Below are positions 1 to 64,000 of a DNA stretch of 64,000 nt, one piece after another; position 1 is the stretch's first letter; the number at the start of each line of letters is the position of its first letter. Source of the DNA: Caballeronia insecticola (lineage in GTDB: Bacteria; Pseudomonadota; Gammaproteobacteria; Burkholderiales; Burkholderiaceae); contig NC_021287.1 in NCBI RefSeq assembly GCF_000402035.1, positions 992,001 to 1,056,000 of the forward strand, read 5' to 3'. Below the pieces are notes generated by a model. It was not told the origin of the DNA and did not search any database. It was given only the letters and a program-made list of their open reading frames with translations. The translations under genes were made by a program, and so were the position numbers.

Positions 1-126
1 CACGAACCCGACATCAACGCGCTCGTGCGCGCGTGCGACGTGCACAACGTGCCGTGCGCGACCAACATCGCGACGGCGCGCATGATTCTCGACGACTTGC
101 GCCTGCGTTTTGAGCGGGCGCCCTGA
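1..126 (+). CDS. mgsA: Methylglyoxal synthase, C-terminal fragment (cut by window start)
   Basis: The first 41 codons read [19 protein letters not shown], then an ATNIATA segment, and end at TGA. This matches the C-terminus of methylglyoxal synthase, which converts dihydroxyacetone phosphate to methylglyoxal and phosphate in a cytosolic bypass of lower glycolysis. In this family the region carries the conserved Asp/His and the alanine-rich substrate loop before the last helix. The start lies outside the window, so length and upstream control cannot be judged. The next gene begins 24 bp downstream on the same strand, so co-transcription is possible. The short fragment is the main uncertainty. 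Confidence 0.75.
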
Positions 127-150
127 CGAACCGATGGAGACGAACGAGCG

Positions 151-1125
151 ATGACCAAGGCAATCCGATTCGACAAGGCAGGCGGCCCCGAAGTCATGAA
201 GTGGGTCGATGTGGACGTAGGCGCGCCGGGCAAGGGCGAGATTCGCGTCAAGCATCATGCGGTGGGGCTCAACTTCATCGACGTGTACTTCCGCACCGGC
301 CTCTATCCGATGCCGCTGCCCGGCGGCCTCGGCATGGAAGGCGCGGGCGAAGTGACGGCGGTGGGCGAGGGCGTCACGCAATTCAAGCCGGGCGATCGCG
401 TGGCCTATGCATCGCGGCCGCCGGGCGCGTATGCCGAGGAGCGCGTGATGTCGGCGGATTACGTCGTCGCGCTGCCGGATTCGATCGGCTATGAAGATGC
501 CGCGTCGATCATGCTGCAAGGGCTCACCGCGCAATATCTGCTGCGTCGGACCTATCGCGTGAAGGCGGGCGACACCGTGCTGATTCACGCGGCGGCGGGC
601 GGCGTCGGCATGCTCGCGTGCCAGTGGGCGAAGGCGCTGGGCGCGACCGTGATCGGCACGGTGGGCTCGGACGAGAAAGCGGAGCTTGCGAAAGCGCACG
701 GCTGCGACCATCCGATCGTCTACACGCGCGAGAATTTCACGCAGCGCGTGCGCGAGATCACCAACGGCGCGGGCGTCCCAGTGGTCTACGATTCGATCGG
801 CAAGGACACCTATATCGGCTCGCTCGATTGTCTCGCGCCGCTCGGTCTCTTCGTGAGCTTCGGCAATTCGTCGGGGCCGCTGGCGCCGATCGAATCGTCG
901 GATCTCGCGGGGCGCGGCTCGCTGTATTTCACGCGGCCTACGCTTTTCAGCTATATCGCCAAACGCGCCGATCTCGACACGATGGCGGCCGAACTGTTCG
1001 ACGTCGTGTCGTCGGGCAAGGTCAAGACGAACGTGCGCCAGCGTTATTCGCTGTCCGATGCGGCGCGCGCGCACGAAGAGCTGGAGGCGCGCAAGACCAC
1101 CGGCTCCACGATTCTTCTGCCTTGA
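151..1125 (+). CDS. qor: NADPH:quinone oxidoreductase, zeta-crystallin type (MDR family)
   Basis: A 324-residue cytosolic medium-chain dehydrogenase/reductase without the structural zinc lobe, the usual length for bacterial QorA. The N-terminal GroES-like half (about residues 1-120) shows the PLPGGLGMEGAGEV segment. The Rossmann half has the nucleotide-binding AAAGGVGMLACQWAK stretch near residues 147-161 and the quinone-reductase signature DSIGKDTY. The family reduces quinones by one electron using NADPH and is linked to oxidative protection. The ATG at 151 follows a weak purine-rich ribosome site. The gene sits 24 bp after mgsA and 57 bp before kdpE on the same strand, compatible with an aldehyde/quinone detoxification cluster. 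Its exact substrate cannot be read from sequence. Confidence 0.9.
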   Translation: MTKAIRFDKAGGPEVMKWVDVDVGAPGKGEIRVKHHAVGLNFIDVYFRTGLYPMPLPGGLGMEGAGEVTAVGEGVTQFKPGDRVAYASRPPGAYAEERVMSADYVVALPDSIGYEDAASIMLQGLTAQYLLRRTYRVKAGDTVLIHAAAGGVGMLACQWAKALGATVIGTVGSDEKAELAKAHGCDHPIVYTRENFTQRVREITNGAGVPVVYDSIGKDTYIGSLDCLAPLGLFVSFGNSSGPLAPIESSDLAGRGSLYFTRPTLFSYIAKRADLDTMAAELFDVVSSGKVKTNVRQRYSLSDAARAHEELEARKTTGSTILLP

Positions 1126-1182
1126 TTGCGGACTGATCCGACGCCGCCGGGCGGTTCGTCACCAAAAATATTCATCGATAAC

Positions 1183-1881
1183 ATGAGCGAGCCGTCTTTT
1201 ACCGTCGTCCTGATCGAGGACGACAAGCAGATTCGCCGCTTCGTGCGCGTGTCGCTCGAAGCGCAGGGCATGACGGTCCACGAGGCGGAAACGGGGCAAA
1301 AGGGTCTTGTCGAAGCCGCGACGCGCAAGCCCGATCTCGTGATCGTCGATCTCGGCCTGCCCGATACCGATGGCATCGACGTGATCCGCGAACTGCGCGG
1401 CTGGACCGAGTTGCCGATCATCGTGCTGTCGGCGCGCACGCAGGAAGAGGAAAAGGTCGCCGCGCTCGATGCCGGCGCCGACGACTATCTGACCAAGCCC
1501 TTCGGCGTCTCCGAACTGATGGCGCGGATTCGCGCGCATCTGCGGCGGCGCAATCAGGCGCAGACGAGCGAGGCGCCGGCCGTGAGCTTCGGCGCCATCA
1601 GCGTCGATCTTGCGCTGCGTCGCGTCACGAAGAACGGCGAGGGCGTGCATCTGACGCCCATCGAATATCGCCTTCTGGCGACGCTCGTGCGCCATGCGGG
1701 CCGCGTGCTCACGCATCGCCAGTTGCTGCTCGATGTGTGGGGGCCGTCGCATGTCGAGAGCCCGCACTATCTGCGCATCTACATGGCGCATTTGCGCCAG
1801 AAACTCGAACGCGATCCGGCGCAGCCCGAGCATATCGTGACGGAAACGGGCGTCGGTTATCGTCTGGTCGGCGCGGCGTGA
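1183..1881 (+). CDS. kdpE: KdpE-type OmpR-family response regulator
   Basis: A 232-residue two-component response regulator. The receiver domain spans about residues 8-120, with the acidic pair in IEDD, phosphoacceptor Asp56 (VDLGLPD) and the conserved Lys in YLTKPF. It is followed by an OmpR/PhoB winged-helix DNA-binding domain (about 130-230). The receiver closely resembles KdpE, the activator of the potassium-transporting KdpFABC ATPase. The ATG at 1183 is preferred over an in-frame TTG at 1126 because it gives the usual KdpE length. No kdpD or kdpFABC lies beside it: upstream is qor and downstream a convergent gene overlaps its last 25 bp. Assignment to the Kdp system is therefore by similarity only; an orphan regulator with another partner is possible. 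Confidence 0.8.
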   Translation: MSEPSFTVVLIEDDKQIRRFVRVSLEAQGMTVHEAETGQKGLVEAATRKPDLVIVDLGLPDTDGIDVIRELRGWTELPIIVLSARTQEEEKVAALDAGADDYLTKPFGVSELMARIRAHLRRRNQAQTSEAPAVSFGAISVDLALRRVTKNGEGVHLTPIEYRLLATLVRHAGRVLTHRQLLLDVWGPSHVESPHYLRIYMAHLRQKLERDPAQPEHIVTETGVGYRLVGAA

Positions 1882-2549
1882 CGCGTGAGGGTCGCAGGTT
1901 CGGGCCTGAGCGTATCGAGCAGCGCGTCGATCGGCTCCGCGCCGCCGACGAACGCGATCATCCGGTCACGAATGCCGAGCGTCACGCAATCTACCGCGAT
2001 GCGCGCGAGGTCCGCGCGCGAGACTTCGGGCGCGTGTTTCGTGGCTTCGTCCGCGAGTGCGATCGCGCCGCGCGCGGGCGCATCCGCGAGCGCGCCCGGA
2101 CGCAGAATCGCGTACGGCACGCCGCGCCGCGCGACGTATTCGTCGGCTTCGCGCTTCATCCGCGAGTAGTGGCGTAGCGCGAAGCCGCTGTGCGCCGGAT
2201 CGAACGCGGATAGCGCGCTCACCACGACGAGTTGCTGCACGCGCCGGCGCTTCGCGTAGTCGGCGGTGCGCATGACGGCGTCGCGGTCGATCGCGCGCTC
2301 CTCGTGAACGCCTTCCGTGTCCGCCGATCCGGCCGCGTAGATCACGTGAGTGATGTCGTCGAAAGTGTGGGAGAAATCGTGGGTCAGGTCGCCGAGCACG
2401 ATCTCCGCACCCAGCGCCGCGAACTCGCTCTTGTGCGCGGATTTGCGCAGCATTGCGCGAAACGGCATGGCTTCGTCGTGCAGGCGCCGCGCGATCAGAC
2501 GTCCCGTGCGGCCATGCGCGCCGATCAGCAGAACCTTCAGCGTTTTCAT
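1857..2549 (-). CDS. NAD(P)-binding atypical SDR (NmrA/YwnB-like)
   Basis: A 230-residue Rossmann-fold protein. It begins with KVLLIGAHGRTGRLIARRL, carrying the GxxGxxG dinucleotide motif at about residues 8-15, and has the VIYAAGS stretch typical of atypical short-chain dehydrogenases. The YSRMK segment resembles the YxxxK active-site motif but is not convincing as catalytic. Such proteins act as oxidoreductases or NAD(P)-sensing regulators; the substrate is unknown. The ATG at 2549 is chosen over an upstream in-frame start because of the canonical N-terminus and an upstream AGGAGCG-like ribosome site. It is convergent with kdpE and overlaps its 3' end by 25 bp. Confidence 0.8.
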   Translation of the reverse strand: MKTLKVLLIGAHGRTGRLIARRLHDEAMPFRAMLRKSAHKSEFAALGAEIVLGDLTHDFSHTFDDITHVIYAAGSADTEGVHEERAIDRDAVMRTADYAKRRRVQQLVVVSALSAFDPAHSGFALRHYSRMKREADEYVARRGVPYAILRPGALADAPARGAIALADEATKHAPEVSRADLARIAVDCVTLGIRDRMIAFVGGAEPIDALLDTLRPEPATLTRHAAPTRR

Positions 2550-2675
2550 GCGGGAACGCTCCTTTGCCGGGGCTCGCCGTGGCCCTCTACCCGACAAAGT
2601 AGGCGATTTTTCGAGCGCTTGCTGCGAGACGCGTTTGCGTCCGCAGCAATTTCGCGTGCGCGTTTACTGCGACCT

Positions 2676-5600
2676 TTATTCCGCCGCGCCTGCGGGCCGC
2701 GCGCGCTGTTGACGGCGGGCGCGCCGTTGTTCCGCGCGGATGCGGAAGCGGTCCATATACAGATACACGACGGGCGTCGTATAGAGCGTGAGCATCTGGC
2801 TGACGATCAGCCCGCCGACGATTGCAATGCCGAGCGGCGCGCGCATTTCCGAGCCTTCGCCGGTGCCGAACGCGAGCGGCAGCGCGCCGAGCAGGGCGGC
2901 GGCGGTCGTCATCATGATCGGGCGGAAGCGCAACAGACACGCTTCGCGGATCGCGTCCAGCGGCGTGGATGCGCCGTGGCGCGTCGCCTCGATCGCGAAG
3001 TCGACCATCATGATCGCGTTCTTCTTCACGATGCCGATGAGCAGAATCACCGCAATAAACGCGATGATGCTGAACTCCGTCTTGAACAGCAGCAACGCGA
3101 GCAATGCGCCGATGCCAGCGGACGGCAGCGTCGAGAGAATGGTGATCGGGTGGATATAGCTCTCGTAGAGGATGCCGAGCACGATATACACCGCCGCCAG
3201 CGCCGTGAGAACCAGAATCGGCAGGGTGCTGGTCGATTGCTGGAAAGCTTGCGCCGTGCCCTGGAAGCTGCCGTGGATGGTCTGCGGCATGCCGATTTCA
3301 GCCATGGTTTCGTAGATCGCGGCGGTCGCATCCGACAACGATTTGCCCGGCGGCAGGTTGAACGAAATGGTCGAGGCGACGAACTGACTCTGGTGATTCA
3401 CCGAAAGCGGCGTGTTGCCCGGCCCGAATTTGGCGATGGCCGAGAGCGGCACCATGGTTTCCTTCGACGTGGACACCGCCGCCCCCGACGACGAACCGTT
3501 CTTGCCGGTCGCCGCGATCGCGTTGGTCGCCGAGTTCTTGACGGCGGCGAGCGCGAGGGCGGCCGTGGCATCGCTCGTGCTGGTCGATGCGCCGCCCGCG
3601 CCGGTCGAGCCCGTGGCCGCCGTCGATGCGGTCGAGGTTGTGCCCGACGTGGTGGTCGATTGCGTCGATGCCGAGCCGCTCGCCGTCCCGCCTGATGTGC
3701 TGATATACAGCTGCTTCAGCATTTCCGGGTCTTGCCAGTACTTCGGCGCGAGCTCCATCACCACGTGATACTGCGAGAGCGGGTTGTAGATGGTCGACAC
3801 CTGACGCTGGCCGAACGCGTCGTACAGCGTGTTGTCGATCTGCGCGGGCTTGATGCCCAGGCGCGCGGCGGTCGCGCGGTCGAAGGTGACCATCGCTTCC
3901 AGGCCGCCTTGCTGCTGGTCGGAGTTGACGTCGGTGAGTTCGGGGCGCTTTTGCAGCGCATCGGTGAGAATCGGCCCCCACTTGTAGAGGTCGGCCGTTG
4001 TGTCTGACAGCAGCGTGAACTGATATTGCGCATTCGACTGCCGCCCGCCCACGCGAATATCCTGCACCGCCTGCAAAAAGGTACGCGCGCCCGCGACGTC
4101 CGCGAGCGGTTTGCGCAGACGGTTAATCACCTGATCCGCCGATACCTTGCGCTCGCTCTTCGGTTTCAGCGAAATGAACATGAAGCCCGAGTTGGTGGAG
4201 CGCCCGCCGGTGAAGCCCGCGACGCTGTCCACCGCCGGATCGGCCTCGACGATCTTCATCATCTCCGAGAACTTGCCCTTCATCGCCTGAAACGACGTGC
4301 TCTGATCCGCCTGAATGCCGCCGACGATGCGCCCCGTGTCCTGCTGCGGGAAAAAGCCCTTCGGCACGATCACATAGAGATAGACGTTGAGGATGACGGT
4401 GGCGACCAGCGTCAGAAGGATCAGCAGCGGATGCGCAAGCGACCACTCGAGCGTGCGCGCGTAACCGCCCTGCAGGCGCTGAAACTGGCGCTCGAGCCAG
4501 CGCGCGACGCGTCCTTCTTCGCGGCGCTCGTGCGGTTCCTGCAAGAGGCGCGAGCACATCATGGGCGTGACGGTCAGCGAGACGACCAGCGACACCGCGA
4601 TCGCGAGCGACAGCGTCAGCGCGAATTCGCGGAACAGCCGTCCGACGATGCCGCCCATCAGCAGAATAGGCAGGAACACGGCGACGAGCGACACGCTGAT
4701 CGACACCACGGTGAAGCCGACTTCGCGCGCGCCGATGATTGCGGCCTGCATGCGCGGCACGCCTTTTTCCACATGCCGCGTGATGTTTTCCAGCACGACG
4801 ATGGCGTCATCGACGACGAAGCCTGTCGCAATGGTCAGCGCCATCAGCGAGAGATTGTCGAGCGAGAAGCCGAGCAGATACATGGCCGCGAACGTGCCGA
4901 TGATCGATATCGGCACGGCCACGCTCGGTATCAGCGTGGCGCGCCAGTTGCGCAGAAACAGGAACACGACCATCACGACGAGCGCCACCGCGATCACGAG
5001 CGTGAGCTCGGTATCGTGCAGCGACGAGCGGATGGTGATCGAGCGGTCGGCCGTGGGCGTGATCTGCACGTCGGCGGGGAGCGCGGCCTGCAGTTGCGGC
5101 AGCATCGACTTGACGCGGTCGATCGTCTCGATGATGTTCGCGCCCGGCTGGCGGTACAAGATCACGAGCACTGCGCGCTTGTTGTTGATGAGGCCGAGAT
5201 TGCGCAGATCTTCGACGGAATCGACCACTTCGCCGACATCCGACAGCTTCACCGCCGAGCCGTTGCGGTACGCGACCACCAGATCCTTGTACTGCGCGGC
5301 CTTGCTCGCCTGATCGTTGGTGTAGAGCTGGACGTGGGTGCCCTTGAATTCGATCGCGCCTTTCGGGCTGTTCGCATTCGCCGACGCGAGCGCGGCCCGC
5401 ACGTCTTCGAGCCCGATGCCGTAATGGAACAGCGCGCCCGGCTCCAGTTCGACGCGCACCGCCGGATTGGCGGAACCGCTCACGTCGACTTCGCCCACGC
5501 CCGGCACGGTCGAGAGCGTCTGCTGCAAGACGGTCGCGGCGGAATCGTAGAGCGAGCCCGCCGTGCGCGTGGGCGAGGAGAGCGCGAGCACGAGAATCGG

Positions 5601-6011
5601 CGCGTCGGCCGGGTTGACCTTGTGATACGTCGGATTGCTGCGCAGCGAAGTCGGCAAATCCGCGCGCGCTGCGTTGATCGCGGCCTGCACGTCGCGCGCG
5701 GCGCCGTCGATGTCGCGATTCAGCCCGAATTGCAGCGTGATGCGCGTCGAGCCGACCGAGCTTTGCGACGTCATCTCGCTCACGTCGGCGATGGTGCCCA
5801 GATGCCGTTCGAGCGGGCTCGCAACGCTTGTCGCAACCGTCTCCGGACTCGCGCCCGGCAGCGATGCCTGCACTGAGATGGTCGGGAAATCGACTTGCGG
5901 CAACGGCGCGACGGGCAGTCTCACGAACGCGAACATGCCCGCGAGCGCGATGCCGATGGCGAGCAGCGTGGTCGCGACGGGCCGGGCGATGAAGATGCGC
6001 GACAGGTTCAT
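2676..6011 (-). CDS. mdtC: RND multidrug efflux inner-membrane subunit, MdtC-like
   Basis: A 1111-residue proton-driven RND transporter of the AcrB/MdtC type. It has an N-terminal membrane helix ([20 protein letters not shown]), two large periplasmic loops and two six-helix bundles. Helix 4 carries the [13 protein letters not shown] proton-relay Asp pair typical of HAE1 transporters. In MdtABC-type pumps, MdtB and MdtC form a heterotrimer that accepts drugs and bile-salt-like amphiphiles and connects through MdtA to an outer-membrane channel. It starts three bases after the mdtB stop, so the two are translationally coupled. An extra Ala/Ser/Thr/Gly-rich stretch of about 80 residues (roughly 770-850) makes it longer than its partner and the usual family length. 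No outer-membrane factor gene follows. Confidence 0.93.
3460..3700 (-). repeat. Low-complexity Ala/Ser/Thr/Gly insertion inside mdtC
   Basis: This in-frame stretch encodes about 80 residues made almost only of A, S, T and G with short [14 protein letters not shown] runs. It sits between YISTSGG and the conserved [17 protein letters not shown] segment of the second periplasmic loop. The paralogous mdtB has only a short linker at the same place. Its position predicts a flexible periplasmic, solvent-exposed loop near the docking domain. Confidence 0.75.
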
Positions 6012-6014
6012 GAC

Positions 6015-9000
6015 TTACTCCGCATCGCCCGCCGGCCGCGGCGTGCCCATGTCGTTGCGGCCAAAGCGCGCGCGCAGCCGGGCGCCGAGCGAGTCGAACG
6101 CGAGATAGATCACGGGCGTCGTGAAGAGCGTGAGCAATTGCGACACGATCAGGCCGCCCACGATCGCGATGCCGAGCGGACGGCGCAACTCCGAGCCCGC
6201 GCCCCAGCCGAGCATCAGCGGCAGCGCGCCGAGGAGGGCGGCCATCGTCGTCATGAGAATCGGGCGGAAGCGCAGCAGACACGCCTGAAAGATCGCCTCG
6301 CGCGGCGGCTTGCCTTGGTCGCGTTCGGCTTCGAGCGCGAAGTCGATCATCATGATCGCGTTCTTCTTCACGATGCCGATCAAAAGCACGATGCCGATAA
6401 TGCCGATGATGTCCAGATCGTGCCCGGTGATCATCAGCGAGAGCAGCGCGCCGACGCCCGCCGAGGGCAGCGTGGAGAGAATGGTGATCGGATGGATGAA
6501 GCTCTCGTACAGCACGCCAAGCACGATATACATCGTGACGATGGCCGCGAGAATCAGGAACAGCTCGTTCGACAGCGACGCCTGGAACGCGAGCGCCGCG
6601 CCCTGGAAGCGGATCTGGAACGACGCCGGCAAGCCGATGTCCGTCTTTGCCTGCTCGATGGACTTCACCGCCTCGCCGAGCGATGCGCCCTTCGCAAGAT
6701 TGAAGGAGACGGTGGTCGCCGGGAACTGGCCCAGGTGCGTGACGAGCAAGGGCGCCGCGCGCTCATGGAACTTCGCGATGGACGAAAGCGGCACCTGTCC
6801 GCTCGTCGCGGTGGAGGAGGGCAGGTAGATGCCGTTGAGCGTCTCGCTGTAGTGCGCGTCCGACGGTTCAGCTTCGAGAATCACGCGGTACTGGTTGGAC
6901 TGCGTAAAGATTGTCGAAATGATGCGCTGGCCGAAGGCGTCGTAGAGCGCGTTGTCGACGGTCGCCGGCGTGATGCCGAAACGCGCGGCCGTCGCCCGGT
7001 CGATCTCGATGTACACCGACTGCCCGTTCTGCTGCAGGTCGGTCGCGACGTCGCTCAACACCGCCGTGTGCTGCAGGCGATCGACGAGCTTCGGCACCCA
7101 TTCGGCGAACTCGGACGGATTCGGGTCCGTCAGCATGAACTGGTATTGCGTCGGGCTGACGGTGGAATCGATCGTCAGATCCTGCACCGGCTGCATGTAG
7201 AGCTTGATGCCGGGAATGTCCGCGACTTCATTCTGAATGGTGCGGATGATTTCGCTCGACGTGTCGCTGCGGTCGTCGCGCGGCTTCAGGTTAATGAGCA
7301 TGCGCCCGCTGTTGAGCGTGATGTTCGTGCCGTCCACGCCGATGAACGAGGTCAGGCTTTCCACGTCCGGGTTCTGCAGAATCTTTTTCGCGAGCGCCTG
7401 CTGCTGCTCGGCCACGGCCTGATAGGAGGCGGCCTGCGGCGCCTGCGTGATCGCCTGGATCACGCCGGTGTCCTGCACCGGGAAGAAGCCCTTCGGAATG
7501 AACACGTACAGCACGCCGGTCAGCACGAGCGTGAGCACCGCGACGACGAGCGTTGCGCGCTGGCGTTCGAGCACCCATTCGAGCGCGACGGCGTAGCGCC
7601 CGATCACGTAATCGATGAACTGATGCGCGCGCGCCTCGAAGCGTTTGCTGTCTTTCGGCGGCGTGTGGCGCAGGAGCTTCGCGCACATCATCGGCACGAG
7701 CGTGAGCGAGACAACCGCCGAAATCACGATGGTCACCGCGAGCGTGATCGCGAATTCGTGGAACAGGCGGCCGACCACGTCGCCCATGAACAGCAGCGGA
7801 ATCAGCACCGCGATGAGCGAGACCGTCAGCGAGATGATCGTGAAGCCGATCTGCTTGCTGCCCTTCAGCGCGGCTTCGAGCGGCGGATCGCCTTCCTCCA
7901 CGTATCGCGCGATATTCTCGATCATCACGATGGCGTCATCCACGACGAAACCCGTCGCGATGGTCAGCGCCATCAGCGAGAGATTGTCGAGCGAAAAGCC
8001 GCAGAGATACATCACGGCGAGCGTGCCGACCAGCGAAAGCGGCACGGACAAGCTCGGAATGAGCGTGGCGTAGACGTTCGCGAGGAACAGATAGATCACC
8101 AGCACGACCAGCACGACGGACAGCGCAAGCTCGAACTGCACGTCGCGCACAGACGCGCGGATGGTCGTGGTGCGGTCGGTCACGACGCGCACGTCGAGCG
8201 CCGCGGGAAGCGCCTGCTGCAACTGCGGCAGGATCTTCTTGATGCTGTCGACCACCTGGATCACGTTCGCGCCCGGCTGGCGCTGCACGTTCAGGATGAT
8301 TGCGGGTGTCGAGTCGACCCACGCGCCGAGCTTGGTATTCTCCGGCCCCTGAACGATGGTCGCGACGTCCGTCAGCATCACCGGGCGGCCGTTGCGGTAT
8401 GCAACCACGGCGCTTTTGTAGGCGTCGGCGTCGGTCAGCTGATCGTTCGCGTTGATGGTGTAGGCGCGCGTCGGGCCGTCGAAGTTGCCCTTCGGCGTGT
8501 TGACGTTGAGGTTGGAAATGGTCGTGCGCAGATCGTCGATATTGAGCCCGTACGACGCCAGCGCGCGCGTGTTCGCCTGAATGCGCACGGCCGGGCGGTT
8601 GCCGCCGCTCACCGAAACGAGGCCCACGCCCGCCACTTGCGAAATCTTTTGCGCGAGACGCGTGTCGGCCAGATCCTGCACCTGCGTGAGCGGCAACGTT
8701 TTCGAACTGACGGCGAGCGTCATGATCGGCGCGTCGGCGGGATTCACCTTGGCGTAGATCGGCGGCGCGGGCAGGTCGGAGGGCAACAGATTACCCGCGG
8801 CGTTGATCGCGGCCTGCACTTCCTGCTCGGCGATATCGAGCGGCAAATCGAGGCTGAACTGCAGCGTGATGACCGATGCCCCCGCCGAACTCTGCGACGA
8901 CATCTGGTTCAGGCTCGCCATCTGCCCGAACTGCTTTTCGAGCGGCGCGGTGACGCTGGAGGTCATCACGTCGGGTGACGCGCCGGGATAGAACGTCTGT

Positions 9001-9140
9001 ACCTGAATGGTCGGATAGTCGACCTCGGGCAGCGCGGACAGCGGCAGAAAACGCAGCGCGACGAGGCCGACCAGCATGATCGCCGCCATCAGGAGCGCCG
9101 TGCCGACCGGGCGCAGAATGAATATACGAGATGGGTTCAT
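6015..9140 (-). CDS. mdtB: RND multidrug efflux inner-membrane subunit, MdtB-like
   Basis: A 1041-residue HAE1-family RND transporter, close to the length of E. coli MdtB. It opens with [19 protein letters not shown] and has [15 protein letters not shown] in transmembrane helix 4 (the proton-relay aspartates). It ends with a second six-helix bundle ([18 protein letters not shown]). It is the middle gene of mdtA-mdtB-mdtC: the start lies 27 bp after the mdtA stop, and the mdtC start follows its stop by three bases. The two RND subunits in one operon are expected to form a mixed B2C trimer, by analogy with MdtABC of enterobacteria and MuxABC of pseudomonads. Confidence 0.93.
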
Positions 9141-9167
9141 GCGGGATGGGTCACGTAAGGCGTGCGG

Positions 9168-10532
9168 TTACGGCTGCTGCGTTTGCTGACGTCGATGCCC
9201 GTGCCGCGCACCCGATGCCCCCGACGCCGGCGCGGCGGCCGAAGCACCCGAGGCACCGGAAGCACCGGAAGCACCCGAGGCCGCCTTCGCCTTCTCGGCC
9301 GGGATCGTGATCTTCGCGCCTTCCTTGAGCCGGTCGGAGCCGTCGATCACCACGCGCTCGCCCACCTGCAGGCCGGACTTGATGCTGGTGCGCTCGCCAT
9401 CGACGGGGCCGGTCTTGACGTTACGCACCGCGACCGTGTTGTCCGGCTTCACCACGTACACGAACGACCCCGACGAGCCGTTCAGCACCGCGGGTGTCGG
9501 CACGATGACCGCGTCTTTAATGACATCGACGAGCAGCTTCGTGTTGACGAACTGATTCGGGAAGAGGCCGAGGCCCTTGTTGTCGAACGTGGCACGCAGC
9601 TTGACGGTGCCGGTGGTGGTGTCGATCTGATTGTCGACGGTTTCGAGGTAGCCCGATTCGAGCGCCGTGGTGTTCGCGCGGTCGTAGGCCGTGACCGACA
9701 TCTTCGTGCCCGCGTGCAGCGGCTTCAGGATGGCGGCGAGATTGTCCTCGGAGGTCGTGAAGATCACGCTGATCGGCTGCAACTGCGTAATGACGACGAC
9801 CCCGTTGGCATCGCCCGTCGTCACGTAGTTGCCCGGATCGACCTGACGCAGGCCCACGCGCCCCGAAACCGGCGCCGTGATGCGCGCGTAGGTGAGATCG
9901 AGCTTGTAGGTATCGACGTTCGCCTGGTCGGATTTCACCGCTCCTTCGTACTGCTTGACGAGCGAGGCTTGCGTGTCGACCTGCTGCTTGGCGATGGAGT
10001 CCTGCGAGAGCAGCGTCTGATAGCGCTGCAGGTCGAGGCGCGCGGTCTGGAGCAGCGCCTGATCTTTCGCGAGCGTGCCCTCGGCGTTGCGCAGCGAGAT
10101 TTGATAGGGACGCGGGTCGATCTGCGCGAGCACGTCGCCCTTCTTGACCATCTGACCTTCCGTGAAGGCGACATCGACCAGTATGCCGTTCAACTGCGTC
10201 TTGACGGTGACATTGGCAAGCGGCGTGACCGTGCCGAGCGAATTGATGACCACCGGCATTTCGCCTTGCGTGACGGTTGCCACATGCACCGGCTGCGGCT
10301 GGTTCGCGGCGTTCGGACCGCCGCGCCGACCGCCCTGACGCGCTTCCTGCTGCGCGCCCGCGCCGCCGCCGTCGCCCCGGTTCCACGGATGCCACCACAC
10401 GATCGCCCCCGCGACGATCAATGCCGCGATGACGAGCGGCACGATTCTGCGGCGCCGGATCGCGGGTTCGGTGGCGGCGGGGGAAACGGGCGTCGGGCGC
10501 GGTTGCCCGGGAGAGTTCTTTTGGTCGTCCAT
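9168..10532 (-). CDS. mdtA: RND efflux periplasmic adaptor (membrane fusion protein), MdtA-like
   Basis: A 454-residue membrane-fusion protein linking the RND trimer to an outer-membrane channel. A basic N-terminus is followed by one membrane anchor (RRIVPLVIAALIVAGAIVWW, about residues 28-47). Then come the biotinyl-lipoyl-like segment (VKTQLNGILVDVAFTEG), a helical hairpin rich in Gln, and a beta-barrel domain (ITAPVSGRVGLRQVDPGNYV). The C-terminus ends in an unusual (AlaSerGly)n run and a basic HGHRRQQTQQ tail. It is the first gene of the operon; the promoter should lie in the 399-bp gap upstream, but I cannot point to one with confidence. Confidence 0.92.
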   Translation of the reverse strand: MDDQKNSPGQPRPTPVSPAATEPAIRRRRIVPLVIAALIVAGAIVWWHPWNRGDGGGAGAQQEARQGGRRGGPNAANQPQPVHVATVTQGEMPVVINSLGTVTPLANVTVKTQLNGILVDVAFTEGQMVKKGDVLAQIDPRPYQISLRNAEGTLAKDQALLQTARLDLQRYQTLLSQDSIAKQQVDTQASLVKQYEGAVKSDQANVDTYKLDLTYARITAPVSGRVGLRQVDPGNYVTTGDANGVVVITQLQPISVIFTTSEDNLAAILKPLHAGTKMSVTAYDRANTTALESGYLETVDNQIDTTTGTVKLRATFDNKGLGLFPNQFVNTKLLVDVIKDAVIVPTPAVLNGSSGSFVYVVKPDNTVAVRNVKTGPVDGERTSIKSGLQVGERVVIDGSDRLKEGAKITIPAEKAKAASGASGASGASGASAAAPASGASGARHGHRRQQTQQP

Positions 10533-10931
10533 CGGTTCGGTGGCTGGTCTTTCAAATCTGTCGTACGGAGCGCGGACGGGCGGTCATCATTCACGAGTCG
10601 GGCGCGCGCGATTCGAGGGCGAATTCAAGCGCGGCGTTCAGCCTCGAGACGCGGCGCGGCGGGCGCGAACGGCCGCGAAAGCGACGTTCGTGGACATGAC
10701 GGGACCGTTGAGAGCGGGCGGAAAGGCCGTCCGGTCAGGCAGGCGTTTGGCTCCCGGCGCGGCCCCGATGCGCGCGAAGCATGATGCTACGTCCCGCGTT
10801 CGGGTCCGTCCACCGGTCATTCTTTCGGCTGATTACGACTGTTACACGCGCCGCTACGCGAGCTTTCGCGACGCCTGCTTGGCGTGGCCGTTCATGTGAT
10901 CGTCGCGGCGGACCGTTGCTGGCCGCGTAGT
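10533..10931. other. Intergenic region upstream of mdtABC
   Basis: About 400 bp between mdtA and the IclR regulator, both on the minus strand. It should contain the mdtABC promoter. Open frames here have arginine-rich compositions with no recognisable domain. I see no terminator hairpin or RNA gene. Confidence 0.5.
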
Positions 10932-11777
10932 TTAACCGGCGGCGCGAGCCGGAGGCGCGACGAAGGCCGCCGTGTGCGAACCGCCGATCTCGCGCACGAT
11001 CAGCCCGATGCATTCGAGCAGCGCGGGCGCGATATCCCCGATCAGAACTTCGCGTGGGCATTGATGCGCGGCGCCGCCGCAGTTGACGGCGTAGCGTTCC
11101 TCCGACGGGCCGATGAAGCCCGCCGCCACCGCATTCAGCCCGTCGTGCCATTCGCCGATCGAGATCGCGAAGCCCAGGCGCAGCGCTTCGTCGAGGCCGC
11201 GTTGCAGGCTGCCCGCGATGGTGGGCCAGTCATCGCCCGATGCGGTCTGCAGGCTGCCGATAAGCGCGCGGCGTTCCGGGTCCGTGAGCGCGGCGAGATA
11301 GGCGCGCCCGACGGACGTGCGGCTCATGTCCATCCGGCCGCCGACTTCGAGCCGCGACACGAGGACGGCGGAGCGCGGCCGGATGGCGTCGATCACGACC
11401 ATCTCGAGCCGGTCGCGCACGGCCAGATGCACGGAAAGCCCGGTGAGTTCGGCAAGGCGGATGAGAAACGGCCTCGCCCGAGCACGAATATCGAAATTAC
11501 GTAAGAATCCGTTGCTCAGTTCGAGCACGGACGCGGTGAGGACGAAACGCTCGCTGTCGGGCAGTTGAAACAGGAGTCCCGCACCCACCAGCGTGGCCGT
11601 GATGCGTGAGACCGTCGGCTTCGGAATGCCCGTCCAGTCGGTCAGTTCTCGATTGCTGACGGGGGCGTCCGCGGCAGCGATACGGCGCAGTACGTCGAGT
11701 CCGCGGGCGAGTGCCGTGACTTCCTCGCCGTCCTTTTCGCGGATTCTTTCTTTACCCGATGACCGATCGTTTTGCAT
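10932..11777 (-). CDS. IclR-family transcriptional regulator
   Basis: A 281-residue regulator. The N-terminal winged helix (about 20-85) shows ALARGLDVLRRIAAADAPVS and the recognition segment GIPKPTVSRITATL. The C-terminal IclR effector (GAF-like) domain includes SRTSVGRAYLAALTD and CPREVLIGDIAPAL. Members repress or activate catabolic genes in response to small organic acids or sugars; the ligand here cannot be inferred. The ATG at 11777 is used; a GTG two codons upstream is an alternative. A palindrome starting 14 bp upstream resembles IclR/KdgR-family operators, suggesting autoregulation. No adjacent catabolic operon is present, so its targets are likely elsewhere. Confidence 0.9.
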   Translation of the reverse strand: MQNDRSSGKERIREKDGEEVTALARGLDVLRRIAAADAPVSNRELTDWTGIPKPTVSRITATLVGAGLLFQLPDSERFVLTASVLELSNGFLRNFDIRARARPFLIRLAELTGLSVHLAVRDRLEMVVIDAIRPRSAVLVSRLEVGGRMDMSRTSVGRAYLAALTDPERRALIGSLQTASGDDWPTIAGSLQRGLDEALRLGFAISIGEWHDGLNAVAAGFIGPSEERYAVNCGGAAHQCPREVLIGDIAPALLECIGLIVREIGGSHTAAFVAPPARAAG

Positions 11778-11790
11778 GTGCACTTGTTTT

Positions 11791-11809
11791 TTTGAAACAT
11801 CGTTTCGTT
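11791..11809. promoter_or_regulatory. Candidate IclR-family operator (GAAAC-N3-GTTTC palindrome)
   Basis: TTTGAAACATCGTTTCGTT lies just upstream of the IclR-family start codon. GAAAC (11794-11798) and GTTTC (11802-11806) form an exact inverted repeat with a 3-nt spacer. By eye it agrees at 16 of 19 positions with the KdgR-box consensus as I recall it (AATRAAAYRNYGTTTYATT). Its position would let the regulator repress its own gene. Binding is inferred, not shown. Confidence 0.5.
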
Positions 11810-11989
11810 TGACGGTTCAGTGACATTCTACAAGGTGCAGTGCCGAAACTTGCGGGAGATGCAAACATCCGCAATAAGGTGTATCAGCGATGAAACTTTT
11901 CACGCCGTGTTTCGGCCCGGACGAAAGTTGGGCACTTGCTCGTAGTCAGAAATTTTGCTTGACTTGGGCAGCGATCCCGGAAAAAATGG

Positions 11990-12132
11990 AACCGAATTTC
12001 GAAACTGGGCGACGACGTGTGCGAATGCACTTTCCGTCCGAGGCTTCGGGATACAGGCTCTCAGGTTCTAGCACGGCCCTCGGAATGGCTAGAACTTTTA
12101 AGGCGCTACGGAAACGTAGCGCCTTTTTTTTC
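11990..12132 (+). ncRNA. Candidate small RNA with tandem hairpins
   Basis: A plus-strand stretch in a 463-bp gene gap ends in a very strong intrinsic terminator although no convincing gene precedes it. An 8-bp perfect hairpin (GTTCTAGC at 12065-12072 with GCTAGAAC at 12088-12095) sits immediately before the terminator stem. A possible sigma-70 promoter lies upstream: TTGACT at 11959-11964 and AAAAAT at 11982-11987, 17-bp spacing. That would give a transcript of roughly 140 nt. An 82-codon open frame covers the region but runs through the terminator and resembles no protein. The 5' end is a guess, and I do not recognise the RNA family. Confidence 0.5.
12102..12132 (+). terminator. Intrinsic terminator (9-bp stem, GAAA loop, 9 T)
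   Basis: GGCGCTACG (12102-12110), loop GAAA, CGTAGCGCC (12115-12123), then nine T residues (12124-12132). This is a textbook plus-strand rho-independent terminator. No plus-strand protein gene lies directly upstream, which supports a small RNA here. Confidence 0.9.
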
Positions 12133-12240
12133 GCCTGATCGATATGCTTTGACCCGAATATACCCGCAAAGCAGGACGCCGGGTGGAGCGATCAAAGCCC
12201 CGCGAAGAGCCGTTGGCGAGCGAAGCGCCCGCGCAACGAG

Positions 12241-12549
12241 TCAGTGCAGATCGGTGAATACGCGGCGCTGCCGGAGCAGGCGTCGGCCGCGAAAGATCCA
12301 ATAGATGCCCGCGAGCGCGAGCGCCGCGGAAACGCCCAGGACGAACAGCGGGGAAATGCGTTCAGGTGCCGGCGGACTGGTCAGGACAATCAGCGCCGTA
12401 AAAAACGCGGCGGCCGCCTGATAGAAGGAGCGCGTTGCCAGGTTGCGGCGCATGCGCACCGTGTTGAAACGAGAGACGGGGGCACGAGTGAACGGCTCGA
12501 ACAGCATCAGCCCTGCGACGAGAGCGATGGCGAGATTCATGAAGAGCAT
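12241..12549 (-). CDS. Small hypothetical integral membrane protein
   Basis: A 102-residue protein I do not recognise. Three hydrophobic segments are visible: NLAIALVAGLMLF near the N-terminus, AAAAFFTALIVL in the middle and LFVLGVSAALALAGIYWIF near the end. Basic loops separate them and the tail is RRLLRQRRVF. The ATG at 12549 is chosen; an upstream TTG and a second ATG at 12540 are alternatives, and no clear ribosome site decides between them. Hydrophobicity and charge pattern support a real gene, but no family assignment is possible. Confidence 0.55.
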   Translation of the reverse strand: MLFMNLAIALVAGLMLFEPFTRAPVSRFNTVRMRRNLATRSFYQAAAAFFTALIVLTSPPAPERISPLFVLGVSAALALAGIYWIFRGRRLLRQRRVFTDLH

Positions 12550-12922
12550 GGCGGGAAGATTCAGTCGGGGCAATTACGCCGGCGAATATATGCCAACCCG
12601 CTACTTCGCCAGAACCAGACGCCTCCTAAATGTAGAGGGAATGGTCTATTTGTCACGCTCGATAGCCGTACATTTCCGCACCGGCGAGGTTGCCTGTGAT
12701 GCAAGGTTGCGCCGTCCAAGTCGGAGTTGCGAAAAACCCGGCAAATCGCCCGATGGCGGCCAAACCGACGAAGGCCCGACGCACGGTTTTCGACAGCCTT
12801 TCGCGGCGCGCGGCCGTACCGACAGCGTATGATGAGCGCCAGTTTTCGAAGCGGAATTCGCCGTGCGCCGGATTCCGCAGGCGTGCGCCCGGATGCGCAC
12901 ATGTTCAGTAGAAGGCAATACC
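12550..12922. other. Intergenic region between membrane protein and lipoprotein
   Basis: About 370 bp. Only short arginine- and proline-rich frames occur here. I see no RNA gene or terminator; it presumably contains the divergent promoters of the two flanking genes. Confidence 0.4.
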
Positions 12923-13405
12923 ATGCAGATGACTCTCTCGACCCGAATCGTAGTCGCCCTCGCGGCACTCGGCGTTCTCGCCGCTTGCGAAAAACACGAC
13001 GCAACGGCCGGCCAGGCCGCCAGCGCACTCAATAATCTGGCGAGCCAGACCAGCCAGAAATTCGATCAGGCGGCGAGCTACGTCGGCCAGAAGGTCGACG
13101 CGGCCAAACAGTCGACGCAGCAAAATATCGACAATGCCGGCTCGATGCCCGATGTCTCCGCGAGCAGCGTCGCCGCGTCGGCGCGCGCGAACTTCGACAA
13201 CGCGGCGAGCGCCACGAATGCCGCCATCAACAACGCCGCGAGCGCAACCGGCGCGGGTCTTCAGTCGGCGGGGCGGAAATTGCAGGAATGGTCGGCGGCG
13301 AGCGGCGGCGCGTCGAATACCCAGGCGGCTACGCAGGCCGGTACGCAGGCGTCCGACGCCGCTCCCGCCACGGGCAGCGGCACGCGCACCGAAATGGACA
13401 AATGA
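12923..13405 (+). CDS. Predicted lipoprotein with Ala/Asn-rich helical repeats
   Basis: A 160-residue lipoprotein. The N-terminus MQMTLSTRIVVALAALGVL followed by the lipobox LAAC predicts lipidation at Cys22 and export. The mature part is low in complexity and rich in Ala, Asn, Ser and Gln. Short recurring elements (SQKFDQAASYVGQKVDAAK, NNAASATNAAINNAASATG) suggest an extended amphipathic helix, somewhat like stress-induced periplasmic lipoproteins. The ATG at 12923 is selected because it places the signal peptide correctly; an upstream in-frame start would add a non-signal leader. It lies 135 bp before the mechanosensitive channel gene on the same strand, possibly as an envelope-stress pair. 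The function is unknown. Confidence 0.8.
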   Translation: MQMTLSTRIVVALAALGVLAACEKHDATAGQAASALNNLASQTSQKFDQAASYVGQKVDAAKQSTQQNIDNAGSMPDVSASSVAASARANFDNAASATNAAINNAASATGAGLQSAGRKLQEWSAASGGASNTQAATQAGTQASDAAPATGSGTRTEMDK

Positions 13406-13540
13406 GGGATAAATAAGGCTGCGCGGCGTGTTTTGTCTGAAGAATCAAGGCACGGCCGCTTAACATTCGGTTACGTCCGTGTTGGGCGGCGTGCATGCGG
13501 CAGCCGCTAAACTGGCGGTCTTTCGAAAATCGAGACCGTT

Positions 13541-16225
13541 ATGAAGTCACGCAAGCTCGCGGATGTCCGCGAGTCGGCGACTGTCGCGATATTCTGGATG
13601 GCAGCTTTCGCACATCTTCGCGCAACGCTGCGTCAGTCTTTGCGCGCGTCGTCGCCGATCCTGGCCGCATTGGCCACATGGGCCGCACTCGCCGCGTCGC
13701 TCCTGCTCGCGGCGCCGGCCGCCCACGCGGGGCCCGCTCTCACGCTGCCTTCGTTCGAGGAACTGATCAAGCCGGCCGCGCCCGCATCGGCGCCGGAGGC
13801 CGCTTCGAGCGCGTCCGATGCCGACATGGTCCGCTCGCTCGACACCGTCATTTCCACGCTCGACAGCGACAAGCAACGCGCCGCGCTCGTCGCGCAACTG
13901 AAGCGTCTGCGCGAAGCCAAGCGCGCCGCCGAAGCCGGTGGGCCCGCGTCGGGCGCGGCAACGGTGCCCGCAACCACCGACGCCGCGGCGAGCGGCGGCG
14001 CATCGTCGGGCACGCAGGCCGGCGCGCCGACATCATCGAGTTCGACGGCTTCCTCGGTCGTAGCGACGATGGCGCAGAACGCCGGGCTGCTCGGCGCGAT
14101 CGCGTCGGCGCTCACCAACATCGAAGCGGACGTGAAGCGCGGCAAGACGCCGATCGCGTATTGGGGCGGGCGTTTCAACGCGGCCGGCAACGAGCTCTTC
14201 ACGATCGTCACGAGCCAGAGCCGCGAATCGTTCGGCCGCACGCTCTTCAACTACTTCGCGACGCTCGCGGGCTGGGGCGCGTGCGCATTCGTGCTGGTCT
14301 ATATCCAGCGGCGCGTGCAGGCGCGCTACGGCATCGACAGCGGTTTGCATTCGAATCCGACCACGCGCGAGTTGCTGTTCTTCACGATGCGCCGCGTCGC
14401 GCCGTATGTGGTCGCGTTCGTCGCGGCGCTGAGCTTCACGCACTACATGCCGGCGTCGCTCGGCCGCACGCTCGCGATGGTCACCGCCTACGCGATCGTC
14501 GCGGGCGCGGTGTTCTCGGCGATCTGCCTCATCATGTTCTCGCTGTTCGGCTCGGCGCATCGCCGGGTCGCGGTGAACGTGCTGATCATCCACGCGCGAC
14601 GGCTGCTGTTTCTGATCGGCACGCTCGGCGCGCTCGGCGACGCCGCCGCCAACTACGACGTCGCGCAGCAGCTCGGCACCAATCTCTCCGCGCTCATCTC
14701 GACCTGCGCCAACATGGGCGCGGCCGGTCTCACCGCGTACTTCGCGCTCGCGTTCCAGCGGCCGGTCGCGCATCTGATCCGCAGCCGCAGTTACGAGCAG
14801 CGCAACACGCGCAAGGCCGCGACCGAGACCTTCGAAGTGGTCGCGTCGCTGTGGCAGGTGCCGTTGCTGTTGCTCGCGTCGGCGTCGGTGGTGGCGACGC
14901 TCATGGGCATCGGCACGTCCGAGAACGTCCTGCAGATGGCGATCGCGACCGCCGGCCTGCTCGTCGTCGCGTTCTTTCTCTCGGCGATCGTCGTGCGCAT
15001 CACGCGGCCCAAGTCGAAACGGCCGCGCCGGCAATCGGCGTATGTGCGCAGGCTGATCAAGTTCGTCGGCACGATGATCGTGGTCGGCGTCTGGCTCGTG
15101 TTCCTCGAATTGTCGTCGCGTTTCTGGGGCTTTTCGCTTGCGCACATGGCCGAGGAGAGCGTCGCCGCGCGCGGCATCGCGCACGCGGTCGCGATGATCG
15201 TGCTGACGTTCTTCGTCGTGTGGCTCGTGTGGATTCTTATCGATACGGGCATTCAGGAAGCGCTGCGGCCCGACACGGCGCGCCGTGGCGCGCGCGGCCC
15301 GAGCATGCGCGCGCGCACCATGTTGCCGCTCGTGCGCAACGTCGTGTTCGTGTTACTGCTGATGGTCGCCGCAATCGTGACGGCCGCGAATCTCGGCCTG
15401 AACGTGACGCCGCTGCTCGCGGGCGCGGGCGTGATCGGGCTTGCGGTCGGTTTCGGCGCGCAGTCGCTGGTCGCGGATCTGATCACGGGTTTGTTCATCA
15501 TCATCGAGGACACGATTTCCGTCGGCGATTCGATCGAGGTGGAAGGCGGGCACGCGGGCATCGTGGAGAGTTTGACGATCCGCACCGTGCGCCTGCGCGA
15601 CGGCCAAGGCGCGATTCACGCCATTCCGTTCTCGCAGATCAAGACGGTGAAAAATCTGTCGCGCGATTTCGCGTATGCGGTGTTCGAGGTGCGCCTGCCG
15701 TTTACTGCCGACGTCGATGAAGTCACGGAGATGATCCGCGAAGTCGGCGCCGACATGATGTCCGACTTCCGCTACCGGCTTGAAATGCTGGGCCCGGTGG
15801 AAGTGTGGGGCCTCGACCGTTTCGATCCGAACTGGATGGTCGTCAAAGGCCAGATCAAGACGCGGCCGCTGCAGCAATGGAGCGTCGCGCGGGCGTTCAA
15901 TCTGCGCATCAAGCGCAAGATGGACGAGGCGGGCATGGAGATTCCGGTGCCGCAGATGCACGTTCAGATGACGCGCGATGCAATGCTCGGCGATGCCGCA
16001 GCGTTCGGGCGCGAGCGCGCGCGGCGCATCTGGACGGCCGAGGCGCCGCCGCCTGCGGATGACGAAGCGGAACTGGCGGTCGGCCGGGATGTTCCGCGCG
16101 AGGCGAAAGGCGCGTCGGCCGCGCGCGATGTCTCACACGAACCGCAGCCGGCGCCGCCGCCCACGGATCAGTCGGTGCCGATTCCGCCGCAGATCCCGAC
16201 CGCATCCGAGCCCGGCAAGGGCTGA
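13541..16225 (+). CDS. Large MscS-family mechanosensitive channel
   Basis: An 894-residue inner-membrane channel of the MscS superfamily, of the long (YbiO/MscM-like) type rather than the ~290-residue MscS. A hydrophobic leader (LLLAAPAAHA, near residue 60) is followed by an Ala/Ser-rich periplasmic stretch. Several membrane helices then lead to the conserved pore helix and beta domain, where GVIGLAVGFGAQSLVADLI lies near residue 630 and EDTISVGDSIEVEGGHAG after it. The C-terminal cytoplasmic domain ends in a Pro-rich tail. The family releases solutes on hypo-osmotic shock. It stands alone apart from the upstream lipoprotein. Confidence 0.92.
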   Translation: MKSRKLADVRESATVAIFWMAAFAHLRATLRQSLRASSPILAALATWAALAASLLLAAPAAHAGPALTLPSFEELIKPAAPASAPEAASSASDADMVRSLDTVISTLDSDKQRAALVAQLKRLREAKRAAEAGGPASGAATVPATTDAAASGGASSGTQAGAPTSSSSTASSVVATMAQNAGLLGAIASALTNIEADVKRGKTPIAYWGGRFNAAGNELFTIVTSQSRESFGRTLFNYFATLAGWGACAFVLVYIQRRVQARYGIDSGLHSNPTTRELLFFTMRRVAPYVVAFVAALSFTHYMPASLGRTLAMVTAYAIVAGAVFSAICLIMFSLFGSAHRRVAVNVLIIHARRLLFLIGTLGALGDAAANYDVAQQLGTNLSALISTCANMGAAGLTAYFALAFQRPVAHLIRSRSYEQRNTRKAATETFEVVASLWQVPLLLLASASVVATLMGIGTSENVLQMAIATAGLLVVAFFLSAIVVRITRPKSKRPRRQSAYVRRLIKFVGTMIVVGVWLVFLELSSRFWGFSLAHMAEESVAARGIAHAVAMIVLTFFVVWLVWILIDTGIQEALRPDTARRGARGPSMRARTMLPLVRNVVFVLLLMVAAIVTAANLGLNVTPLLAGAGVIGLAVGFGAQSLVADLITGLFIIIEDTISVGDSIEVEGGHAGIVESLTIRTVRLRDGQGAIHAIPFSQIKTVKNLSRDFAYAVFEVRLPFTADVDEVTEMIREVGADMMSDFRYRLEMLGPVEVWGLDRFDPNWMVVKGQIKTRPLQQWSVARAFNLRIKRKMDEAGMEIPVPQMHVQMTRDAMLGDAAAFGRERARRIWTAEAPPPADDEAELAVGRDVPREAKGASAARDVSHEPQPAPPPTDQSVPIPPQIPTASEPGKG

Positions 16226-16251
16226 GCGGCGGATGTTTCGTCGACCTGGGT

Positions 16252-16851
16252 TCAGGCGGCGAGCAGATCGTTGACGTGCGTGGCGATCTGCTCGCCCGCG
16301 ACGCCGTAAATATGCAGCGACACGGCGCGCGAGGCGGCATCGGCGGGATTGCCGAGCTGGTGAATCGCGCCGCGTCCGGCATCCACATAGGAGACCGCGC
16401 CCGCCGCGCGCGGATGGCGGCGCGTCTCCTGCGCGCAATGCGCTTCGGCGTCCCATCGATAAAGCGTTTCGGCGAGCGCGCCTTCGATCACCGCGTAGCC
16501 GCACCATGTCCGATGCCCGTGCACCGGACTCGCCTGACCCGGTTCCCAGACCAGCGCGGCGATCGCGTAGCGATTCAGCGGATCGGCTGCGAGCAGATGA
16601 CGGCAATAGCCCTGCGCGCTGCCGATCCGCTGCTCCGGCCGCAGAAGTTCCGGGTCGGCGATCGCGGTTTGCAGCGCCGTGCGCACGCGCTGTCCAAACG
16701 AAATTTTCGCGCTGGCTTCGGTGGCGGCAAAAGCGGCATCGATCTCGCGGCACAACTGAACGAGCGCACGGCCCGGTTCGCCGCGCGTTCCGTGGATCGG
16801 CGAGCTTGCCGCGAAAGGCCGCTGCGTGCGGCTGACATGTTCGAGTTGCAT
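16252..16851 (-). CDS. Cysteine dioxygenase type I family (cupin)
   Basis: A 199-residue cupin iron dioxygenase. The metal motif HGH in SPVHGHRTWCGYAVIEG and the later His in SLHIYG supply the three-His site. By eye, the position matching the mammalian cross-linked Cys93 is Gly, as in most bacterial enzymes. The family oxidises L-cysteine to cysteine sulfinate, or in bacterial relatives 3-mercaptopropionate, in the cytosol. It is divergent from an Lrp/AsnC-type regulator across a 127-bp gap that holds AT-rich inverted repeats, an arrangement known for cysteine-responsive regulation. The two substrates cannot be separated from sequence alone. Confidence 0.85.
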   Translation of the reverse strand: MQLEHVSRTQRPFAASSPIHGTRGEPGRALVQLCREIDAAFAATEASAKISFGQRVRTALQTAIADPELLRPEQRIGSAQGYCRHLLAADPLNRYAIAALVWEPGQASPVHGHRTWCGYAVIEGALAETLYRWDAEAHCAQETRRHPRAAGAVSYVDAGRGAIHQLGNPADAASRAVSLHIYGVAGEQIATHVNDLLAA

Positions 16852-16911
16852 AGTATTCAGGCCGTTTTGTGATGGCGGTTCATACGGCTCATTTATACCG
16901 GCTTGCCTCCA

Positions 16912-16932
16912 GAATTAGTTTCCATATAATTC
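16912..16932. promoter_or_regulatory. Candidate Lrp-type operator (GAATTA-N9-TAATTC)
   Basis: A 21-bp AT-rich inverted repeat in the intergenic region shared by the cysteine dioxygenase and Lrp genes: GAATTA at 16912-16917 and TAATTC at 16927-16932. Lrp/AsnC proteins favour AT-rich palindromes between divergent genes. Binding is inferred from position and symmetry. Confidence 0.4.
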
Positions 16933-16946
16933 CGCTCGGACATCGA

Positions 16947-16962
16947 GAAATAGAATAATTTC
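16947..16962. promoter_or_regulatory. Second AT-rich inverted repeat near Lrp start
   Basis: GAAAT (16947-16951) and ATTTC (16958-16962) flank a 6-nt spacer 16 bp before the regulator start codon. It may be a second half of the Lrp-type operator region or part of the promoter. Confidence 0.35.
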
Positions 16963-16978
16963 CTACAAGGGGTGGAGC

Positions 16979-17455
16979 ATGGGAATGGACCTCATCGACC
17001 GCAAGCTGCTCGAATTGCTCCAGACCGATGTAACGATGCCCATCGCCGAACTTGCGCAGCGGGTGAATCTGTCGCAGACACCGTGCTGGAAGCGCGTGCA
17101 ACGGCTGAAAGAGACGGGTGTGATTCGCGCGCAGGTGGCGCTGTGCGACCCGAAAAAGCTGGGCGTCGGCACAACGGTGTTCGTCGCGGTGCGCACCAAC
17201 CAGCACACGCAGACCTGGGCGGAAGATTTCACGCGCGCGGTGCGCGACATTCCGGAAGTGGTCGAGGTGTACCGGATGAGCGGTGAGACCGACTATCTGC
17301 TGCGCGTCGTCGTCTCCGATATCGACGATTACGACCGCGTCTACAAGCTGCTCATTCGCGCGGTGCCGCTATACGACGTCAGTTCGAGCTTCGCGATGGA
17401 GCAGATCAAGTACTCGACGGCGCTGCCGGTGCGTCCGACCGCGGACTATCCGTAA
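16979..17455 (+). CDS. Lrp/AsnC-family transcriptional regulator
   Basis: A 158-residue regulator with an N-terminal helix-turn-helix (DLIDRKLLELLQTDVTMPI, then LAQRVNLSQTPCWKRVQRL) and a C-terminal RAM ligand domain (VVEVYRMSGETDYLLRVVV). The ATG at 16979 follows AAGGGGTGGA; an internal ATG two codons later is an alternative. It is transcribed away from the cysteine dioxygenase gene. By analogy with known divergent Lrp-type regulators of cysteine catabolism, it probably activates that gene in response to cysteine; this is an inference from gene order. Confidence 0.9.
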   Translation: MGMDLIDRKLLELLQTDVTMPIAELAQRVNLSQTPCWKRVQRLKETGVIRAQVALCDPKKLGVGTTVFVAVRTNQHTQTWAEDFTRAVRDIPEVVEVYRMSGETDYLLRVVVSDIDDYDRVYKLLIRAVPLYDVSSSFAMEQIKYSTALPVRPTADYP

Positions 17456-17480
17456 TCTGTACATGCGCGGCGGATGACGC

Positions 17481-17510
17481 AAAAGAAAAAAGCCGCCCGG
17501 GGAGGGCGGC
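17481..17510 (-). terminator. Intrinsic terminator (minus strand)
   Basis: GCCGCCC (17492-17498) and GGGCGGC (17504-17510) form a 7-bp GC stem with a 5-nt loop. On the minus strand it is followed by a T-rich tract, the complement of the A-run at 17481-17491. No minus-strand gene lies immediately upstream, which supports the candidate RNA at this site. Confidence 0.8.
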
Positions 17511-17576
17511 GCAACACGTCCGGTCACTAGGTATCCCGATTCTGCCCCTTGCAGCCCTCGCCGGGATCGGACGTGC
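17481..17576 (-). ncRNA. Candidate structured small RNA (minus strand)
   Basis: In a 384-bp gap the sequence folds into a closed element. CACGTCCG (17515-17522) pairs with CGGACGTG (17568-17575), and ATCCCG (17533-17538) with CGGGAT (17562-17567). Inside, CTGC (17542-17545) pairs with GCAG (17551-17554). One strand carries a 10-nt bulge (17523-17532). Reading on the minus strand, this fold is followed directly by an intrinsic terminator. I do not recognise it as a named RNA family. The 5' end and promoter are uncertain; it could instead be the folded end of a longer minus-strand transcript. Confidence 0.5.
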
Positions 17577-17839
17577 ATGGAATCGTGAGTAGTATCGTCA
17601 TTCGCGCGGGGAGCGTTCAAGCGCGGCGGTGCAGCAGTGAATTTCGCGGGTGGCGTGCGGGTTTCGCAACGGCGCGAGCCTGAGCGCCGCAAAACGTAGC
17701 AGATCGCGGCAGATTGCAGAAGATGGCAATAGCTCGCGCGCTCGTCCGCCCGCAAGCCATGTTCGCAACCCAACTGAAAACCAACGCGGGTACCATGTCG
17801 CGTTCAATCCCGAAAACGCGTCAAGAACCGCATCGCCCC

Positions 17840-18061
17840 ATGATCGACGACTCCCGCGACCCCCGCCGCCCGCACGGTAATCCCAAGAAAAATCCGACGC
17901 GCGCGGTGAGCGTGTTCATCGTCGTGGTGGTGCTGCTCGTGATCGGCACGGTTTTGTTCAACGCGATCCGCGAAAAACGCGAGTTCGATCAGGAAAACGC
18001 GCAACCGTCCGCCGCGAGCGACGTGCGCCCGGCGGTGCCGGCGATCGGCGCATCGCATTAA
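17840..18061 (+). CDS. Small single-pass membrane protein, hypothetical
   Basis: A 73-residue protein. The N-terminus is hydrophilic (MIDDSRDPRRPHGNPKKN), followed by one strongly hydrophobic segment (VSVFIVVVVLLVIGTVLF, about residues 25-42) and a polar tail. The ATG at 17840 gives a compact protein; in-frame ATGs further upstream would add a basic leader without signal features. A role near the membrane is all that can be said. It ends 21 bp before the convergent FUSC gene. Confidence 0.6.
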   Translation: MIDDSRDPRRPHGNPKKNPTRAVSVFIVVVVLLVIGTVLFNAIREKREFDQENAQPSAASDVRPAVPAIGASH

Positions 18062-18081
18062 AGCGGACTCACACCGGGGAG

Positions 18082-20664
18082 CTACACCGGCAAGCGGATC
18101 TGCGCGGCGTCCTTTTCGATGAGCGTCGAGGCCGTCAGCATCTGCTTGCACTGATGCGCCAGCAATTTCAGGTCGTGAAGCGCGTCGGCGGGCAGGGACT
18201 GCGCGCGCTCGGCGGCAACGACCATCGTGTCGAGTTCGCGTCGCAATTCCTTGAGGGCATCGGTCTGCGCGGGCGGCGCATCGGGCTTTGGTGCCGCCGG
18301 CAATTCGTCCTGCGCGAACGCGAGGTTGTCGCGGACCACGCCGAACGTGCGCTGCACCGGCTCGAACGGCTGGCCGTCCGCCTCATTGAGCGATTGCAAC
18401 AGCGGCGCGGCGGCCGTGATCTGCGAGGCGAGCACGTGACTCTGCACGAGCAGGTCGTTGAGTTCGGCGACATACCTTTGCTGCGCCTTCGGTTCCAGCA
18501 TCATGCGCTGGAACGCCTGCGCGAGATTGGCGAACGCGATATGCACGTTCTTGCGCGCAAGGCGATACCGATAATCGCGATCGAGCGCGGTTGCGGCGAC
18601 CGTCGCTGCGGCGGAGGCGCCCTTGGTCGCGGTTGCCGCCGTGCTCTCGCCGATGCTCACCGACGACAAACGCTGCGCCGTCGCCGTCGCGGCTTTCACG
18701 GCGGAATCCGCGACGAGATCGGGCTCGAGCGGCGGCGTACTGGCTAACGGTTCATTCGCGGCTTCGGCGGTCACGGCCACGGGTTGCGCAACAGTCTCGA
18801 CCACAGTCGATGACGATGACGACGCCACCGCGCCCGCATTCGCATCAGCGAAAACGGCGCGCTCGACGGGCGTTTCGACTGCACCAGCCACCGAGGAAGC
18901 CGCCGCCGTCGCAGAAGCCGCCCGCGCCTTGTCCGCCTGAGAGGCCGGCTTCGCCTTCCAATACCAGCTTGCTTCCAGATAATTGCGCGTGGCGGCGAGC
19001 AGATCCTTCACGAGCTTGCCCATCAGGCGATATTCCCAGTACGGGAACAGATGGCTCGCCGCGATAGCGATCGCGCAACCGACCACCGTGTCGATCGCGC
19101 GCTCGCCGATCAGACGCAGGCTGCCCGGTGCGAGCAGATGGAACATCAAAAGCACATACGACGACGTGAACACCACGCTTGCCGCATAGTTGAAGAGCAG
19201 CAGGCTGTAGCTCATCACCATCGACGCGAACATCACGATGAGCAGGATATGCGGCTCCTTCACGAACAAAATCAGCGCGATGGTGACCGCGCAGCCGATC
19301 GCCGTACCGATGATCCGCTGCGTATTGCGCTGCTTGGTGAGCGAGTAGCCGGGCTTCAGAATGATGACGGTCGTCATCACGATCCAGTAGGCGTTGGTAA
19401 GCGGCAGCAGCCGCCCGAGCCAGAAGCCGACGCCCACCGCGATCGTCACGCGCAGCGCGTGGCGGAAGCTGGGCGAAGCCATCGTCAGGTTCGAAAAGAT
19501 CTGCATGAACGGCACGCGGCGGCTCGAGATGAAACGCGAGAGCGCGTGATCGATCTGCAATTCGGTTTCGGTCGGGCTGGCGTCGCCGCGTGTGCGGCGG
19601 CGCATTTTGTCGATGAGGCGCGTCGCGCTCCACAGACGCCTGAACACGGCCGCCGCCGCCGTGTAAGCCTCCGGATTCTTCTCCGGCAGGCCGTGCTTAC
19701 GCATCAGTTCGAGTTCGTATTCGATCGCGCGCAGTTCGGCCTTCATGCTGATTTGCCGGGGCGCCGGATTATTTTGCAGCACCGCGAGCCCGATCTCCTC
19801 CAGATCGGCACTCGCCTTTCTCATCAGATCCCGATAGAAAATCAGCACGTCCGAGCCCGCAAAGGTCTTGCGCACGAGCGGATAATCCGTGTGCGCGCCG
19901 ACAAAGAACTCGTGCAGATCCACCACGTTGATAAACAGATTGAAGAGCCGCGCGCGCCGCGGGTCGAGCTTGCCGCTCTTCACCTTCGGCAGATTGCGCA
20001 GCACGATATCGCGCGCCGCTTCCTGGCGCTCGACCGCCGCGATCTGCTTTTCGATGAGCACGCGATAGCATTCGTCGAGATCGGCGTCGCCATCGTAGAA
20101 ATTCGCGCGCGCGAGCAAATACTCCGCGCAACTGAAGATGCTCTCGGCCAACGCCTGCTGCTCGATGCGATACACGAGCAGACGGCTCACGAGCGTCGCC
20201 CAGTACGTGTACCAGAGGCCGCCCACGAGAATCCACGAGGCGTTGATGAGCGCCTGCATCGGCGTGAAATGCTCCTCCAGCGTGACGATCATCATGAAGA
20301 GCGTCGCGAAGCTGATTTGCGGCCAGCGGTATCCATACACGACGATCAGCGACAGCACGAAAGTCAGCGGCACGACGGTCAGCCAGAGCGTCAACGGATG
20401 CGCCGTGGCGATGCCGGTGGCGAGCGCCGCGACAAAGCCGATCAGCGTGCACGCGAGCATCTCGTTGTGCTTGTGCTTGAGCGGCCCGGGCATGTCGACG
20501 ACGCACGCCCCGAGCGCGCCGGTCGCAATTGTGAAACCAAGCTCGCGATTGTGAAAAACGATGAGCATCAGAACGGCGGGCAGCGACACGCCCAAAGCGA
20601 TGCGCAAACCGCCGAAGAAATACTGGCTGTAAATGAACTTCCTGATTTCGAACGAATAGCGCAT
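18082..20664 (-). CDS. FUSC-family inner-membrane protein (YccS/YhfK-like)
   Basis: An 860-residue membrane protein with two hydrophobic blocks. The first (about 15-200, including GGLRIALGVSLPAVLMLIVF) and the second (about 400-565, including ANAYWIVMTTVIILKPGYS-like FUSC signature residues) flank a long soluble domain. The family includes aromatic-acid and fusaric-acid exporters and YccS-type proteins; the substrate is unknown. An Ala/Ser/Val-rich low-complexity stretch covers about residues 568-688, before a final helical domain. The ATG at 20664 is preferred because AGGAAG precedes it, over a start 54 bp upstream. Confidence 0.88.
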   Translation of the reverse strand: MRYSFEIRKFIYSQYFFGGLRIALGVSLPAVLMLIVFHNRELGFTIATGALGACVVDMPGPLKHKHNEMLACTLIGFVAALATGIATAHPLTLWLTVVPLTFVLSLIVVYGYRWPQISFATLFMMIVTLEEHFTPMQALINASWILVGGLWYTYWATLVSRLLVYRIEQQALAESIFSCAEYLLARANFYDGDADLDECYRVLIEKQIAAVERQEAARDIVLRNLPKVKSGKLDPRRARLFNLFINVVDLHEFFVGAHTDYPLVRKTFAGSDVLIFYRDLMRKASADLEEIGLAVLQNNPAPRQISMKAELRAIEYELELMRKHGLPEKNPEAYTAAAAVFRRLWSATRLIDKMRRRTRGDASPTETELQIDHALSRFISSRRVPFMQIFSNLTMASPSFRHALRVTIAVGVGFWLGRLLPLTNAYWIVMTTVIILKPGYSLTKQRNTQRIIGTAIGCAVTIALILFVKEPHILLIVMFASMVMSYSLLLFNYAASVVFTSSYVLLMFHLLAPGSLRLIGERAIDTVVGCAIAIAASHLFPYWEYRLMGKLVKDLLAATRNYLEASWYWKAKPASQADKARAASATAAASSVAGAVETPVERAVFADANAGAVASSSSSTVVETVAQPVAVTAEAANEPLASTPPLEPDLVADSAVKAATATAQRLSSVSIGESTAATATKGASAAATVAATALDRDYRYRLARKNVHIAFANLAQAFQRMMLEPKAQQRYVAELNDLLVQSHVLASQITAAAPLLQSLNEADGQPFEPVQRTFGVVRDNLAFAQDELPAAPKPDAPPAQTDALKELRRELDTMVVAAERAQSLPADALHDLKLLAHQCKQMLTASTLIEKDAAQIRLPV

Positions 20665-20889
20665 CGACTTCCTGTTTGACGCTCGTTGATGTCTGCCTTG
20701 CTGTCTGTTTGATGTCACGTTGACGAGGCGAGATCGAGTCTAACTCAACTCACAGCAGCTTCGGACCTCGGCCATTCGGCCAGGTTCTCGGCAGCGCGTG
20801 CGCTTTGCTATGCTGGCGCCTGAACTTATCAAGCTTTTTATTTCGCGCCGCGGGTCGCGTTTCAGCGCCCGCCCGGCCAGGCCTTTTCC

Positions 20890-23800
20890 ATGCTCGAACT
20901 CTTCTATTCGAACCGTCATGAGACGCTCGCCGCCGCGCTCTTCGAAGACCTCGAAGCGTTCGCGATGCGCGAGGGCGACCCGTTCGCGCGCGAGGCCGTC
21001 ATCGTGCCGAGCGCGGCCGTGCGACGGCGGCTCGAACTCGACATGGCCGAGCGTTTCGGCATCTGCGCGAACGTCGATTTCTGCTATCTCGCGCAGTGGC
21101 TGTGGGCGCAGATCGGGCGCGTGCTGCCCGTGGCGCCGCATTCGCCGTTCGCGCCGGACCGGCTCGCGTGGCGCTGCTACCGGCTGTTCGGCGACCCGTC
21201 GTTCGGCGATTCGGCGCGCCTGTCCACCTACCTCGGCGCCGCCGACGATTCGATGCGCTACGAACTCGCGCGCCGCATCGCCACGGTGTTCGATCACTAT
21301 CTGACTTACCGGCCCGAGTGGCTCATGCACTGGCAGGCGGGCGGCTCGATTCTCGCGGACCTGCCGGGCACGGGCGCCGTCGCCGACACGCGCGGTCCGC
21401 GTCTCGCGGGCGCGAACGACATTCAGCGCGAGGACGAACGCTGGCAGGCCACGCTGTGGCGTGCGTTGCTCGCGGACCTCGCGCACGCCCCCAACGGCGA
21501 CGAGCAAGACCCGACGCCGCCCGCGTACCGCTTCCTCGCCGATGCGCCCACGCTTGATCCCGTTATCGTCGAGAGCGCGCAGTGGCCGCGCCGCATCAGC
21601 GTGTTCGCCTTGCCGACGATGCCGCCGCTGCATATCGCGTTGCTGCGCGAACTGTCGCGCTGGATCGACGTGCGCGTGTACGCCGTGAATCCTTGCCGCG
21701 AATTCTGGTTCGACATCGTGAGCGAGGCGCGCGTCGAGCAACTCGAACTGAAAGGCGAGGCGGACTATCAGGAAGTCGGTCATCCGCTGCTCGCCGAGTG
21801 GGGACGGCAGACTCAGGCGCAGCTTCACATGCTGCATGAACTGACCGAACGCGCGGCTGCGGGCGAGCGTCAACTGTTCGAGGACAATCCCGCGCCGACC
21901 TGGCTCGCGCGCCTGCAGAACGGCATCCTCGCGCTCGATGACGAGAACGCCGTGCCGCAGCCCGAAGCGATCGTCGAAAACGGGATTGAAGTGCACGTGT
22001 GCCATAGCCTGTCGCGCCAGCTCGAAGTGCTGCACGACCGGCTACTCGACATGTTCGATGAAATCGAGGGGCTCGAACCGTCCGATGTGCTGGTCGCGTT
22101 TCCGGATCTCGCGGTGGCGGGGCCGCTCATCGACGGTATTTTCGGCACCGCGCCGGCCGGCGCGAGCAACGAGCGGCGGCGCATTCCGTACCGGATCACC
22201 GGGCTGCCGCCGTCGCAGGCGAATCCTGTCGCGCGTGCGTTGCTCGACTGGCTCGCGCTTACCGAGCGCAGTGTCGGCGCGCCGGAACTGGTCGAGTGGC
22301 TGCGCGTCGATGCAATCGCGGCGCGCTACGGCATCGACGCCGCCGCGCTCGAAACGGCGCAGGCCTGGCTTGCGGACGCGGGCGCACGGCGCGGCTTGCG
22401 GCCGGACGAAGTCACCGCCGACGATGTCCCCGCCGCGCGCCACACCTTTGCGGACGCCCTGACGCGTCTCTACCTCGGCTACGCGCTGCCGGAGGGCGGC
22501 GCGCCGGTCGCGGAATGGCTGCCCATCGAAGGCGCGAACGGCTCGGATGCGGAATTGCTCGGGCGCCTCACGCGCTTCGTCGACGACATCGACGCCTTCG
22601 CCGAGCGCATCGCCACACCGCGCACCGCGCGCGCGTGGAGCACCGTGCTGCTCGATGCGCTCGAGCGTTTCTTCGATACGGGCGTCGCGTTCACCGACAG
22701 CATCGGCGACGTGCGCCGCGCCGTCGATGCACTCGTCCTCGCCATGGACGAAGGCGCGGGCGCAACGGATATTTCGGCCGCCGTGATCCGCACCGCGCTC
22801 ACCGACACGCTCGACGATCCCGCGCGCGGCGGCGTGCCGTGGGGCGGCGTCACGTTCTCGTCGCTGACGAGTTTGCGCGGCCTGCCGTACCGCGTGGTGT
22901 GTCTGCTCGGCATGGACGACGGCATGTTGCCGAGCCTCACGCGCGCCGACGAATTCGATCTGATGGCGCGCTTCGGCAAGCTCGGCGACCGTCAACGGCG
23001 CGACGACGAGCGCAACCTGTTCCTCGATCTCCTGCTTGCCGCGCGCGACCGTCTGCTGATCGCGTACACCGGCCGCAGCATCCGCGACAACGCCGTATTG
23101 CCGCCCGCCGCGCTGATCGACGAACTGCTCGACTATCTGGCGCAATCCGTCGCGGGCAGGCATGCGGCGCCGCACGAGATCGAAGCGGCGCGCGCGCGTT
23201 TCCTGTTCGAGCATCCGTTGCAGCCGTATGCGTCCGAGTACTTTCATCCGGGCGGCCGGCTGTTCACGTACGAACCCGAGCGCGCCGAACTTGCCCGCGC
23301 GCTGGAGTCGGGCAGGACGCAGCCGACAACGCCGTTTTTCGCTGTGCCCTTGCCGCCGGAAGACGAGGTGCAGACCGTCGCGTTCGACGATTTCGTGCGT
23401 TTCTGGCGGCATCCTGCGCGCGCGTTGTTGCGTGAGCGCCTCGGCATTGCGCTCGTCGATGCGGAAGGCGAAATCGACGATACCGAACCGTTCGAACTCG
23501 GCTTCGCGGGCCGCGACGCGCTCGCCGGCCGCGTGCTGCCCGCGCTGCTGGAAGCGGCCGAGGACGGCGAGCGCGCGGCCCGCGAGCGCGCCCGGCGCAT
23601 CGCACGCGCGAGTCCCGAGATGCCCGGCGGCGCAACCGGCGGCGTGTGGCAGGCGCGGGAGCTGCACGCGCTCGCTCAACTGGCCGAGCGCGTGCGGGCG
23701 TCGACATCCGCGGGTGTCGGACGTTTGCCGTTCTCGCTCGATCTCACGCCGCGCTGGCCCGACACCGAAGGCATCGCGTTGTTCGGCGCCTATGACGACG

Positions 23801-24297
23801 CGCTCGTCGACGAACGGCCGATGACGCTCGTCGGCACGCTCAATCGCCTGACGCCGCAAGGGCAGGTGATCTATCGCTACGATGCGCCGCGCGCGCGCGA
23901 TTACTTGTCCGCGTGGCTCGCGCATCTTGCATATTGCGCGGCGTTGCCCGACGGGCCGCGCCGCACGGTCTGGCACGGGCGCGGCGCGCAATCGGCGGAT
24001 TTCGAGCTCACGCCCGTCGCCGATCCGCTCGCGCATCTGGCCGCGCTCGCGGCGCTGTATCGCGCGGGACGTCGCTTGCCGCTGCGGTTCTTTCCGAAGA
24101 GCGCATGGCTCAAGACGACCGAGGGCGACGCGAAGGCGCAGTCCGCGTGGGAGTCGGAGCGCACGCACGCAGAATCCGACGATCCTGTATTCCGCATCGC
24201 GTTTCGCGGCGCGGATCTCGCGCTCGACGACACTTTTGCCGCGCTCGCCCGCATCGTGTATGCGCCGCTCGTGCAGCATCTGCGGAGCGGCGCATGA
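20890..24297 (+). CDS. recC: RecBCD exonuclease V, gamma subunit RecC
   Basis: A 1135-residue RecC. It opens with MLELFYSNRHETLAAAL, the usual RecC N-terminus. The inactive helicase-like region carries FSSLTSLRGLPYRVVCLLG then MDDGMLPSL near residues 650-675. RecC holds the complex together, splits the duplex with a pin and scans for Chi. It is the first gene of recC-recB-recD; its stop overlaps the recB start as ATGA, so translation is coupled. Length matches the family (E. coli 1122). Confidence 0.95.
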   Translation: MLELFYSNRHETLAAALFEDLEAFAMREGDPFAREAVIVPSAAVRRRLELDMAERFGICANVDFCYLAQWLWAQIGRVLPVAPHSPFAPDRLAWRCYRLFGDPSFGDSARLSTYLGAADDSMRYELARRIATVFDHYLTYRPEWLMHWQAGGSILADLPGTGAVADTRGPRLAGANDIQREDERWQATLWRALLADLAHAPNGDEQDPTPPAYRFLADAPTLDPVIVESAQWPRRISVFALPTMPPLHIALLRELSRWIDVRVYAVNPCREFWFDIVSEARVEQLELKGEADYQEVGHPLLAEWGRQTQAQLHMLHELTERAAAGERQLFEDNPAPTWLARLQNGILALDDENAVPQPEAIVENGIEVHVCHSLSRQLEVLHDRLLDMFDEIEGLEPSDVLVAFPDLAVAGPLIDGIFGTAPAGASNERRRIPYRITGLPPSQANPVARALLDWLALTERSVGAPELVEWLRVDAIAARYGIDAAALETAQAWLADAGARRGLRPDEVTADDVPAARHTFADALTRLYLGYALPEGGAPVAEWLPIEGANGSDAELLGRLTRFVDDIDAFAERIATPRTARAWSTVLLDALERFFDTGVAFTDSIGDVRRAVDALVLAMDEGAGATDISAAVIRTALTDTLDDPARGGVPWGGVTFSSLTSLRGLPYRVVCLLGMDDGMLPSLTRADEFDLMARFGKLGDRQRRDDERNLFLDLLLAARDRLLIAYTGRSIRDNAVLPPAALIDELLDYLAQSVAGRHAAPHEIEAARARFLFEHPLQPYASEYFHPGGRLFTYEPERAELARALESGRTQPTTPFFAVPLPPEDEVQTVAFDDFVRFWRHPARALLRERLGIALVDAEGEIDDTEPFELGFAGRDALAGRVLPALLEAAEDGERAARERARRIARASPEMPGGATGGVWQARELHALAQLAERVRASTSAGVGRLPFSLDLTPRWPDTEGIALFGAYDDALVDERPMTLVGTLNRLTPQGQVIYRYDAPRARDYLSAWLAHLAYCAALPDGPRRTVWHGRGAQSADFELTPVADPLAHLAALAALYRAGRRLPLRFFPKSAWLKTTEGDAKAQSAWESERTHAESDDPVFRIAFRGADLALDDTFAALARIVYAPLVQHLRSGA

Positions 24298-27200
24298 CGC
24301 ATTCGACATCAATCATGGACGAGCTCGCCGTGCAGGAACTCGACGTCTTCTCTTGCGCGCTCGACGGCGTGAACCAGATCGAGGCTTCCGCCGGCACGGG
24401 CAAGACCTGGAACATCTGCGCGCTGTACGTGCGGCTGCTGTTGGAAAAGCGTCTTTCCGTCGAGCAGATTCTCGTCGTTACCTTCACGAAGGCCGCGACC
24501 GCCGAACTGCACGAACGCATCCGCTCGCGTCTCGCGGGCGTCGCGCATGCCATTGAAAATGGCGATGCGGCGGGCGATCCGTTCATCGAGCGCCTGTTCG
24601 ACACCACGCTCGCCGACATCGACGCCGACGAAGCCGTGAAGCGCCTGCGCATCGCGCTTTCCACTTTCGATCAGGCCGCGATTCACACGATTCACGCGTT
24701 CTGCCAGCGCGCGTTGCAGGAAGCGCCATTCGCCGCCGCGATGCCGTTCGCGCTCGACATGGAAGCCGACGACAGCGCGCTGCGCTTCGAACTCGCGGCG
24801 GACTTCTGGCGCGAGCGCGTGGAGCCGGCGGCGGCGCGCACGCCGTCGTTCGCATCGTGGCTCGTCGCGAAGGGCGCGGGGCCGGCATCGCTCGACGCGC
24901 AGCTCGCGCGGCGCCTCAAAAAGCCGCTCGCCGCGCTGCGTTTCGGCGACACGGCGGCGCTCGCTGCCGCCGACATGCAGGCGCTTTTCGATCAAGCATG
25001 CGCGCTGTGGAACGCCGAGCGCGACGCCATCGCGAAGCTGCTGTTCGATGCCGAGGCAATCCTCAGCAAGACGACGCACAAGCGCACGATCATCGACGCC
25101 GCCATCGACGCGTGGCACGCGTACTTCGCGGACGCCGACTGTCACGCGCCGCCGCCGAAGGAAGCGCTCAAGCTCACCGCGAGCGCGCTCGCGAAGGGCA
25201 CGAAGAGCAAGAACACGCCGCCCGCGCATGCGTTCTTCGAGCATGCCGAAGTGCTCGCCGCATCCGCGGCCGCCGCCGAGGCGTCGCAGCGCGCGCTGTG
25301 GCTCGACATCGTGCGCGCGTGGCTCGACTACGCGCCGGCCGAGCTTGCCGCCCGCAAGCGCGCGCGCCGTGTCGTCTCGTTCGACGATCTGCTCTCGAAC
25401 CTGCATCACGCGCTCGTCAAACACGCGTGGCTCGCCGACGCCTTGCGCGCGCGTTATCCGGCCGCGCTCATCGACGAATTCCAGGACACGGACCCGTTGC
25501 AGTACGCGATCTTCCAGCGCGTGTTCGCACCGCACGGGCCGCTGTTTCTCGTGGGCGACCCGAAGCAGGCTATCTACAGCTTCCGCGCCGCCGATCTGCA
25601 CACGTACCTCGCCGCACGCGACAGCGCGAGCGCGCGCTACACGCTCGCCGTCAACCAGCGTTCGACGCCGACGATCATCGAAGCGTGCAATCGCGTCTTC
25701 GGGGCGAATCCGTCGGCGTTCATCCTCGATGGGCTCGACTATCAGCCGGTGCGCGCCGGCACGCGTCAGCGCGGACCGTTCGTCGACCGCACGCCTGCCG
25801 CCGCCTATTCCGATCTGGCCGATTTCTGCGTGTGGATGCTGCCGCACGGCGAATCGGCGCTCACGAAGACCCGCGCCTGGCGCGAGGCCGCCGAAGCCTG
25901 CGCAGCGGAGATCGCGCGGCTCTTGCGTGGCGCGCAACGCGGCGAAGTGAGCATTGGCGCGAAGCCGCTGGCGGCGGGCGATATCGCCGTGCTCGTGCAG
26001 ACGCACCGGCAGGGCAGTCTCGTCAAGCGTGTGCTCGCCGCATGGGGCATCGGCAGCGTGGAGCTTGCGCAGGCGTCGGTGTTCGGCTCGCCCGACGCCG
26101 AGCAGATCGAACGCGTGCTCGCGGCCATCGACACGCCCGGCGACCTGCGCCGTCTGCGCGCCGCGCTCGCGACCGACTGGTTCGGGCTCGATGCGGCCGC
26201 GCTCTGGCGCCTCGAACATGCGGACGCGGCGGATCCCGGCGGCGATGCGCTCGATTCGACGAGCTGGGTCGAGCGCTTCTCGCGCTATCGCACGATCTGG
26301 CACGAACGCGGTTTCGCCGTGATGTGGCGCACGCTCGCGCGCGAGTTGTCGATCGCCACGCGCCTCGTCGCCCGCGCCGACGGCGAGCGCAGGCTCACCA
26401 ACGTCAATCATCTCGCCGAGCTTTTGCAGGCGCGCTCGGCCGAACAGCCGGGCATCGCGCCCACGCTGCGCTGGCTTGCCGCGCAACGCGAGCAGCCGGG
26501 CGGCGGCGAGGAAGCGCAGCTGCGTCTCGAATCGGATCGCAATCTCGTGCAGATCGTGACCGTGCACAAGTCGAAGGGGCTGGAATACGCGGTCGTGTTC
26601 TGTCCGTTCCTGAACGATGGCGCCTCGCGCGAGCCTTCGAAAACCGGCTTGCCCGACGCGCGCGAATATCACGACGACGCGGGCGAAGCGGTGCTGCACT
26701 ATGGCATCGAAGGCGACGAAGACGACCACGTGAGCGCAGCCATCGCGCGCGAGCAGGCGGCCGAGCGGGCGCGTCTCGTCTATGTCGCGCTGACGCGGGC
26801 GGTGTTCCGCTGTTACGTCGTTGCGGGTTTTTATCTGTCCAACCGGTCGACGAAGGAATCGCGCCGCAGCGTGCTCAACTGGCTCGTCGCGGGCAACGGT
26901 CGTACGTTCGACGCATTCTGCGACGAGCCGCCCGAAGAGGCGGAAGTCGTCGCGGCATGGCGCGCGCTCGGTGCGGAAGACGGTGCGGAAGCGAGTGGAG
27001 CGATCGGCGTTGCGCCGCTGCCGGTCATCGATGCGCGCGAGCCGCTCGTCGCGCAGGCATCGAACCAGCATGAGATCGTCGCGCGCACCAACCGGCGGCT
27101 TTTGCGCGACCGCTGGCGCATGGCGAGCTTCAGTTCGCTGATCGCCGCTGGCGCGCGCGACGAAGCGAACCAGTCGCAGCCGGTCGAAGCGCGTCCCGAT

Positions 27201-28010
27201 CACGACGAACTCGTCGCGCTCGCCGAGGAACTGCCGGCGCAGGCCATGTCGCGCGACGAAGCGCCGCTCGCCGCCGACGACATCCTCGCGTTTCCGCGCG
27301 GCGCGGCGGCGGGCGAGTGTCTGCATCGCATGTACGAGCTTGCCGATTTCACGGAGCCGTCGGGCTGGGCGGCCGCCGTCGAGCGTGCGCTTCACGAGCA
27401 TCCGACGCCCGCGCCCGAAGCACTCGCGCCGCGTCTTCGGCCAATGATGCTGCGTCTTCTGGCGGACACGGTCGCCACCGAAATCGCGCCGGGCATGCAG
27501 TTGCGCGACATCGCGATGGCGCGGCGCATGAACGAGCTGGAGTTTCTGTTCCCGGCGCAATCGCTCGATTTCGCGTCGCTGCGGCGCGTGCTCGGCGCGC
27601 ACGGTTTCCCCGACGTCGCGCTGGAGGCGGGCGCGCTGCGGGGCTTCATCAAGGGCTTCATCGACATGATCGTCGAGCACGACGGGCAATTCTGGATCAT
27701 CGACTGGAAATCGAATCATCTGGGCGATGCCGCCTCCGATTACGCCGCCGCGCCGCTCGCCGACGCTATGGCTCACCACGCCTACCATCTTCAGGCGCTG
27801 CTTTATGTGGTCGCGCTGCATCGTTATTTGCGCGCGCGTCTGGCCGGTTACGCCTATGACACGCATATCGGCGGATATCTCTATTTATTCGTGCGCGGCG
27901 TGCGTCCCGACTGGCGCGACGGCGAACGGGCGAGCGGCGTGCATCGCGGACGGCCGCCGCTCGAACTGGTCGAGGCGCTCGACCGCCTGATGTCGGGAGG
28001 CGCGGCATGA
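24294..28010 (+). CDS. recB: RecBCD exonuclease V, beta subunit RecB
   Basis: A 1238-residue UvrD-like helicase-nuclease. Walker A (IEASAGTGKTW) is near residue 33, the helicase motif LIDEFQDTDPLQYAIF near 390, and VHKSKGLEYAVVFCPF near 757. The C-terminal nuclease has D-x-I ... IIDWKSN near 1123-1140, the catalytic Asp/Asp/Lys set. RecB unwinds 3'-5' and cuts both strands until Chi. The ATG at 24294 overlaps the recC stop by 4 bp and is chosen over a longer upstream frame that would run inside recC. It is also coupled to recD by ATGA. Confidence 0.95.
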   Translation: MTHSTSIMDELAVQELDVFSCALDGVNQIEASAGTGKTWNICALYVRLLLEKRLSVEQILVVTFTKAATAELHERIRSRLAGVAHAIENGDAAGDPFIERLFDTTLADIDADEAVKRLRIALSTFDQAAIHTIHAFCQRALQEAPFAAAMPFALDMEADDSALRFELAADFWRERVEPAAARTPSFASWLVAKGAGPASLDAQLARRLKKPLAALRFGDTAALAAADMQALFDQACALWNAERDAIAKLLFDAEAILSKTTHKRTIIDAAIDAWHAYFADADCHAPPPKEALKLTASALAKGTKSKNTPPAHAFFEHAEVLAASAAAAEASQRALWLDIVRAWLDYAPAELAARKRARRVVSFDDLLSNLHHALVKHAWLADALRARYPAALIDEFQDTDPLQYAIFQRVFAPHGPLFLVGDPKQAIYSFRAADLHTYLAARDSASARYTLAVNQRSTPTIIEACNRVFGANPSAFILDGLDYQPVRAGTRQRGPFVDRTPAAAYSDLADFCVWMLPHGESALTKTRAWREAAEACAAEIARLLRGAQRGEVSIGAKPLAAGDIAVLVQTHRQGSLVKRVLAAWGIGSVELAQASVFGSPDAEQIERVLAAIDTPGDLRRLRAALATDWFGLDAAALWRLEHADAADPGGDALDSTSWVERFSRYRTIWHERGFAVMWRTLARELSIATRLVARADGERRLTNVNHLAELLQARSAEQPGIAPTLRWLAAQREQPGGGEEAQLRLESDRNLVQIVTVHKSKGLEYAVVFCPFLNDGASREPSKTGLPDAREYHDDAGEAVLHYGIEGDEDDHVSAAIAREQAAERARLVYVALTRAVFRCYVVAGFYLSNRSTKESRRSVLNWLVAGNGRTFDAFCDEPPEEAEVVAAWRALGAEDGAEASGAIGVAPLPVIDAREPLVAQASNQHEIVARTNRRLLRDRWRMASFSSLIAAGARDEANQSQPVEARPDHDELVALAEELPAQAMSRDEAPLAADDILAFPRGAAAGECLHRMYELADFTEPSGWAAAVERALHEHPTPAPEALAPRLRPMMLRLLADTVATEIAPGMQLRDIAMARRMNELEFLFPAQSLDFASLRRVLGAHGFPDVALEAGALRGFIKGFIDMIVEHDGQFWIIDWKSNHLGDAASDYAAAPLADAMAHHAYHLQALLYVVALHRYLRARLAGYAYDTHIGGYLYLFVRGVRPDWRDGERASGVHRGRPPLELVEALDRLMSGGAA

Positions 28011-30082
28011 GCACGCTCGGCATCATCGAAGGCGCGCGGCCCGTGCCCGCGCCCGCCGACGAAAGCGCGGCGCTCGCGGACGGCTTCGCGCGGCGCATCG
28101 GCGATTTGGCACGGCGCATCGGCGCGGACGAGCGCGCGGTCTTGTGGGCCGAACGCGCGGCCGGCGCGATGAGCCGCGCGACCGTGCAAGGCCACGTGTG
28201 CCTGTCGCTGGCCGCGCTCGCGCGGCGTCACGACGAACGCTTCGACGAAGCACGCAGCGCGCTGCTCGCGAGCGGCGTTGCGTGCAGCGTGCGCGACAAT
28301 CGGCGCGCGGATGCCGCCGATCTGCTGCCGCTCGTCATCGACGAAGACGGGCGGCTCTATCTCGCGCGCTATTTCGACTACGAGCGGCGGCTCGCGCAGG
28401 CGCTCGTGGAACGTTCGCGAGATGCGCAAGTGCAGACCCAGACCCAGACCGTACAGCAAGACATCGCGCGGCAGGCCGAACGCATCGCGCGCTATTTCGG
28501 GACGGACGCAAGCGGCGACATCGACTGGCAACGCGTCGCGGCGCTCGTGGCGCTGGCGGGCAAGCTGACGATCGTGAGCGGCGGTCCGGGCACCGGCAAG
28601 ACGACCACCGTCGTCGGCGTGCTCGCGTGTCTGCTCGACGCCGATCCGGCCTTGCGCATCGCGCTCGCCGCGCCGACCGGCAAGGCCGCGCAACGCATGC
28701 AGGAAGCGCTGATCGAGCGCGCGGACAAGCTGCCGCCGGAACTGGCCGAGCGTCTGCCGCGCACGTCGTTCACGTTGCAGCGCCTGCTGGGCGTGCAGGC
28801 GGACGGCCGCTTCCGGCATCATCGCGACAATCCTTTGCCTTATGACGTGATCGTCGTCGACGAAGCCTCGATGATCGACGTTGCGCTCGCGGCGCATTTG
28901 CTCGAAGCCATCGCGCCGGCGAGCCGGCTCGTCATGCTGGGCGACAAGGATCAACTGTCGGCCGTGGAGGCGGGTGCGGTGTTCGCCGAACTGAGCGCGA
29001 CGCCTTCGTTCAGTCGCGCGGGCGTCGCGCGAATCGCCTCGGCGCTCGCACTCGATCCGAAGCGGCTCGAAGCGGCGCTGCCGCACGCCGAAGCGCCCAA
29101 GCGCGCCGCACCCGCTGTGTCCGTTACGTCCACCAAACCTGCCGCACCGCGCGATCCGCAACTCGAACTGTTCGCGCCCGAACCCGCCGACGATGCGCAA
29201 GGCTACGACGAACTCTTCGACACACTCCCGGAAGACTGGCAGGGTGGTGCCGCTGCCACAACCGAACAGCCGGCGCTCACCGATTGCGTCGTCTGGTTGC
29301 AGAAGAACTACCGTTTCGGGCTCGAATCGGACATCGGGCGTTTGTCGATCGCCATCCGCAACGGCGACGACCGCGCCGCGCTCGACGCCCTCGACAGCTC
29401 CGGCGAGCGTGCGGCCACCCTGTTCGACGACGGCGACGCCGCGCTTGCCGAGCGCACGCTCGCACGCCTCGCGCGAGGCTTCGCGCCGTATGCCGAAGCG
29501 CTTGCCGCCGCGCTCGACGGCGTGCCGTCCGATCACGCCCGGCTCTTCGACGCGCTCAACCACTTCCGCGTCCTGTGCGCGACGCGCCGCGGACCGCGCG
29601 GCGTGGACGATGTGAACGCGCGCATCGCCGCGAAAGTGCGCGAGCAGGCGGGCATCGCGCTGGCGCTGGGGGCGCAATGGTTCGCCGGGCGGCCGGTGAT
29701 CGTCACGCGCAACGACTACGCGCTCGGGCTTTTCAACGGCGATATCGGCATTGCGCTGCCGGGCGCCGACGGTCTTCTGCGCGTCGCCTTCCGCATGGCG
29801 GACGGAGCGTTGCGCTACGTATCGCCCGCCGCGCTGCCGCCGCACGACACCGCGTTCGCGCTCACCGTGCACAAATCGCAAGGCTCCGAGTTCGAGCACG
29901 CGGCGCTCGTGCTGCCCGGCGTGTTCGGGCGCGTGTTGTCGCGCGAGCTGATCTATACGGCGATCACGCGGGCGAAGCGGCGCGTCGAAGTGATTGGCTC
30001 GGCGGCGATCTTCGCGCAGGCGGTCAGGGAGCCGACGCGGCGCGATTCCGGGCTGGCTGCGAGAATGCGCCGTCTCACATGA
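28007..30082 (+). CDS. recD: RecBCD exonuclease V, alpha subunit RecD
   Basis: A 691-residue 5'-3' SF1B helicase. Walker A (SGGPGTGKTTTVVG) lies near residue 192, the Walker B region IVVDEASMIDVALAAHLLE near 285, and the C-terminal motif LTVHKSQGSEFEHAALVLP near 620. A Pro/Ala-rich spacer at about 360-420 (AVSVTSTKPAAPRDPQLELF) is longer than in E. coli RecD (608 aa) and explains the extra length. It starts by a 4-bp overlap with recB, completing the operon for double-strand-break repair. Confidence 0.94.
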   Translation: MSTLGIIEGARPVPAPADESAALADGFARRIGDLARRIGADERAVLWAERAAGAMSRATVQGHVCLSLAALARRHDERFDEARSALLASGVACSVRDNRRADAADLLPLVIDEDGRLYLARYFDYERRLAQALVERSRDAQVQTQTQTVQQDIARQAERIARYFGTDASGDIDWQRVAALVALAGKLTIVSGGPGTGKTTTVVGVLACLLDADPALRIALAAPTGKAAQRMQEALIERADKLPPELAERLPRTSFTLQRLLGVQADGRFRHHRDNPLPYDVIVVDEASMIDVALAAHLLEAIAPASRLVMLGDKDQLSAVEAGAVFAELSATPSFSRAGVARIASALALDPKRLEAALPHAEAPKRAAPAVSVTSTKPAAPRDPQLELFAPEPADDAQGYDELFDTLPEDWQGGAAATTEQPALTDCVVWLQKNYRFGLESDIGRLSIAIRNGDDRAALDALDSSGERAATLFDDGDAALAERTLARLARGFAPYAEALAAALDGVPSDHARLFDALNHFRVLCATRRGPRGVDDVNARIAAKVREQAGIALALGAQWFAGRPVIVTRNDYALGLFNGDIGIALPGADGLLRVAFRMADGALRYVSPAALPPHDTAFALTVHKSQGSEFEHAALVLPGVFGRVLSRELIYTAITRAKRRVEVIGSAAIFAQAVREPTRRDSGLAARMRRLT

Positions 30083-30116
30083 AACCAGCGTGGCAGATGC
30101 AACCAGGAGCCCACCG

Positions 30117-30530
30117 ATGACGACCACCGACATTCTCGCCGTGCCGCCGAACGAAATCGAGCTGACGGCCGTGCGCGCGCAGGGCGCGGGCGGTCAGAAC
30201 GTCAACAAGGTATCGAGCGCGATCCATCTGCGTTTCGACATTCGCGCGTCGTCGCTGCCGGAGCACATCAAGGCGCGGCTGCTCGCGCTCGCCGACGGCC
30301 GCGTTACGCGCGACGGCGTGATCGTCATCAAGGCGCAGGAGCATCGTACGCAGGACATGAATCGCGCGGCGGCGCTCGCCCGGCTCGACGAAATGATCCG
30401 CAGCGTGAGCGTGACACGGCGCAAGCGCATCGCGACGAAACCGACGCGCGCATCGCAAATGCGTCGCGTGGAGGGCAAGGTGAAGCGCGGCGCGATCAAG
30501 GCGGGAAGAGGGCCGGTGCGCGGGGAGTGA
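30117..30530 (+). CDS. arfB: Alternative ribosome-rescue factor ArfB (ICT1/YaeJ-like)
   Basis: A 137-residue class I release-factor-like hydrolase. The catalytic GGQ lies at residues 25-27 (RAQGAGGQNVNKVSSAIHLR) and a basic C-terminal tail (RRKRIATKPTRASQMRRVEG) inserts into the mRNA channel of stalled ribosomes. It frees peptides from non-stop ribosomes. The ATG at 30117 follows CCAGGAGCC. It lies 34 bp after recD and may be in the same transcript, although the functions are unrelated. Confidence 0.92.
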   Translation: MTTTDILAVPPNEIELTAVRAQGAGGQNVNKVSSAIHLRFDIRASSLPEHIKARLLALADGRVTRDGVIVIKAQEHRTQDMNRAAALARLDEMIRSVSVTRRKRIATKPTRASQMRRVEGKVKRGAIKAGRGPVRGE

Positions 30531-30551
30531 GGCGCGCGGCCGGCCTCGCTT

Positions 30552-31079
30552 TCAGCTTTCCCGCAGTTTGGTCTGGTCGGGCGCGAGCGGCCCGACGAAG
30601 TACGATTTGAGGCGTTCGCGCCCGATCACGCGGCCGAGCTCGGCGAACGCACAGTAGTTGCCGATCATCAGGAAAAGCAGGATCTGAACCGCGCAGAACT
30701 GCGACCAGTTGATATGCGTGATCAGTTCATGATGCGCGGCGGCCAGGTTGTGCGTTTCCTTCCAGAAGTCGAACAGGCGTTCGAGATAGTGGAGGATGCC
30801 GGCCACGACGGTATAAATCAGCGTCTTCCACACGACGTTCCAGATCAGCGGGCGATCCGGATAGCGATTGATGAACGGCAGCATGTTCGCGATCAACACG
30901 GCTTTGCCGAGAATCAGCGATGCAACGATCACGGAGAGGGAAGTCGGCAGCGAAATGCCGCTGCCTCTCACCATCAGCGCGCGGATGATGACTACGGCAT
31001 GCAGCAGGAAGAAGAAAAAGACGGTGGGCGGCACCATCTTCTTCATTTCGTGCTTGATGCCGGCAAATGAAACGCCCAT
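30552..31079 (-). CDS. Hypothetical integral membrane protein
   Basis: A 175-residue protein with about four hydrophobic helices: VFFFFLLHAVVIIRALMV, SVIVASLILGKAVLIANML, VVWKTLIYTVVAGILHYLE and FCAVQILLFLMIGNYCAFAEL. It ends in a charged tail (VGPLAPDQTKLRES). The ATG at 31079 is preceded by GGGAG on the minus strand, so it is preferred over a longer frame starting at 31157. I do not recognise the family. It is convergent with arfB. Confidence 0.7.
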   Translation of the reverse strand: MGVSFAGIKHEMKKMVPPTVFFFFLLHAVVIIRALMVRGSGISLPTSLSVIVASLILGKAVLIANMLPFINRYPDRPLIWNVVWKTLIYTVVAGILHYLERLFDFWKETHNLAAAHHELITHINWSQFCAVQILLFLMIGNYCAFAELGRVIGRERLKSYFVGPLAPDQTKLRES

Positions 31080-31174
31080 GTGAACTCCCGGCAGGAAGTC
31101 GAAGGCCGCGAAGGAAAACGCCGAGCCGAGCGGATTATGCCGGCCGCGAACGGCCAATCGTCACACAGTCTAGT

Positions 31175-32107
31175 TCATCGCGCGAGCTTGCGGCGTGCGA
31201 AAAACGGCAGGCGGCTCAATGCGCCGGTCGCGAGCGCGGTGCCCGCCAGCACGATCAGGCAGCCCGCGAGCATCACGAGCGAAACGTGTTCGCCGAGAAA
31301 GAGCGCGCCCCACAGAATGCCGAACGGCGGAATGACGAAGGTTACGGTCATCGCGCGCGCCGGGCCCGCCACCGCGACCAGATGGAAATAGATGAAGTAC
31401 GCGATGCCCGTGCAGCCGACGCCCAGCGCCAGCACCGCGCCCCACGCGTGCACCGAGACCGGCGCGGCAGGCCACGTGAGGAAGGCGATCGGCGCGAGCG
31501 CCAGGGTAGCGCCGAGCATGCTGCCGGCGGCGTTGGTCGTCGCATCGACGTCCATCAGATAGCGTTTCGCGAAGTTGCCCGCCACACCGTAAAGCGCCGA
31601 TGCCGCCAGCGCCGCGGCCGCCGCGAGCAGGCCCTGCACCGGCAGCGCCGCAGCGGAGCCCGTCGACGCGGGCGCGATCTGATTCCACACGAGAATAAGC
31701 ACGCCGGCGAAACCGATGGCCATGCCGATCGTGCGCGTGCTCGTCAGGCGATCCTTGAGCCACAGGTAGGCGACGAGCGCGCCCCAGAGCGGCGTCGTCG
31801 CGTTGATGACCGAGGTGGCGCCCGCCGAGAGCGTCAGTTCTGCATAGGCGAAGAGACAGAACGGCGCGGCCGAATTGAGAATGCCGACAATCAGCAAAGG
31901 CAGCCAGCGCGCCCGCAAGGTCGCGATAGTGGCGGCGAGCGGGCGGCGCACGAGCAGCATCGTGACAAGAAACACCGCGCCGATGCTCACGCGCAAGGCC
32001 ATCAACGGCGCAACGCCGAACTCGGCAACGCCCACGCGAATAAACAGAAACGAAGCGCCCCACAGGGCGGCGAGCACGATCAGTTGCAGCAGGTTGGCGG
32101 GTGACAT
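31175..32107 (-). CDS. EamA/DMT-family transporter
   Basis: A 310-residue inner-membrane protein with ten hydrophobic helices in two EamA repeats. The first begins LLQLIVLAALWGASFLFIRV. The second includes LGATLALAPIAFLTW and ends VSLVMLAGCLIVLAGTALAT. Drug/metabolite-superfamily proteins of this type export amino acids, metabolites or drugs. Substrate and direction cannot be inferred. It stands alone with no regulator beside it. Confidence 0.85.
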   Translation of the reverse strand: MSPANLLQLIVLAALWGASFLFIRVGVAEFGVAPLMALRVSIGAVFLVTMLLVRRPLAATIATLRARWLPLLIVGILNSAAPFCLFAYAELTLSAGATSVINATTPLWGALVAYLWLKDRLTSTRTIGMAIGFAGVLILVWNQIAPASTGSAAALPVQGLLAAAAALAASALYGVAGNFAKRYLMDVDATTNAAGSMLGATLALAPIAFLTWPAAPVSVHAWGAVLALGVGCTGIAYFIYFHLVAVAGPARAMTVTFVIPPFGILWGALFLGEHVSLVMLAGCLIVLAGTALATGALSRLPFFARRKLAR

Positions 32108-32208
32108 GGCGGGGCGGACTTCGGGAGACTTTCGGAAAGTCCGCGCATGTTAGCACCGCGTTCATCTCGAAAAAGCGCCCGCCGAACGAAAGCGCAAGAA
32201 GCGGGAAG

Positions 32209-33810
32209 TCAGTGCGGCGGGATCATCCAGGTCAGCACGTTCTGCTGTAGCCACACGAGTATGCCGAGCAGAATCGTGAGGAAGATCGAATGCCAGAAGG
32301 TGCGAGCGAAGACGAGGCCTTCCTTGCCTTTGAGCTCGGTCGTCGCGACGCCGGTCGAAATGTTCTGCGGCGAGATCATCTTGCCCATCACGCCGCCGGA
32401 CGAATTGGTCGCCGCCATCAGCACCGGGTTCAGGTTGAGCTGGTTTGCCGCGACCACCTGAAGGTTGCCGAACAGCGCATTGCCCGACGTATCGCTGCCG
32501 GAGAGAAATACCGCGACCCAGCCGAGAAACGCCGACACCAGCGGGAAAAACGGCCCGACCGATGCCACGCCCAGACCGAGCGTGTAGTTCATGCCCGAGT
32601 AGTTCATCAGATAGGCGAGTCCGACGATCGTCGCCACAGTCAAAATGGCGATGCGCGTCTGCACCCATGTGTCGGCGATCGCGGCGCTATATTCGCGCGC
32701 GGGCAGTTTGACCAACAGCGCGGTGATGATCGATGCCACCAGAATCGCGGTGCCCGTGGCGAGCGGCTGGAAGTCCCAGATCGCGCCGTAGGGCTGGTTG
32801 TAGAGCGTGATGAAGACGGCCTTGTCGAGCCCCGGCCACGCCACCTTGATGTCGCCGATCAGGAATATCTTGAGCACCGTCCACACGATCACCACCACCG
32901 ACACGACGATCCACGGCACCCAGCCATGCCCGCCCGAGAGCGCCCCGCGCGTGCCGCCCACGCGCTCGACGTTGACGGCGAAACGTTCGTCGGCGACGGG
33001 TTTCCAGATGCGCAGGAAGGCGATCGTCAGGATCAGCGAGACGAGCGACGAAAGCACGTCGGTGAGCGCGTAGCTGATGTAGTTCGACGTCACGAATTGC
33101 GTGAGCGCGAACGCGCCGCCCGCGACGAGCAGCACGGGCCATACGCGCAGCATGTTGCGAAAGCCCGCGTAGACGCCGATCACGTAGAACGGCAGGAAGA
33201 ACGCGAAGAGCGGCAACTGGCGGCCGACCATTTTCGCGAGCGCATCGGTCGGCAAATGGGTGACGGCGCCAAGCACGGTGATCGGGACGCCGAGCGCGCC
33301 GAACGCGACCGGCGCGGTGTTGAAAATCAGCGTGAAAGTGAGCGCTTCGAGCGTCGGGAATCCGAGCAGGATGAGCAGCGAACTCGTGATGGCGATCGGC
33401 GTGCCGAAGCCCGAAATGCCTTCGAGCAGCGCGCCGAACGAGAAGCCGATCACGACGAGCACGATGCGCCGGTCGTTGGGCAGGTTATCGACCATCCACT
33501 GGCGGAAGGCTTCGAAGCGGCCCGAGCGTTGCGCGACGTTATAGAGCAGGATGGCGGCGAACACGATCCACATGACGGGCCACAGCGCGAACACGGCGCC
33601 GGCCGCGACCGAATCGAGCGCGAGCCCGACCGGGAAATGCCAGCCCGCCACCGCGATGATCAGCGCAAGCACGAGGCCGCCGAGCGACGCCTGCCACGCG
33701 GGACGGCGCGCCCAGCCGAGCAGCACGAGCACCAGGACGATCGGCAGCGCGGCAACGATAAAGGAGGCGAACAGCGAGTGGGCGATCGGGGTGAGTATCT
33801 GGTGGAACAT
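32209..33810 (-). CDS. L-lactate permease (LctP family)
   Basis: A 533-residue permease with about 13 membrane helices. Features include FGTPIAITSSLLILLGFP, the LGWVAVFLSGSDTSGNALFG segment and NSSGGVMGKMISPQNIS, all characteristic of LctP proton-lactate/glycolate symporters. The ATG at 33810 has AAGGAG seven bases upstream; an in-frame upstream start is rejected. No lactate dehydrogenase or lldR regulator is adjacent, so this may be a secondary lactate or glycolate carrier. Confidence 0.9.
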   Translation of the reverse strand: MFHQILTPIAHSLFASFIVAALPIVLVLVLLGWARRPAWQASLGGLVLALIIAVAGWHFPVGLALDSVAAGAVFALWPVMWIVFAAILLYNVAQRSGRFEAFRQWMVDNLPNDRRIVLVVIGFSFGALLEGISGFGTPIAITSSLLILLGFPTLEALTFTLIFNTAPVAFGALGVPITVLGAVTHLPTDALAKMVGRQLPLFAFFLPFYVIGVYAGFRNMLRVWPVLLVAGGAFALTQFVTSNYISYALTDVLSSLVSLILTIAFLRIWKPVADERFAVNVERVGGTRGALSGGHGWVPWIVVSVVVIVWTVLKIFLIGDIKVAWPGLDKAVFITLYNQPYGAIWDFQPLATGTAILVASIITALLVKLPAREYSAAIADTWVQTRIAILTVATIVGLAYLMNYSGMNYTLGLGVASVGPFFPLVSAFLGWVAVFLSGSDTSGNALFGNLQVVAANQLNLNPVLMAATNSSGGVMGKMISPQNISTGVATTELKGKEGLVFARTFWHSIFLTILLGILVWLQQNVLTWMIPPH

Positions 33811-34092
33811 CGGGTCTCCTTCGTCCTGGCATGAACGGAAGCGGCACGCAGCGAGCCGCAATGCGCGTCGAATTCGATGTTTCAGCAGATGACGCCCGCA
33901 GGGTTAAGCGGACGCATAACGCGCACACTAAGAATAGGGCGCGATCCGGAAGCGTCAAGGCGGGAATGCGCGCGGATTGCGGCGCGGAGCGCGGGGCGCG
34001 CGACTCAAGCGGTCACGGGCGCGGCATGGCGAGCGGCGGCGCGGGCGGGCGGGCCGGTCCGAATGAACAGCGTGACGAATCGAGCGACGCGA

Positions 34093-34221
34093 TCAGCCCT
34101 TGGCGACGACGCCCGGCGCGCGCTCCTCGCCATCGGCCACAGGCGTGCGGCGGAAAACCCAGACGGTCAGCAAGCCGAGCGAGGCGAGCATCCAGAGCAG
34201 GAAAAACACGAAAGCCATCAT
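34093..34221 (-). CDS. Small membrane peptide, hypothetical (42 aa)
   Basis: A 42-residue peptide starting MMAFVFFLLWMLASLGLLTV with one membrane helix and a charged tail (FRRTPVADGEERAPG). A GAGGGAT ribosome-like site precedes the double ATG. A longer frame would add an unlikely leader. Size and single helix fit small membrane peptides, but there is no family evidence. Confidence 0.45.
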   Translation of the reverse strand: MMAFVFFLLWMLASLGLLTVWVFRRTPVADGEERAPGVVAKG

Positions 34222-34438
34222 GTCCGATCCCTCTATTAACGAAGAAGCTGCGACGTGATCGCCATCGCGCCGCAGCAAATAGGGGAAACGAATAGCCAGA
34301 ATCGTGCCAAGGATCGGCAAAATCCGCCAAGTGATTGTCGGGAAAGGAAAGTGTGCGAGCGCACGGTCGCGCGTTATTTGCGCGCGCCATCGAACTGATC
34401 GGAAATTGTTGCAGCGATGTTACGCGGGGCATTTCAAA

Positions 34439-34471
34439 GCGGCCGTTTGTCTCATCTGATGTAACGGCCGC
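34439..34471 (-). terminator. Stem-loop downstream of the Gly/Trp/His lipoprotein gene
   Basis: GCGGCCGTT (34439-34447) and AACGGCCGC (34463-34471) form a 9-bp stem with a 15-nt loop. On the minus strand it lies 19 bp past the stop of the gene ending at 34490 and is followed only by TTTG, so it is a weak intrinsic terminator. Confidence 0.55.
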
Positions 34472-34489
34472 ACGCGTTCAGCGTCAATG

Positions 34490-35017
34490 TTAGTGGCCGT
34501 GACCGCCGCCGCCATGGCCCCAGCTGCTTCCGCCGCCACCGCCGTGCCAGCCCCCGCCGCCGCCGCCGCCGTGCCATCCGCCGCCGCCGCCATGCCAGCC
34601 GCCCCCGCCGCCATGCCAGCCGTGTCCCCAGCAGCAACCGCCGCCGCCCCAGTAGCCGAAGCCAATGGACACCGCCGGATAGCCGTAGCCGTAATACGCC
34701 GGATAGGCGGCATAGGGCGGGTAATAAGCGGGCGGATAGGGGTACGGATAGGTCGGATAGTATTCGCCGTACGAGCCGACCGCGTATTGATATTCGGGCG
34801 GAAGCGTGGCGCTGGGCGTCGTGGCGACCGTACCCGACGCGCCTTGCGCGGGCAGCGAGAACTCCTGCTGCGTATACGCGGCACCTACGACCGGATACGA
34901 CGGATAAGCCGGATAAGCGGGATAGCCGTAAGGGTAATAGCACCCGCTGAGAAACATCCCGGCCGCGATCATGGAGATGGCGGTCCGGGGTCCGATACTG
35001 CTGCGGGCGGAAATCAT
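34490..35017 (-). CDS. Lipoprotein with Tyr/Pro and Gly/Trp/His repeats
   Basis: A 175-residue exported lipoprotein: signal AISMIAAGMFLSGC with Cys26 lipidated. Next comes a Tyr/Pro-rich part (YPYGYPAYPAYPSYPVV), a middle domain, then a C-terminal run of GWHGGGGG units ending SSWGHGGGGHGH. The many histidines and two adjacent Cys (GGGCCWGHGW) suggest metal or surface interactions, but no function is established. The ATG at 35017 gives the proper signal peptide. A stem-loop follows the stop. Confidence 0.8.
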   Translation of the reverse strand: MISARSSIGPRTAISMIAAGMFLSGCYYPYGYPAYPAYPSYPVVGAAYTQQEFSLPAQGASGTVATTPSATLPPEYQYAVGSYGEYYPTYPYPYPPAYYPPYAAYPAYYGYGYPAVSIGFGYWGGGGCCWGHGWHGGGGGWHGGGGGWHGGGGGGGWHGGGGGSSWGHGGGGHGH

Positions 35018-35217
35018 GATGCTGCTCCTTGCGATACGGCACGCGGACTCTTGGTTCGGTTCGGCGAGAACGGGTCCGTTAAGGAGCAGCTTAGTCGAAC
35101 GATGAGGAGCGGGCGTCGGCTCTTGTGTGAAAAAGGATTACCGGAACGCCTTCCTGTAACAAATCTGAAACAGCGACGCCGCGAATCCTTCGTCGTTGCT
35201 TCAGCCGAGCCGGTTAT

Positions 35218-35430
35218 TTACTTCCCGACCTGATTCCCGATCACCCCGCCGACCGCCGCGCCGCCGAGCGTCGACAGCGCGCTGCCGCCGATGACCGCGC
35301 CGCCCGCCGCGCCCACGCCCGCGCCGATGGCCGTATCTCGTTGACGCGTAGACATATCGCCGCAAGCGGTCAAGCCTCCCAGAAACGCGATGACCATTGC
35401 AGCAGCGCCGATCTGTTTGATGGTTTTCAT
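35218..35430 (-). CDS. Glycine-zipper 2TM lipoprotein, OsmB-like
   Basis: A 70-residue protein: a signal peptide with lipobox (MKTIKQIGAAAMVIAFLGGL then TACG), a short polar segment (DMSTRQRDTAI) and a glycine-zipper (GAGVGAAGGAVIGGSAL ... GGAAVGGVIGNQVGK). OsmB/Rick-17kDa-like proteins are osmotically or stress induced outer-membrane lipoproteins. The ATG at 35430 fits the signal; a longer frame adds a non-signal leader. Confidence 0.8.
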   Translation of the reverse strand: MKTIKQIGAAAMVIAFLGGLTACGDMSTRQRDTAIGAGVGAAGGAVIGGSALSTLGGAAVGGVIGNQVGK

Positions 35431-35589
35431 GTCGACTCTCCAATTCGATGATGAACTGAATCGGCTCGGCGTTCGCCCATGGGCCGCCATGTTTTTCGCC
35501 GGTTCGTTCGCTTCTGAGCAGAAAAGATGCCCGATTCGTCAGAGGAGGCTCAACGTCAAGCCAGGCAAGCCTGAGCGGTTGACGCGAAC

Positions 35590-35628
35590 AAAAAAACGGC
35601 CTGCCGTACGGTGGGTACGACAGGCCGT
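35590..35628 (-). terminator. Intrinsic terminator of thiC
   Basis: ACGGCCTG (35596-35603) pairs with CAGGCCGT (35621-35628). On the minus strand it is followed by seven T residues and lies 40 bp past the thiC stop. Confidence 0.85.
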
Positions 35629-35667
35629 TGTCAACAAGTAAAAAGCTTCACGTTGGCTCAGGTTGGC

Positions 35668-37623
<1,956 letters not shown>

Positions 37624-37766
37624 TTATGAGCCGATGCCCGAAGACGCGGACGAACGCCGTCGAGCTCGGCTGATTCAGGAGCTAAACAGGGAGGAACGAG
37701 ATGGAAAGGTACGGTCCCGGAAGAAGTGGCGATGCGTGAGAGCGAGATTCAAGCCGCCGGGCCCGA

Positions 37767-37889
37767 ACGCTTCCCTGCGCTGGCATTATCCAGATCAGGT
37801 TCAAAGGGTATTTCTCACCCACGCCGCGCGAGGCGCCTCATTTCGATACAGCCGGAATGAAACCGCGATGCGCAACGCAGGACCCCCGC
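37767..37889 (-). promoter_or_regulatory. TPP riboswitch (THI element) upstream of thiC
   Basis: On the minus strand the leader carries GGGGGTCCTGCG (5' P1/P2), then GTGGGTGAGAAATACCC, and CCTGATCTGGATAATGCCAG followed by CGCAGGGAAGCG (3' half). These are the conserved THI-box elements that bind thiamine pyrophosphate. The element ends about 170 nt before the thiC start, so it likely controls transcription or translation of thiC. Confidence 0.93.
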
Positions 37890-38149
37890 GTTAGCAGCCG
37901 CAACATTACACCGCGACGTGGCTTCTTGGCAACCATCGTGGAAAAACGTCGATCGTCGGCGATCCTTACTGCATAATGTCGGGCGCCGCGACTTTCAGGG
38001 TTTTCCCGTAGCCGGGCGGTCCCTTCTCGTGCAATCTTGCGTAATCGCATTTCTCCGTTCCGCCCATGCCGTTCAGTCTGGTTTCTGCCGCAGCGTATGC
38101 CCCGGTTTCGTTTGTAATCGTCCGGCGCGCAGCCGTTGCGGAGTGATGC

Positions 38150-39091
38150 ATGTCCGCTCTGCCGCCGCCGCGTCTTCCGTTCAGCTTTCCCGACCGTTTT
38201 CCGTTTCGCCCGCCGCGCTCGTTCAAAGGGCAGGTCGCGCTCGCGCTGACGGTCGTCTATCTCGTCTGGGGCTCGACCTATCTCGGCATTCATCTGTCGC
38301 TCGAGTCGTTTCCGCCGCTGTTGCTCGGCGGCCTGCGTAATCTGTGCGCGGGCGTCGGGCTGCTCGTGATCGCGGTGCATCGCCGGGCGGTGTGGCCCAG
38401 CGCGCGCGAAGTGCGCAATGCGGCGCTCGTCGGCACGCTGCTGGAAGGCTTGTCGAGCGGGATGATGGCCTACGGCATGCGCACCGTGGGCACCGGCACG
38501 GCCGCGGTGATGGTCGCCACCGTGCCGCTCTTCGCGACGATCTTCTCCGCGCTGAGCGGACGCGCCGTCGCACGCGGCGAGTGGTTCGCGCTGGCGCTGG
38601 GTCTGCTCGGCATCGCGCTGCTGAATCATGGCGATCCGTCGCCGAGTTCGACGGTCGGCACGCTCGCCATCCTGTGCGCGGCAATCTTCTGGGCGGGCGG
38701 CGCGCACCTGGCGGGACGTCTGCCGCAACCGTCGGATCTGCTGATGTCCACGGCGCTGCAGATCGGGCTCGGCGGACTGATCGCGACGGGCATCGCGCTG
38801 GTGTCGGGCGAGCGGCTCACGCAAGTGAGCCTGGGCGCGGGTCTGTCGTTCGGGTATCTCGTCGTGGTCGGTTCGATGGCCGCCTATGTGGCCTATAACT
38901 TCCTCATCCGCAATACGAGCACGATCGTCGCGACGAGTTGCCTCTACGTCAATCCGATCGTGGCCGTCATGCTCGGCGCGGTGCTGCTCGGCGAAATCAT
39001 CACGCGCTGGACTGTCATCGCGACGGTCGTGACCTTGCTTTCGGTCGGGCTTTCCTTCTGGTTCGACTATCGGCGGCGCGGGCTCGCCTAA
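38150..39091 (+). CDS. EamA/DMT-family exporter (YedA-like)
   Basis: A 313-residue membrane protein with ten helices. After a Pro-rich leader (RLPFSFPDRFPFRPPRSFKG), the first EamA repeat begins VYLVWGSTYLGIHLSLESFP, the YedA-type opening. The second repeat ends with NPIVAVMLGAVLLGEIITRW. The family exports metabolites or drugs. It is divergent from thiC across about 550 bp including the riboswitch; no regulator is adjacent. Confidence 0.87.
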   Translation: MSALPPPRLPFSFPDRFPFRPPRSFKGQVALALTVVYLVWGSTYLGIHLSLESFPPLLLGGLRNLCAGVGLLVIAVHRRAVWPSAREVRNAALVGTLLEGLSSGMMAYGMRTVGTGTAAVMVATVPLFATIFSALSGRAVARGEWFALALGLLGIALLNHGDPSPSSTVGTLAILCAAIFWAGGAHLAGRLPQPSDLLMSTALQIGLGGLIATGIALVSGERLTQVSLGAGLSFGYLVVVGSMAAYVAYNFLIRNTSTIVATSCLYVNPIVAVMLGAVLLGEIITRWTVIATVVTLLSVGLSFWFDYRRRGLA

Positions 39092-39449
39092 AATCCGGCG
39101 GCTGTCACGTCGTTGTAAAAATCTCGTCCTCGCGATGGCCGCACGCCGCGGTGGCAGCGGCCGCGCGCATCTTCCGAAGAATTCCTCTAATGAAACGCCA
39201 AGCCTTGCTGCATAAGGCTCGGGCGCGTTCGCGCACGCGCGTCGCACCGTTGCGGGGCATGTGGGTTGCTGAGGGCTGGCACCCGCATGAGCAGCGCCGA
39301 TTCAGCATCGCGCCACGCGGGCAAGGAAGGAAAAACAGAATCCGGGGCGGCCATCCGGATCGGCGAGACCGCGAGAAGGCGCGTTCGAGCTGTCCGGTTC
39401 TTCTAACCCGGATAACGAGGTGGTCGATTACAACAAAGGAAGGTGAAAC
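39092..39449. other. Intergenic region before the DUF4397 lipoprotein
   Basis: About 360 bp. A short arginine-rich frame (39190-39453) overlaps the next start but looks non-coding. A GCCTT/AAGGC hairpin lies near 39205-39225. AAGGAAGGTG before 39450 is a strong ribosome site. I see nothing else. Confidence 0.4.
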
Positions 39450-40232
39450 ATGAAGCTCATCCGAACCGCTGCCGCGCTTGCCGCTGTCGCCTCCGTGCTC
39501 TCCGCTTGCGGCGGAAGCTCCGATGATCTGGGCAAGGAAATCGGCGTCACGCAGCCTCAGGTCCATTTCATTCATGCGATCCCGAGCGGTCCGAACGTCG
39601 ATTTCTACGACAACGCGAAGGTCCTCCAGCCGAATCTGGCCTACAAGGCCGTGACCAACTTCGCGAATATCGACACCGGCCAGCACACCTTCTCCTATGC
39701 GGCCGTCAACACGACGACTGCGCTTGCATCGGACACGAGCATCTCGAACGCAGCGAAGGGACACGAATACACGGTGATCGCGCTGCCCGACGCGGGCTTC
39801 CTGCCGTCGATCGCGGTGATCGACGATCCCTTCGACAAGGGCTTGCTCTCGGGCAGCGCGCGGGTGCGCGGCTTCAATGCATCGACGAATGCGCCGAACC
39901 TCGATCTGTATCTCGTCGCGCCGGGTGCGAGCATCGCGGCCGTAAGCCCGACGATGGCCGGCATCGCCTACAAGAACGCCGTGCCCGCGACGACGCAGGA
40001 TTCGATCTACGTGTCGGGCGGCACGTATCAGCTGATCGCGACGCTGCCGGGTTCGAAGACGCCGGTCTACAAGTCAGGCTCGTTCGATCTCGTCAACAAC
40101 GCGGACTGGCTCGTGACGACGCTGCCGGCGGGCAATGCACTGTCGCAGCTCGTGCCGGAGAAGATTCGCGTGCTGGTGGCGCAGGGCGGCAATACGCAGC
40201 AGCCGGCGCTGGAATTGCCGGATACGCAGTGA
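39450..40232 (+). CDS. DUF4397 domain lipoprotein
   Basis: A 260-residue exported protein. MKLIRTAAALAAVASVL with lipobox LSAC predicts a lipoprotein. The body has two DUF4397 repeats, beginning HFIHAIPSGPNVDFYDNAKV and later VRGFNASTNAPNLDLYLVAP. The domain is common in secreted or outer-membrane proteins of unknown function and has a beta-sandwich look. The ATG is preceded by AAGGAAGG. An intrinsic terminator follows 32 bp downstream, so it is monocistronic. Confidence 0.88.
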   Translation: MKLIRTAAALAAVASVLSACGGSSDDLGKEIGVTQPQVHFIHAIPSGPNVDFYDNAKVLQPNLAYKAVTNFANIDTGQHTFSYAAVNTTTALASDTSISNAAKGHEYTVIALPDAGFLPSIAVIDDPFDKGLLSGSARVRGFNASTNAPNLDLYLVAPGASIAAVSPTMAGIAYKNAVPATTQDSIYVSGGTYQLIATLPGSKTPVYKSGSFDLVNNADWLVTTLPAGNALSQLVPEKIRVLVAQGGNTQQPALELPDTQ

Positions 40233-40264
40233 TGTAGCAATCCCGCAGGAAGCTTGAAACGCGA

Positions 40265-40296
40265 CGCCCGGCCGGTACATCGGCCGGGCGTTTTTT
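40265..40296 (+). terminator. Intrinsic terminator of the DUF4397 gene
   Basis: CGCCCGGCCG (40265-40274) and CGGCCGGGCG (40281-40290) form a perfect 10-bp stem with a 6-nt loop, followed by six T residues. Confidence 0.93.
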
Positions 40297-40330
40297 CGTG
40301 CATGGCGGCAACGCAGGAAATCGGCCGCAC

Positions 40331-40359
40331 AAAAAAAACCCGCCACATGAAGCGGCGGG
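40331..40359 (-). terminator. Intrinsic terminator of the entericidin gene
   Basis: CCCGCC (40339-40344) and GGCGGG (40354-40359) form a stem that on the minus strand is followed by eight T residues. It lies 65 bp past the entericidin stop. Confidence 0.85.
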
Positions 40360-40424
40360 GAGAGTGGGCACTACACCAACATCGGGCCAACGCCCGGCAT
40401 GGCGCAATAAGCGCGATGCGGCGC

Positions 40425-40559
40425 TTACTTGTGTTCTTCGGCGGAGTTCGAAATGGCCTGACCGCCCTTCGAAATATCCTGGCCCGCGCCCGAGACGGTA
40501 TTGCAGCCTGCGAGAGCCGCCGTGCCGGCGATCAACAGCAAAGCGATGAGTCGAGTCAT
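40425..40559 (-). CDS. Entericidin A/B-family lipoprotein
   Basis: A 44-residue lipoprotein: signal MTRLIALLLIAGTAALAGC with Cys19, then the entericidin core NTVSGAGQDISKGGQAISNS and a charged end. Entericidins are small bacteriolytic antidote/toxin lipoproteins induced in stationary phase. It lacks a partner copy. The ATG at 40559 is set by the signal peptide; a 60-codon upstream extension has no signal features. A terminator follows. Confidence 0.88.
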   Translation of the reverse strand: MTRLIALLLIAGTAALAGCNTVSGAGQDISKGGQAISNSAEEHK

Positions 40560-40747
40560 GTTTATTCCCCTTGGAGTTGAAATGCGTGACAGGAATCGGG
40601 TCCGCGCATCGTTGTCTGGTGGGCGGATGCCGCGACGGCAACCCGCCTTACCGGTGTGAACAATCATAAAAAAGCGGCCGGGCGCACGCTGTAGGCACGC
40701 ACGCGATTTTGGTGTCGGTGCGTTCCGCATTTGACGTGGGAATCGTC

Positions 40748-42292
40748 CTACGCGTGCGGCGTGGCCACGGACGGCATGGACGATGGCGTGACGGCCTCGA
40801 CGGTCGATGCATCGATACTGCGCTCGCGCGGCATCGACACGCTGATGATGGTCCCGTGCGGCGTGGCGCGCTCGATCTCGAAGCGACCGCCACGCGCCGA
40901 CACGCGCTGGCGCATGCCGACAAGGCCGTGCGTCTGCGTGCGCTTCAGATCCTGCGGCCGGATGCCGATGCCGTCGTCGCCGATGACGAGCGACACCTGA
41001 TGTTCATCGAGCGTAAGCGCCACGCGGATGCGGTTCGCGCCCGCATACTTCGCCGCGTTCGTGAGCGATTCCTGCGCGACGCGAAAGAGCGCGATCTCGA
41101 CCGCTTCGCCGAGCTTCACGTCTTCGCCGGGCAGATCGGCCTCGACGCTCCAGCCGTTGCGTTGCGCGGCTTCGTCGGCGAGCGAGCGCAGCGCCGTCAC
41201 CAGACCGAAATTGGCGAGCACCGTCGGGCGCATGTCCTCGATGATGCGGCGCTTGAGCGCGATGCCCTGATCGAGATTGCCGAGCGCACGCGCGAGCTTT
41301 TCGGCCATCGCGGGCTCGGATTCGCGCAGCTTGCCGCGCACCCATGCAACATCCATCTTGCTCGCGGTGAGGATCGAGCCGAGTTCGTCATGCAGTTCGC
41401 GCGCAAGCTCGGTCTTTTCGTTTTCGCTGACGGATTGCAGATGCCATGCGAGCGCTTCGAGCTGGCGCGTGCGCGCGAACACGAGTTGGTCGAGTTCCTC
41501 CTGCTGCGTGATCAGCGCCTTCTGCACGCGCGCCTGTTTGTCGAGCTGGATGCCGAGATTGCGGAACAGCAGCAGGAACAACACGATATTCAGCGCGCAC
41601 AGCGCGGCGACGCACAGCGTCGAAATGCGCTGGTCCGCGCGGCTGGCGTCGAGCGCGTGCTGGGCGCGCTGATCTTCGTTCAGACGCAGCAGCGACAGCG
41701 CCGCGTCCAGCGTGGCGCTCGTGTCCGGCGGCGGGGCGCTTGCGCGTTCCCGCGCGGCGGCATCGGCGGGGGCGTCTTTCGACAGATCCGCGAGGCGCAC
41801 CGTGCCTTGTGCGATTTCGTCGGCGGCGGCGGCGCGGATCTGCGCGAAGCTCGCGAGCGCCGTGTCGTCGCCGACGCGCCGGTAATACGCATCGAGCAAG
41901 GCCAGCGTGCGCTGCACCCGCGCGGAGGTCTCGCGAAAATGCGTCTGATACGCGCCGTCCGGTTTCAGCGCGAAGCCGCGCTCGTCGGCGGTGAGGGTCG
42001 CGATATCGGCGGCGAGCACCGACAGTTGCGCCGTTGCGCTTTTGGCATCGAGCGCGGTTTCATATTCCGCCGCGATGCGCATGCGCCCCGACTCCAGAAT
42101 CACGAGCCCACCCACCGTAATGACGATCGCAACCGTCATCGCGACCGCCCAGCTGTAGCGGCGCATCCAGTCGTTGAAACGCGTGGCGCGGCGTGCGAGC
42201 GCCGCAGGCGCGGACTCGGGCGCGGCGGGCGGCGAATCGCGTGCCTCGTCCTTAGGGAGATCGGGCTGCGCGACGGGCGGTACGTGACTCAT
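40748..42292 (-). CDS. Sensor histidine kinase, CHASE3-like sensor with HisKA_3
   Basis: A 514-residue sensor kinase. Transmembrane helix 1 is at about 47-67 and helix 2 at about 224-245, bounding a helical periplasmic domain of CHASE3 type (ESGRMRIAAEYETALDAKSA). The HisKA_3 dimerisation motif LARELHDELGSILTASKMDV has phosphoacceptor His301, and HATPase_c carries GDDGIGI and HGLVGMRQRV. HisKA_3 kinases pair with NarL-type regulators; one lies 1.5 kb away on the plus strand (43794-44426). The ATG at 42292 is chosen over an upstream in-frame start. Confidence 0.88.
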   Translation of the reverse strand: MSHVPPVAQPDLPKDEARDSPPAAPESAPAALARRATRFNDWMRRYSWAVAMTVAIVITVGGLVILESGRMRIAAEYETALDAKSATAQLSVLAADIATLTADERGFALKPDGAYQTHFRETSARVQRTLALLDAYYRRVGDDTALASFAQIRAAAADEIAQGTVRLADLSKDAPADAAARERASAPPPDTSATLDAALSLLRLNEDQRAQHALDASRADQRISTLCVAALCALNIVLFLLLFRNLGIQLDKQARVQKALITQQEELDQLVFARTRQLEALAWHLQSVSENEKTELARELHDELGSILTASKMDVAWVRGKLRESEPAMAEKLARALGNLDQGIALKRRIIEDMRPTVLANFGLVTALRSLADEAAQRNGWSVEADLPGEDVKLGEAVEIALFRVAQESLTNAAKYAGANRIRVALTLDEHQVSLVIGDDGIGIRPQDLKRTQTHGLVGMRQRVSARGGRFEIERATPHGTIISVSMPRERSIDASTVEAVTPSSMPSVATPHA

Positions 42293-42421
42293 GACGGGGT
42301 TCGAAGGCGGTTGAAAGCGTGTGTCGGTGGATTCCCACAGCAAAAAAGGAGCCAGCCCGGATGCGCGGCTCGGCGGCCGCGGCTAGCATGGTTCCGTCAT
42401 TCATTCATACGGGGAACGACC

Positions 42422-42598
42422 ATGCTGAAGTGGGCATTGTTTTTCGCGATCGTGGCCGTGATTGCCGGCGTGCTGGGGTTCACCGGCGTCGCCGCGGGCG
42501 CTGCCGCCATCGCCAAATTCCTGTTCGTGCTGTTCCTGATTCTCTGCGCAGTGTTTCTGGTGCTGGGCTTCGTCGTCACGAAAAAGGCCATCGATTAG
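42422..42598 (+). CDS. DUF1328 small membrane protein (first copy)
   Basis: A 58-residue membrane peptide (MLKWALFFAIVAVIAGVLGF, then TGVAAGAAAIAKFLF and a second helix) matching DUF1328/YtjA. It has two hydrophobic helices and a short Lys-rich tail. The function is unknown; homologues are often stress induced. It lies 115 bp before a paralogous copy, and is divergent from the histidine kinase. Confidence 0.88.
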   Translation: MLKWALFFAIVAVIAGVLGFTGVAAGAAAIAKFLFVLFLILCAVFLVLGFVVTKKAID

Positions 42599-42712
42599 CG
42601 CCGCTCGCGCGTGTCATCGCGTGCCTTCTTAACAGCAGCTATGTCCTGGCGGCGGACGGTTCGACCGTCCGCATGACGCGGGACCGGCTAAAACAATCAT
42701 GAAGGAGGTTCC

Positions 42713-42874
42713 ATGCTTCATTACGCTGCCGTCTTCTTCGTCATCGCCATCATCGCGGCCGTGTTCGGTTTCACCGGAATCGCGGCGGGTGCGGCTGAAA
42801 TCGCGAAGATTCTTTTCTTCATTTTTCTCGTCGTCTTCGTGGTCACGTTGCTGCTCGGGGTCTTCCGAACCTGA
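42713..42874 (+). CDS. DUF1328 small membrane protein (second copy)
   Basis: A 53-residue peptide: [20 protein letters not shown], then [20 protein letters not shown] and a short end in GVFRT. The size equals E. coli YtjA. It has a near-perfect AAGGAGGT ribosome site six bases upstream. It is a diverged tandem paralogue of the gene at 42422; both keep the FTGxAAGAAxIAK core between two helices. Confidence 0.88.
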
Positions 42875-43109
42875 CGCCGACCCCCGCGAAAGCCGCGACC
42901 CGTCAGGCCGCGCGCGTGTTGTGCGCCCGTTTGCGCACCCGTCGCGCGACCTGTTTCGAGGACCGGGCATGACGCATGCATTGGAGATCAGGATTGGATA
43001 GCAGGGATCTATGCAAATCATGCACAGATCGCGCAGGCGCAGCGAACACGCCGCCACGCGAACCTGCTCCAGCGAGCGTCATTCCAAACATTTCACAGGA
43101 GCGAACCAA

Positions 43110-43685
43110 ATGTCCAAATCGTCTGCTGTAAAAGCCGCGCCGAGCCAACCGCACGACGCTTTCGTCATCGACGTCGAAAAGATTCGCGCCGACGCGCGGC
43201 AGCACATGGACGACGGCCCCGTGACCTCGACCTACGGCGCGGACCGCGAAACCGTGCTCAAGCTGCTCAACGACTCGCTCGCCACCGAGATCGTCTGCAC
43301 GCTGCGCTACAAGCGTCACTATTTCATGGCGAAGGGCATCCATTCGGAAGCCGTCGCGCAGGAATTCCTCGAGCACGCGAACGAGGAACAGGAACACGCC
43401 GACACGCTCGCCGAGCGCATCGTGCAGTTGGGCGGCGAGCCTGACTTCGCGCCCGAGGGTCTCGCATCCCGCTCGCATTCCGAGTACAGCGAAGGCAAGG
43501 ATCTGATCGACATGATCCGCGAGAATTTGATCGCGGAACGCATTGCGATCGATACGTATCGCGAGATCATTCGCTATCTCGGCGACAAGGACGTCACGAC
43601 GCGGCGCATCTTCGAGGAGATTCTGGCCGTCGAGGAAGAACATGCCGACGATATGGCCGATCTGCTGGAAGGCCGCAACGGCTAA
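43110..43685 (+). CDS. Ferritin-like/bacterioferritin-family protein
   Basis: A 191-residue ferritin-like diiron protein. It has four helices with carboxylate/His ligands: LNDSLATEIVCTLRYKRHYF, EFLEHANEEQEHADTLAERI, ENLIAERIAIDTYREIIRYL and FEEILAVEEEHADDMADLLE. The ExxH pairs fit bacterioferritin/DPS-like iron storage or oxidation. The ATG at 43110 follows CAGGAG; a longer frame from 43011 adds an unlikely basic leader. It sits downstream of the DUF1328 pair and upstream of two response regulators, consistent with a stress-response cluster. Confidence 0.87.
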   Translation: MSKSSAVKAAPSQPHDAFVIDVEKIRADARQHMDDGPVTSTYGADRETVLKLLNDSLATEIVCTLRYKRHYFMAKGIHSEAVAQEFLEHANEEQEHADTLAERIVQLGGEPDFAPEGLASRSHSEYSEGKDLIDMIRENLIAERIAIDTYREIIRYLGDKDVTTRRIFEEILAVEEEHADDMADLLEGRNG

Positions 43686-43793
43686 AGTCGGCAGCGTCTC
43701 ACCCGCGATGCGTTTAGCGCGTCGGGGGTGAGTCGCGCGCGTAAAATGACCGCCCAATTACAGCAAGAGCGTCCGGCAGCGCGGACGACGCGA

Positions 43794-44426
43794 ATGATTC
43801 AAGTTCTGATAGCCGACGACCACGCGATCGTGCGCAGCGGGTTCCGCCAGTTCGTCGCGGACGAACCCGACATGGAAGTGGCCGGCGAGGCCGCAACCGG
43901 CGACGAAGCCATCGCGCTCGTGCGTGCGCAGGCGTTCGATGTCGTGTTGCTGGATATCGCGATGCCCGACAAAAACGGCGTGGATACCCTGCGCGTCATC
44001 AAGCAGATTCGGCCGGAGCAGGGCGTGCTGATGCTGTCGGGGTTTCCGGAGAGCCAGTACGCGATTAATCTGCTGAAGGCAGGCGCGAACGGCTACCTGA
44101 ACAAGGACGCCGATCCCGCCGAGATCGTGCGCGCGATCCGCACGGTGGCGCGAGGGCATCGTTATTTGTCGGAATTCATCGCGGACGCACTCGCCGATAA
44201 ACTCGACAAACCCGCCGCCGAACGGCCGCACGAAATGCTCTCGGAACGCGAGTTCCAGATATTCTGCAAGCTCGCGGGCGGCCAGATTCCCACGGAGATC
44301 GCGCAGGAACTGCATCTCTCGGTGAAGACGGTGAGCACGTATCGCGCGCGCGTGCTGGAAAAAATGCGGCTGGCCAATAACGCCGACCTCACGTATTACG
44401 CGATAAAGAACGGCCTGATCGAATAG
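43794..44426 (+). CDS. NarL/FixJ-family response regulator
   Basis: A 210-residue regulator: receiver domain with DD at residues 8-9, phosphoacceptor Asp54 (LLDIAMPDKNG) and Lys in GYLNKDADP. The C-terminal LuxR-type helix-turn-helix is SEREFQIFCKLAGGQIPTEI, then AQELHLSVKTVSTYRARVL. The ATG at 43794 is chosen as the standard start (MIQVLIADDH); an upstream GTG or ATG would add a short leader. The likely partner kinase is the HisKA_3 kinase at 40748-42292; this pairing is an inference from family types and proximity. Confidence 0.9.
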   Translation: MIQVLIADDHAIVRSGFRQFVADEPDMEVAGEAATGDEAIALVRAQAFDVVLLDIAMPDKNGVDTLRVIKQIRPEQGVLMLSGFPESQYAINLLKAGANGYLNKDADPAEIVRAIRTVARGHRYLSEFIADALADKLDKPAAERPHEMLSEREFQIFCKLAGGQIPTEIAQELHLSVKTVSTYRARVLEKMRLANNADLTYYAIKNGLIE

Positions 44427-44484
44427 CGTCATAGCGTGCGCCGGCCAATCCGCCGCGCGCGCAGCATAGCCGGAGGCGCCCGAC

Positions 44485-44931
44485 GTGGGCAATCACATCA
44501 CTCCTGAGGACCGGGCGAAACAGACGGCGCCGCACGGCGCGCCGCTGTCGGCGTTGCTGATCGAGGATTCGCCGCTGATCCGCCGCAGCCTTATCGAAGC
44601 GATCGACGCGCTCGGTCCGTGGCGCGTGAGCGCCTTCGCCGAGGCTCCCGACGACGCCATCGCGCTGCTGTCGTCGCAGGCGTTCGACGCGGTCATCGTC
44701 GATCTGCAGCTCAAGCGCGGCTCCGGTATGGAAGTGCTTGCGTGGCTCCGGGAGAACGGCGCTCAAACCATGCGCCGCGCGTTCGTCGCGGTGCTGACCA
44801 ATCACGCGCTGCCGACGTATCGCGAGCGTTGCCTGCAATACGGCGTGCGCCATTTCTTCGACAAATCCCTCGAATTCGATCGCGTGCTCGATGCGCTGCA
44901 CGATTACGCGCGCGAGCATCGTCATCCCTGA
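44485..44931 (+). CDS. Receiver-only response regulator (CheY-like)
   Basis: A 148-residue protein with a single receiver domain. It has the acidic pocket (IEDSP, about residues 26-30), phosphoacceptor Asp73 (VIVDLQLKRGSGMEVL), the Thr in VLTNHA and the Lys in FFDKSLEF. No output domain follows. The start is GTG at 44485. It follows the NarL regulator by 58 bp on the same strand. It may act as a phosphate sink or protein-interaction switch; no partner is visible. Confidence 0.85.
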   Translation: MGNHITPEDRAKQTAPHGAPLSALLIEDSPLIRRSLIEAIDALGPWRVSAFAEAPDDAIALLSSQAFDAVIVDLQLKRGSGMEVLAWLRENGAQTMRRAFVAVLTNHALPTYRERCLQYGVRHFFDKSLEFDRVLDALHDYAREHRHP

Positions 44932-44967
44932 GGGTGCTTCTCCGGTTCGGCGGAATCGCGCGAACGG

Positions 44968-45768
44968 CTAGAACGGCTGCGGTCCGCCGCCCTGATCGAC
45001 GCTCATGCAGTGCGTGACGAAGCCAGTCTCCGCGCCCCACAGATGCAGCCCGAACGCGGGCGGCTCCATGACGAACGCCTCCGGGCCATCGGGCTTGAGT
45101 TGCAGCGCGACCTGATGAGCTGTCGACGGCGCGCACCAGACGAGCGTGCCGCCGAAACGGACGCTGATCGCGCGATGCACGTGCCCGCAGACGATCCGCT
45201 CGACGTTCGGATGACGCCGCACGAGCGCATCGAGCGCGCGGCTATCGTCGGGGCTTAGGCGGATATCGTCCATGAAGCCGATGCCGCACGCGAACGGCGG
45301 ATGATGCATGCCGATCAGAACCGGACGGTCGCGGCAGGCGTCGAGCTGGGCTTCGAGCCATGCGAGACGCGTGGCGCACAGACGCCCGCCGCCGGAGCCT
45401 GGGTCGAGCGTGTCGAGCGCGATCACGCGGACGTCGCCCGAGTCGAATGCGTATTGCACGAAGCCGTCGTGGCCCGCGAGTTCGGGACGATCGGCGAACA
45501 CGGCGCGCAGATTGCCGCGGTCGTCGTGATTGCCGACGAGCACGTGCCACGGCAACGTAAGCCCGTCGAGCAGCGTGCGCAGATGCCGGTATTCGTCGAG
45601 GCCGCCGGCATCGACGAGATCGCCCGTGATGAGCACGCCGTCCGGGCGCGGGTCGAGCGCGTTGAGCGCCGCGATCGCGCGGGCGAGAAAGGCGGCGGTA
45701 TCGACGCGGCCGTAGGCGAGCGTACCCGGCGGCGTGACGTGCAGATCGCTGATCTGGGCAAGCAGCAT
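44968..45768 (-). CDS. Metallophosphoesterase, CpdA-like class III phosphodiesterase
   Basis: A 266-residue calcineurin-like phosphoesterase. The metal motifs are in order: SDLH (7-10), GDLVDAGG (near 49), GNHDD (near 78), GMHHPPF (near 155) and GHVHRA (near 197). The spacing is that of class III cyclic-nucleotide phosphodiesterases such as CpdA, which hydrolyse cAMP. It could equally act on another phosphodiester. It is convergent with the receiver gene and 43 bp downstream of a lipoprotein gene on the same strand. Confidence 0.87.
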   Translation of the reverse strand: MLLAQISDLHVTPPGTLAYGRVDTAAFLARAIAALNALDPRPDGVLITGDLVDAGGLDEYRHLRTLLDGLTLPWHVLVGNHDDRGNLRAVFADRPELAGHDGFVQYAFDSGDVRVIALDTLDPGSGGGRLCATRLAWLEAQLDACRDRPVLIGMHHPPFACGIGFMDDIRLSPDDSRALDALVRRHPNVERIVCGHVHRAISVRFGGTLVWCAPSTAHQVALQLKPDGPEAFVMEPPAFGLHLWGAETGFVTHCMSVDQGGGPQPF

Positions 45769-45811
45769 GCGTGTGCTCCTCCTGCGTGCGCCCGGACGTG
45801 TGCGGGGCTGC

Positions 45812-46171
45812 TTAGTCGTCGGCGTCGGCGTCCGCGGACGGTGGCTTGGGCGCGAGATAGGCGGGCAGAAGCCACTGAAAGCCGGTCATCGCCTGGTCGC
45901 TGAACGTGCATTCGGCTGCGGCAACGCCGGCAGTCGGCTTGGTCGCCGGCGGCTTCGGCGGGTAGTCGATCGCCGCGTGCACGATCACCCGCGAACCATG
46001 ATAACCGGCGTTCGAGCCGGTGATCTTGAGCGGCGCGATCGCGGCGCTGGGATAGTCGGTGCGCATCTTGTCCTTGCAGGCTTCGACGTTCTTGTAATAG
46101 GACGTGCAGCCGGCGAGCGCGAGGGGAACGGAAATCAGTAACGGCAGAAAAAGGCGAGGGCGATGATTCAT
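45812..46171 (-). CDS. Predicted lipoprotein, hypothetical
   Basis: A 119-residue lipoprotein: basic start, hydrophobic core (FLPLLISVPLALAGC, Cys22) and a mature part with three further Cys-free stretches plus one Cys pair candidate (EACKDK, AECTFSD). It ends in an acidic PPSADADADD tail. No family is recognised. It precedes the metallophosphoesterase on the same strand. Confidence 0.72.
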   Translation of the reverse strand: MNHRPRLFLPLLISVPLALAGCTSYYKNVEACKDKMRTDYPSAAIAPLKITGSNAGYHGSRVIVHAAIDYPPKPPATKPTAGVAAAECTFSDQAMTGFQWLLPAYLAPKPPSADADADD

Positions 46172-46443
46172 CGAAGAATTCGGTCGATGTCCGATGCGGC
46201 GAAGCGCACCGGCGCGTGATGGATATCGGGGCCAAGGTTTATAACATGCGCGCCGCGCGCGGTCTTTTCAACGTGTCGCTGTCATGCATCACTGTAGTGC
46301 ATCGAAGCGGCGCGCGCCGCGTGGCGGCTTGTTTTGCCGCGTGAAGCGGTAGCACAATCGCCACTGGCGTGCTTCGAGTGCGGTGCTGTTTGCGATTGCG
46401 TTTGCGTTTGCCGTTTGCGTTTCGACCAAGGGAGACGATAGCC

Positions 46444-46728
46444 ATGCAGAAGGACATCGAGGTAGGCGACTACTTGCTCGCCATGCAGACCGTGCCCAGA
46501 ACGATCGACGCCGAAGGCGAGGAAGACGCGCCGCCCGCCGAACGATACGCGATCCGCGTGCGCGTGTCGCGGCTCGACCGCAAGCCTGTGCATGGCTCGG
46601 CGCTCGCGGACGACTCCGGCGAGATGACGGGCGATCATGGCCCGTTCGAGACCGTGGCGGAAGCCATCGCGCATGGCGAGGCGTGGGGACGGCATTACGT
46701 CGCGCGCGTGTTGGGGCATGCGGTGTAG
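46444..46728 (+). CDS. Hypothetical soluble protein (94 aa)
   Basis: A 94-residue protein starting MQKDIEVGDYLLAMQTVPRT after GGGAGACG. It is acidic, without signal or membrane segments, and contains RYAIRVRVSRLDRKPVHGSA and a C-terminal helix (VAEAIAHGEAWGRHYVARVL). It has the look of a small conserved cytosolic protein. The function is unknown. Confidence 0.65.
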   Translation: MQKDIEVGDYLLAMQTVPRTIDAEGEEDAPPAERYAIRVRVSRLDRKPVHGSALADDSGEMTGDHGPFETVAEAIAHGEAWGRHYVARVLGHAV

Positions 46729-46852
46729 CGGCGGGGTATGCGAAATGAGGGGCGCGCTCCCTGCATGAAGCGGGTGCAGGACGGCGGCGGGCATCGCTAG
46801 ACTTTGCCTCGTCGACCGGATACCGGCCGGCGCAAGTCAGTCGGAGAACGTC

Positions 46853-47065
46853 ATGATGCCCGTTGCCCTTTACGTCACGTCGAACTACATCGCATCGGTC
46901 CGCAAAGGCAAGGCGCGCGATTCCTTTGGCGGCGCGGTGCGCTTCATCGGCGTGGATGCGCTGCCGTTCGATATCGAACACCTGTGCCTGCTCGACCGCG
47001 ACACCGCGATCGAGGCACTGTTCGACGCGGTGAGGGATGCGGAGCGGTTGTTGAACGCGGTGTGA
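46853..47065 (+). CDS. Small hypothetical protein (70 aa)
   Basis: A 70-residue protein (MMPVALYVTSNYIASVRKGK start, preceded by CGGAGAAC). The middle part is VRFIGVDALPFDIEHLC and it ends with an amphipathic helix (AIEALFDAVRDAERLL). There are no signal or membrane segments. Its composition is protein-like, but it has no recognisable family. Confidence 0.55.
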   Translation: MMPVALYVTSNYIASVRKGKARDSFGGAVRFIGVDALPFDIEHLCLLDRDTAIEALFDAVRDAERLLNAV

Positions 47066-47137
47066 GGGCGCGTGAGGATGCTGGCAAGGTGTTCGCTATT
47101 CACAGAACATCGCACGGAACCTCGCACGGAACAGCGC

Positions 47138-48274
47138 TTACTTTTTCATCAAGGTATGTCGCGGAAGACTGATTGTGAATACGCATCCGACGCCCGGAAT
47201 ATCGCGTACGCTCAGAAACCCGTCATTCAGTTCGACGCTTCGACGTGCTATCGATAAACCGAGCCCAAGCCCGGATTTATCCGCTCCGAATTGAGCGAAC
47301 GGCAGGAACATCTGCTCTGCCTTGCCCGGCGGGAGACCACCGCCGTGATCCTTCACTTCGATGAGAATCTTGTCTGCGACCGCATACGCGTTCAGTGTCA
47401 CGTCGGTATTTGGCTGCGTGAACTTGAATGCGTTTTGTATGAGATTGCCAAGCGCCGAGTACAGGAGATCGCGGTTGCCGCTGACAGCGAGGTGCGGATC
47501 GACCGGGGTGACGACAAAGCCGCAGCCGCGTAATTGCGCGGCGAGATTTGCAGCTTGCTTGGTTTCACCGATGAACTCCGACAGCGAGAACAGTGTCCAT
47601 TTCGCGCTGTCTGGAGCCGGCCTGCGGGCCTCTTCGATCGAACGTTCGATTAGCTTCCCCAGGCCTTTCAGGCTCCGGTCCAGTACGGCGCCCGTCGCGC
47701 CGAACAACGGCAAATTTCCGGCTTTCGCGGCCTCGAATGCAAGGGTTGCCGTGTGCAGGAAGTTGCGCAGTTCATGGGCGAAAGCGCCCATGCGTTCGCC
47801 TTCTTCCAGTGCTTGCTGAGTCGCCATCTTGGAGTCCCGCTGATAACTGAATTCCGTCACGGCGTCGGCGATCGCGTTGTCCAGGCAGCGGTTCAGCGTA
47901 CGGAATTCGTCGATTGAAAACGGCGCATCACGTTCATGCGCCAGGTCGGTAATGGCCTGGCAGAGATCGCCGTAGTCATGCACGACCTGGTCGACGGTAT
48001 ATCCCAGGCGTAGTAGCTCGTGCCCGTGCTGGGCTGCCGCTTCCCCGATGTCCGAACGGCCGGCATGGCCTCCCGGCGAGCCCGACACGTAGACGCTATC
48101 CGCCGGGCGATCTGATTGCTCGATTCGCAGCGTTTCAATCAACTGGTGGAGAAACAGCGGAATTCCGTTTTCGAGTTGCAGAACGGACGCATCGCGCGCC
48201 GGTCGCTGCGCCACTTTAGCCCTGCATCGCGTTATGAGCTCATCGCGGTTATTCGCTAGAAATGTGTAGAGCAC
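47138..48274 (-). CDS. Soluble sensor histidine kinase with RsbRD-like N-terminal domain
   Basis: A 378-residue kinase without membrane helices. The N-terminal all-helical part (about 1-160; TFLANNRDELITRCRAKVAQ, LLRLGYTVDQVVHDYGDL) resembles RsbRD-type sensor domains. The DHp motif FAHELRNFLHTATLAFEAAK supplies the likely phosphoacceptor His, and HATPase_c ends with DHGGGLPPGKAEQMFLPF, then GLGLGLSIARRSV. The GTG at 48274 has AGGAGG four bases upstream and is preferred; an ATG at 48295 is the alternative. No response regulator is adjacent. Confidence 0.82.
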   Translation of the reverse strand: MLYTFLANNRDELITRCRAKVAQRPARDASVLQLENGIPLFLHQLIETLRIEQSDRPADSVYVSGSPGGHAGRSDIGEAAAQHGHELLRLGYTVDQVVHDYGDLCQAITDLAHERDAPFSIDEFRTLNRCLDNAIADAVTEFSYQRDSKMATQQALEEGERMGAFAHELRNFLHTATLAFEAAKAGNLPLFGATGAVLDRSLKGLGKLIERSIEEARRPAPDSAKWTLFSLSEFIGETKQAANLAAQLRGCGFVVTPVDPHLAVSGNRDLLYSALGNLIQNAFKFTQPNTDVTLNAYAVADKILIEVKDHGGGLPPGKAEQMFLPFAQFGADKSGLGLGLSIARRSVELNDGFLSVRDIPGVGCVFTISLPRHTLMKK

Positions 48275-48682
48275 GGCGCCTCCTGTAGGGTGCATGCCGT
48301 TGTCTCGGCCGGGCGGATAATTTTCCGTGGGCCCTGCAGTTCGACAGAGCCTGCCCGCAGAGCGACCCTCGTTCATTCTGGCATGCGCTGCGCTCTCTGA
48401 TCCGTTTGCGACGGAAAAAGCAGGCCATACCGATCCGCGCCGCGGATTTGGCCGATATTTGAGTCAAATTGGGGGCGTGTAGCCCTGGTTTTGGGGGCTC
48501 GCCCAAGTAGCTGCGCTCGGCGCATAACTTGTGCCTCGCCTTCGAGACAGGAACGCGGTGTAACCGAGGGACGATCGCGGTAGGCGTCGCGACAGAGCAC
48601 CGTGGATACCTCAGGTACGACAGGACTCTGGGCTCTCGCTCGCGCAATCGCGGTGAAATCTGGCCGACGCTTTTTCGCGTGG
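48275..48682. other. Intergenic region between the histidine kinase and the island
   Basis: About 400 bp of mixed composition. Only short overlapping frames occur, none with recognisable features. It presumably contains the kinase promoter. Confidence 0.4.
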
Positions 48683-48739
48683 ATGGTGCCGGGGACCGGA
48701 CTCGAACCGGCAGGCCGTTAGGCGGCGGATTTTAAGTCC
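48683..48739. repeat. Left att copy: exact 57-bp repeat of the tRNA-Leu 3' part
   Basis: These 57 bp are identical to 50466-50522, which cover the 3' part of tRNA-Leu(UAA) from just outside CCA through the anticodon stem. Past the repeat the sequence diverges, so no full tRNA exists here. A truncated tRNA copy on the far side of foreign DNA is the classic attR/attL signature of tRNA-targeted integration. Confidence 0.9.
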
Positions 48740-49149
48740 TAAACCCCTCGATATGCGAGCAGCTACGAAGCAAGGTTCCTACGAGAATATAATTTCGCGG
48801 GCGGCCAGATACTGTATATAAAAACGTGAACAATAATAGATAGTTAGAAAAATGCACATATGTCGCTTTGCGCCATAATCCAAAGGAGCAAGGCAAAGAG
48901 TGTCAGGGAAACCGGCATGTTAGGTCCTAAGAACGCAGGCTTATCATGGGAAATTGCAAGTTTGATGGCGGCTCGGTTGCTCATTTCCAGCGCATTACCT
49001 ACGACCAGCATGCCTACAAGGCAACCATCACGCTTCATGGCTCTTGCGAATCGAAGCGAATCGGCATTCATTCCTTGAGCGAAACGAGATCGGGAGGGTT
49101 ATCAGACCAACAAATAGTAGAGCTGATACAACGCTAATCCGTGAGTAAT
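48740..49149. other. Island left part, no intact gene
   Basis: About 410 bp inside the island. It is AT-rich at 48780-48840. Two overlapping minus-strand frames (48844-49071 and 49028-49261) each contain one hydrophobic segment and may be remnants of a frameshifted small membrane protein. No family is recognised. Confidence 0.4.
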
Positions 49150-49395
49150 TTAATTGGTTCTCCAAGCACGTTTCCTGCCGACTGCAGCAACAGCGTCTGC
49201 TGATTTCTCGGTCACGAGATGGCTGGATCGCTTCGTCGAACGATCGATAGATGCCAACCACTTCGCCGACTTGAAGAAATCAACGCCAGCGTCGAACCTC
49301 TCCGAAGCAGCCGAGTGACGCAAGTCATGGAAGTGCGTCGCGGGACATCGCGGCGACGCGCGCGGCCTCGACGTGGTTCCATTAAGGGAATCACG
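49150..49395 (-). pseudogene. Tyrosine recombinase (integrase) C-terminal remnant
   Basis: The minus-strand frame reads THFHDLRHSAASERFDAGVD, then STKRSSHLVTEKSADAVAAV and ends at TAA (49150-49152). HxLRH with HSAAS is the conserved box II of phage integrases, and TKRxSHLxTxKxADAV matches the region around the catalytic tyrosine. Here the usual Tyr is Ser and the LGH box is lost, and an in-frame stop lies just upstream (near 49398). It is therefore a non-functional fragment. It fits the att repeats on either side. Confidence 0.75.
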
Positions 49396-49682
49396 TTACT
49401 GCTTGCCCACTGGCGCTGCTGCTGTTGAGTTGCGCAACGGGTAGAGTCGTCGACGAGATGCCGTCGGTAACGAGCCGAGGTGAAGCGCAAGACGCGCCTC
49501 GCCGACACGGCATGCGTATAGACGAAGGCGACCTATGTGAGCTCGGCAGACGTGTTCAGCATGAGCCCGCGAAAGCGATACCTATGCACAACCCGGCGGA
49601 AGCTGCGCAGTGCGGATGGAAGCCGGTAATCAAATGAAAATCCCGCTGCGTTGGTGGTTTTGAGAGCGGTCTGCGCGCGCCG

Positions 49683-50267
49683 TCAGCGATCGCGATGAGT
49701 TAGTTGGAGATCGGGGTTCGGTTCGCGATCCACTGAGATCCACTCTCCGTTGTCGAAGTACACCCAGCGGCCACCATGCGACGAGAAGAAGCGATTATCT
49801 AGCGTTGCTTCCTTCACTATAATCTTTTGCTCTCCACCGACGACAACCGAATTGGACGGGACGTCTTTATAGACGACCGCATTCGCGCCGATTCGAACAT
49901 TGTCACCGACGACCACATTTCCGACGATCTTTGCGCCGGCGCCGATATAGACGTTGTCGCCGATGGTCGGCGCGCCCGCGCCGGCCGAATCAGGCAGCGT
50001 GATTGAGCCGATTGTTACCTGCTGGAAGATCACGCAGTTGCGTCCGACTTTGGCGTCGCCGGACACAAAAACGCTCTTCATGCCATGCGGGAAACATGGC
50101 TCGCTTGCAAAGGCGGAATTCCACGCTACAGAGCTATTGTTCTCATACTGATAGATCTGATATACGAGTTTTGCCAGTTTTGCGACAATGCCGCCGTTGC
50201 TGCGATAGCAAATGGTCTTCAACTTCCAGATCGATCCAAAAGGCGCTGTGAGTAGTCTGCCGATCAT
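49683..50267 (-). CDS. Hexapeptide-repeat acyltransferase (serine-acetyltransferase-like)
   Basis: A 194-residue left-handed beta-helix enzyme. Hexapeptide repeats run from GDAKVGRNCVIFQQVTIGS through PTIGDNVYIGAGAKIVGNVV to GDNVRIGANAVVYKDVPSNS. An N-terminal helical part precedes them. The usual catalytic-His position of CysE-type enzymes (YHGVTLGG) reads FQQVTIGS, as in some polysaccharide O-acetyltransferases, so a cell-surface sugar acceptor is more likely than serine. It is the only intact gene in the tRNA-Leu island. Confidence 0.82.
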   Translation of the reverse strand: MIGRLLTAPFGSIWKLKTICYRSNGGIVAKLAKLVYQIYQYENNSSVAWNSAFASEPCFPHGMKSVFVSGDAKVGRNCVIFQQVTIGSITLPDSAGAGAPTIGDNVYIGAGAKIVGNVVVGDNVRIGANAVVYKDVPSNSVVVGGEQKIIVKEATLDNRFFSSHGGRWVYFDNGEWISVDREPNPDLQLTHRDR

Positions 50268-50465
50268 CTTCTAGTGTCCTTCGGAGCTTCGGGTCGTATT
50301 TAATTTAGGAAAGAATGACGTCCGTTTAGCGACGACTAACATCGCATCGACCTGCAGAAGAAGCTCTGCCCAGTTGCGCGATCCGTTGTGCCCGATTCGG
50401 CAAGAAAATGCACGTCTCGATTCTCAGCTCACTGTCGCTTGATCGTTGGAAGCCACGCCCAATCT

Positions 50466-50522
50466 ATGGTGCCGGGGACCGGACTCGAACCGGCAGGCCG
50501 TTAGGCGGCGGATTTTAAGTCC
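50466..50522. repeat. Right att copy inside intact tRNA-Leu
   Basis: The second copy of the 57-bp repeat, covering the tRNA 3' half. The integration left the tRNA complete, as is usual for tRNA-targeting recombinases. Confidence 0.9.
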
Positions 50523-50551
50523 GCTATGTTTACCAATTTCATCACCCCGGC
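50467..50551 (-). tRNA. tRNA-Leu (anticodon UAA)
   Basis: The minus-strand sequence starts GCCGGGGTGATGAAATTGGT, carries anticodon-stem/loop GCGGACTTAAAATCCGC with anticodon TAA, a long variable arm (CGCCTAACGGC), T-arm CCGGTTCGAGTCCGG and ends CCCCGGCA plus encoded CCA. Acceptor bases GCCGGGG and CCCCGGC pair fully. The 85-nt length and long variable arm are those of leucine tRNAs. It is the integration target of the neighbouring island. Confidence 0.95.
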
Positions 50552-50671
50552 AGGGCGGACGCGATTCTACCATTGCGCCACCACGCACCAAAACGCCGTC
50601 CGTTCGACAAGCCCACGACCCTCCCGCATAATCGGCGGCACCTTGTCAGCCGTCCACGCCCGGGCACCGCG

Positions 50672-51124
50672 ATGCGCATCGGTCTCATCTCCGACACTCA
50701 CAATCTCGTGCGTCCCGAAGCGCTCGACGCGTTGCACGGCTGCGCGCATATCGTTCACGCGGGCGATATCTGCAAGCGCGACGTCCTCGATCAGCTCGCG
50801 CCCCTCGCGCCGCTCACCGTCGTGCGCGGCAACAACGATGTCGATGAAGGCGTCGCATCGTTGCCGGAGCACGCGCGCATCGAACTCAACGGCGCGACGC
50901 TTTACGTCGTGCACGATATCGCCGATGTGCCGCGCGGGCTCGACGGCATCGATATCGTCGTGACCGGCCATTCGCACAAGCCGCTCATCGAGCGCCGCGG
51001 CGGCGTGTTGTTCGTGAATCCGGGCAGCGCGGGGCCGCGCCGCTTCAAACTGCCGATCACGCTCGCCTTGCTCGATATCGACGCAGGCCGCATCGACGCG
51101 CGCATCGTCACGCTCACGCCATAA
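50672..51124 (+). CDS. YfcE/MJ0936-family metallophosphodiesterase
   Basis: A 150-residue small calcineurin-fold phosphodiesterase. The motifs are SDTHN (7-11), HAGDIC (near 33), RGNND (near 51) and TGHSHKP (near 100), with NPGSAGPRRF near 119 typical of YfcE. The family hydrolyses small phosphodiesters in the cytosol. The ATG at 50672 begins the standard MRIGLISDTH; an in-frame start further upstream would overlap no good ribosome site. It lies just outside the tRNA. Confidence 0.9.
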   Translation: MRIGLISDTHNLVRPEALDALHGCAHIVHAGDICKRDVLDQLAPLAPLTVVRGNNDVDEGVASLPEHARIELNGATLYVVHDIADVPRGLDGIDIVVTGHSHKPLIERRGGVLFVNPGSAGPRRFKLPITLALLDIDAGRIDARIVTLTP

Positions 51125-51150
51125 AAAAGCCGGCGCTCACGCACCGGCCT
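51123..51150. terminator. Terminator between YfcE-like and ProP-like genes
   Basis: GCCGG (51129-51133) and CCGGC (51144-51148) with a 10-nt loop, flanked by an A-run on the left and CTTT on the right. On the minus strand it is followed by six T residues and suits the transporter gene; on the plus strand it is weaker. Confidence 0.7.
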
Positions 51151-51173
51151 TTCGCCTTCAAACCACCGAACGC

Positions 51174-52649
51174 TTACGCGCGCACGGTGCCTTCCGGGAA
51201 CGTATCGTCCATTTCGGCGGCTTCGCGATGGCCGCGCAGAATCGCGTGCGCTTCCGACTTCGACGCCACGGCCGGCGGCGAGCCCTTCAGCGGCTTCTTG
51301 GCCGTCTCGTGCAGCGCGAGCACCGACACGATGCCGATGAGCGACGCGCCCATCAGATAGTACGCGGGCATCATCAGATTGCCGGTACGGTCGACGAGCC
51401 ATGCCGTCACGAGCGGCGTCGTGCCGCCGAACAGCGACACCGACACGTTGAAGCCGATCGCGAGCGCTCCGTAGCGGATCTTGGTCGGGAACAGCGCGGG
51501 CAGCGACGACGGCATCACGCCCGTGAACGTCGACAGCAGCGCGCCGAGGATCATCATGCCCGCGAAAATCGACGGAATCGTGCCCATGCGGATCAGCGAG
51601 AGCGCCGGAATCGACAGCACCAGCAGGCCGACGCAGCCCGCGAGCATCACCGGCTTGCGGCCGATCGTGTCCGACAGACGGCCTGCGAACAGCGTGAGCG
51701 GCATCATCAGCACCATCACGACGAGCACGATGAACAGGCCGTGCGTCTCGTTGAACTTGAGCGTCGCCGACAGATAACTCGGCAGATACGACAGCGCCAT
51801 GTAGTCGGTCACGTTGAAGATCAGCACGAGACCGACGCATTGCAACAGCGGCTTCCATTGCTGGATGAGCGTCTCGCGGAACTGCTCCTTGGTCGTCTCG
51901 TGCGACACCGCTTCGGCCTTCTCGGCTTCGCGCTGGAACGCCGGCGTTTCTTCGAGCTTCATCCGGATATAGAGACCGATCAAACCGAGCGGGCCCGCGA
52001 TCATGAACGGAATGCGCCAGCCCCAGGACAGCAGCGCGTTTTCCGACATCACCGCCGTCAGCACCGCGACCACGCCCGCGCCGAGCACGTAGCCGACGAG
52101 CGTGCCGAGTTCCAGAAAGCTCGACATGAAGCCGCGCTTCTTGTCCGGCGAAAATTCGGCGATGAAGGTCGCCGCGCCGCCGTATTCGCCGCCGGTCGAA
52201 AAGCCTTGCACCAGGCGCGCGACGAGCAGCAGGACCGGCGCCATCACGCCAATGCTGTCGTAGCTCGGGATCAGGCCGATACAGAAGGTGCCGACGGCCA
52301 TCATGATCATCGTCATCGCGAGCACGCGCTTGCGGCCGATGCGGTCGCCGAGCGGGCCGAACACCATGCCGCCGATCGGGCGCACGAGGAACGCGGCCGC
52401 GAACGTGCCGAAGGTCGCCAGCAACTGCGCGGCCGGGCTGCTCGACGGGAAGAACACCTTGCCGAGCGTGACGGCGATGTAGCTGTAGACGCCGAAGTCG
52501 AACCATTCCATCGCGTTACCGATGGCCATGGCGCCGACAGCGCGCTTGAGCAGGGATTGATCGACGATGGTGATGTCGTCGAGCGTGAGATCGGACTTCT
52601 GACTGGATGTATCGCGTTTGCGCCAAAGGCCCTCGTGAAGGGTGGACAT
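51174..52649 (-). CDS. proP: MFS transporter, ProP-like (MHS family)
   Basis: A 491-residue 12-helix symporter. Hallmarks of the metabolite-H+ symporter group are AIGNAMEWFDFGVYSYIAVT, LVRPIGGMVFGPLGDRIGRK (loop 2-3) and LVQGFSTGGEYGGAATFIAE. ProP imports proline, betaine and related osmolytes; related members carry dicarboxylates, so substrate is not certain. The ATG at 52649 is preferred over one 120 bp upstream. It stands alone with a long upstream gap. Confidence 0.87.
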   Translation of the reverse strand: MSTLHEGLWRKRDTSSQKSDLTLDDITIVDQSLLKRAVGAMAIGNAMEWFDFGVYSYIAVTLGKVFFPSSSPAAQLLATFGTFAAAFLVRPIGGMVFGPLGDRIGRKRVLAMTMIMMAVGTFCIGLIPSYDSIGVMAPVLLLVARLVQGFSTGGEYGGAATFIAEFSPDKKRGFMSSFLELGTLVGYVLGAGVVAVLTAVMSENALLSWGWRIPFMIAGPLGLIGLYIRMKLEETPAFQREAEKAEAVSHETTKEQFRETLIQQWKPLLQCVGLVLIFNVTDYMALSYLPSYLSATLKFNETHGLFIVLVVMVLMMPLTLFAGRLSDTIGRKPVMLAGCVGLLVLSIPALSLIRMGTIPSIFAGMMILGALLSTFTGVMPSSLPALFPTKIRYGALAIGFNVSVSLFGGTTPLVTAWLVDRTGNLMMPAYYLMGASLIGIVSVLALHETAKKPLKGSPPAVASKSEAHAILRGHREAAEMDDTFPEGTVRA

Positions 52650-53351
52650 AGTTCGAAAAGCTCCGTATTCGATCCCGAAAACTCCACTCGATATGAGCTT
52701 CGGGCGCGCCGTCGAAAGACCGCGCGTATTGCCGGGACAGTGCAGTTTCGCGACGGCGCCGCGATGCATCGGTTAGCGGGTTGCGAATGAAACGCAAAAA
52801 GCTCCGCGCAGCATCCGGAATGAAGCGGATGCTGAAGACTCGATAGCAAATACGGTGCCGGTGCTTCGCGGTGGGTCGCGAAAATGCACTCGGATGAAAC
52901 ACACGAATTTGACGTGCGGACGGCGAACTCAGTGAGTTGCCGCGGGTGGGCCGCGACGTCGGCGAAAAAACAACCTGAGACGAAAAAGGCCGGCGTGAGT
53001 CTGGTAGAACCAGCTAGGAAACCGACGCGCCTCTTTGTATGAAAACTGTCACTACCACGCCGCGGCCGAATGATGCTGTGCCGGACTCAAGCGTGTGAAT
53101 GATGGTGAATTGCTGTTGATAACGAGAAGATGATAACACGATGCCAGACGATCTGCAAACCGGCCGGTTCGGACGGGCTTGGACGTCAAGCTCGATCCCT
53201 TGCTGGGTATAGGATTGCGCTGAATGAATTCTTATTCGTCTGATGGTCTAAATCGGCCATTTTCGAAGGCTTCGCCGACCTTGAGGCAACAAAAAACCGG
53301 CCGCATGGGCCGGTTCTTGCAGGACGTTTTTGCAACGCGTCAGGCGCAGGT
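52650..53351. other. Long intergenic region upstream of the ProP-like gene
   Basis: About 700 bp. It should hold the transporter promoter and ends with the yggX terminator. No open frame with coding character or RNA gene was seen. Confidence 0.45.
53290..53314 (-). terminator. Intrinsic terminator of argA-yggX
   Basis: ACCGGCC (53296-53302) and GGCCGGT (53308-53314) form a 7-bp stem with a 5-nt loop. On the minus strand a T-run follows, 38 bp past the yggX stop. Confidence 0.88.
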
Positions 53352-53624
53352 TTAGCTCTGCGGCGGCACGTAGCCCGTGGCGGTATCGGCGCCTTCACCG
53401 AAGAAATACTTCTCGGTCTGCTTCAACAGATACTGACGCGCGCGCGGATCGGCCATGTTCAGCCGATTTTCGTTGATGAGCATCGTCTGCTGCTTGAGCC
53501 AGCCCTGCCAGGCTTCCTTCGAGATCGTCTCGTAAATGCGCTTGCCGAGTTCGCCCGGCAGCGGCGGAAAATCCAGTCCTTCGGCTTCCTTGCCGAGCTT
53601 CGCGCATTGAACCATTCGGGCCAT
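53352..53624 (-). CDS. yggX: Probable Fe(II)-trafficking protein YggX
   Basis: A 90-residue protein with the family start [20 protein letters not shown] (Cys7 conserved), the [20 protein letters not shown] core and the [18 protein letters not shown] end. YggX protects iron-sulfur clusters and labile iron from oxidants. It follows argA by 70 bp on the minus strand, probably in one transcript ended by the terminator at 53290-53314. Confidence 0.94.
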
Positions 53625-53694
53625 CGTGAGTTTCTCCTGTATGGGGGTAGCGGGGCGCGCGCGTCTTAAAACGGTCGCGCGCCCGGAATAGGGT

Positions 53695-55077
53695 TCAAAG
53701 CTGTTTCATCAGCACGAGCGATTTGCGCTGCCAGTTATACAGGCGTCGGCGATCTTCGGGCAGGTCGTCCACGGTGACCTTCACGAAGCCGCGCTTTAGG
53801 AACCAGTGCTCGGTGCGCGTCGTCAGCACGAAGATGCGCGTGAGTCCGCGTGCGCGCGCGCGTTGTTCGATGCGTTTGAGCAGACGCTCGCCGTCGCCGG
53901 AACCTTGTGCTTCGGGCGCGACCGTCAGGCACGCCATTTCGCCGATGCGCTCCTGCGTATACGGATACAGCGCCGCGCAGCCGAACAGCACGCCATCGTG
54001 CTCGATGACCGAAAAGTGATCGATATCGCGTTCGATCTGATGCCGCCCGCGCCGCACGAGCGTGCCGTCGGATTCGAGCGGCTCGATCAGCGTGAGAATG
54101 CCGCCGACGTCGTCCGGCGTGGCTTCGCGCAGGCTTTCGAGGTTCTCGTACGAGATCATCGTGCCGACGCCGTCGTGCAGGAACAGTTCGAGCAGCACGC
54201 TGCCGTCGAGCCGGTAAGGGATGATGTGACCGCGCGCCACGCCGCCACGGCACGCGCGCACCGTGTGCTTCAGATAGAACGCGGTGTCGCCCTGCAGTTC
54301 GCCGCTTTCCTGAAGGCGATAGGCGTCATCGAGCGACAGTTCCCGGATGAGCTCGTTTTCCGAATCCACCAGGCCGGGAATTTCCGTCACGAAAATGATC
54401 TTGTCCGCGCGCAGGGCGATGGCCGCGGCGGACGCGACATCTTCCATCGACAGATTGAACGCCTCGCCGGTCGGCGAAAAGCCGAGCGACGACAGCAGCA
54501 CGAGCTTGTTCGATGCGAGCGACTGGCGGATGGAATCGCCGTCGATCTTGCGCACGACGCCCGTGTGCTGGAAATCGACGCCGTCGAGAATGCCGACCGG
54601 CCGCGCCGTCACGAAATTGCCCGACACGACGCTGATGTGCGCGTGCGCCATCGGCGTGTTCGGCAAACCCTGGCTGATCGCGGCTTCGATATCGAGGCGC
54701 ACTTCGCCGGCGGCTTCCTTCGCGGATTCGAGCGCGCGCGCATCCGTGATGCGCAGCCCATGCGAAAACGACGATTCGACACCGTGCAGGCTCAGTTGCT
54801 CATCGAGCTGCGGACGCGAGCCGTGCACGAGCACGACGTGAATGCCCATGGCGTGCAACAGGCCGACGTCCTGCACGAGCGCGTTCAGGCGTCCTTCCTG
54901 AACGAGTTCCCCGCCGAACGCAACGACGAACGTCTTGTTTCGGAACGCGTGGATATAGGGCGCGACGGAACGCATCCAGTCGACGAACTGGGCGTGGGGA
55001 TTCGGCGCTTCGGGCTCGGCGGGAGCCGGTTGCGACGCCGCCTGCGAGGCGATCGTGAGGTCGGTTTGGGAATTCAT
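53695..55077 (-). CDS. argA: N-acetylglutamate synthase ArgA
   Basis: A 460-residue two-domain enzyme. The amino-acid-kinase-like domain (about 40-290) includes [20 protein letters not shown] and [15 protein letters not shown]. The GNAT acetyltransferase domain (about 310-445) includes [20 protein letters not shown] and ends [18 protein letters not shown]. It makes N-acetylglutamate from acetyl-CoA and glutamate as the first step of arginine synthesis. It is divergent from hrpA with only 22 bp between starts, so their promoters overlap the genes. Confidence 0.95.
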
Positions 55078-55099
55078 CCCGGGATTATAATGCGACGCT

Positions 55100-58000
55100 A
55101 TGCCGAATGTTTCTCGTCCCTCGCGTCCCGATCAGGCGGGCAAGTCCAAGTCCGCTGATAAATCCCTCGATCCTCAGGAGCAGTTGCGACAACTGCGTGA
55201 AAATCTGCTGCGCGAAGCGCGGGAGGGGACGAGTGCGTCCGGCGATTCGGCCGCGTTGAGCAAAAAGGAACTCGCCGCGCGGCGGTTTTCGGGCGCGGCG
55301 GGAGTGGTGAAGGATGCGGCTTCTGCGCAACAGAAGGGGCAGGTCGCGCCTCCAAAACCGGTGCCCTTGGCATCGACGACGGGATCTTCGCCAAAGACGC
55401 CCGCCGTGGTGCAGGCGAAAGCTGCGCCGACGCCGAAAACGGAGCACGCAACGATACGCGAGACGCGTCCCGAACCGAAACGATCCGCCGAGCCTCCAGC
55501 GAAGCGCGACGATGCGCGCCGTGAGCATTCGGATCGTCCGTTGCGTGATGCGAAACCCGCCGTTCGGCTGGAACGCGATACGCAGGCGAGCAAGCCTGGC
55601 GCGGGACTGGGACGATCTGAGCAAGCGAACAAGCCCGCCGCGCGACCGGAACGCGCTGAGCAAGCGGGCAAACCTGCTGCTCGGCCGGAACGTGCTGAGC
55701 AAGCGAGCAAACCTGCTGCTCGGCCGGAACGTGCTGAGCAAGCGGGCAAACCCGCTGCGCGACCGGAACGCGCTGAGCAAGCCGGCAAATCTGCCGCGCG
55801 GCCGGAACGCGCCGAGCACGCGAGCAAAGCCACCGCCCGGCCGGAACGTGCCGAGCACGCGAGCAAACCCGCCGCTCGGCCGGAACGCGCTGAGCAAGCG
55901 GGCAAACCTACCACTCGGCCGGAACGTTCTGAGCACGCAAGCAAGCCCGCCGCCCAGCCGGAGCGCGCCGAGCAAGCGAACAAACCTGCCGCCCAGCCGG
56001 AACGCGCTGAGCATGCAAGCAAAGCTAACGCCCGACCGGAACGTGCCGAGCACGTAAGCAAACCCGTCGCGCGGCCGGAACGCGCTGAGCAAGCGGGCAA
56101 ACCTACCACTCGGCCGGAACGTTCTGAGCATGCAAGCAAGCCCGCCGCCCAGCCGGAACGCGCTGAGCAAGCGAACAAACCTACCACTCGGCCCGAACGT
56201 GCTGAGCACGCAAGCAAAGCCATCGCCCGACCGGAACGCGCCGAGCACGTAAGCAAACCCGTCGCGCGACCGGAAGGCGCCGAACACGCGAGCAAGCCCC
56301 CCGTCGCCCGGCCGGAACGCGCTCAGCAAGCGAACAAACCCGTTGCCCGACCGGAACAACGCGTCGCGCAAGCAGACAGGCCCGCCGAGTCGCGCCAACA
56401 CGAAGCCCGCCGCACACCCGAAGCGCGCGACCAACGCGACCAACGCGACCAACGTCCGCCGCGTCCACCCCGCCCGCCGCGCAACGTCACGCCCAACCCC
56501 ATCCCGCCGATCACCTTCCCCGAGGCGCTGCCCGTCTCCGGCCGCCGCGAGGAAATCGCGCTCGCGATTCGCGAGAATCAGGTCGTGATCGTCAGCGGTG
56601 AAACCGGCTCGGGCAAGACCACGCAGTTGCCGAAAATCTGCCTCGCGCTCGGGCGCGGCCTCGGCGCGGGCGGCAGCGGTCTCATCGGGCACACGCAGCC
56701 GCGGCGGATCGCGGCGTCGGCGACGGGCCGGCGCATCGCGGAGGAACTGGGCACGCCGTTCGGCGAAGTGGTCGGCTACAAGGTGCGTTTCACGGACAAT
56801 CTCGCGCCGGGCGCGTCGGTGAAACTGATGACCGACGGCATTCTGCTCGCCGAAACGCAGACCGATCCGCTTCTCAAAGCCTACGACACGATCATCATCG
56901 ACGAGGCGCACGAGCGCAGCCTCAACATCGACTTTCTGCTCGGCTATCTGAAGGAAATCCTCTCGAAGCGCCCGGACCTGAAGCTGATCGTCACGTCCGC
57001 GACCATCGACGCCGAGCGCTTCGCGCGCCACTTCGGCCGCGAAGAAAAGCCCGCGCCCGTGATCGAAGTCAGCGGGCGGCTCTATCCGGTCGAAGTGCGC
57101 TACCGGCCCGTCGAGGAAGACAGCGTCGCGGTCAAATCCGCGCAAGGCACGCTGCCCAAACGTAACGAACGAAATGACCGCAAGGCCGACCGCGATCTGA
57201 TGGAAGCTATCGTCGATGCCGTCGACGAACTGTGCCGCGTCGGTCCCGGCGACGTGCTCGTCTTCCTGCCCGGCGAGCGCGAAATCCGCGACGCCGCCGA
57301 GGCGCTGCGCAAACACCATCCGCCGCATACGGAAATTCTGCCGCTCTTCGCGCGTCTTTCGGCGCAGGAGCAGGAGCGCGTGTTCAGGCCGTCGAACGCG
57401 CGGCGCATCGTGCTTGCCACGAACGTCGCGGAAACGTCGCTGACGGTGCCGGGCATTCGCTATGTGGTCGATACCGGCATGGCGCGCGTGAAGCGCTATT
57501 CGTATCGCAACAAGGTCGAGCAGTTGCAGATCGAATCGATCTCGCAGGCGGCGGCGAATCAGCGCGCGGGGCGCTGCGGGCGCGTCGCGGACGGCGTGTG
57601 CATCCGTCTCTACGACGAAGCGGATTTTCAGGCGCGCGTGCGCTTCACCGATCCGGAAATTCTGCGCTCGTCGCTGGCTGCGGTCATTTTGCGGATGAAG
57701 TCGCTGCATCTGACGGCCATCGAAACGTTCCCGTTCATCGAGCCGCCGCCGGGCCGCGCCATCGCGGACGGCTATCAGCTGCTGAACGAACTCGGCGCCG
57801 TCGACGACGACAACGCGCTCACGCCGCTCGGTCGCGAACTCGCGCGCCTGCCGCTCGATCCGCGCGTCGGGCGCATGATCCTCGCCGCGCGCGATCATCA
57901 TGCGCTCAAGGAAGTGCTGATCATCGCGTCGGCGTTGTCGGTGCAGGATCCGCGCGACCGGCCGGTCGAGGCGCAGGAGCAGGCGGATCAGGCGCATCGT

Positions 58001-60331
58001 CAGTTCGTCGACGAGCGCTCCGAATTCCTGCAGTGGACACGTATCTGGAAGTGGTTCGAGGAAGCGGTCGCGCACAAGAAGTCGAACAAGCAGCTTGCCG
58101 ACGCGTGCCGCGCGAACTTCCTCTCGCATCTGCGTTTGCGCGAATGGCGCGACGTGCATTCGCAATTGCTGACGGTCGTGCGCGAGCACGGCTGGCGCCT
58201 GAACGAATCGGACGCGACTTTCGAGCAGGTGCATCTGTCGCTCTTGACGGGTCTGCTCGGCAATGTCGGTCTCAAGGCCGACGACGAACCGCATTATCTC
58301 GGCGCTCGCGGCATCAAGTTTCATCTGTGGCCGGGCTCGGCGCTGCTGAAGAAAGCGGGGCGCTGGGTGATGGCGGGCGAACTCGTCGAAACGAGCCGTC
58401 TGTATGCGCGCACGATCGCGAAAATCGAGCCGGAGTGGCTTGAAACGGTGGGCGCGCATTTGCTGAAGCAGTCGCTCTCGGATGCGCACTGGGAGAAAAA
58501 GGCCGCGCAGGTCGTCGCCTACGAACGCGCGACGCTGTACGGCCTGACCGTCTATGCGCGCCGGCGCGTGAGCTTCGGCAAGCAGGACCCGAAATACGCG
58601 CGTGAGTTGTTCATTCGCGGCGCGTTCGTCGAAGGCGAGTTCGACACGCGTTTGCCGTTTTTCGCGCATAACCGCAAGCTGGTCGCGGATATCGAGCAGC
58701 TCGAACACAAGTCGCGCCGTCAGGACGTGCTCGTCGACGACGAACTCATCTACGGTTTCTACGATTCGCTGATTCCCGCGGGCATCTGGACCGGCACGGA
58801 TTTCGAACGCTGGTACCGCGACGAACAGAGGAAGGGCGGCCAGGACAAGCTGCTGTTCCTCTCGCGCGACGACCTGATGCGTCACGAGGCGGCCGGCGTC
58901 ACGACCGATCTGTTCCCGAAGCGCATGACGATGTCGGGTATCGAGATGTCGCTCACGTATCACTTCGAGCCGGGCGCGGCGCGCGACGGCGTTACGCTCA
59001 CGGTGCCGCTGTACGGGCTGAATCAGATCGATGCGCGCCGCGTCGAATGGCTCGTGCCGGGCATGATCAAGGAAAAGACGCAGGTTCTGCTGAAGTCGCT
59101 GCCGCAGAAGCTGCGCCGTCATGTCGTGCCGTTGCCGGACTACGCGGCGGGTTTCGCCGAGCGTCACGGCGGGCCGAAGTTCGGCGCGGGCGCGCTGGTC
59201 GATTCGCTCATCGCCGATATTCGCGAGCAAACGCAGATTGCCGTGAAAAGCGCGGATTTCAAGCTCGAAACGCTGCCCGCGCACCTGTTCATGAATTTCA
59301 AGGTGATCGACGAACACGGCCGCCAGCTTGCAATGGGCCGCAATCTCGCGCAACTGCGCGCCGAACTGGGCGGTCAGGCGCAGCAGCACTTTCAGAAGCT
59401 CACAGCGGGCGCCGCGCTCGATGCGCTGTCCGGCGAATCGAACGTCCCCGCGACGCAGCCGTCCGGCGAGGGCACCGCGCTCTACGAAAATCTCACGACG
59501 TGGAATTTCGGCAAGCTGCCTGAATTGCTCGAGATTCGTCGCCGCGGGCAGACGCTGTTCGGCTATCCGGCGCTCGTCGATCGCGGCACGCATTGCGACG
59601 TCGAAGTGTTCGATTCGCCCGAAGAAGCGGCGCGCATTCATCGCGCGGGCTTGCGGCGCCTGTTCGCGCTGCAGTTGCGCGAACCGATCCGCTATCTGGA
59701 GAAGAATCTGCCCGGCCTGCGCGAAATGTCGATGCAGTACATGGCGCTCGGCACCGCCGAGGAATTGCGCGATCAGATTGTGGAGACGGCGCTCGATCGC
59801 GCGTGCCTGCAAGACCCGCTCCCCGACGACGATGCCACGTTCCACGCCCGCCGCGACGTCGCGAAAGGGCGCCTCACGCTGCTCGCGCAGGAAATCGCGC
59901 GGCTTGTCGGCGCGATCCTGACCGAATACGCGGCGCTCGCGAAAAAGCTCGCGCAGGCGAAGACGTTCACGGCGGCCTATGCGGACATGCAGACGCAATT
60001 GAACGCGCTGATCGGCAAACGCTTCGTGATCGATACGCCGTACGCGCAGCTTGCGCATTTTCCGCGTTATCTGAAGTCGATTGCGTTGCGCATCGACAAG
60101 CTCAAGGCCGATCCCGCCCGCGACGCGCGCCTGCTTGCCGATCTGCTACCGCTCGCGCAGCATTATCAGCGGGCGCTGTCGCAGCGCGGCGGCGTCGCGG
60201 ATGCGCGGCTCCCGGAGTATCGCTGGTTGCTGGAGGAACTGCGCGTGTCGCTGTTCGCGCAGGAATTGCGCACGCCGATGCCCGTTTCGGTCAAGCGCCT
60301 GCACAAGGTCTGGGAATCGATGCAACGCTGA
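55100..60331 (+). CDS. hrpA: ATP-dependent RNA helicase HrpA with long repeat-rich N-terminus
   Basis: A 1743-residue DEAH-box helicase. The catalytic part begins near residue 470: Walker A IVSGETGSGKTTQLPKICL near 497, IIIDEAHERSLNIDFLLGYL near 597, then VTSATIDAERFARHFG and the QRAGRCGRVADG motif, followed by HA2/OB and the C-terminal HrpA domain. HrpA resolves stalled ribosomes on mRNA. E. coli HrpA is 1300 aa; the extra ~430 N-terminal residues are mostly charged repeats (see the repeat entry). The ATG at 55100 is the only one giving an intact frame. Confidence 0.93.
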   Translation: MPNVSRPSRPDQAGKSKSADKSLDPQEQLRQLRENLLREAREGTSASGDSAALSKKELAARRFSGAAGVVKDAASAQQKGQVAPPKPVPLASTTGSSPKTPAVVQAKAAPTPKTEHATIRETRPEPKRSAEPPAKRDDARREHSDRPLRDAKPAVRLERDTQASKPGAGLGRSEQANKPAARPERAEQAGKPAARPERAEQASKPAARPERAEQAGKPAARPERAEQAGKSAARPERAEHASKATARPERAEHASKPAARPERAEQAGKPTTRPERSEHASKPAAQPERAEQANKPAAQPERAEHASKANARPERAEHVSKPVARPERAEQAGKPTTRPERSEHASKPAAQPERAEQANKPTTRPERAEHASKAIARPERAEHVSKPVARPEGAEHASKPPVARPERAQQANKPVARPEQRVAQADRPAESRQHEARRTPEARDQRDQRDQRPPRPPRPPRNVTPNPIPPITFPEALPVSGRREEIALAIRENQVVIVSGETGSGKTTQLPKICLALGRGLGAGGSGLIGHTQPRRIAASATGRRIAEELGTPFGEVVGYKVRFTDNLAPGASVKLMTDGILLAETQTDPLLKAYDTIIIDEAHERSLNIDFLLGYLKEILSKRPDLKLIVTSATIDAERFARHFGREEKPAPVIEVSGRLYPVEVRYRPVEEDSVAVKSAQGTLPKRNERNDRKADRDLMEAIVDAVDELCRVGPGDVLVFLPGEREIRDAAEALRKHHPPHTEILPLFARLSAQEQERVFRPSNARRIVLATNVAETSLTVPGIRYVVDTGMARVKRYSYRNKVEQLQIESISQAAANQRAGRCGRVADGVCIRLYDEADFQARVRFTDPEILRSSLAAVILRMKSLHLTAIETFPFIEPPPGRAIADGYQLLNELGAVDDDNALTPLGRELARLPLDPRVGRMILAARDHHALKEVLIIASALSVQDPRDRPVEAQEQADQAHRQFVDERSEFLQWTRIWKWFEEAVAHKKSNKQLADACRANFLSHLRLREWRDVHSQLLTVVREHGWRLNESDATFEQVHLSLLTGLLGNVGLKADDEPHYLGARGIKFHLWPGSALLKKAGRWVMAGELVETSRLYARTIAKIEPEWLETVGAHLLKQSLSDAHWEKKAAQVVAYERATLYGLTVYARRRVSFGKQDPKYARELFIRGAFVEGEFDTRLPFFAHNRKLVADIEQLEHKSRRQDVLVDDELIYGFYDSLIPAGIWTGTDFERWYRDEQRKGGQDKLLFLSRDDLMRHEAAGVTTDLFPKRMTMSGIEMSLTYHFEPGAARDGVTLTVPLYGLNQIDARRVEWLVPGMIKEKTQVLLKSLPQKLRRHVVPLPDYAAGFAERHGGPKFGAGALVDSLIADIREQTQIAVKSADFKLETLPAHLFMNFKVIDEHGRQLAMGRNLAQLRAELGGQAQQHFQKLTAGAALDALSGESNVPATQPSGEGTALYENLTTWNFGKLPELLEIRRRGQTLFGYPALVDRGTHCDVEVFDSPEEAARIHRAGLRRLFALQLREPIRYLEKNLPGLREMSMQYMALGTAEELRDQIVETALDRACLQDPLPDDDATFHARRDVAKGRLTLLAQEIARLVGAILTEYAALAKKLAQAKTFTAAYADMQTQLNALIGKRFVIDTPYAQLAHFPRYLKSIALRIDKLKADPARDARLLADLLPLAQHYQRALSQRGGVADARLPEYRWLLEELRVSLFAQELRTPMPVSVKRLHKVWESMQR
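55643..56347 (+). repeat. 18 tandem 39-bp repeats in hrpA (13-residue units)
   Basis: From residue 182 the protein carries 17 units of 13 residues and one of 14, with consensus RPERAEQASKPAA and close variants (QPER, SEHA, AEHV, KPTT). A further partial RPEQ follows at 56348. The units are Pro/Arg/Glu/Lys-rich and probably disordered. A larger 195-bp (5-unit) duplication is superimposed: units 7-11 (55877-56071) resemble units 12-16 (56072-56266), both starting with KPTT then RSEHASKPAA. Confidence 0.9.
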
Positions 60332-60457
60332 GCGTGGGCCGGAATGCCGCCATTTCTTGCGCCGATTCAGTACATTGCGCAAAAACAGCCCTCCGGTCAA
60401 CGCTCCAGCAAATGCAAACGTTCTACAATGACGCCTGCCTTCCGAACCTCATTCTCC

Positions 60458-61483
60458 ATGCGCAATATTTTCCGTATCAGCCGCTCGTCCGGCAGCTTTC
60501 GCACGACCGCCGCAGGCGCCGCCCTTACGATTGCCGCCGCACTGAGCGCCACGGCAGCATTCGCCAACAACGTGATCGTGCTCAACTCGGCGGAAGCCAC
60601 GCTGAGCCTGATCGACGAGAACACGCACCAGGTTGTCGGCACCGTGCCGACCGGCAAGGAGCCGCACCATCTGATGCCGACGCCGGACGGTTCTTCGCTG
60701 ATCGTCGCTAATTCGGTGTCGAACAATCTGATGTTCGTCGATCCGAAAACCGGCGCGTTGCAGCGCTGGGTGCAGGACATCGAAGATCCGTATCAGCTCG
60801 GTTTCTCGCCGGACAAAAAGTGGTTCGTGTCGACCGGTCTGCGTCTCGATCGCCTCGATATCTATCGTTTCGACGGTAAAAACCTGAGCATCGCCAAACG
60901 CCTGCCGCTTGCGACCATGCCGAGCCACATCGCGTTCACGAACGACAGCACGACCGCGTTCATCTCGTTGCAAGTGTCCGGCGAAGTCGCCGCGATCGAC
61001 CTCGCCACGCAGACCGTGAAATGGAAAATGAAGGTCGGCAAGGTGCCGGCGGGCGTCTGGCTCACGCCCGGCGACAAGTACCTGCTGGTCGGCATGACGG
61101 GCGCGGATTACGTGGCTGTCGTGGACTGGCGTAACCAGAAGATCGTCAAGACCATCACCACGGGCAAGGGCGCGCACAACTTCCGCTCGATGGCCGACGG
61201 CAAGCACGTGCTGGTGTCCAATCGCGTGGCGAACACGATCAGTATCATCGACGAAGATTCCCTGACGAACGTCGGCGACATCACGGGCCTGCTTCCCGGC
61301 CCCGACGACATGGAACTTACTGCCGACAAAAAGTATCTGTGGGTTACGTTCCGCTTCGCGAAGCACGTCGGCGTGATCGATCTGGCGAACCGTAAGCTGA
61401 TCGAAACCATCAAGGTCGGCCGCTCGCCGCACGGCATCTATTTCTACAACCGCGGGCCGGTGACGGGGCCGAACGGCGGCTGA
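60458..61483 (+). CDS. Periplasmic YVTN-family beta-propeller protein
   Basis: A 341-residue secreted protein. A Sec signal (AAGAALTIAAALSATAAFA, ending near residue 37) precedes about seven beta-propeller blades of YVTN type, for example VVGTVPTGKEPHHLMPTPDG, VSNNLMFVDPKTGAL and NTISIIDEDSLTNVG. The ATG at 60458 is chosen over one 30 bp upstream that would lengthen the leader. Such proteins are often redox-enzyme partners or surface-layer-like; the function here is unknown. Confidence 0.85.
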   Translation: MRNIFRISRSSGSFRTTAAGAALTIAAALSATAAFANNVIVLNSAEATLSLIDENTHQVVGTVPTGKEPHHLMPTPDGSSLIVANSVSNNLMFVDPKTGALQRWVQDIEDPYQLGFSPDKKWFVSTGLRLDRLDIYRFDGKNLSIAKRLPLATMPSHIAFTNDSTTAFISLQVSGEVAAIDLATQTVKWKMKVGKVPAGVWLTPGDKYLLVGMTGADYVAVVDWRNQKIVKTITTGKGAHNFRSMADGKHVLVSNRVANTISIIDEDSLTNVGDITGLLPGPDDMELTADKKYLWVTFRFAKHVGVIDLANRKLIETIKVGRSPHGIYFYNRGPVTGPNGG

Positions 61484-61581
61484 AGCAGCATTTGTAGCAG
61501 GCAAGTCGTGAGGGCGTCCTGCACGAAGCGGGCGCCCTGTACTACGATTGAAGCAGGCATTACCGGGCACCACGGAGCACC

Positions 61582-62604
61582 ATGTTTCATTCCATTCTTT
61601 CCGTTCTCGACAGTTTCGTTTCGTCGCTGCAGACGCTTCTCTACGTCGATGTCGTTCAGCCGTTGCTATTCAAAATCGGCATGATGGACTACGACGAAGA
61701 CACCTACGACGCGCTCTACTGGGTGATCGTCGGCGTGCTGGAAGTGCTCGCGATGTACGCCATCCTGCGTCCGCTCGAAGCGCTGCGTCCTGCGGAAGAA
61801 TGGCAGGACAGAAAAGGCGTGCGCGTGGACGTGCTCTACACGTGGATCGTCAAGCTCGGCATCCTGAACCTGTTTTTCTTCTTCACGTTCCAGCCGCTCT
61901 TCGATTCGCTGCAAAGCTGGATGCGCATCCACGGCGTGCCGAATCTCGAGATCGACAATCTGTGGCCGGGCGTGACCACGCAACCGCTCGTCACGTTCGT
62001 CATCTATCTGCTCATTCTCGACTTCGCGGGCTACTGGTATCACCGGCTGGAGCATCGCTTCGGCATCTGGTGGGAATTGCACGCGGTGCACCATAGCCAG
62101 CAGAAGATGTCGCTCTGGACCGACGACCGCAATCACCTGCTCGACGACATCCTGCAAGCGAGCTTTTTCGCGTGCGTGGCGCTCGTGATCGGCGTGGAGC
62201 CGTCGCAGTTCGTCGTGCTGGTCGCCATCACCAATTTCATGCAGAGCCTGCAGCACGCGAACATCCGCCTGCATTACGGCTGGTTCGGCGAGCGCATCGT
62301 CGTGAGCCCGGCGTTCCATCGGCGTCATCACGCAATCGGCTTCGGGCACGAAGGCACGGCGTACGGCTGCAATTTCGGCGTGCTCTTTTCGTTCTGGGAC
62401 ATTCTGTTCCGCTCGTCCTCGTTCGACCGAACCGTCGAGCCGACCGGCATCCGCGACCAGCTTGGCGCGCCGGGCATCGCGCCGGTTCATTACGGCGAAG
62501 GTTTTGTCGAGCAGCACTGGCTTGCGTTCAGGCGCATTGCCGCGCGTATTGCGGCGCGGCGCGCAACCGCGGCCCCGTCCTCCGACAACTCGGCGGCCGT
62601 CTGA
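61582..62604 (+). CDS. Sterol desaturase/fatty acid hydroxylase family protein
   Basis: A 340-residue membrane enzyme with the histidine boxes of the family: HRLEH (about residue 155), HAVHH (near 169) and HRRHH (near 250). At least four hydrophobic helices surround them (WVIVGVLEVLAMYAIL, LGILNLFFFFTF). Members are di-iron hydroxylases or desaturases of membrane lipids. The substrate is unknown. An intrinsic terminator follows the stop. Confidence 0.88.
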   Translation: MFHSILSVLDSFVSSLQTLLYVDVVQPLLFKIGMMDYDEDTYDALYWVIVGVLEVLAMYAILRPLEALRPAEEWQDRKGVRVDVLYTWIVKLGILNLFFFFTFQPLFDSLQSWMRIHGVPNLEIDNLWPGVTTQPLVTFVIYLLILDFAGYWYHRLEHRFGIWWELHAVHHSQQKMSLWTDDRNHLLDDILQASFFACVALVIGVEPSQFVVLVAITNFMQSLQHANIRLHYGWFGERIVVSPAFHRRHHAIGFGHEGTAYGCNFGVLFSFWDILFRSSSFDRTVEPTGIRDQLGAPGIAPVHYGEGFVEQHWLAFRRIAARIAARRATAAPSSDNSAAV

Positions 62605-62627
62605 GCCTCTCCTTTCGACCGGTTTAG

Positions 62628-62655
62628 ACCAGCGCCCCCGGGCGGCGCTGGTTTA
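62628..62655 (+). terminator. Probable terminator after the hydroxylase gene
   Basis: ACCAGCGCC (62628-62636) and GGCGCTGGT (62644-62652) form a perfect 9-bp stem with a 7-nt loop, followed by a short T-rich tract (TTATTCTG). It lies 23 bp past the stop. Confidence 0.7.
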
Positions 62656-62693
62656 TTCTGTCGGTTCCTCTTCATTTTTTCGACGAATCACGC

Positions 62694-63545
62694 ATGAGTG
62701 ACTTGCTGCGTTCGTTCGTGCGCGCAACGGCGAACGTCTTTCATCCGCGCATGCTCTGGCTCACGCTGATGCCCTTCGGCGTCGCGACCGTGGTCTGGGG
62801 CGCGCTCCTCTGGTTTTTCTGGCAGACGCTCACGGGCGCCACGAACGGCTGGCTGGAAAGCTGGGCGCTCACCTCCGCCATGTACCGGCTGTTCGATACC
62901 GTCGGCTTTTCGTCGCTGCATTCGGTGATCGCGCCGTTTCTGGTCGTTATCATGACGATTCCGCTGATCGTCGTGACCGTGCTGCTGCTCATTGCCACGC
63001 TGTCGATGCCAGGCGTCGTCAAGCTGCTCACGCGCCGGCCGAAAGGGCATTACGCGTCGCTGGAAGAGCGGCGCGGCGGCTCGTGGTACGGCAGTCTCGG
63101 GCATTCCGTCGTGACCACGATCGTGTGTCTCGTGCTCCTCGTCGTCACGTTGCCGCTGTGGCTGATTCCGCCGTTTTTCGCGCTGATTCCACCGCTTTTG
63201 TGGGGCTGGCTCACGTATCGCGTGATGACCTACGACGCCCTCGCGCTACACGCGAGCGCCGACGAGCGCCGCGCGATCGTGCGCGAACTGCGCTGGCCGC
63301 TGCTTGCTATCGGCATCGTGAGCGGGCTGCTCAGTTCCGTGCCGACGATGATCTGGGCATGGTCCGTCTGGCTGCTGCCGCTTTTCCCGGTGGTCGCGGC
63401 CGTGACGATCTGGGCCTACGCGTTCATCCTCGTGTTTTCGGCGCTGTGGTTCGCGCATTACTGCCTGCACGCGCTCGAGCGTCTGCGCGCGAACGAAGCG
63501 CATTATCCGGCGATCACAGTCGAATCCCGCGACGTTTCACTGTAA
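62694..63545 (+). CDS. EI24-domain inner-membrane protein (CysZ-like)
   Basis: A 283-residue membrane protein with about six hydrophobic helices (LWLTLMPFGVATVVWGALL, VIAPFLVVIMTIPLIVVTVL, WLIPPFFALIPPLLWGWLTY and others). It fits the EI24 family, which includes the sulfate transporter CysZ. No cys genes are adjacent. The next gene starts 16 bp after its stop, probably in the same transcript. Confidence 0.8.
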   Translation: MSDLLRSFVRATANVFHPRMLWLTLMPFGVATVVWGALLWFFWQTLTGATNGWLESWALTSAMYRLFDTVGFSSLHSVIAPFLVVIMTIPLIVVTVLLLIATLSMPGVVKLLTRRPKGHYASLEERRGGSWYGSLGHSVVTTIVCLVLLVVTLPLWLIPPFFALIPPLLWGWLTYRVMTYDALALHASADERRAIVRELRWPLLAIGIVSGLLSSVPTMIWAWSVWLLPLFPVVAAVTIWAYAFILVFSALWFAHYCLHALERLRANEAHYPAITVESRDVSL

Positions 63546-63561
63546 GCACCAAGGGGCACTC

Positions 63562-64000
63562 ATGGGCATTGGCGTCATCATCATCGGCGATGAAATCTTG
63601 TCCGGCCGCCGCACCGACAAGCATCTGCCGAAAATCATCGAATTGCTGGGCGCGCGCGGGCTGGCGCTCGACTGGGCGGAGTACGTCGGCGACGATCCCG
63701 CGCGCATCACCGCGACGCTCGCGCGCACGTTCGCTTCGGGCGACATCGTGTTTTCGACGGGCGGCATCGGTGCCACGCCCGACGATCACACGCGGCAGTG
63801 CGCGGCCCAGGCGCTCGGCGTGCCGCTCGAACTGCATCCCGAAGCCGCCGAACTCATCCGCGCGCGTATCCGCGACACGGCGGCGCAGTCGGGCAAACCG
63901 GTCGAGCTGGAGTCGCCCGAGAATCTGCATCGGCTGAACATGGGCACGTTTCCGCAGGGCGCGGCGATCATCCCGAACAGCTACAACAAGATTCCGGGCT
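63562..64000 (+). CDS. CinA-like MoCF domain protein, cut by window end
   Basis: At least 146 residues of a competence/damage-inducible CinA-type protein. The molybdopterin-binding (MoCF) fold shows MGIGVIIIGDEILSGRRTDK at the start and VFSTGGIGATPDDHTRQCAA near residue 73. The C-terminus is outside the window, so whether it is a full CinA or a short MoaB-like form is unknown. The ATG at 63562 follows AAGGGGCAC. Confidence 0.87.
   Translation, partial: MGIGVIIIGDEILSGRRTDKHLPKIIELLGARGLALDWAEYVGDDPARITATLARTFASGDIVFSTGGIGATPDDHTRQCAAQALGVPLELHPEAAELIRARIRDTAAQSGKPVELESPENLHRLNMGTFPQGAAIIPNSYNKIPG

Follow-up and report, generated by a model that had tools for sequence, protein, structure and literature searches.

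A probable phage remnant enclosing an acetyltransferase gene at a tRNA-Leu(UAA) insertion hotspot of Caballeronia insecticola

The window analysed here is a 64,000-nucleotide stretch of the Caballeronia insecticola genome (NC_021287.1, positions 992,001 to 1,056,000). ARAGORN detected a single tRNA gene in it, a tRNA-Leu(taa) on the minus strand, and the 3' half of this gene recurs in the same orientation as a truncated copy, 1783 bp away start to start (Table 1). All but one base of the repeat copy at the tRNA lies inside the gene. A first-pass annotation of the sequence had reported these two identical 57-bp copies, one in an intact tRNA and the other truncated and 1.78 kb off, and the comparison confirmed 100% identity. 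Since the 18 other direct-repeat families in 46000-53000 measure only 18-35 nt, with identities no higher than 90%, an exact 57-bp repeat is far beyond chance. Among the best five candidates in the same genome there was one further tRNA match, 81% identical over 80 bp and in a tRNA-Leu-like place. The DNA between the copies had been described as AT-rich, which holds in that the lowest GC is found at 48750-49249 but not for the interval as a whole, where 500-bp windows span 47% to 60% GC.

Table 1. Features at the tRNA-Leu(UAA) locus, in window coordinates.
Feature	Coordinates	Strand	Evidence
Kinase-type gene with an HATPase domain (412 aa as listed), outside the repeats	47138..48376	-	Pfam HATPase_c, E 1e-19
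Truncated distal copy (attachment core) of the 3' half of tRNA-Leu(UAA)	48683..48739	+	57/57 identical to 50466-50522
Integrase-side phage end, 16-bp motif at 48845-48860	48740..48860		Match to G041 prophage
Insert of ~0.3 kb relative to G041	48861..49167		Alignment to G041
Integrase C-terminal scrap (tyrosine recombinase)	49168..49392	-	82% DNA identity at 49204-49380 to the 3' part of the G041 integrase gene
Broken Rz1-like spanin (lysis gene) fragment	49393..49646	+	DNA match to the G052 Rz1-like gene
Hexapeptide acetyltransferase, 194 aa, open reading frame	49683..50267	-	Pfam Hexapep, E 3e-14
tRNA-side phage end, 16-bp motif at 50401-50416	50268..50465		Motif and distance
Intact tRNA-Leu(UAA), the target of integration, with the second core copy (50466-50522) as its 3' half	50467..50551	-	ARAGORN and repeat search

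The integrase remnant that the first reading had placed between the repeats is a C-terminal scrap, and it matches the integrase of a prophage in genome G041 in DNA as well as in protein. At the protein level the identity is 52% over residues 264-327 (64 residues, E 6e-12), and one frame is open across it; this C-terminal piece is the one part of a G041-type integrase that the window holds. Where the G041 protein reads GVLGH...KRYSHL the window reads KWLAS...KRSSHL, so that a histidine and a tyrosine, which we take to be catalytic residues, are lost. The fragment of an Rz1-like spanin gene begins 12 bp after the integrase match. Its positions 49393-49624 are 73% identical, with four single-base gaps, to the Rz1-like gene of a prophage in genome G052 (PHROG 1275, E 4e-23), and a further 16 of 16 positions match at 49631-49646. 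Through the gaps the middle of the fragment is out of frame relative to G052, and the start region is missing; one frame is open for 80 codons and stops at the expected end. No DNA match to the Rz1 gene of G041 was found among the best six matches. Phage genes are thus present between the repeats in the form of an integrase scrap and an Rz1-like fragment, the latter absent from the first-pass annotation. A 63-aa ORF at 48946-49137 (plus strand), in the stretch from the integrase-side motif to the integrase scrap, is absent from G041 and gave no homologue and no Pfam or PHROG match.

The single acyltransferase gene noted earlier between the repeats was recovered as an open frame of the hexapeptide family. 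Among solved structures, serine acetyltransferases come closest to it (E 2e-14). The best NCBIfam model was EpsC, at 95.3 bits against a cut-off of 150, and cysE scored 80.6 against 210.65 bits; both scores are under the curated cut-offs for serine O-acetyltransferases of the EpsC/CysE kind. The enzyme probably acetylates a surface or exported polysaccharide. In 57 other same-genus genomes its relatives reach at most 52% identity among the matches listed, and the two best hits of a large protein search are 75% and 78% identical, the 78% protein coming from Paraburkholderia sp. Cy-641. Eight relatives lie on viral contigs, one at 78% (L192) and the other seven at 26-37%. On L192 the gene is flanked by an integrase-type recombinase and, in the other direction, by a patatin-like gene, holins and an endolysin, and it is through this one viral contig that the gene family is found as phage cargo. 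Because this closest viral homologue sits between a recombinase and lysis genes, the window's acetyltransferase is best read as probable phage cargo. The L192 prophage is unrelated to the phage of the remnant, and the tRNA-side end of the G041 prophage has no hexapeptide acetyltransferase. Between the window gene and its L192 relative, dN/dS is ~0.10 over 189 codons with a dS of 1.8; as dS is near saturation, this value reflects the history of the family rather than selection after decay. That the acetyltransferase frame is open while its neighbours have decayed is consistent with the decay being recent or with the gene being retained.

The occupancy of the site was then compared across relatives by searching 58 same-genus genomes for the left flank (window 44900-47071) and for the tRNA. 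The flank-to-tRNA gap was measurable, with both on one contig and a complete flank match (ending at position 2162 or later of 2172), in 33 of the 58, the window's own genome included; three others had flank and tRNA on separate contigs, and 22 had an incomplete flank match or none. The first-pass annotation had proposed looking for an unoccupied site in relatives, and such sites were found: 13 of the 33 measurable genomes are nearly empty, with 15-111 bp between flank and tRNA. The gap is 206-4116 bp in 17 (3395 bp in the window) and 21-47 kb in three. The tRNA-Leu(UAA) site is a hotspot for insertions and stands nearly empty in many relatives. The closest relative by flanks, G023, is 88% identical over the left flank and 93% from the tRNA rightwards; it carries an insert of 21.3 kb that matches window 47072-50466 only at the tRNA half. 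It had also been suggested that finding the same 1.8 kb in all relatives would point to an old duplication. Among 298 other genomes of the family (best two candidates per genome) no long match was obtained, the longest to the 1726 bp between the repeats being ~236 bp. The 1.7-kb block has no relative in phage records, and plasmid records gave nothing beyond two 92-bp matches, both at the acetyltransferase. In G047, the tRNA half recurs as a 50-bp copy 7.9 kb from the tRNA (L024, 4845 and 12753), and the shorter repeat suggests a different crossover point or a different element. A second tRNA-Leu-type half is exactly duplicated in G041, 6.9 kb apart (L025, 4127/11046; G041:C3:262126/269045), a pair that possibly marks another islet.

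The segment 47072-48682, with the kinase-type gene, is missing at the near-empty sites too, so the insertion relative to these genomes amounts to 3.4 kb and not 1.8 kb, a length absent from the first-pass annotation. Relatives of the kinase-type protein occur elsewhere in the genomes G041, G054 and G013 (86-89% protein identity) and G034 (94%, residues 135-412), and the DNA match is confined to the gene. A third, outer core was sought in 47066-48682: the best 24-mer there has eight mismatches, the most frequent outcome among 30 segments drawn at random from the window, five of which gave a closer match. Tandem accretion as the source of the gene was rejected, as there is no trace of an outer core. 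The kinase-type gene is a separate arrival at the same hotspot. Genome G029 has 11 matches to it at E < 1e-50, and some relatives stand in inverted pairs (G029 and G031), as if the gene belonged to a spreading family.

A prophage of the kind from which the remnant may descend occupies the same tRNA in G041. There the distal core (C3:604843) and the tRNA (C3:651073) are 46,230 bp apart with the prophage between them, and the distal core adjoins a 329-aa tyrosine recombinase (Pfam Phage_integrase, E 1e-16) that is 100% identical to a protein of Caballeronia sp. INDeC2. Annotation of 10 hand-picked proteins yielded a terminase, a portal protein, a head protease, a tape measure protein, a baseplate protein, an endolysin, an Rz1-like spanin and a holin, together with an O-acetyltransferase / O-antigen acetylase and a tail-fibre-like protein. 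The Rz1-like spanin (PHROG 1275, E 3e-13) is the lysis gene nearest to the tRNA. Window 48684-48858 is 80% identical to the integrase-side end of this prophage with the core included, and 48769-48858, with the core excluded, is still 78% identical (E 4e-11). The two cores of G041 are exact copies of one another, and two positions set them apart from the window's pair; identity within and difference between genomes would be expected if each phage carried the tRNA half of its own host, or if the copies had been homogenised. Both G041 ends also have the sequence CTGT-N8-ACAG near the attachment motif (L021 ~9970-9990, L023 ~15956-15985), which we take to be LexA-box-like. Window 48810-48826, on the integrase side, has its first half only.

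Relatives of the G041 integrase are encoded on 26 viral contigs. A tRNA-Leu-like half lies beside the integrase in seven of them (L154, L156-L159, L165, L166), and in L154 it is part of an intact tRNA-Leu(taa). Ten contigs stop no more than 40 bp beyond the integrase match and are uninformative on this point. Of the 16 with room beyond the integrase, nine have no tRNA-Leu half (L162, L167, L168-L170, L172-L175), L162 having instead a tRNA-Met ~100 bp on and L167 a tRNA cluster 0.6 kb on, so the integrase family is not tied to one tRNA. No tRNA was found alongside a related integrase in G011 (62%), and neither tRNA nor core was found near that of a Bordetella phage (43%).

The sequences flanking the core share a pattern. 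A 16-bp motif, CAGAAAAAnnCACACC in variant forms, recurs in G041 and all seven tRNA-Leu contigs (8/8) at a distance of 49-52 bp from the core on the tRNA-3' side, with 0-2 mismatches to the G041 16-mer. On the anticodon side it lies 108 bp from the core in each of the seven cases that show that side, with 0-3 mismatches except for L165, which has five. L156 and L158 are alike in the compared stretch and hence not independent. The motif is a putative integrase arm site. In the window, where the first reading had missed it, the motif occurs in both ends, 50 bp from the core (four mismatches of 16) on the tRNA side and 105 bp from the core (three mismatches) on the integrase side; on both strands of the window it is found with at most four mismatches at four places only, and two of these are the element ends. 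The window thus shares the spacing of the G041-type family, and with the family motif at the family distances a single phage group is the most likely source of both ends of the 1.7 kb. A search for the motif pattern with its spacer, allowing no mismatch, returned one of 299 genomes, G041; the window escaped it because its motifs are mutated. The attachment module (core and both motifs at fixed distances) has opposite orientations to the integrase in two groups of contigs, one comprising L159, L165, L166 and L154, the other G041 (L021, L023) and L156-L158. Beyond the module, L159 has an endolysin on the far side, as G041 does.

The reading we favour, with a probability of about 0.82, is that a phage of the G041 type integrated at the tRNA and later underwent a large internal deletion, leaving its two ends, two gene scraps and the acetyltransferase as cargo. 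A temperate tailed phage would have used its tyrosine integrase to insert into the 3' half of tRNA-Leu(UAA), whereby the tRNA would be rebuilt at one end and a copy of its half left at the other. An internal deletion, ~45 kb on the scale of G041, would then have brought the C-terminal end of the integrase up against Rz1, the last lysis gene, and taken the replication, head and tail genes. The acetyltransferase would originally have stood just after the lysis genes as phage cargo, and is the sole gene still open. We infer the order and number of these events and the size of the deletion. The near-empty sites, together with the G041 prophage at the same two sites, bear out the first-pass view of site-specific integration followed by decay, which is also backed by the family integrases beside a tRNA-Leu(UAA)-like half in seven of 26 viral contigs. 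Given an integrase scrap lacking the presumed catalytic residues and mutations in both motifs, the remnant is most likely stranded, its excision lost. Mutated motifs need not mean lost function, since L165 also has five mismatches in one of its motifs.

A local duplication of the tRNA half without integration would account for the repeat taken by itself, but it is contradicted by the phage ends, the integrase and lysis scraps, the near-empty sites and the G041 prophage, and we rejected it as extremely improbable. The first-pass annotation had also raised a very small element excisable in trans. Such an element would be an acetyltransferase between two phage ends, moved by superinfecting tRNA-Leu phages. 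The identical cores and the presence of both motifs agree with this idea, under which, if true, one surface-modifying gene would travel in the manner of a cassette. Yet the motifs are off the G041 motif at three and four of 16 positions, the genome has no close integrase (its sole other match to that of G041 being 39% over 57 residues), and there is no second copy in the 298 other family genomes (best two candidates per genome), none in phage records and just the two 92-bp matches in plasmid records. We regard the proposal as weak and very unlikely to hold.

Two variants concern the composition of the remnant and weigh more, although each is unlikely in our estimation. A single internal deletion from integrase to Rz1 is the simplest reading, and its main rival is a mosaic in which the integrase side came from a G041-like phage and the Rz1 fragment and cargo from another, or in which events were repeated, with no single large deletion. 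That the best DNA match of Rz1 is in G052, which has no integrase of the G041 family at E 1e-30, and that the 0.3-kb piece 48861-49167 is foreign to G041, speak for such a mosaic. Both ends nevertheless carry the same family's motif at the family distances, and the order of integrase side, Rz1, cargo and tRNA side is that of one phage from end to end. A different best match for Rz1 is moreover expected because phages share lysis genes as modules; the donor may itself have been a mosaic of G041-like and G052-like parts. The other variant accepts a phage remnant but has the acetyltransferase reach the hotspot later by another route. Many of the listed relatives are in diverse bacteria and non-viral contigs, only one of the eight viral loci is closer than 40%, the tRNA-side end of G041 is without a gene of this family, and the neighbouring kinase-type gene suggests that single genes do arrive here. 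The gene sits, however, inside the element, between the Rz1-like scrap and the tRNA-side motif, and its 78% relative occupies a prophage position flanked by recombinase and lysis genes. The G041 and G052 prophages likewise have an unrelated minus-strand gene beside the lysis genes, in G041 an O-acetyltransferase.

On the favoured reading, of a deleted G041-type phage, a single genus holds near-empty sites, a parent-type prophage and a remnant, which makes the stripping of a tRNA-integrated phage readable. The motif-and-distance pattern of this group of tRNA-Leu(UAA) integrases could in turn reveal other remnants from sequence alone. None of the titles found in the literature on Burkholderia/Caballeronia tRNA integration, on deletion remnants or on Burkholderia acetyltransferase conversion describes this locus.

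The G041 prophage is the nearest counterpart: it shares with the window the tRNA and core, the integrase-side end, the motif distances and an Rz1-like gene placed last before the tRNA. Unlike the window, it spans ~46 kb with head, tail and lysis genes, and its acetylase-type gene is of another family and placed before the lysis genes. Burkholderia islands integrate at tRNA 3' ends with direct repeats, according to PMC2612704. GI5 of B. pseudomallei, in the same source, resembles the window in using a tRNA-Leu 3' half with a 56-bp direct repeat, in another genus. PMC6379469 discusses the loss of excision and the deletions undergone by defective prophages. The 'grounded' (defective, cryptic) prophages described there are like the window in deletions, in the keeping of possibly useful genes and probably in lost excision, and unlike it in that just ~1.7 kb is left here between the cores. 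Serotype-converting phages, which modify the O-antigen by O-acetylation (PMC3636060), likewise place an acetyltransferase on a temperate phage, whereas the window's enzyme is of the hexapeptide family and lies in a remnant. A tRNA-integrated phage stripped by deletion is an ordinary kind of event, here traced in some detail.
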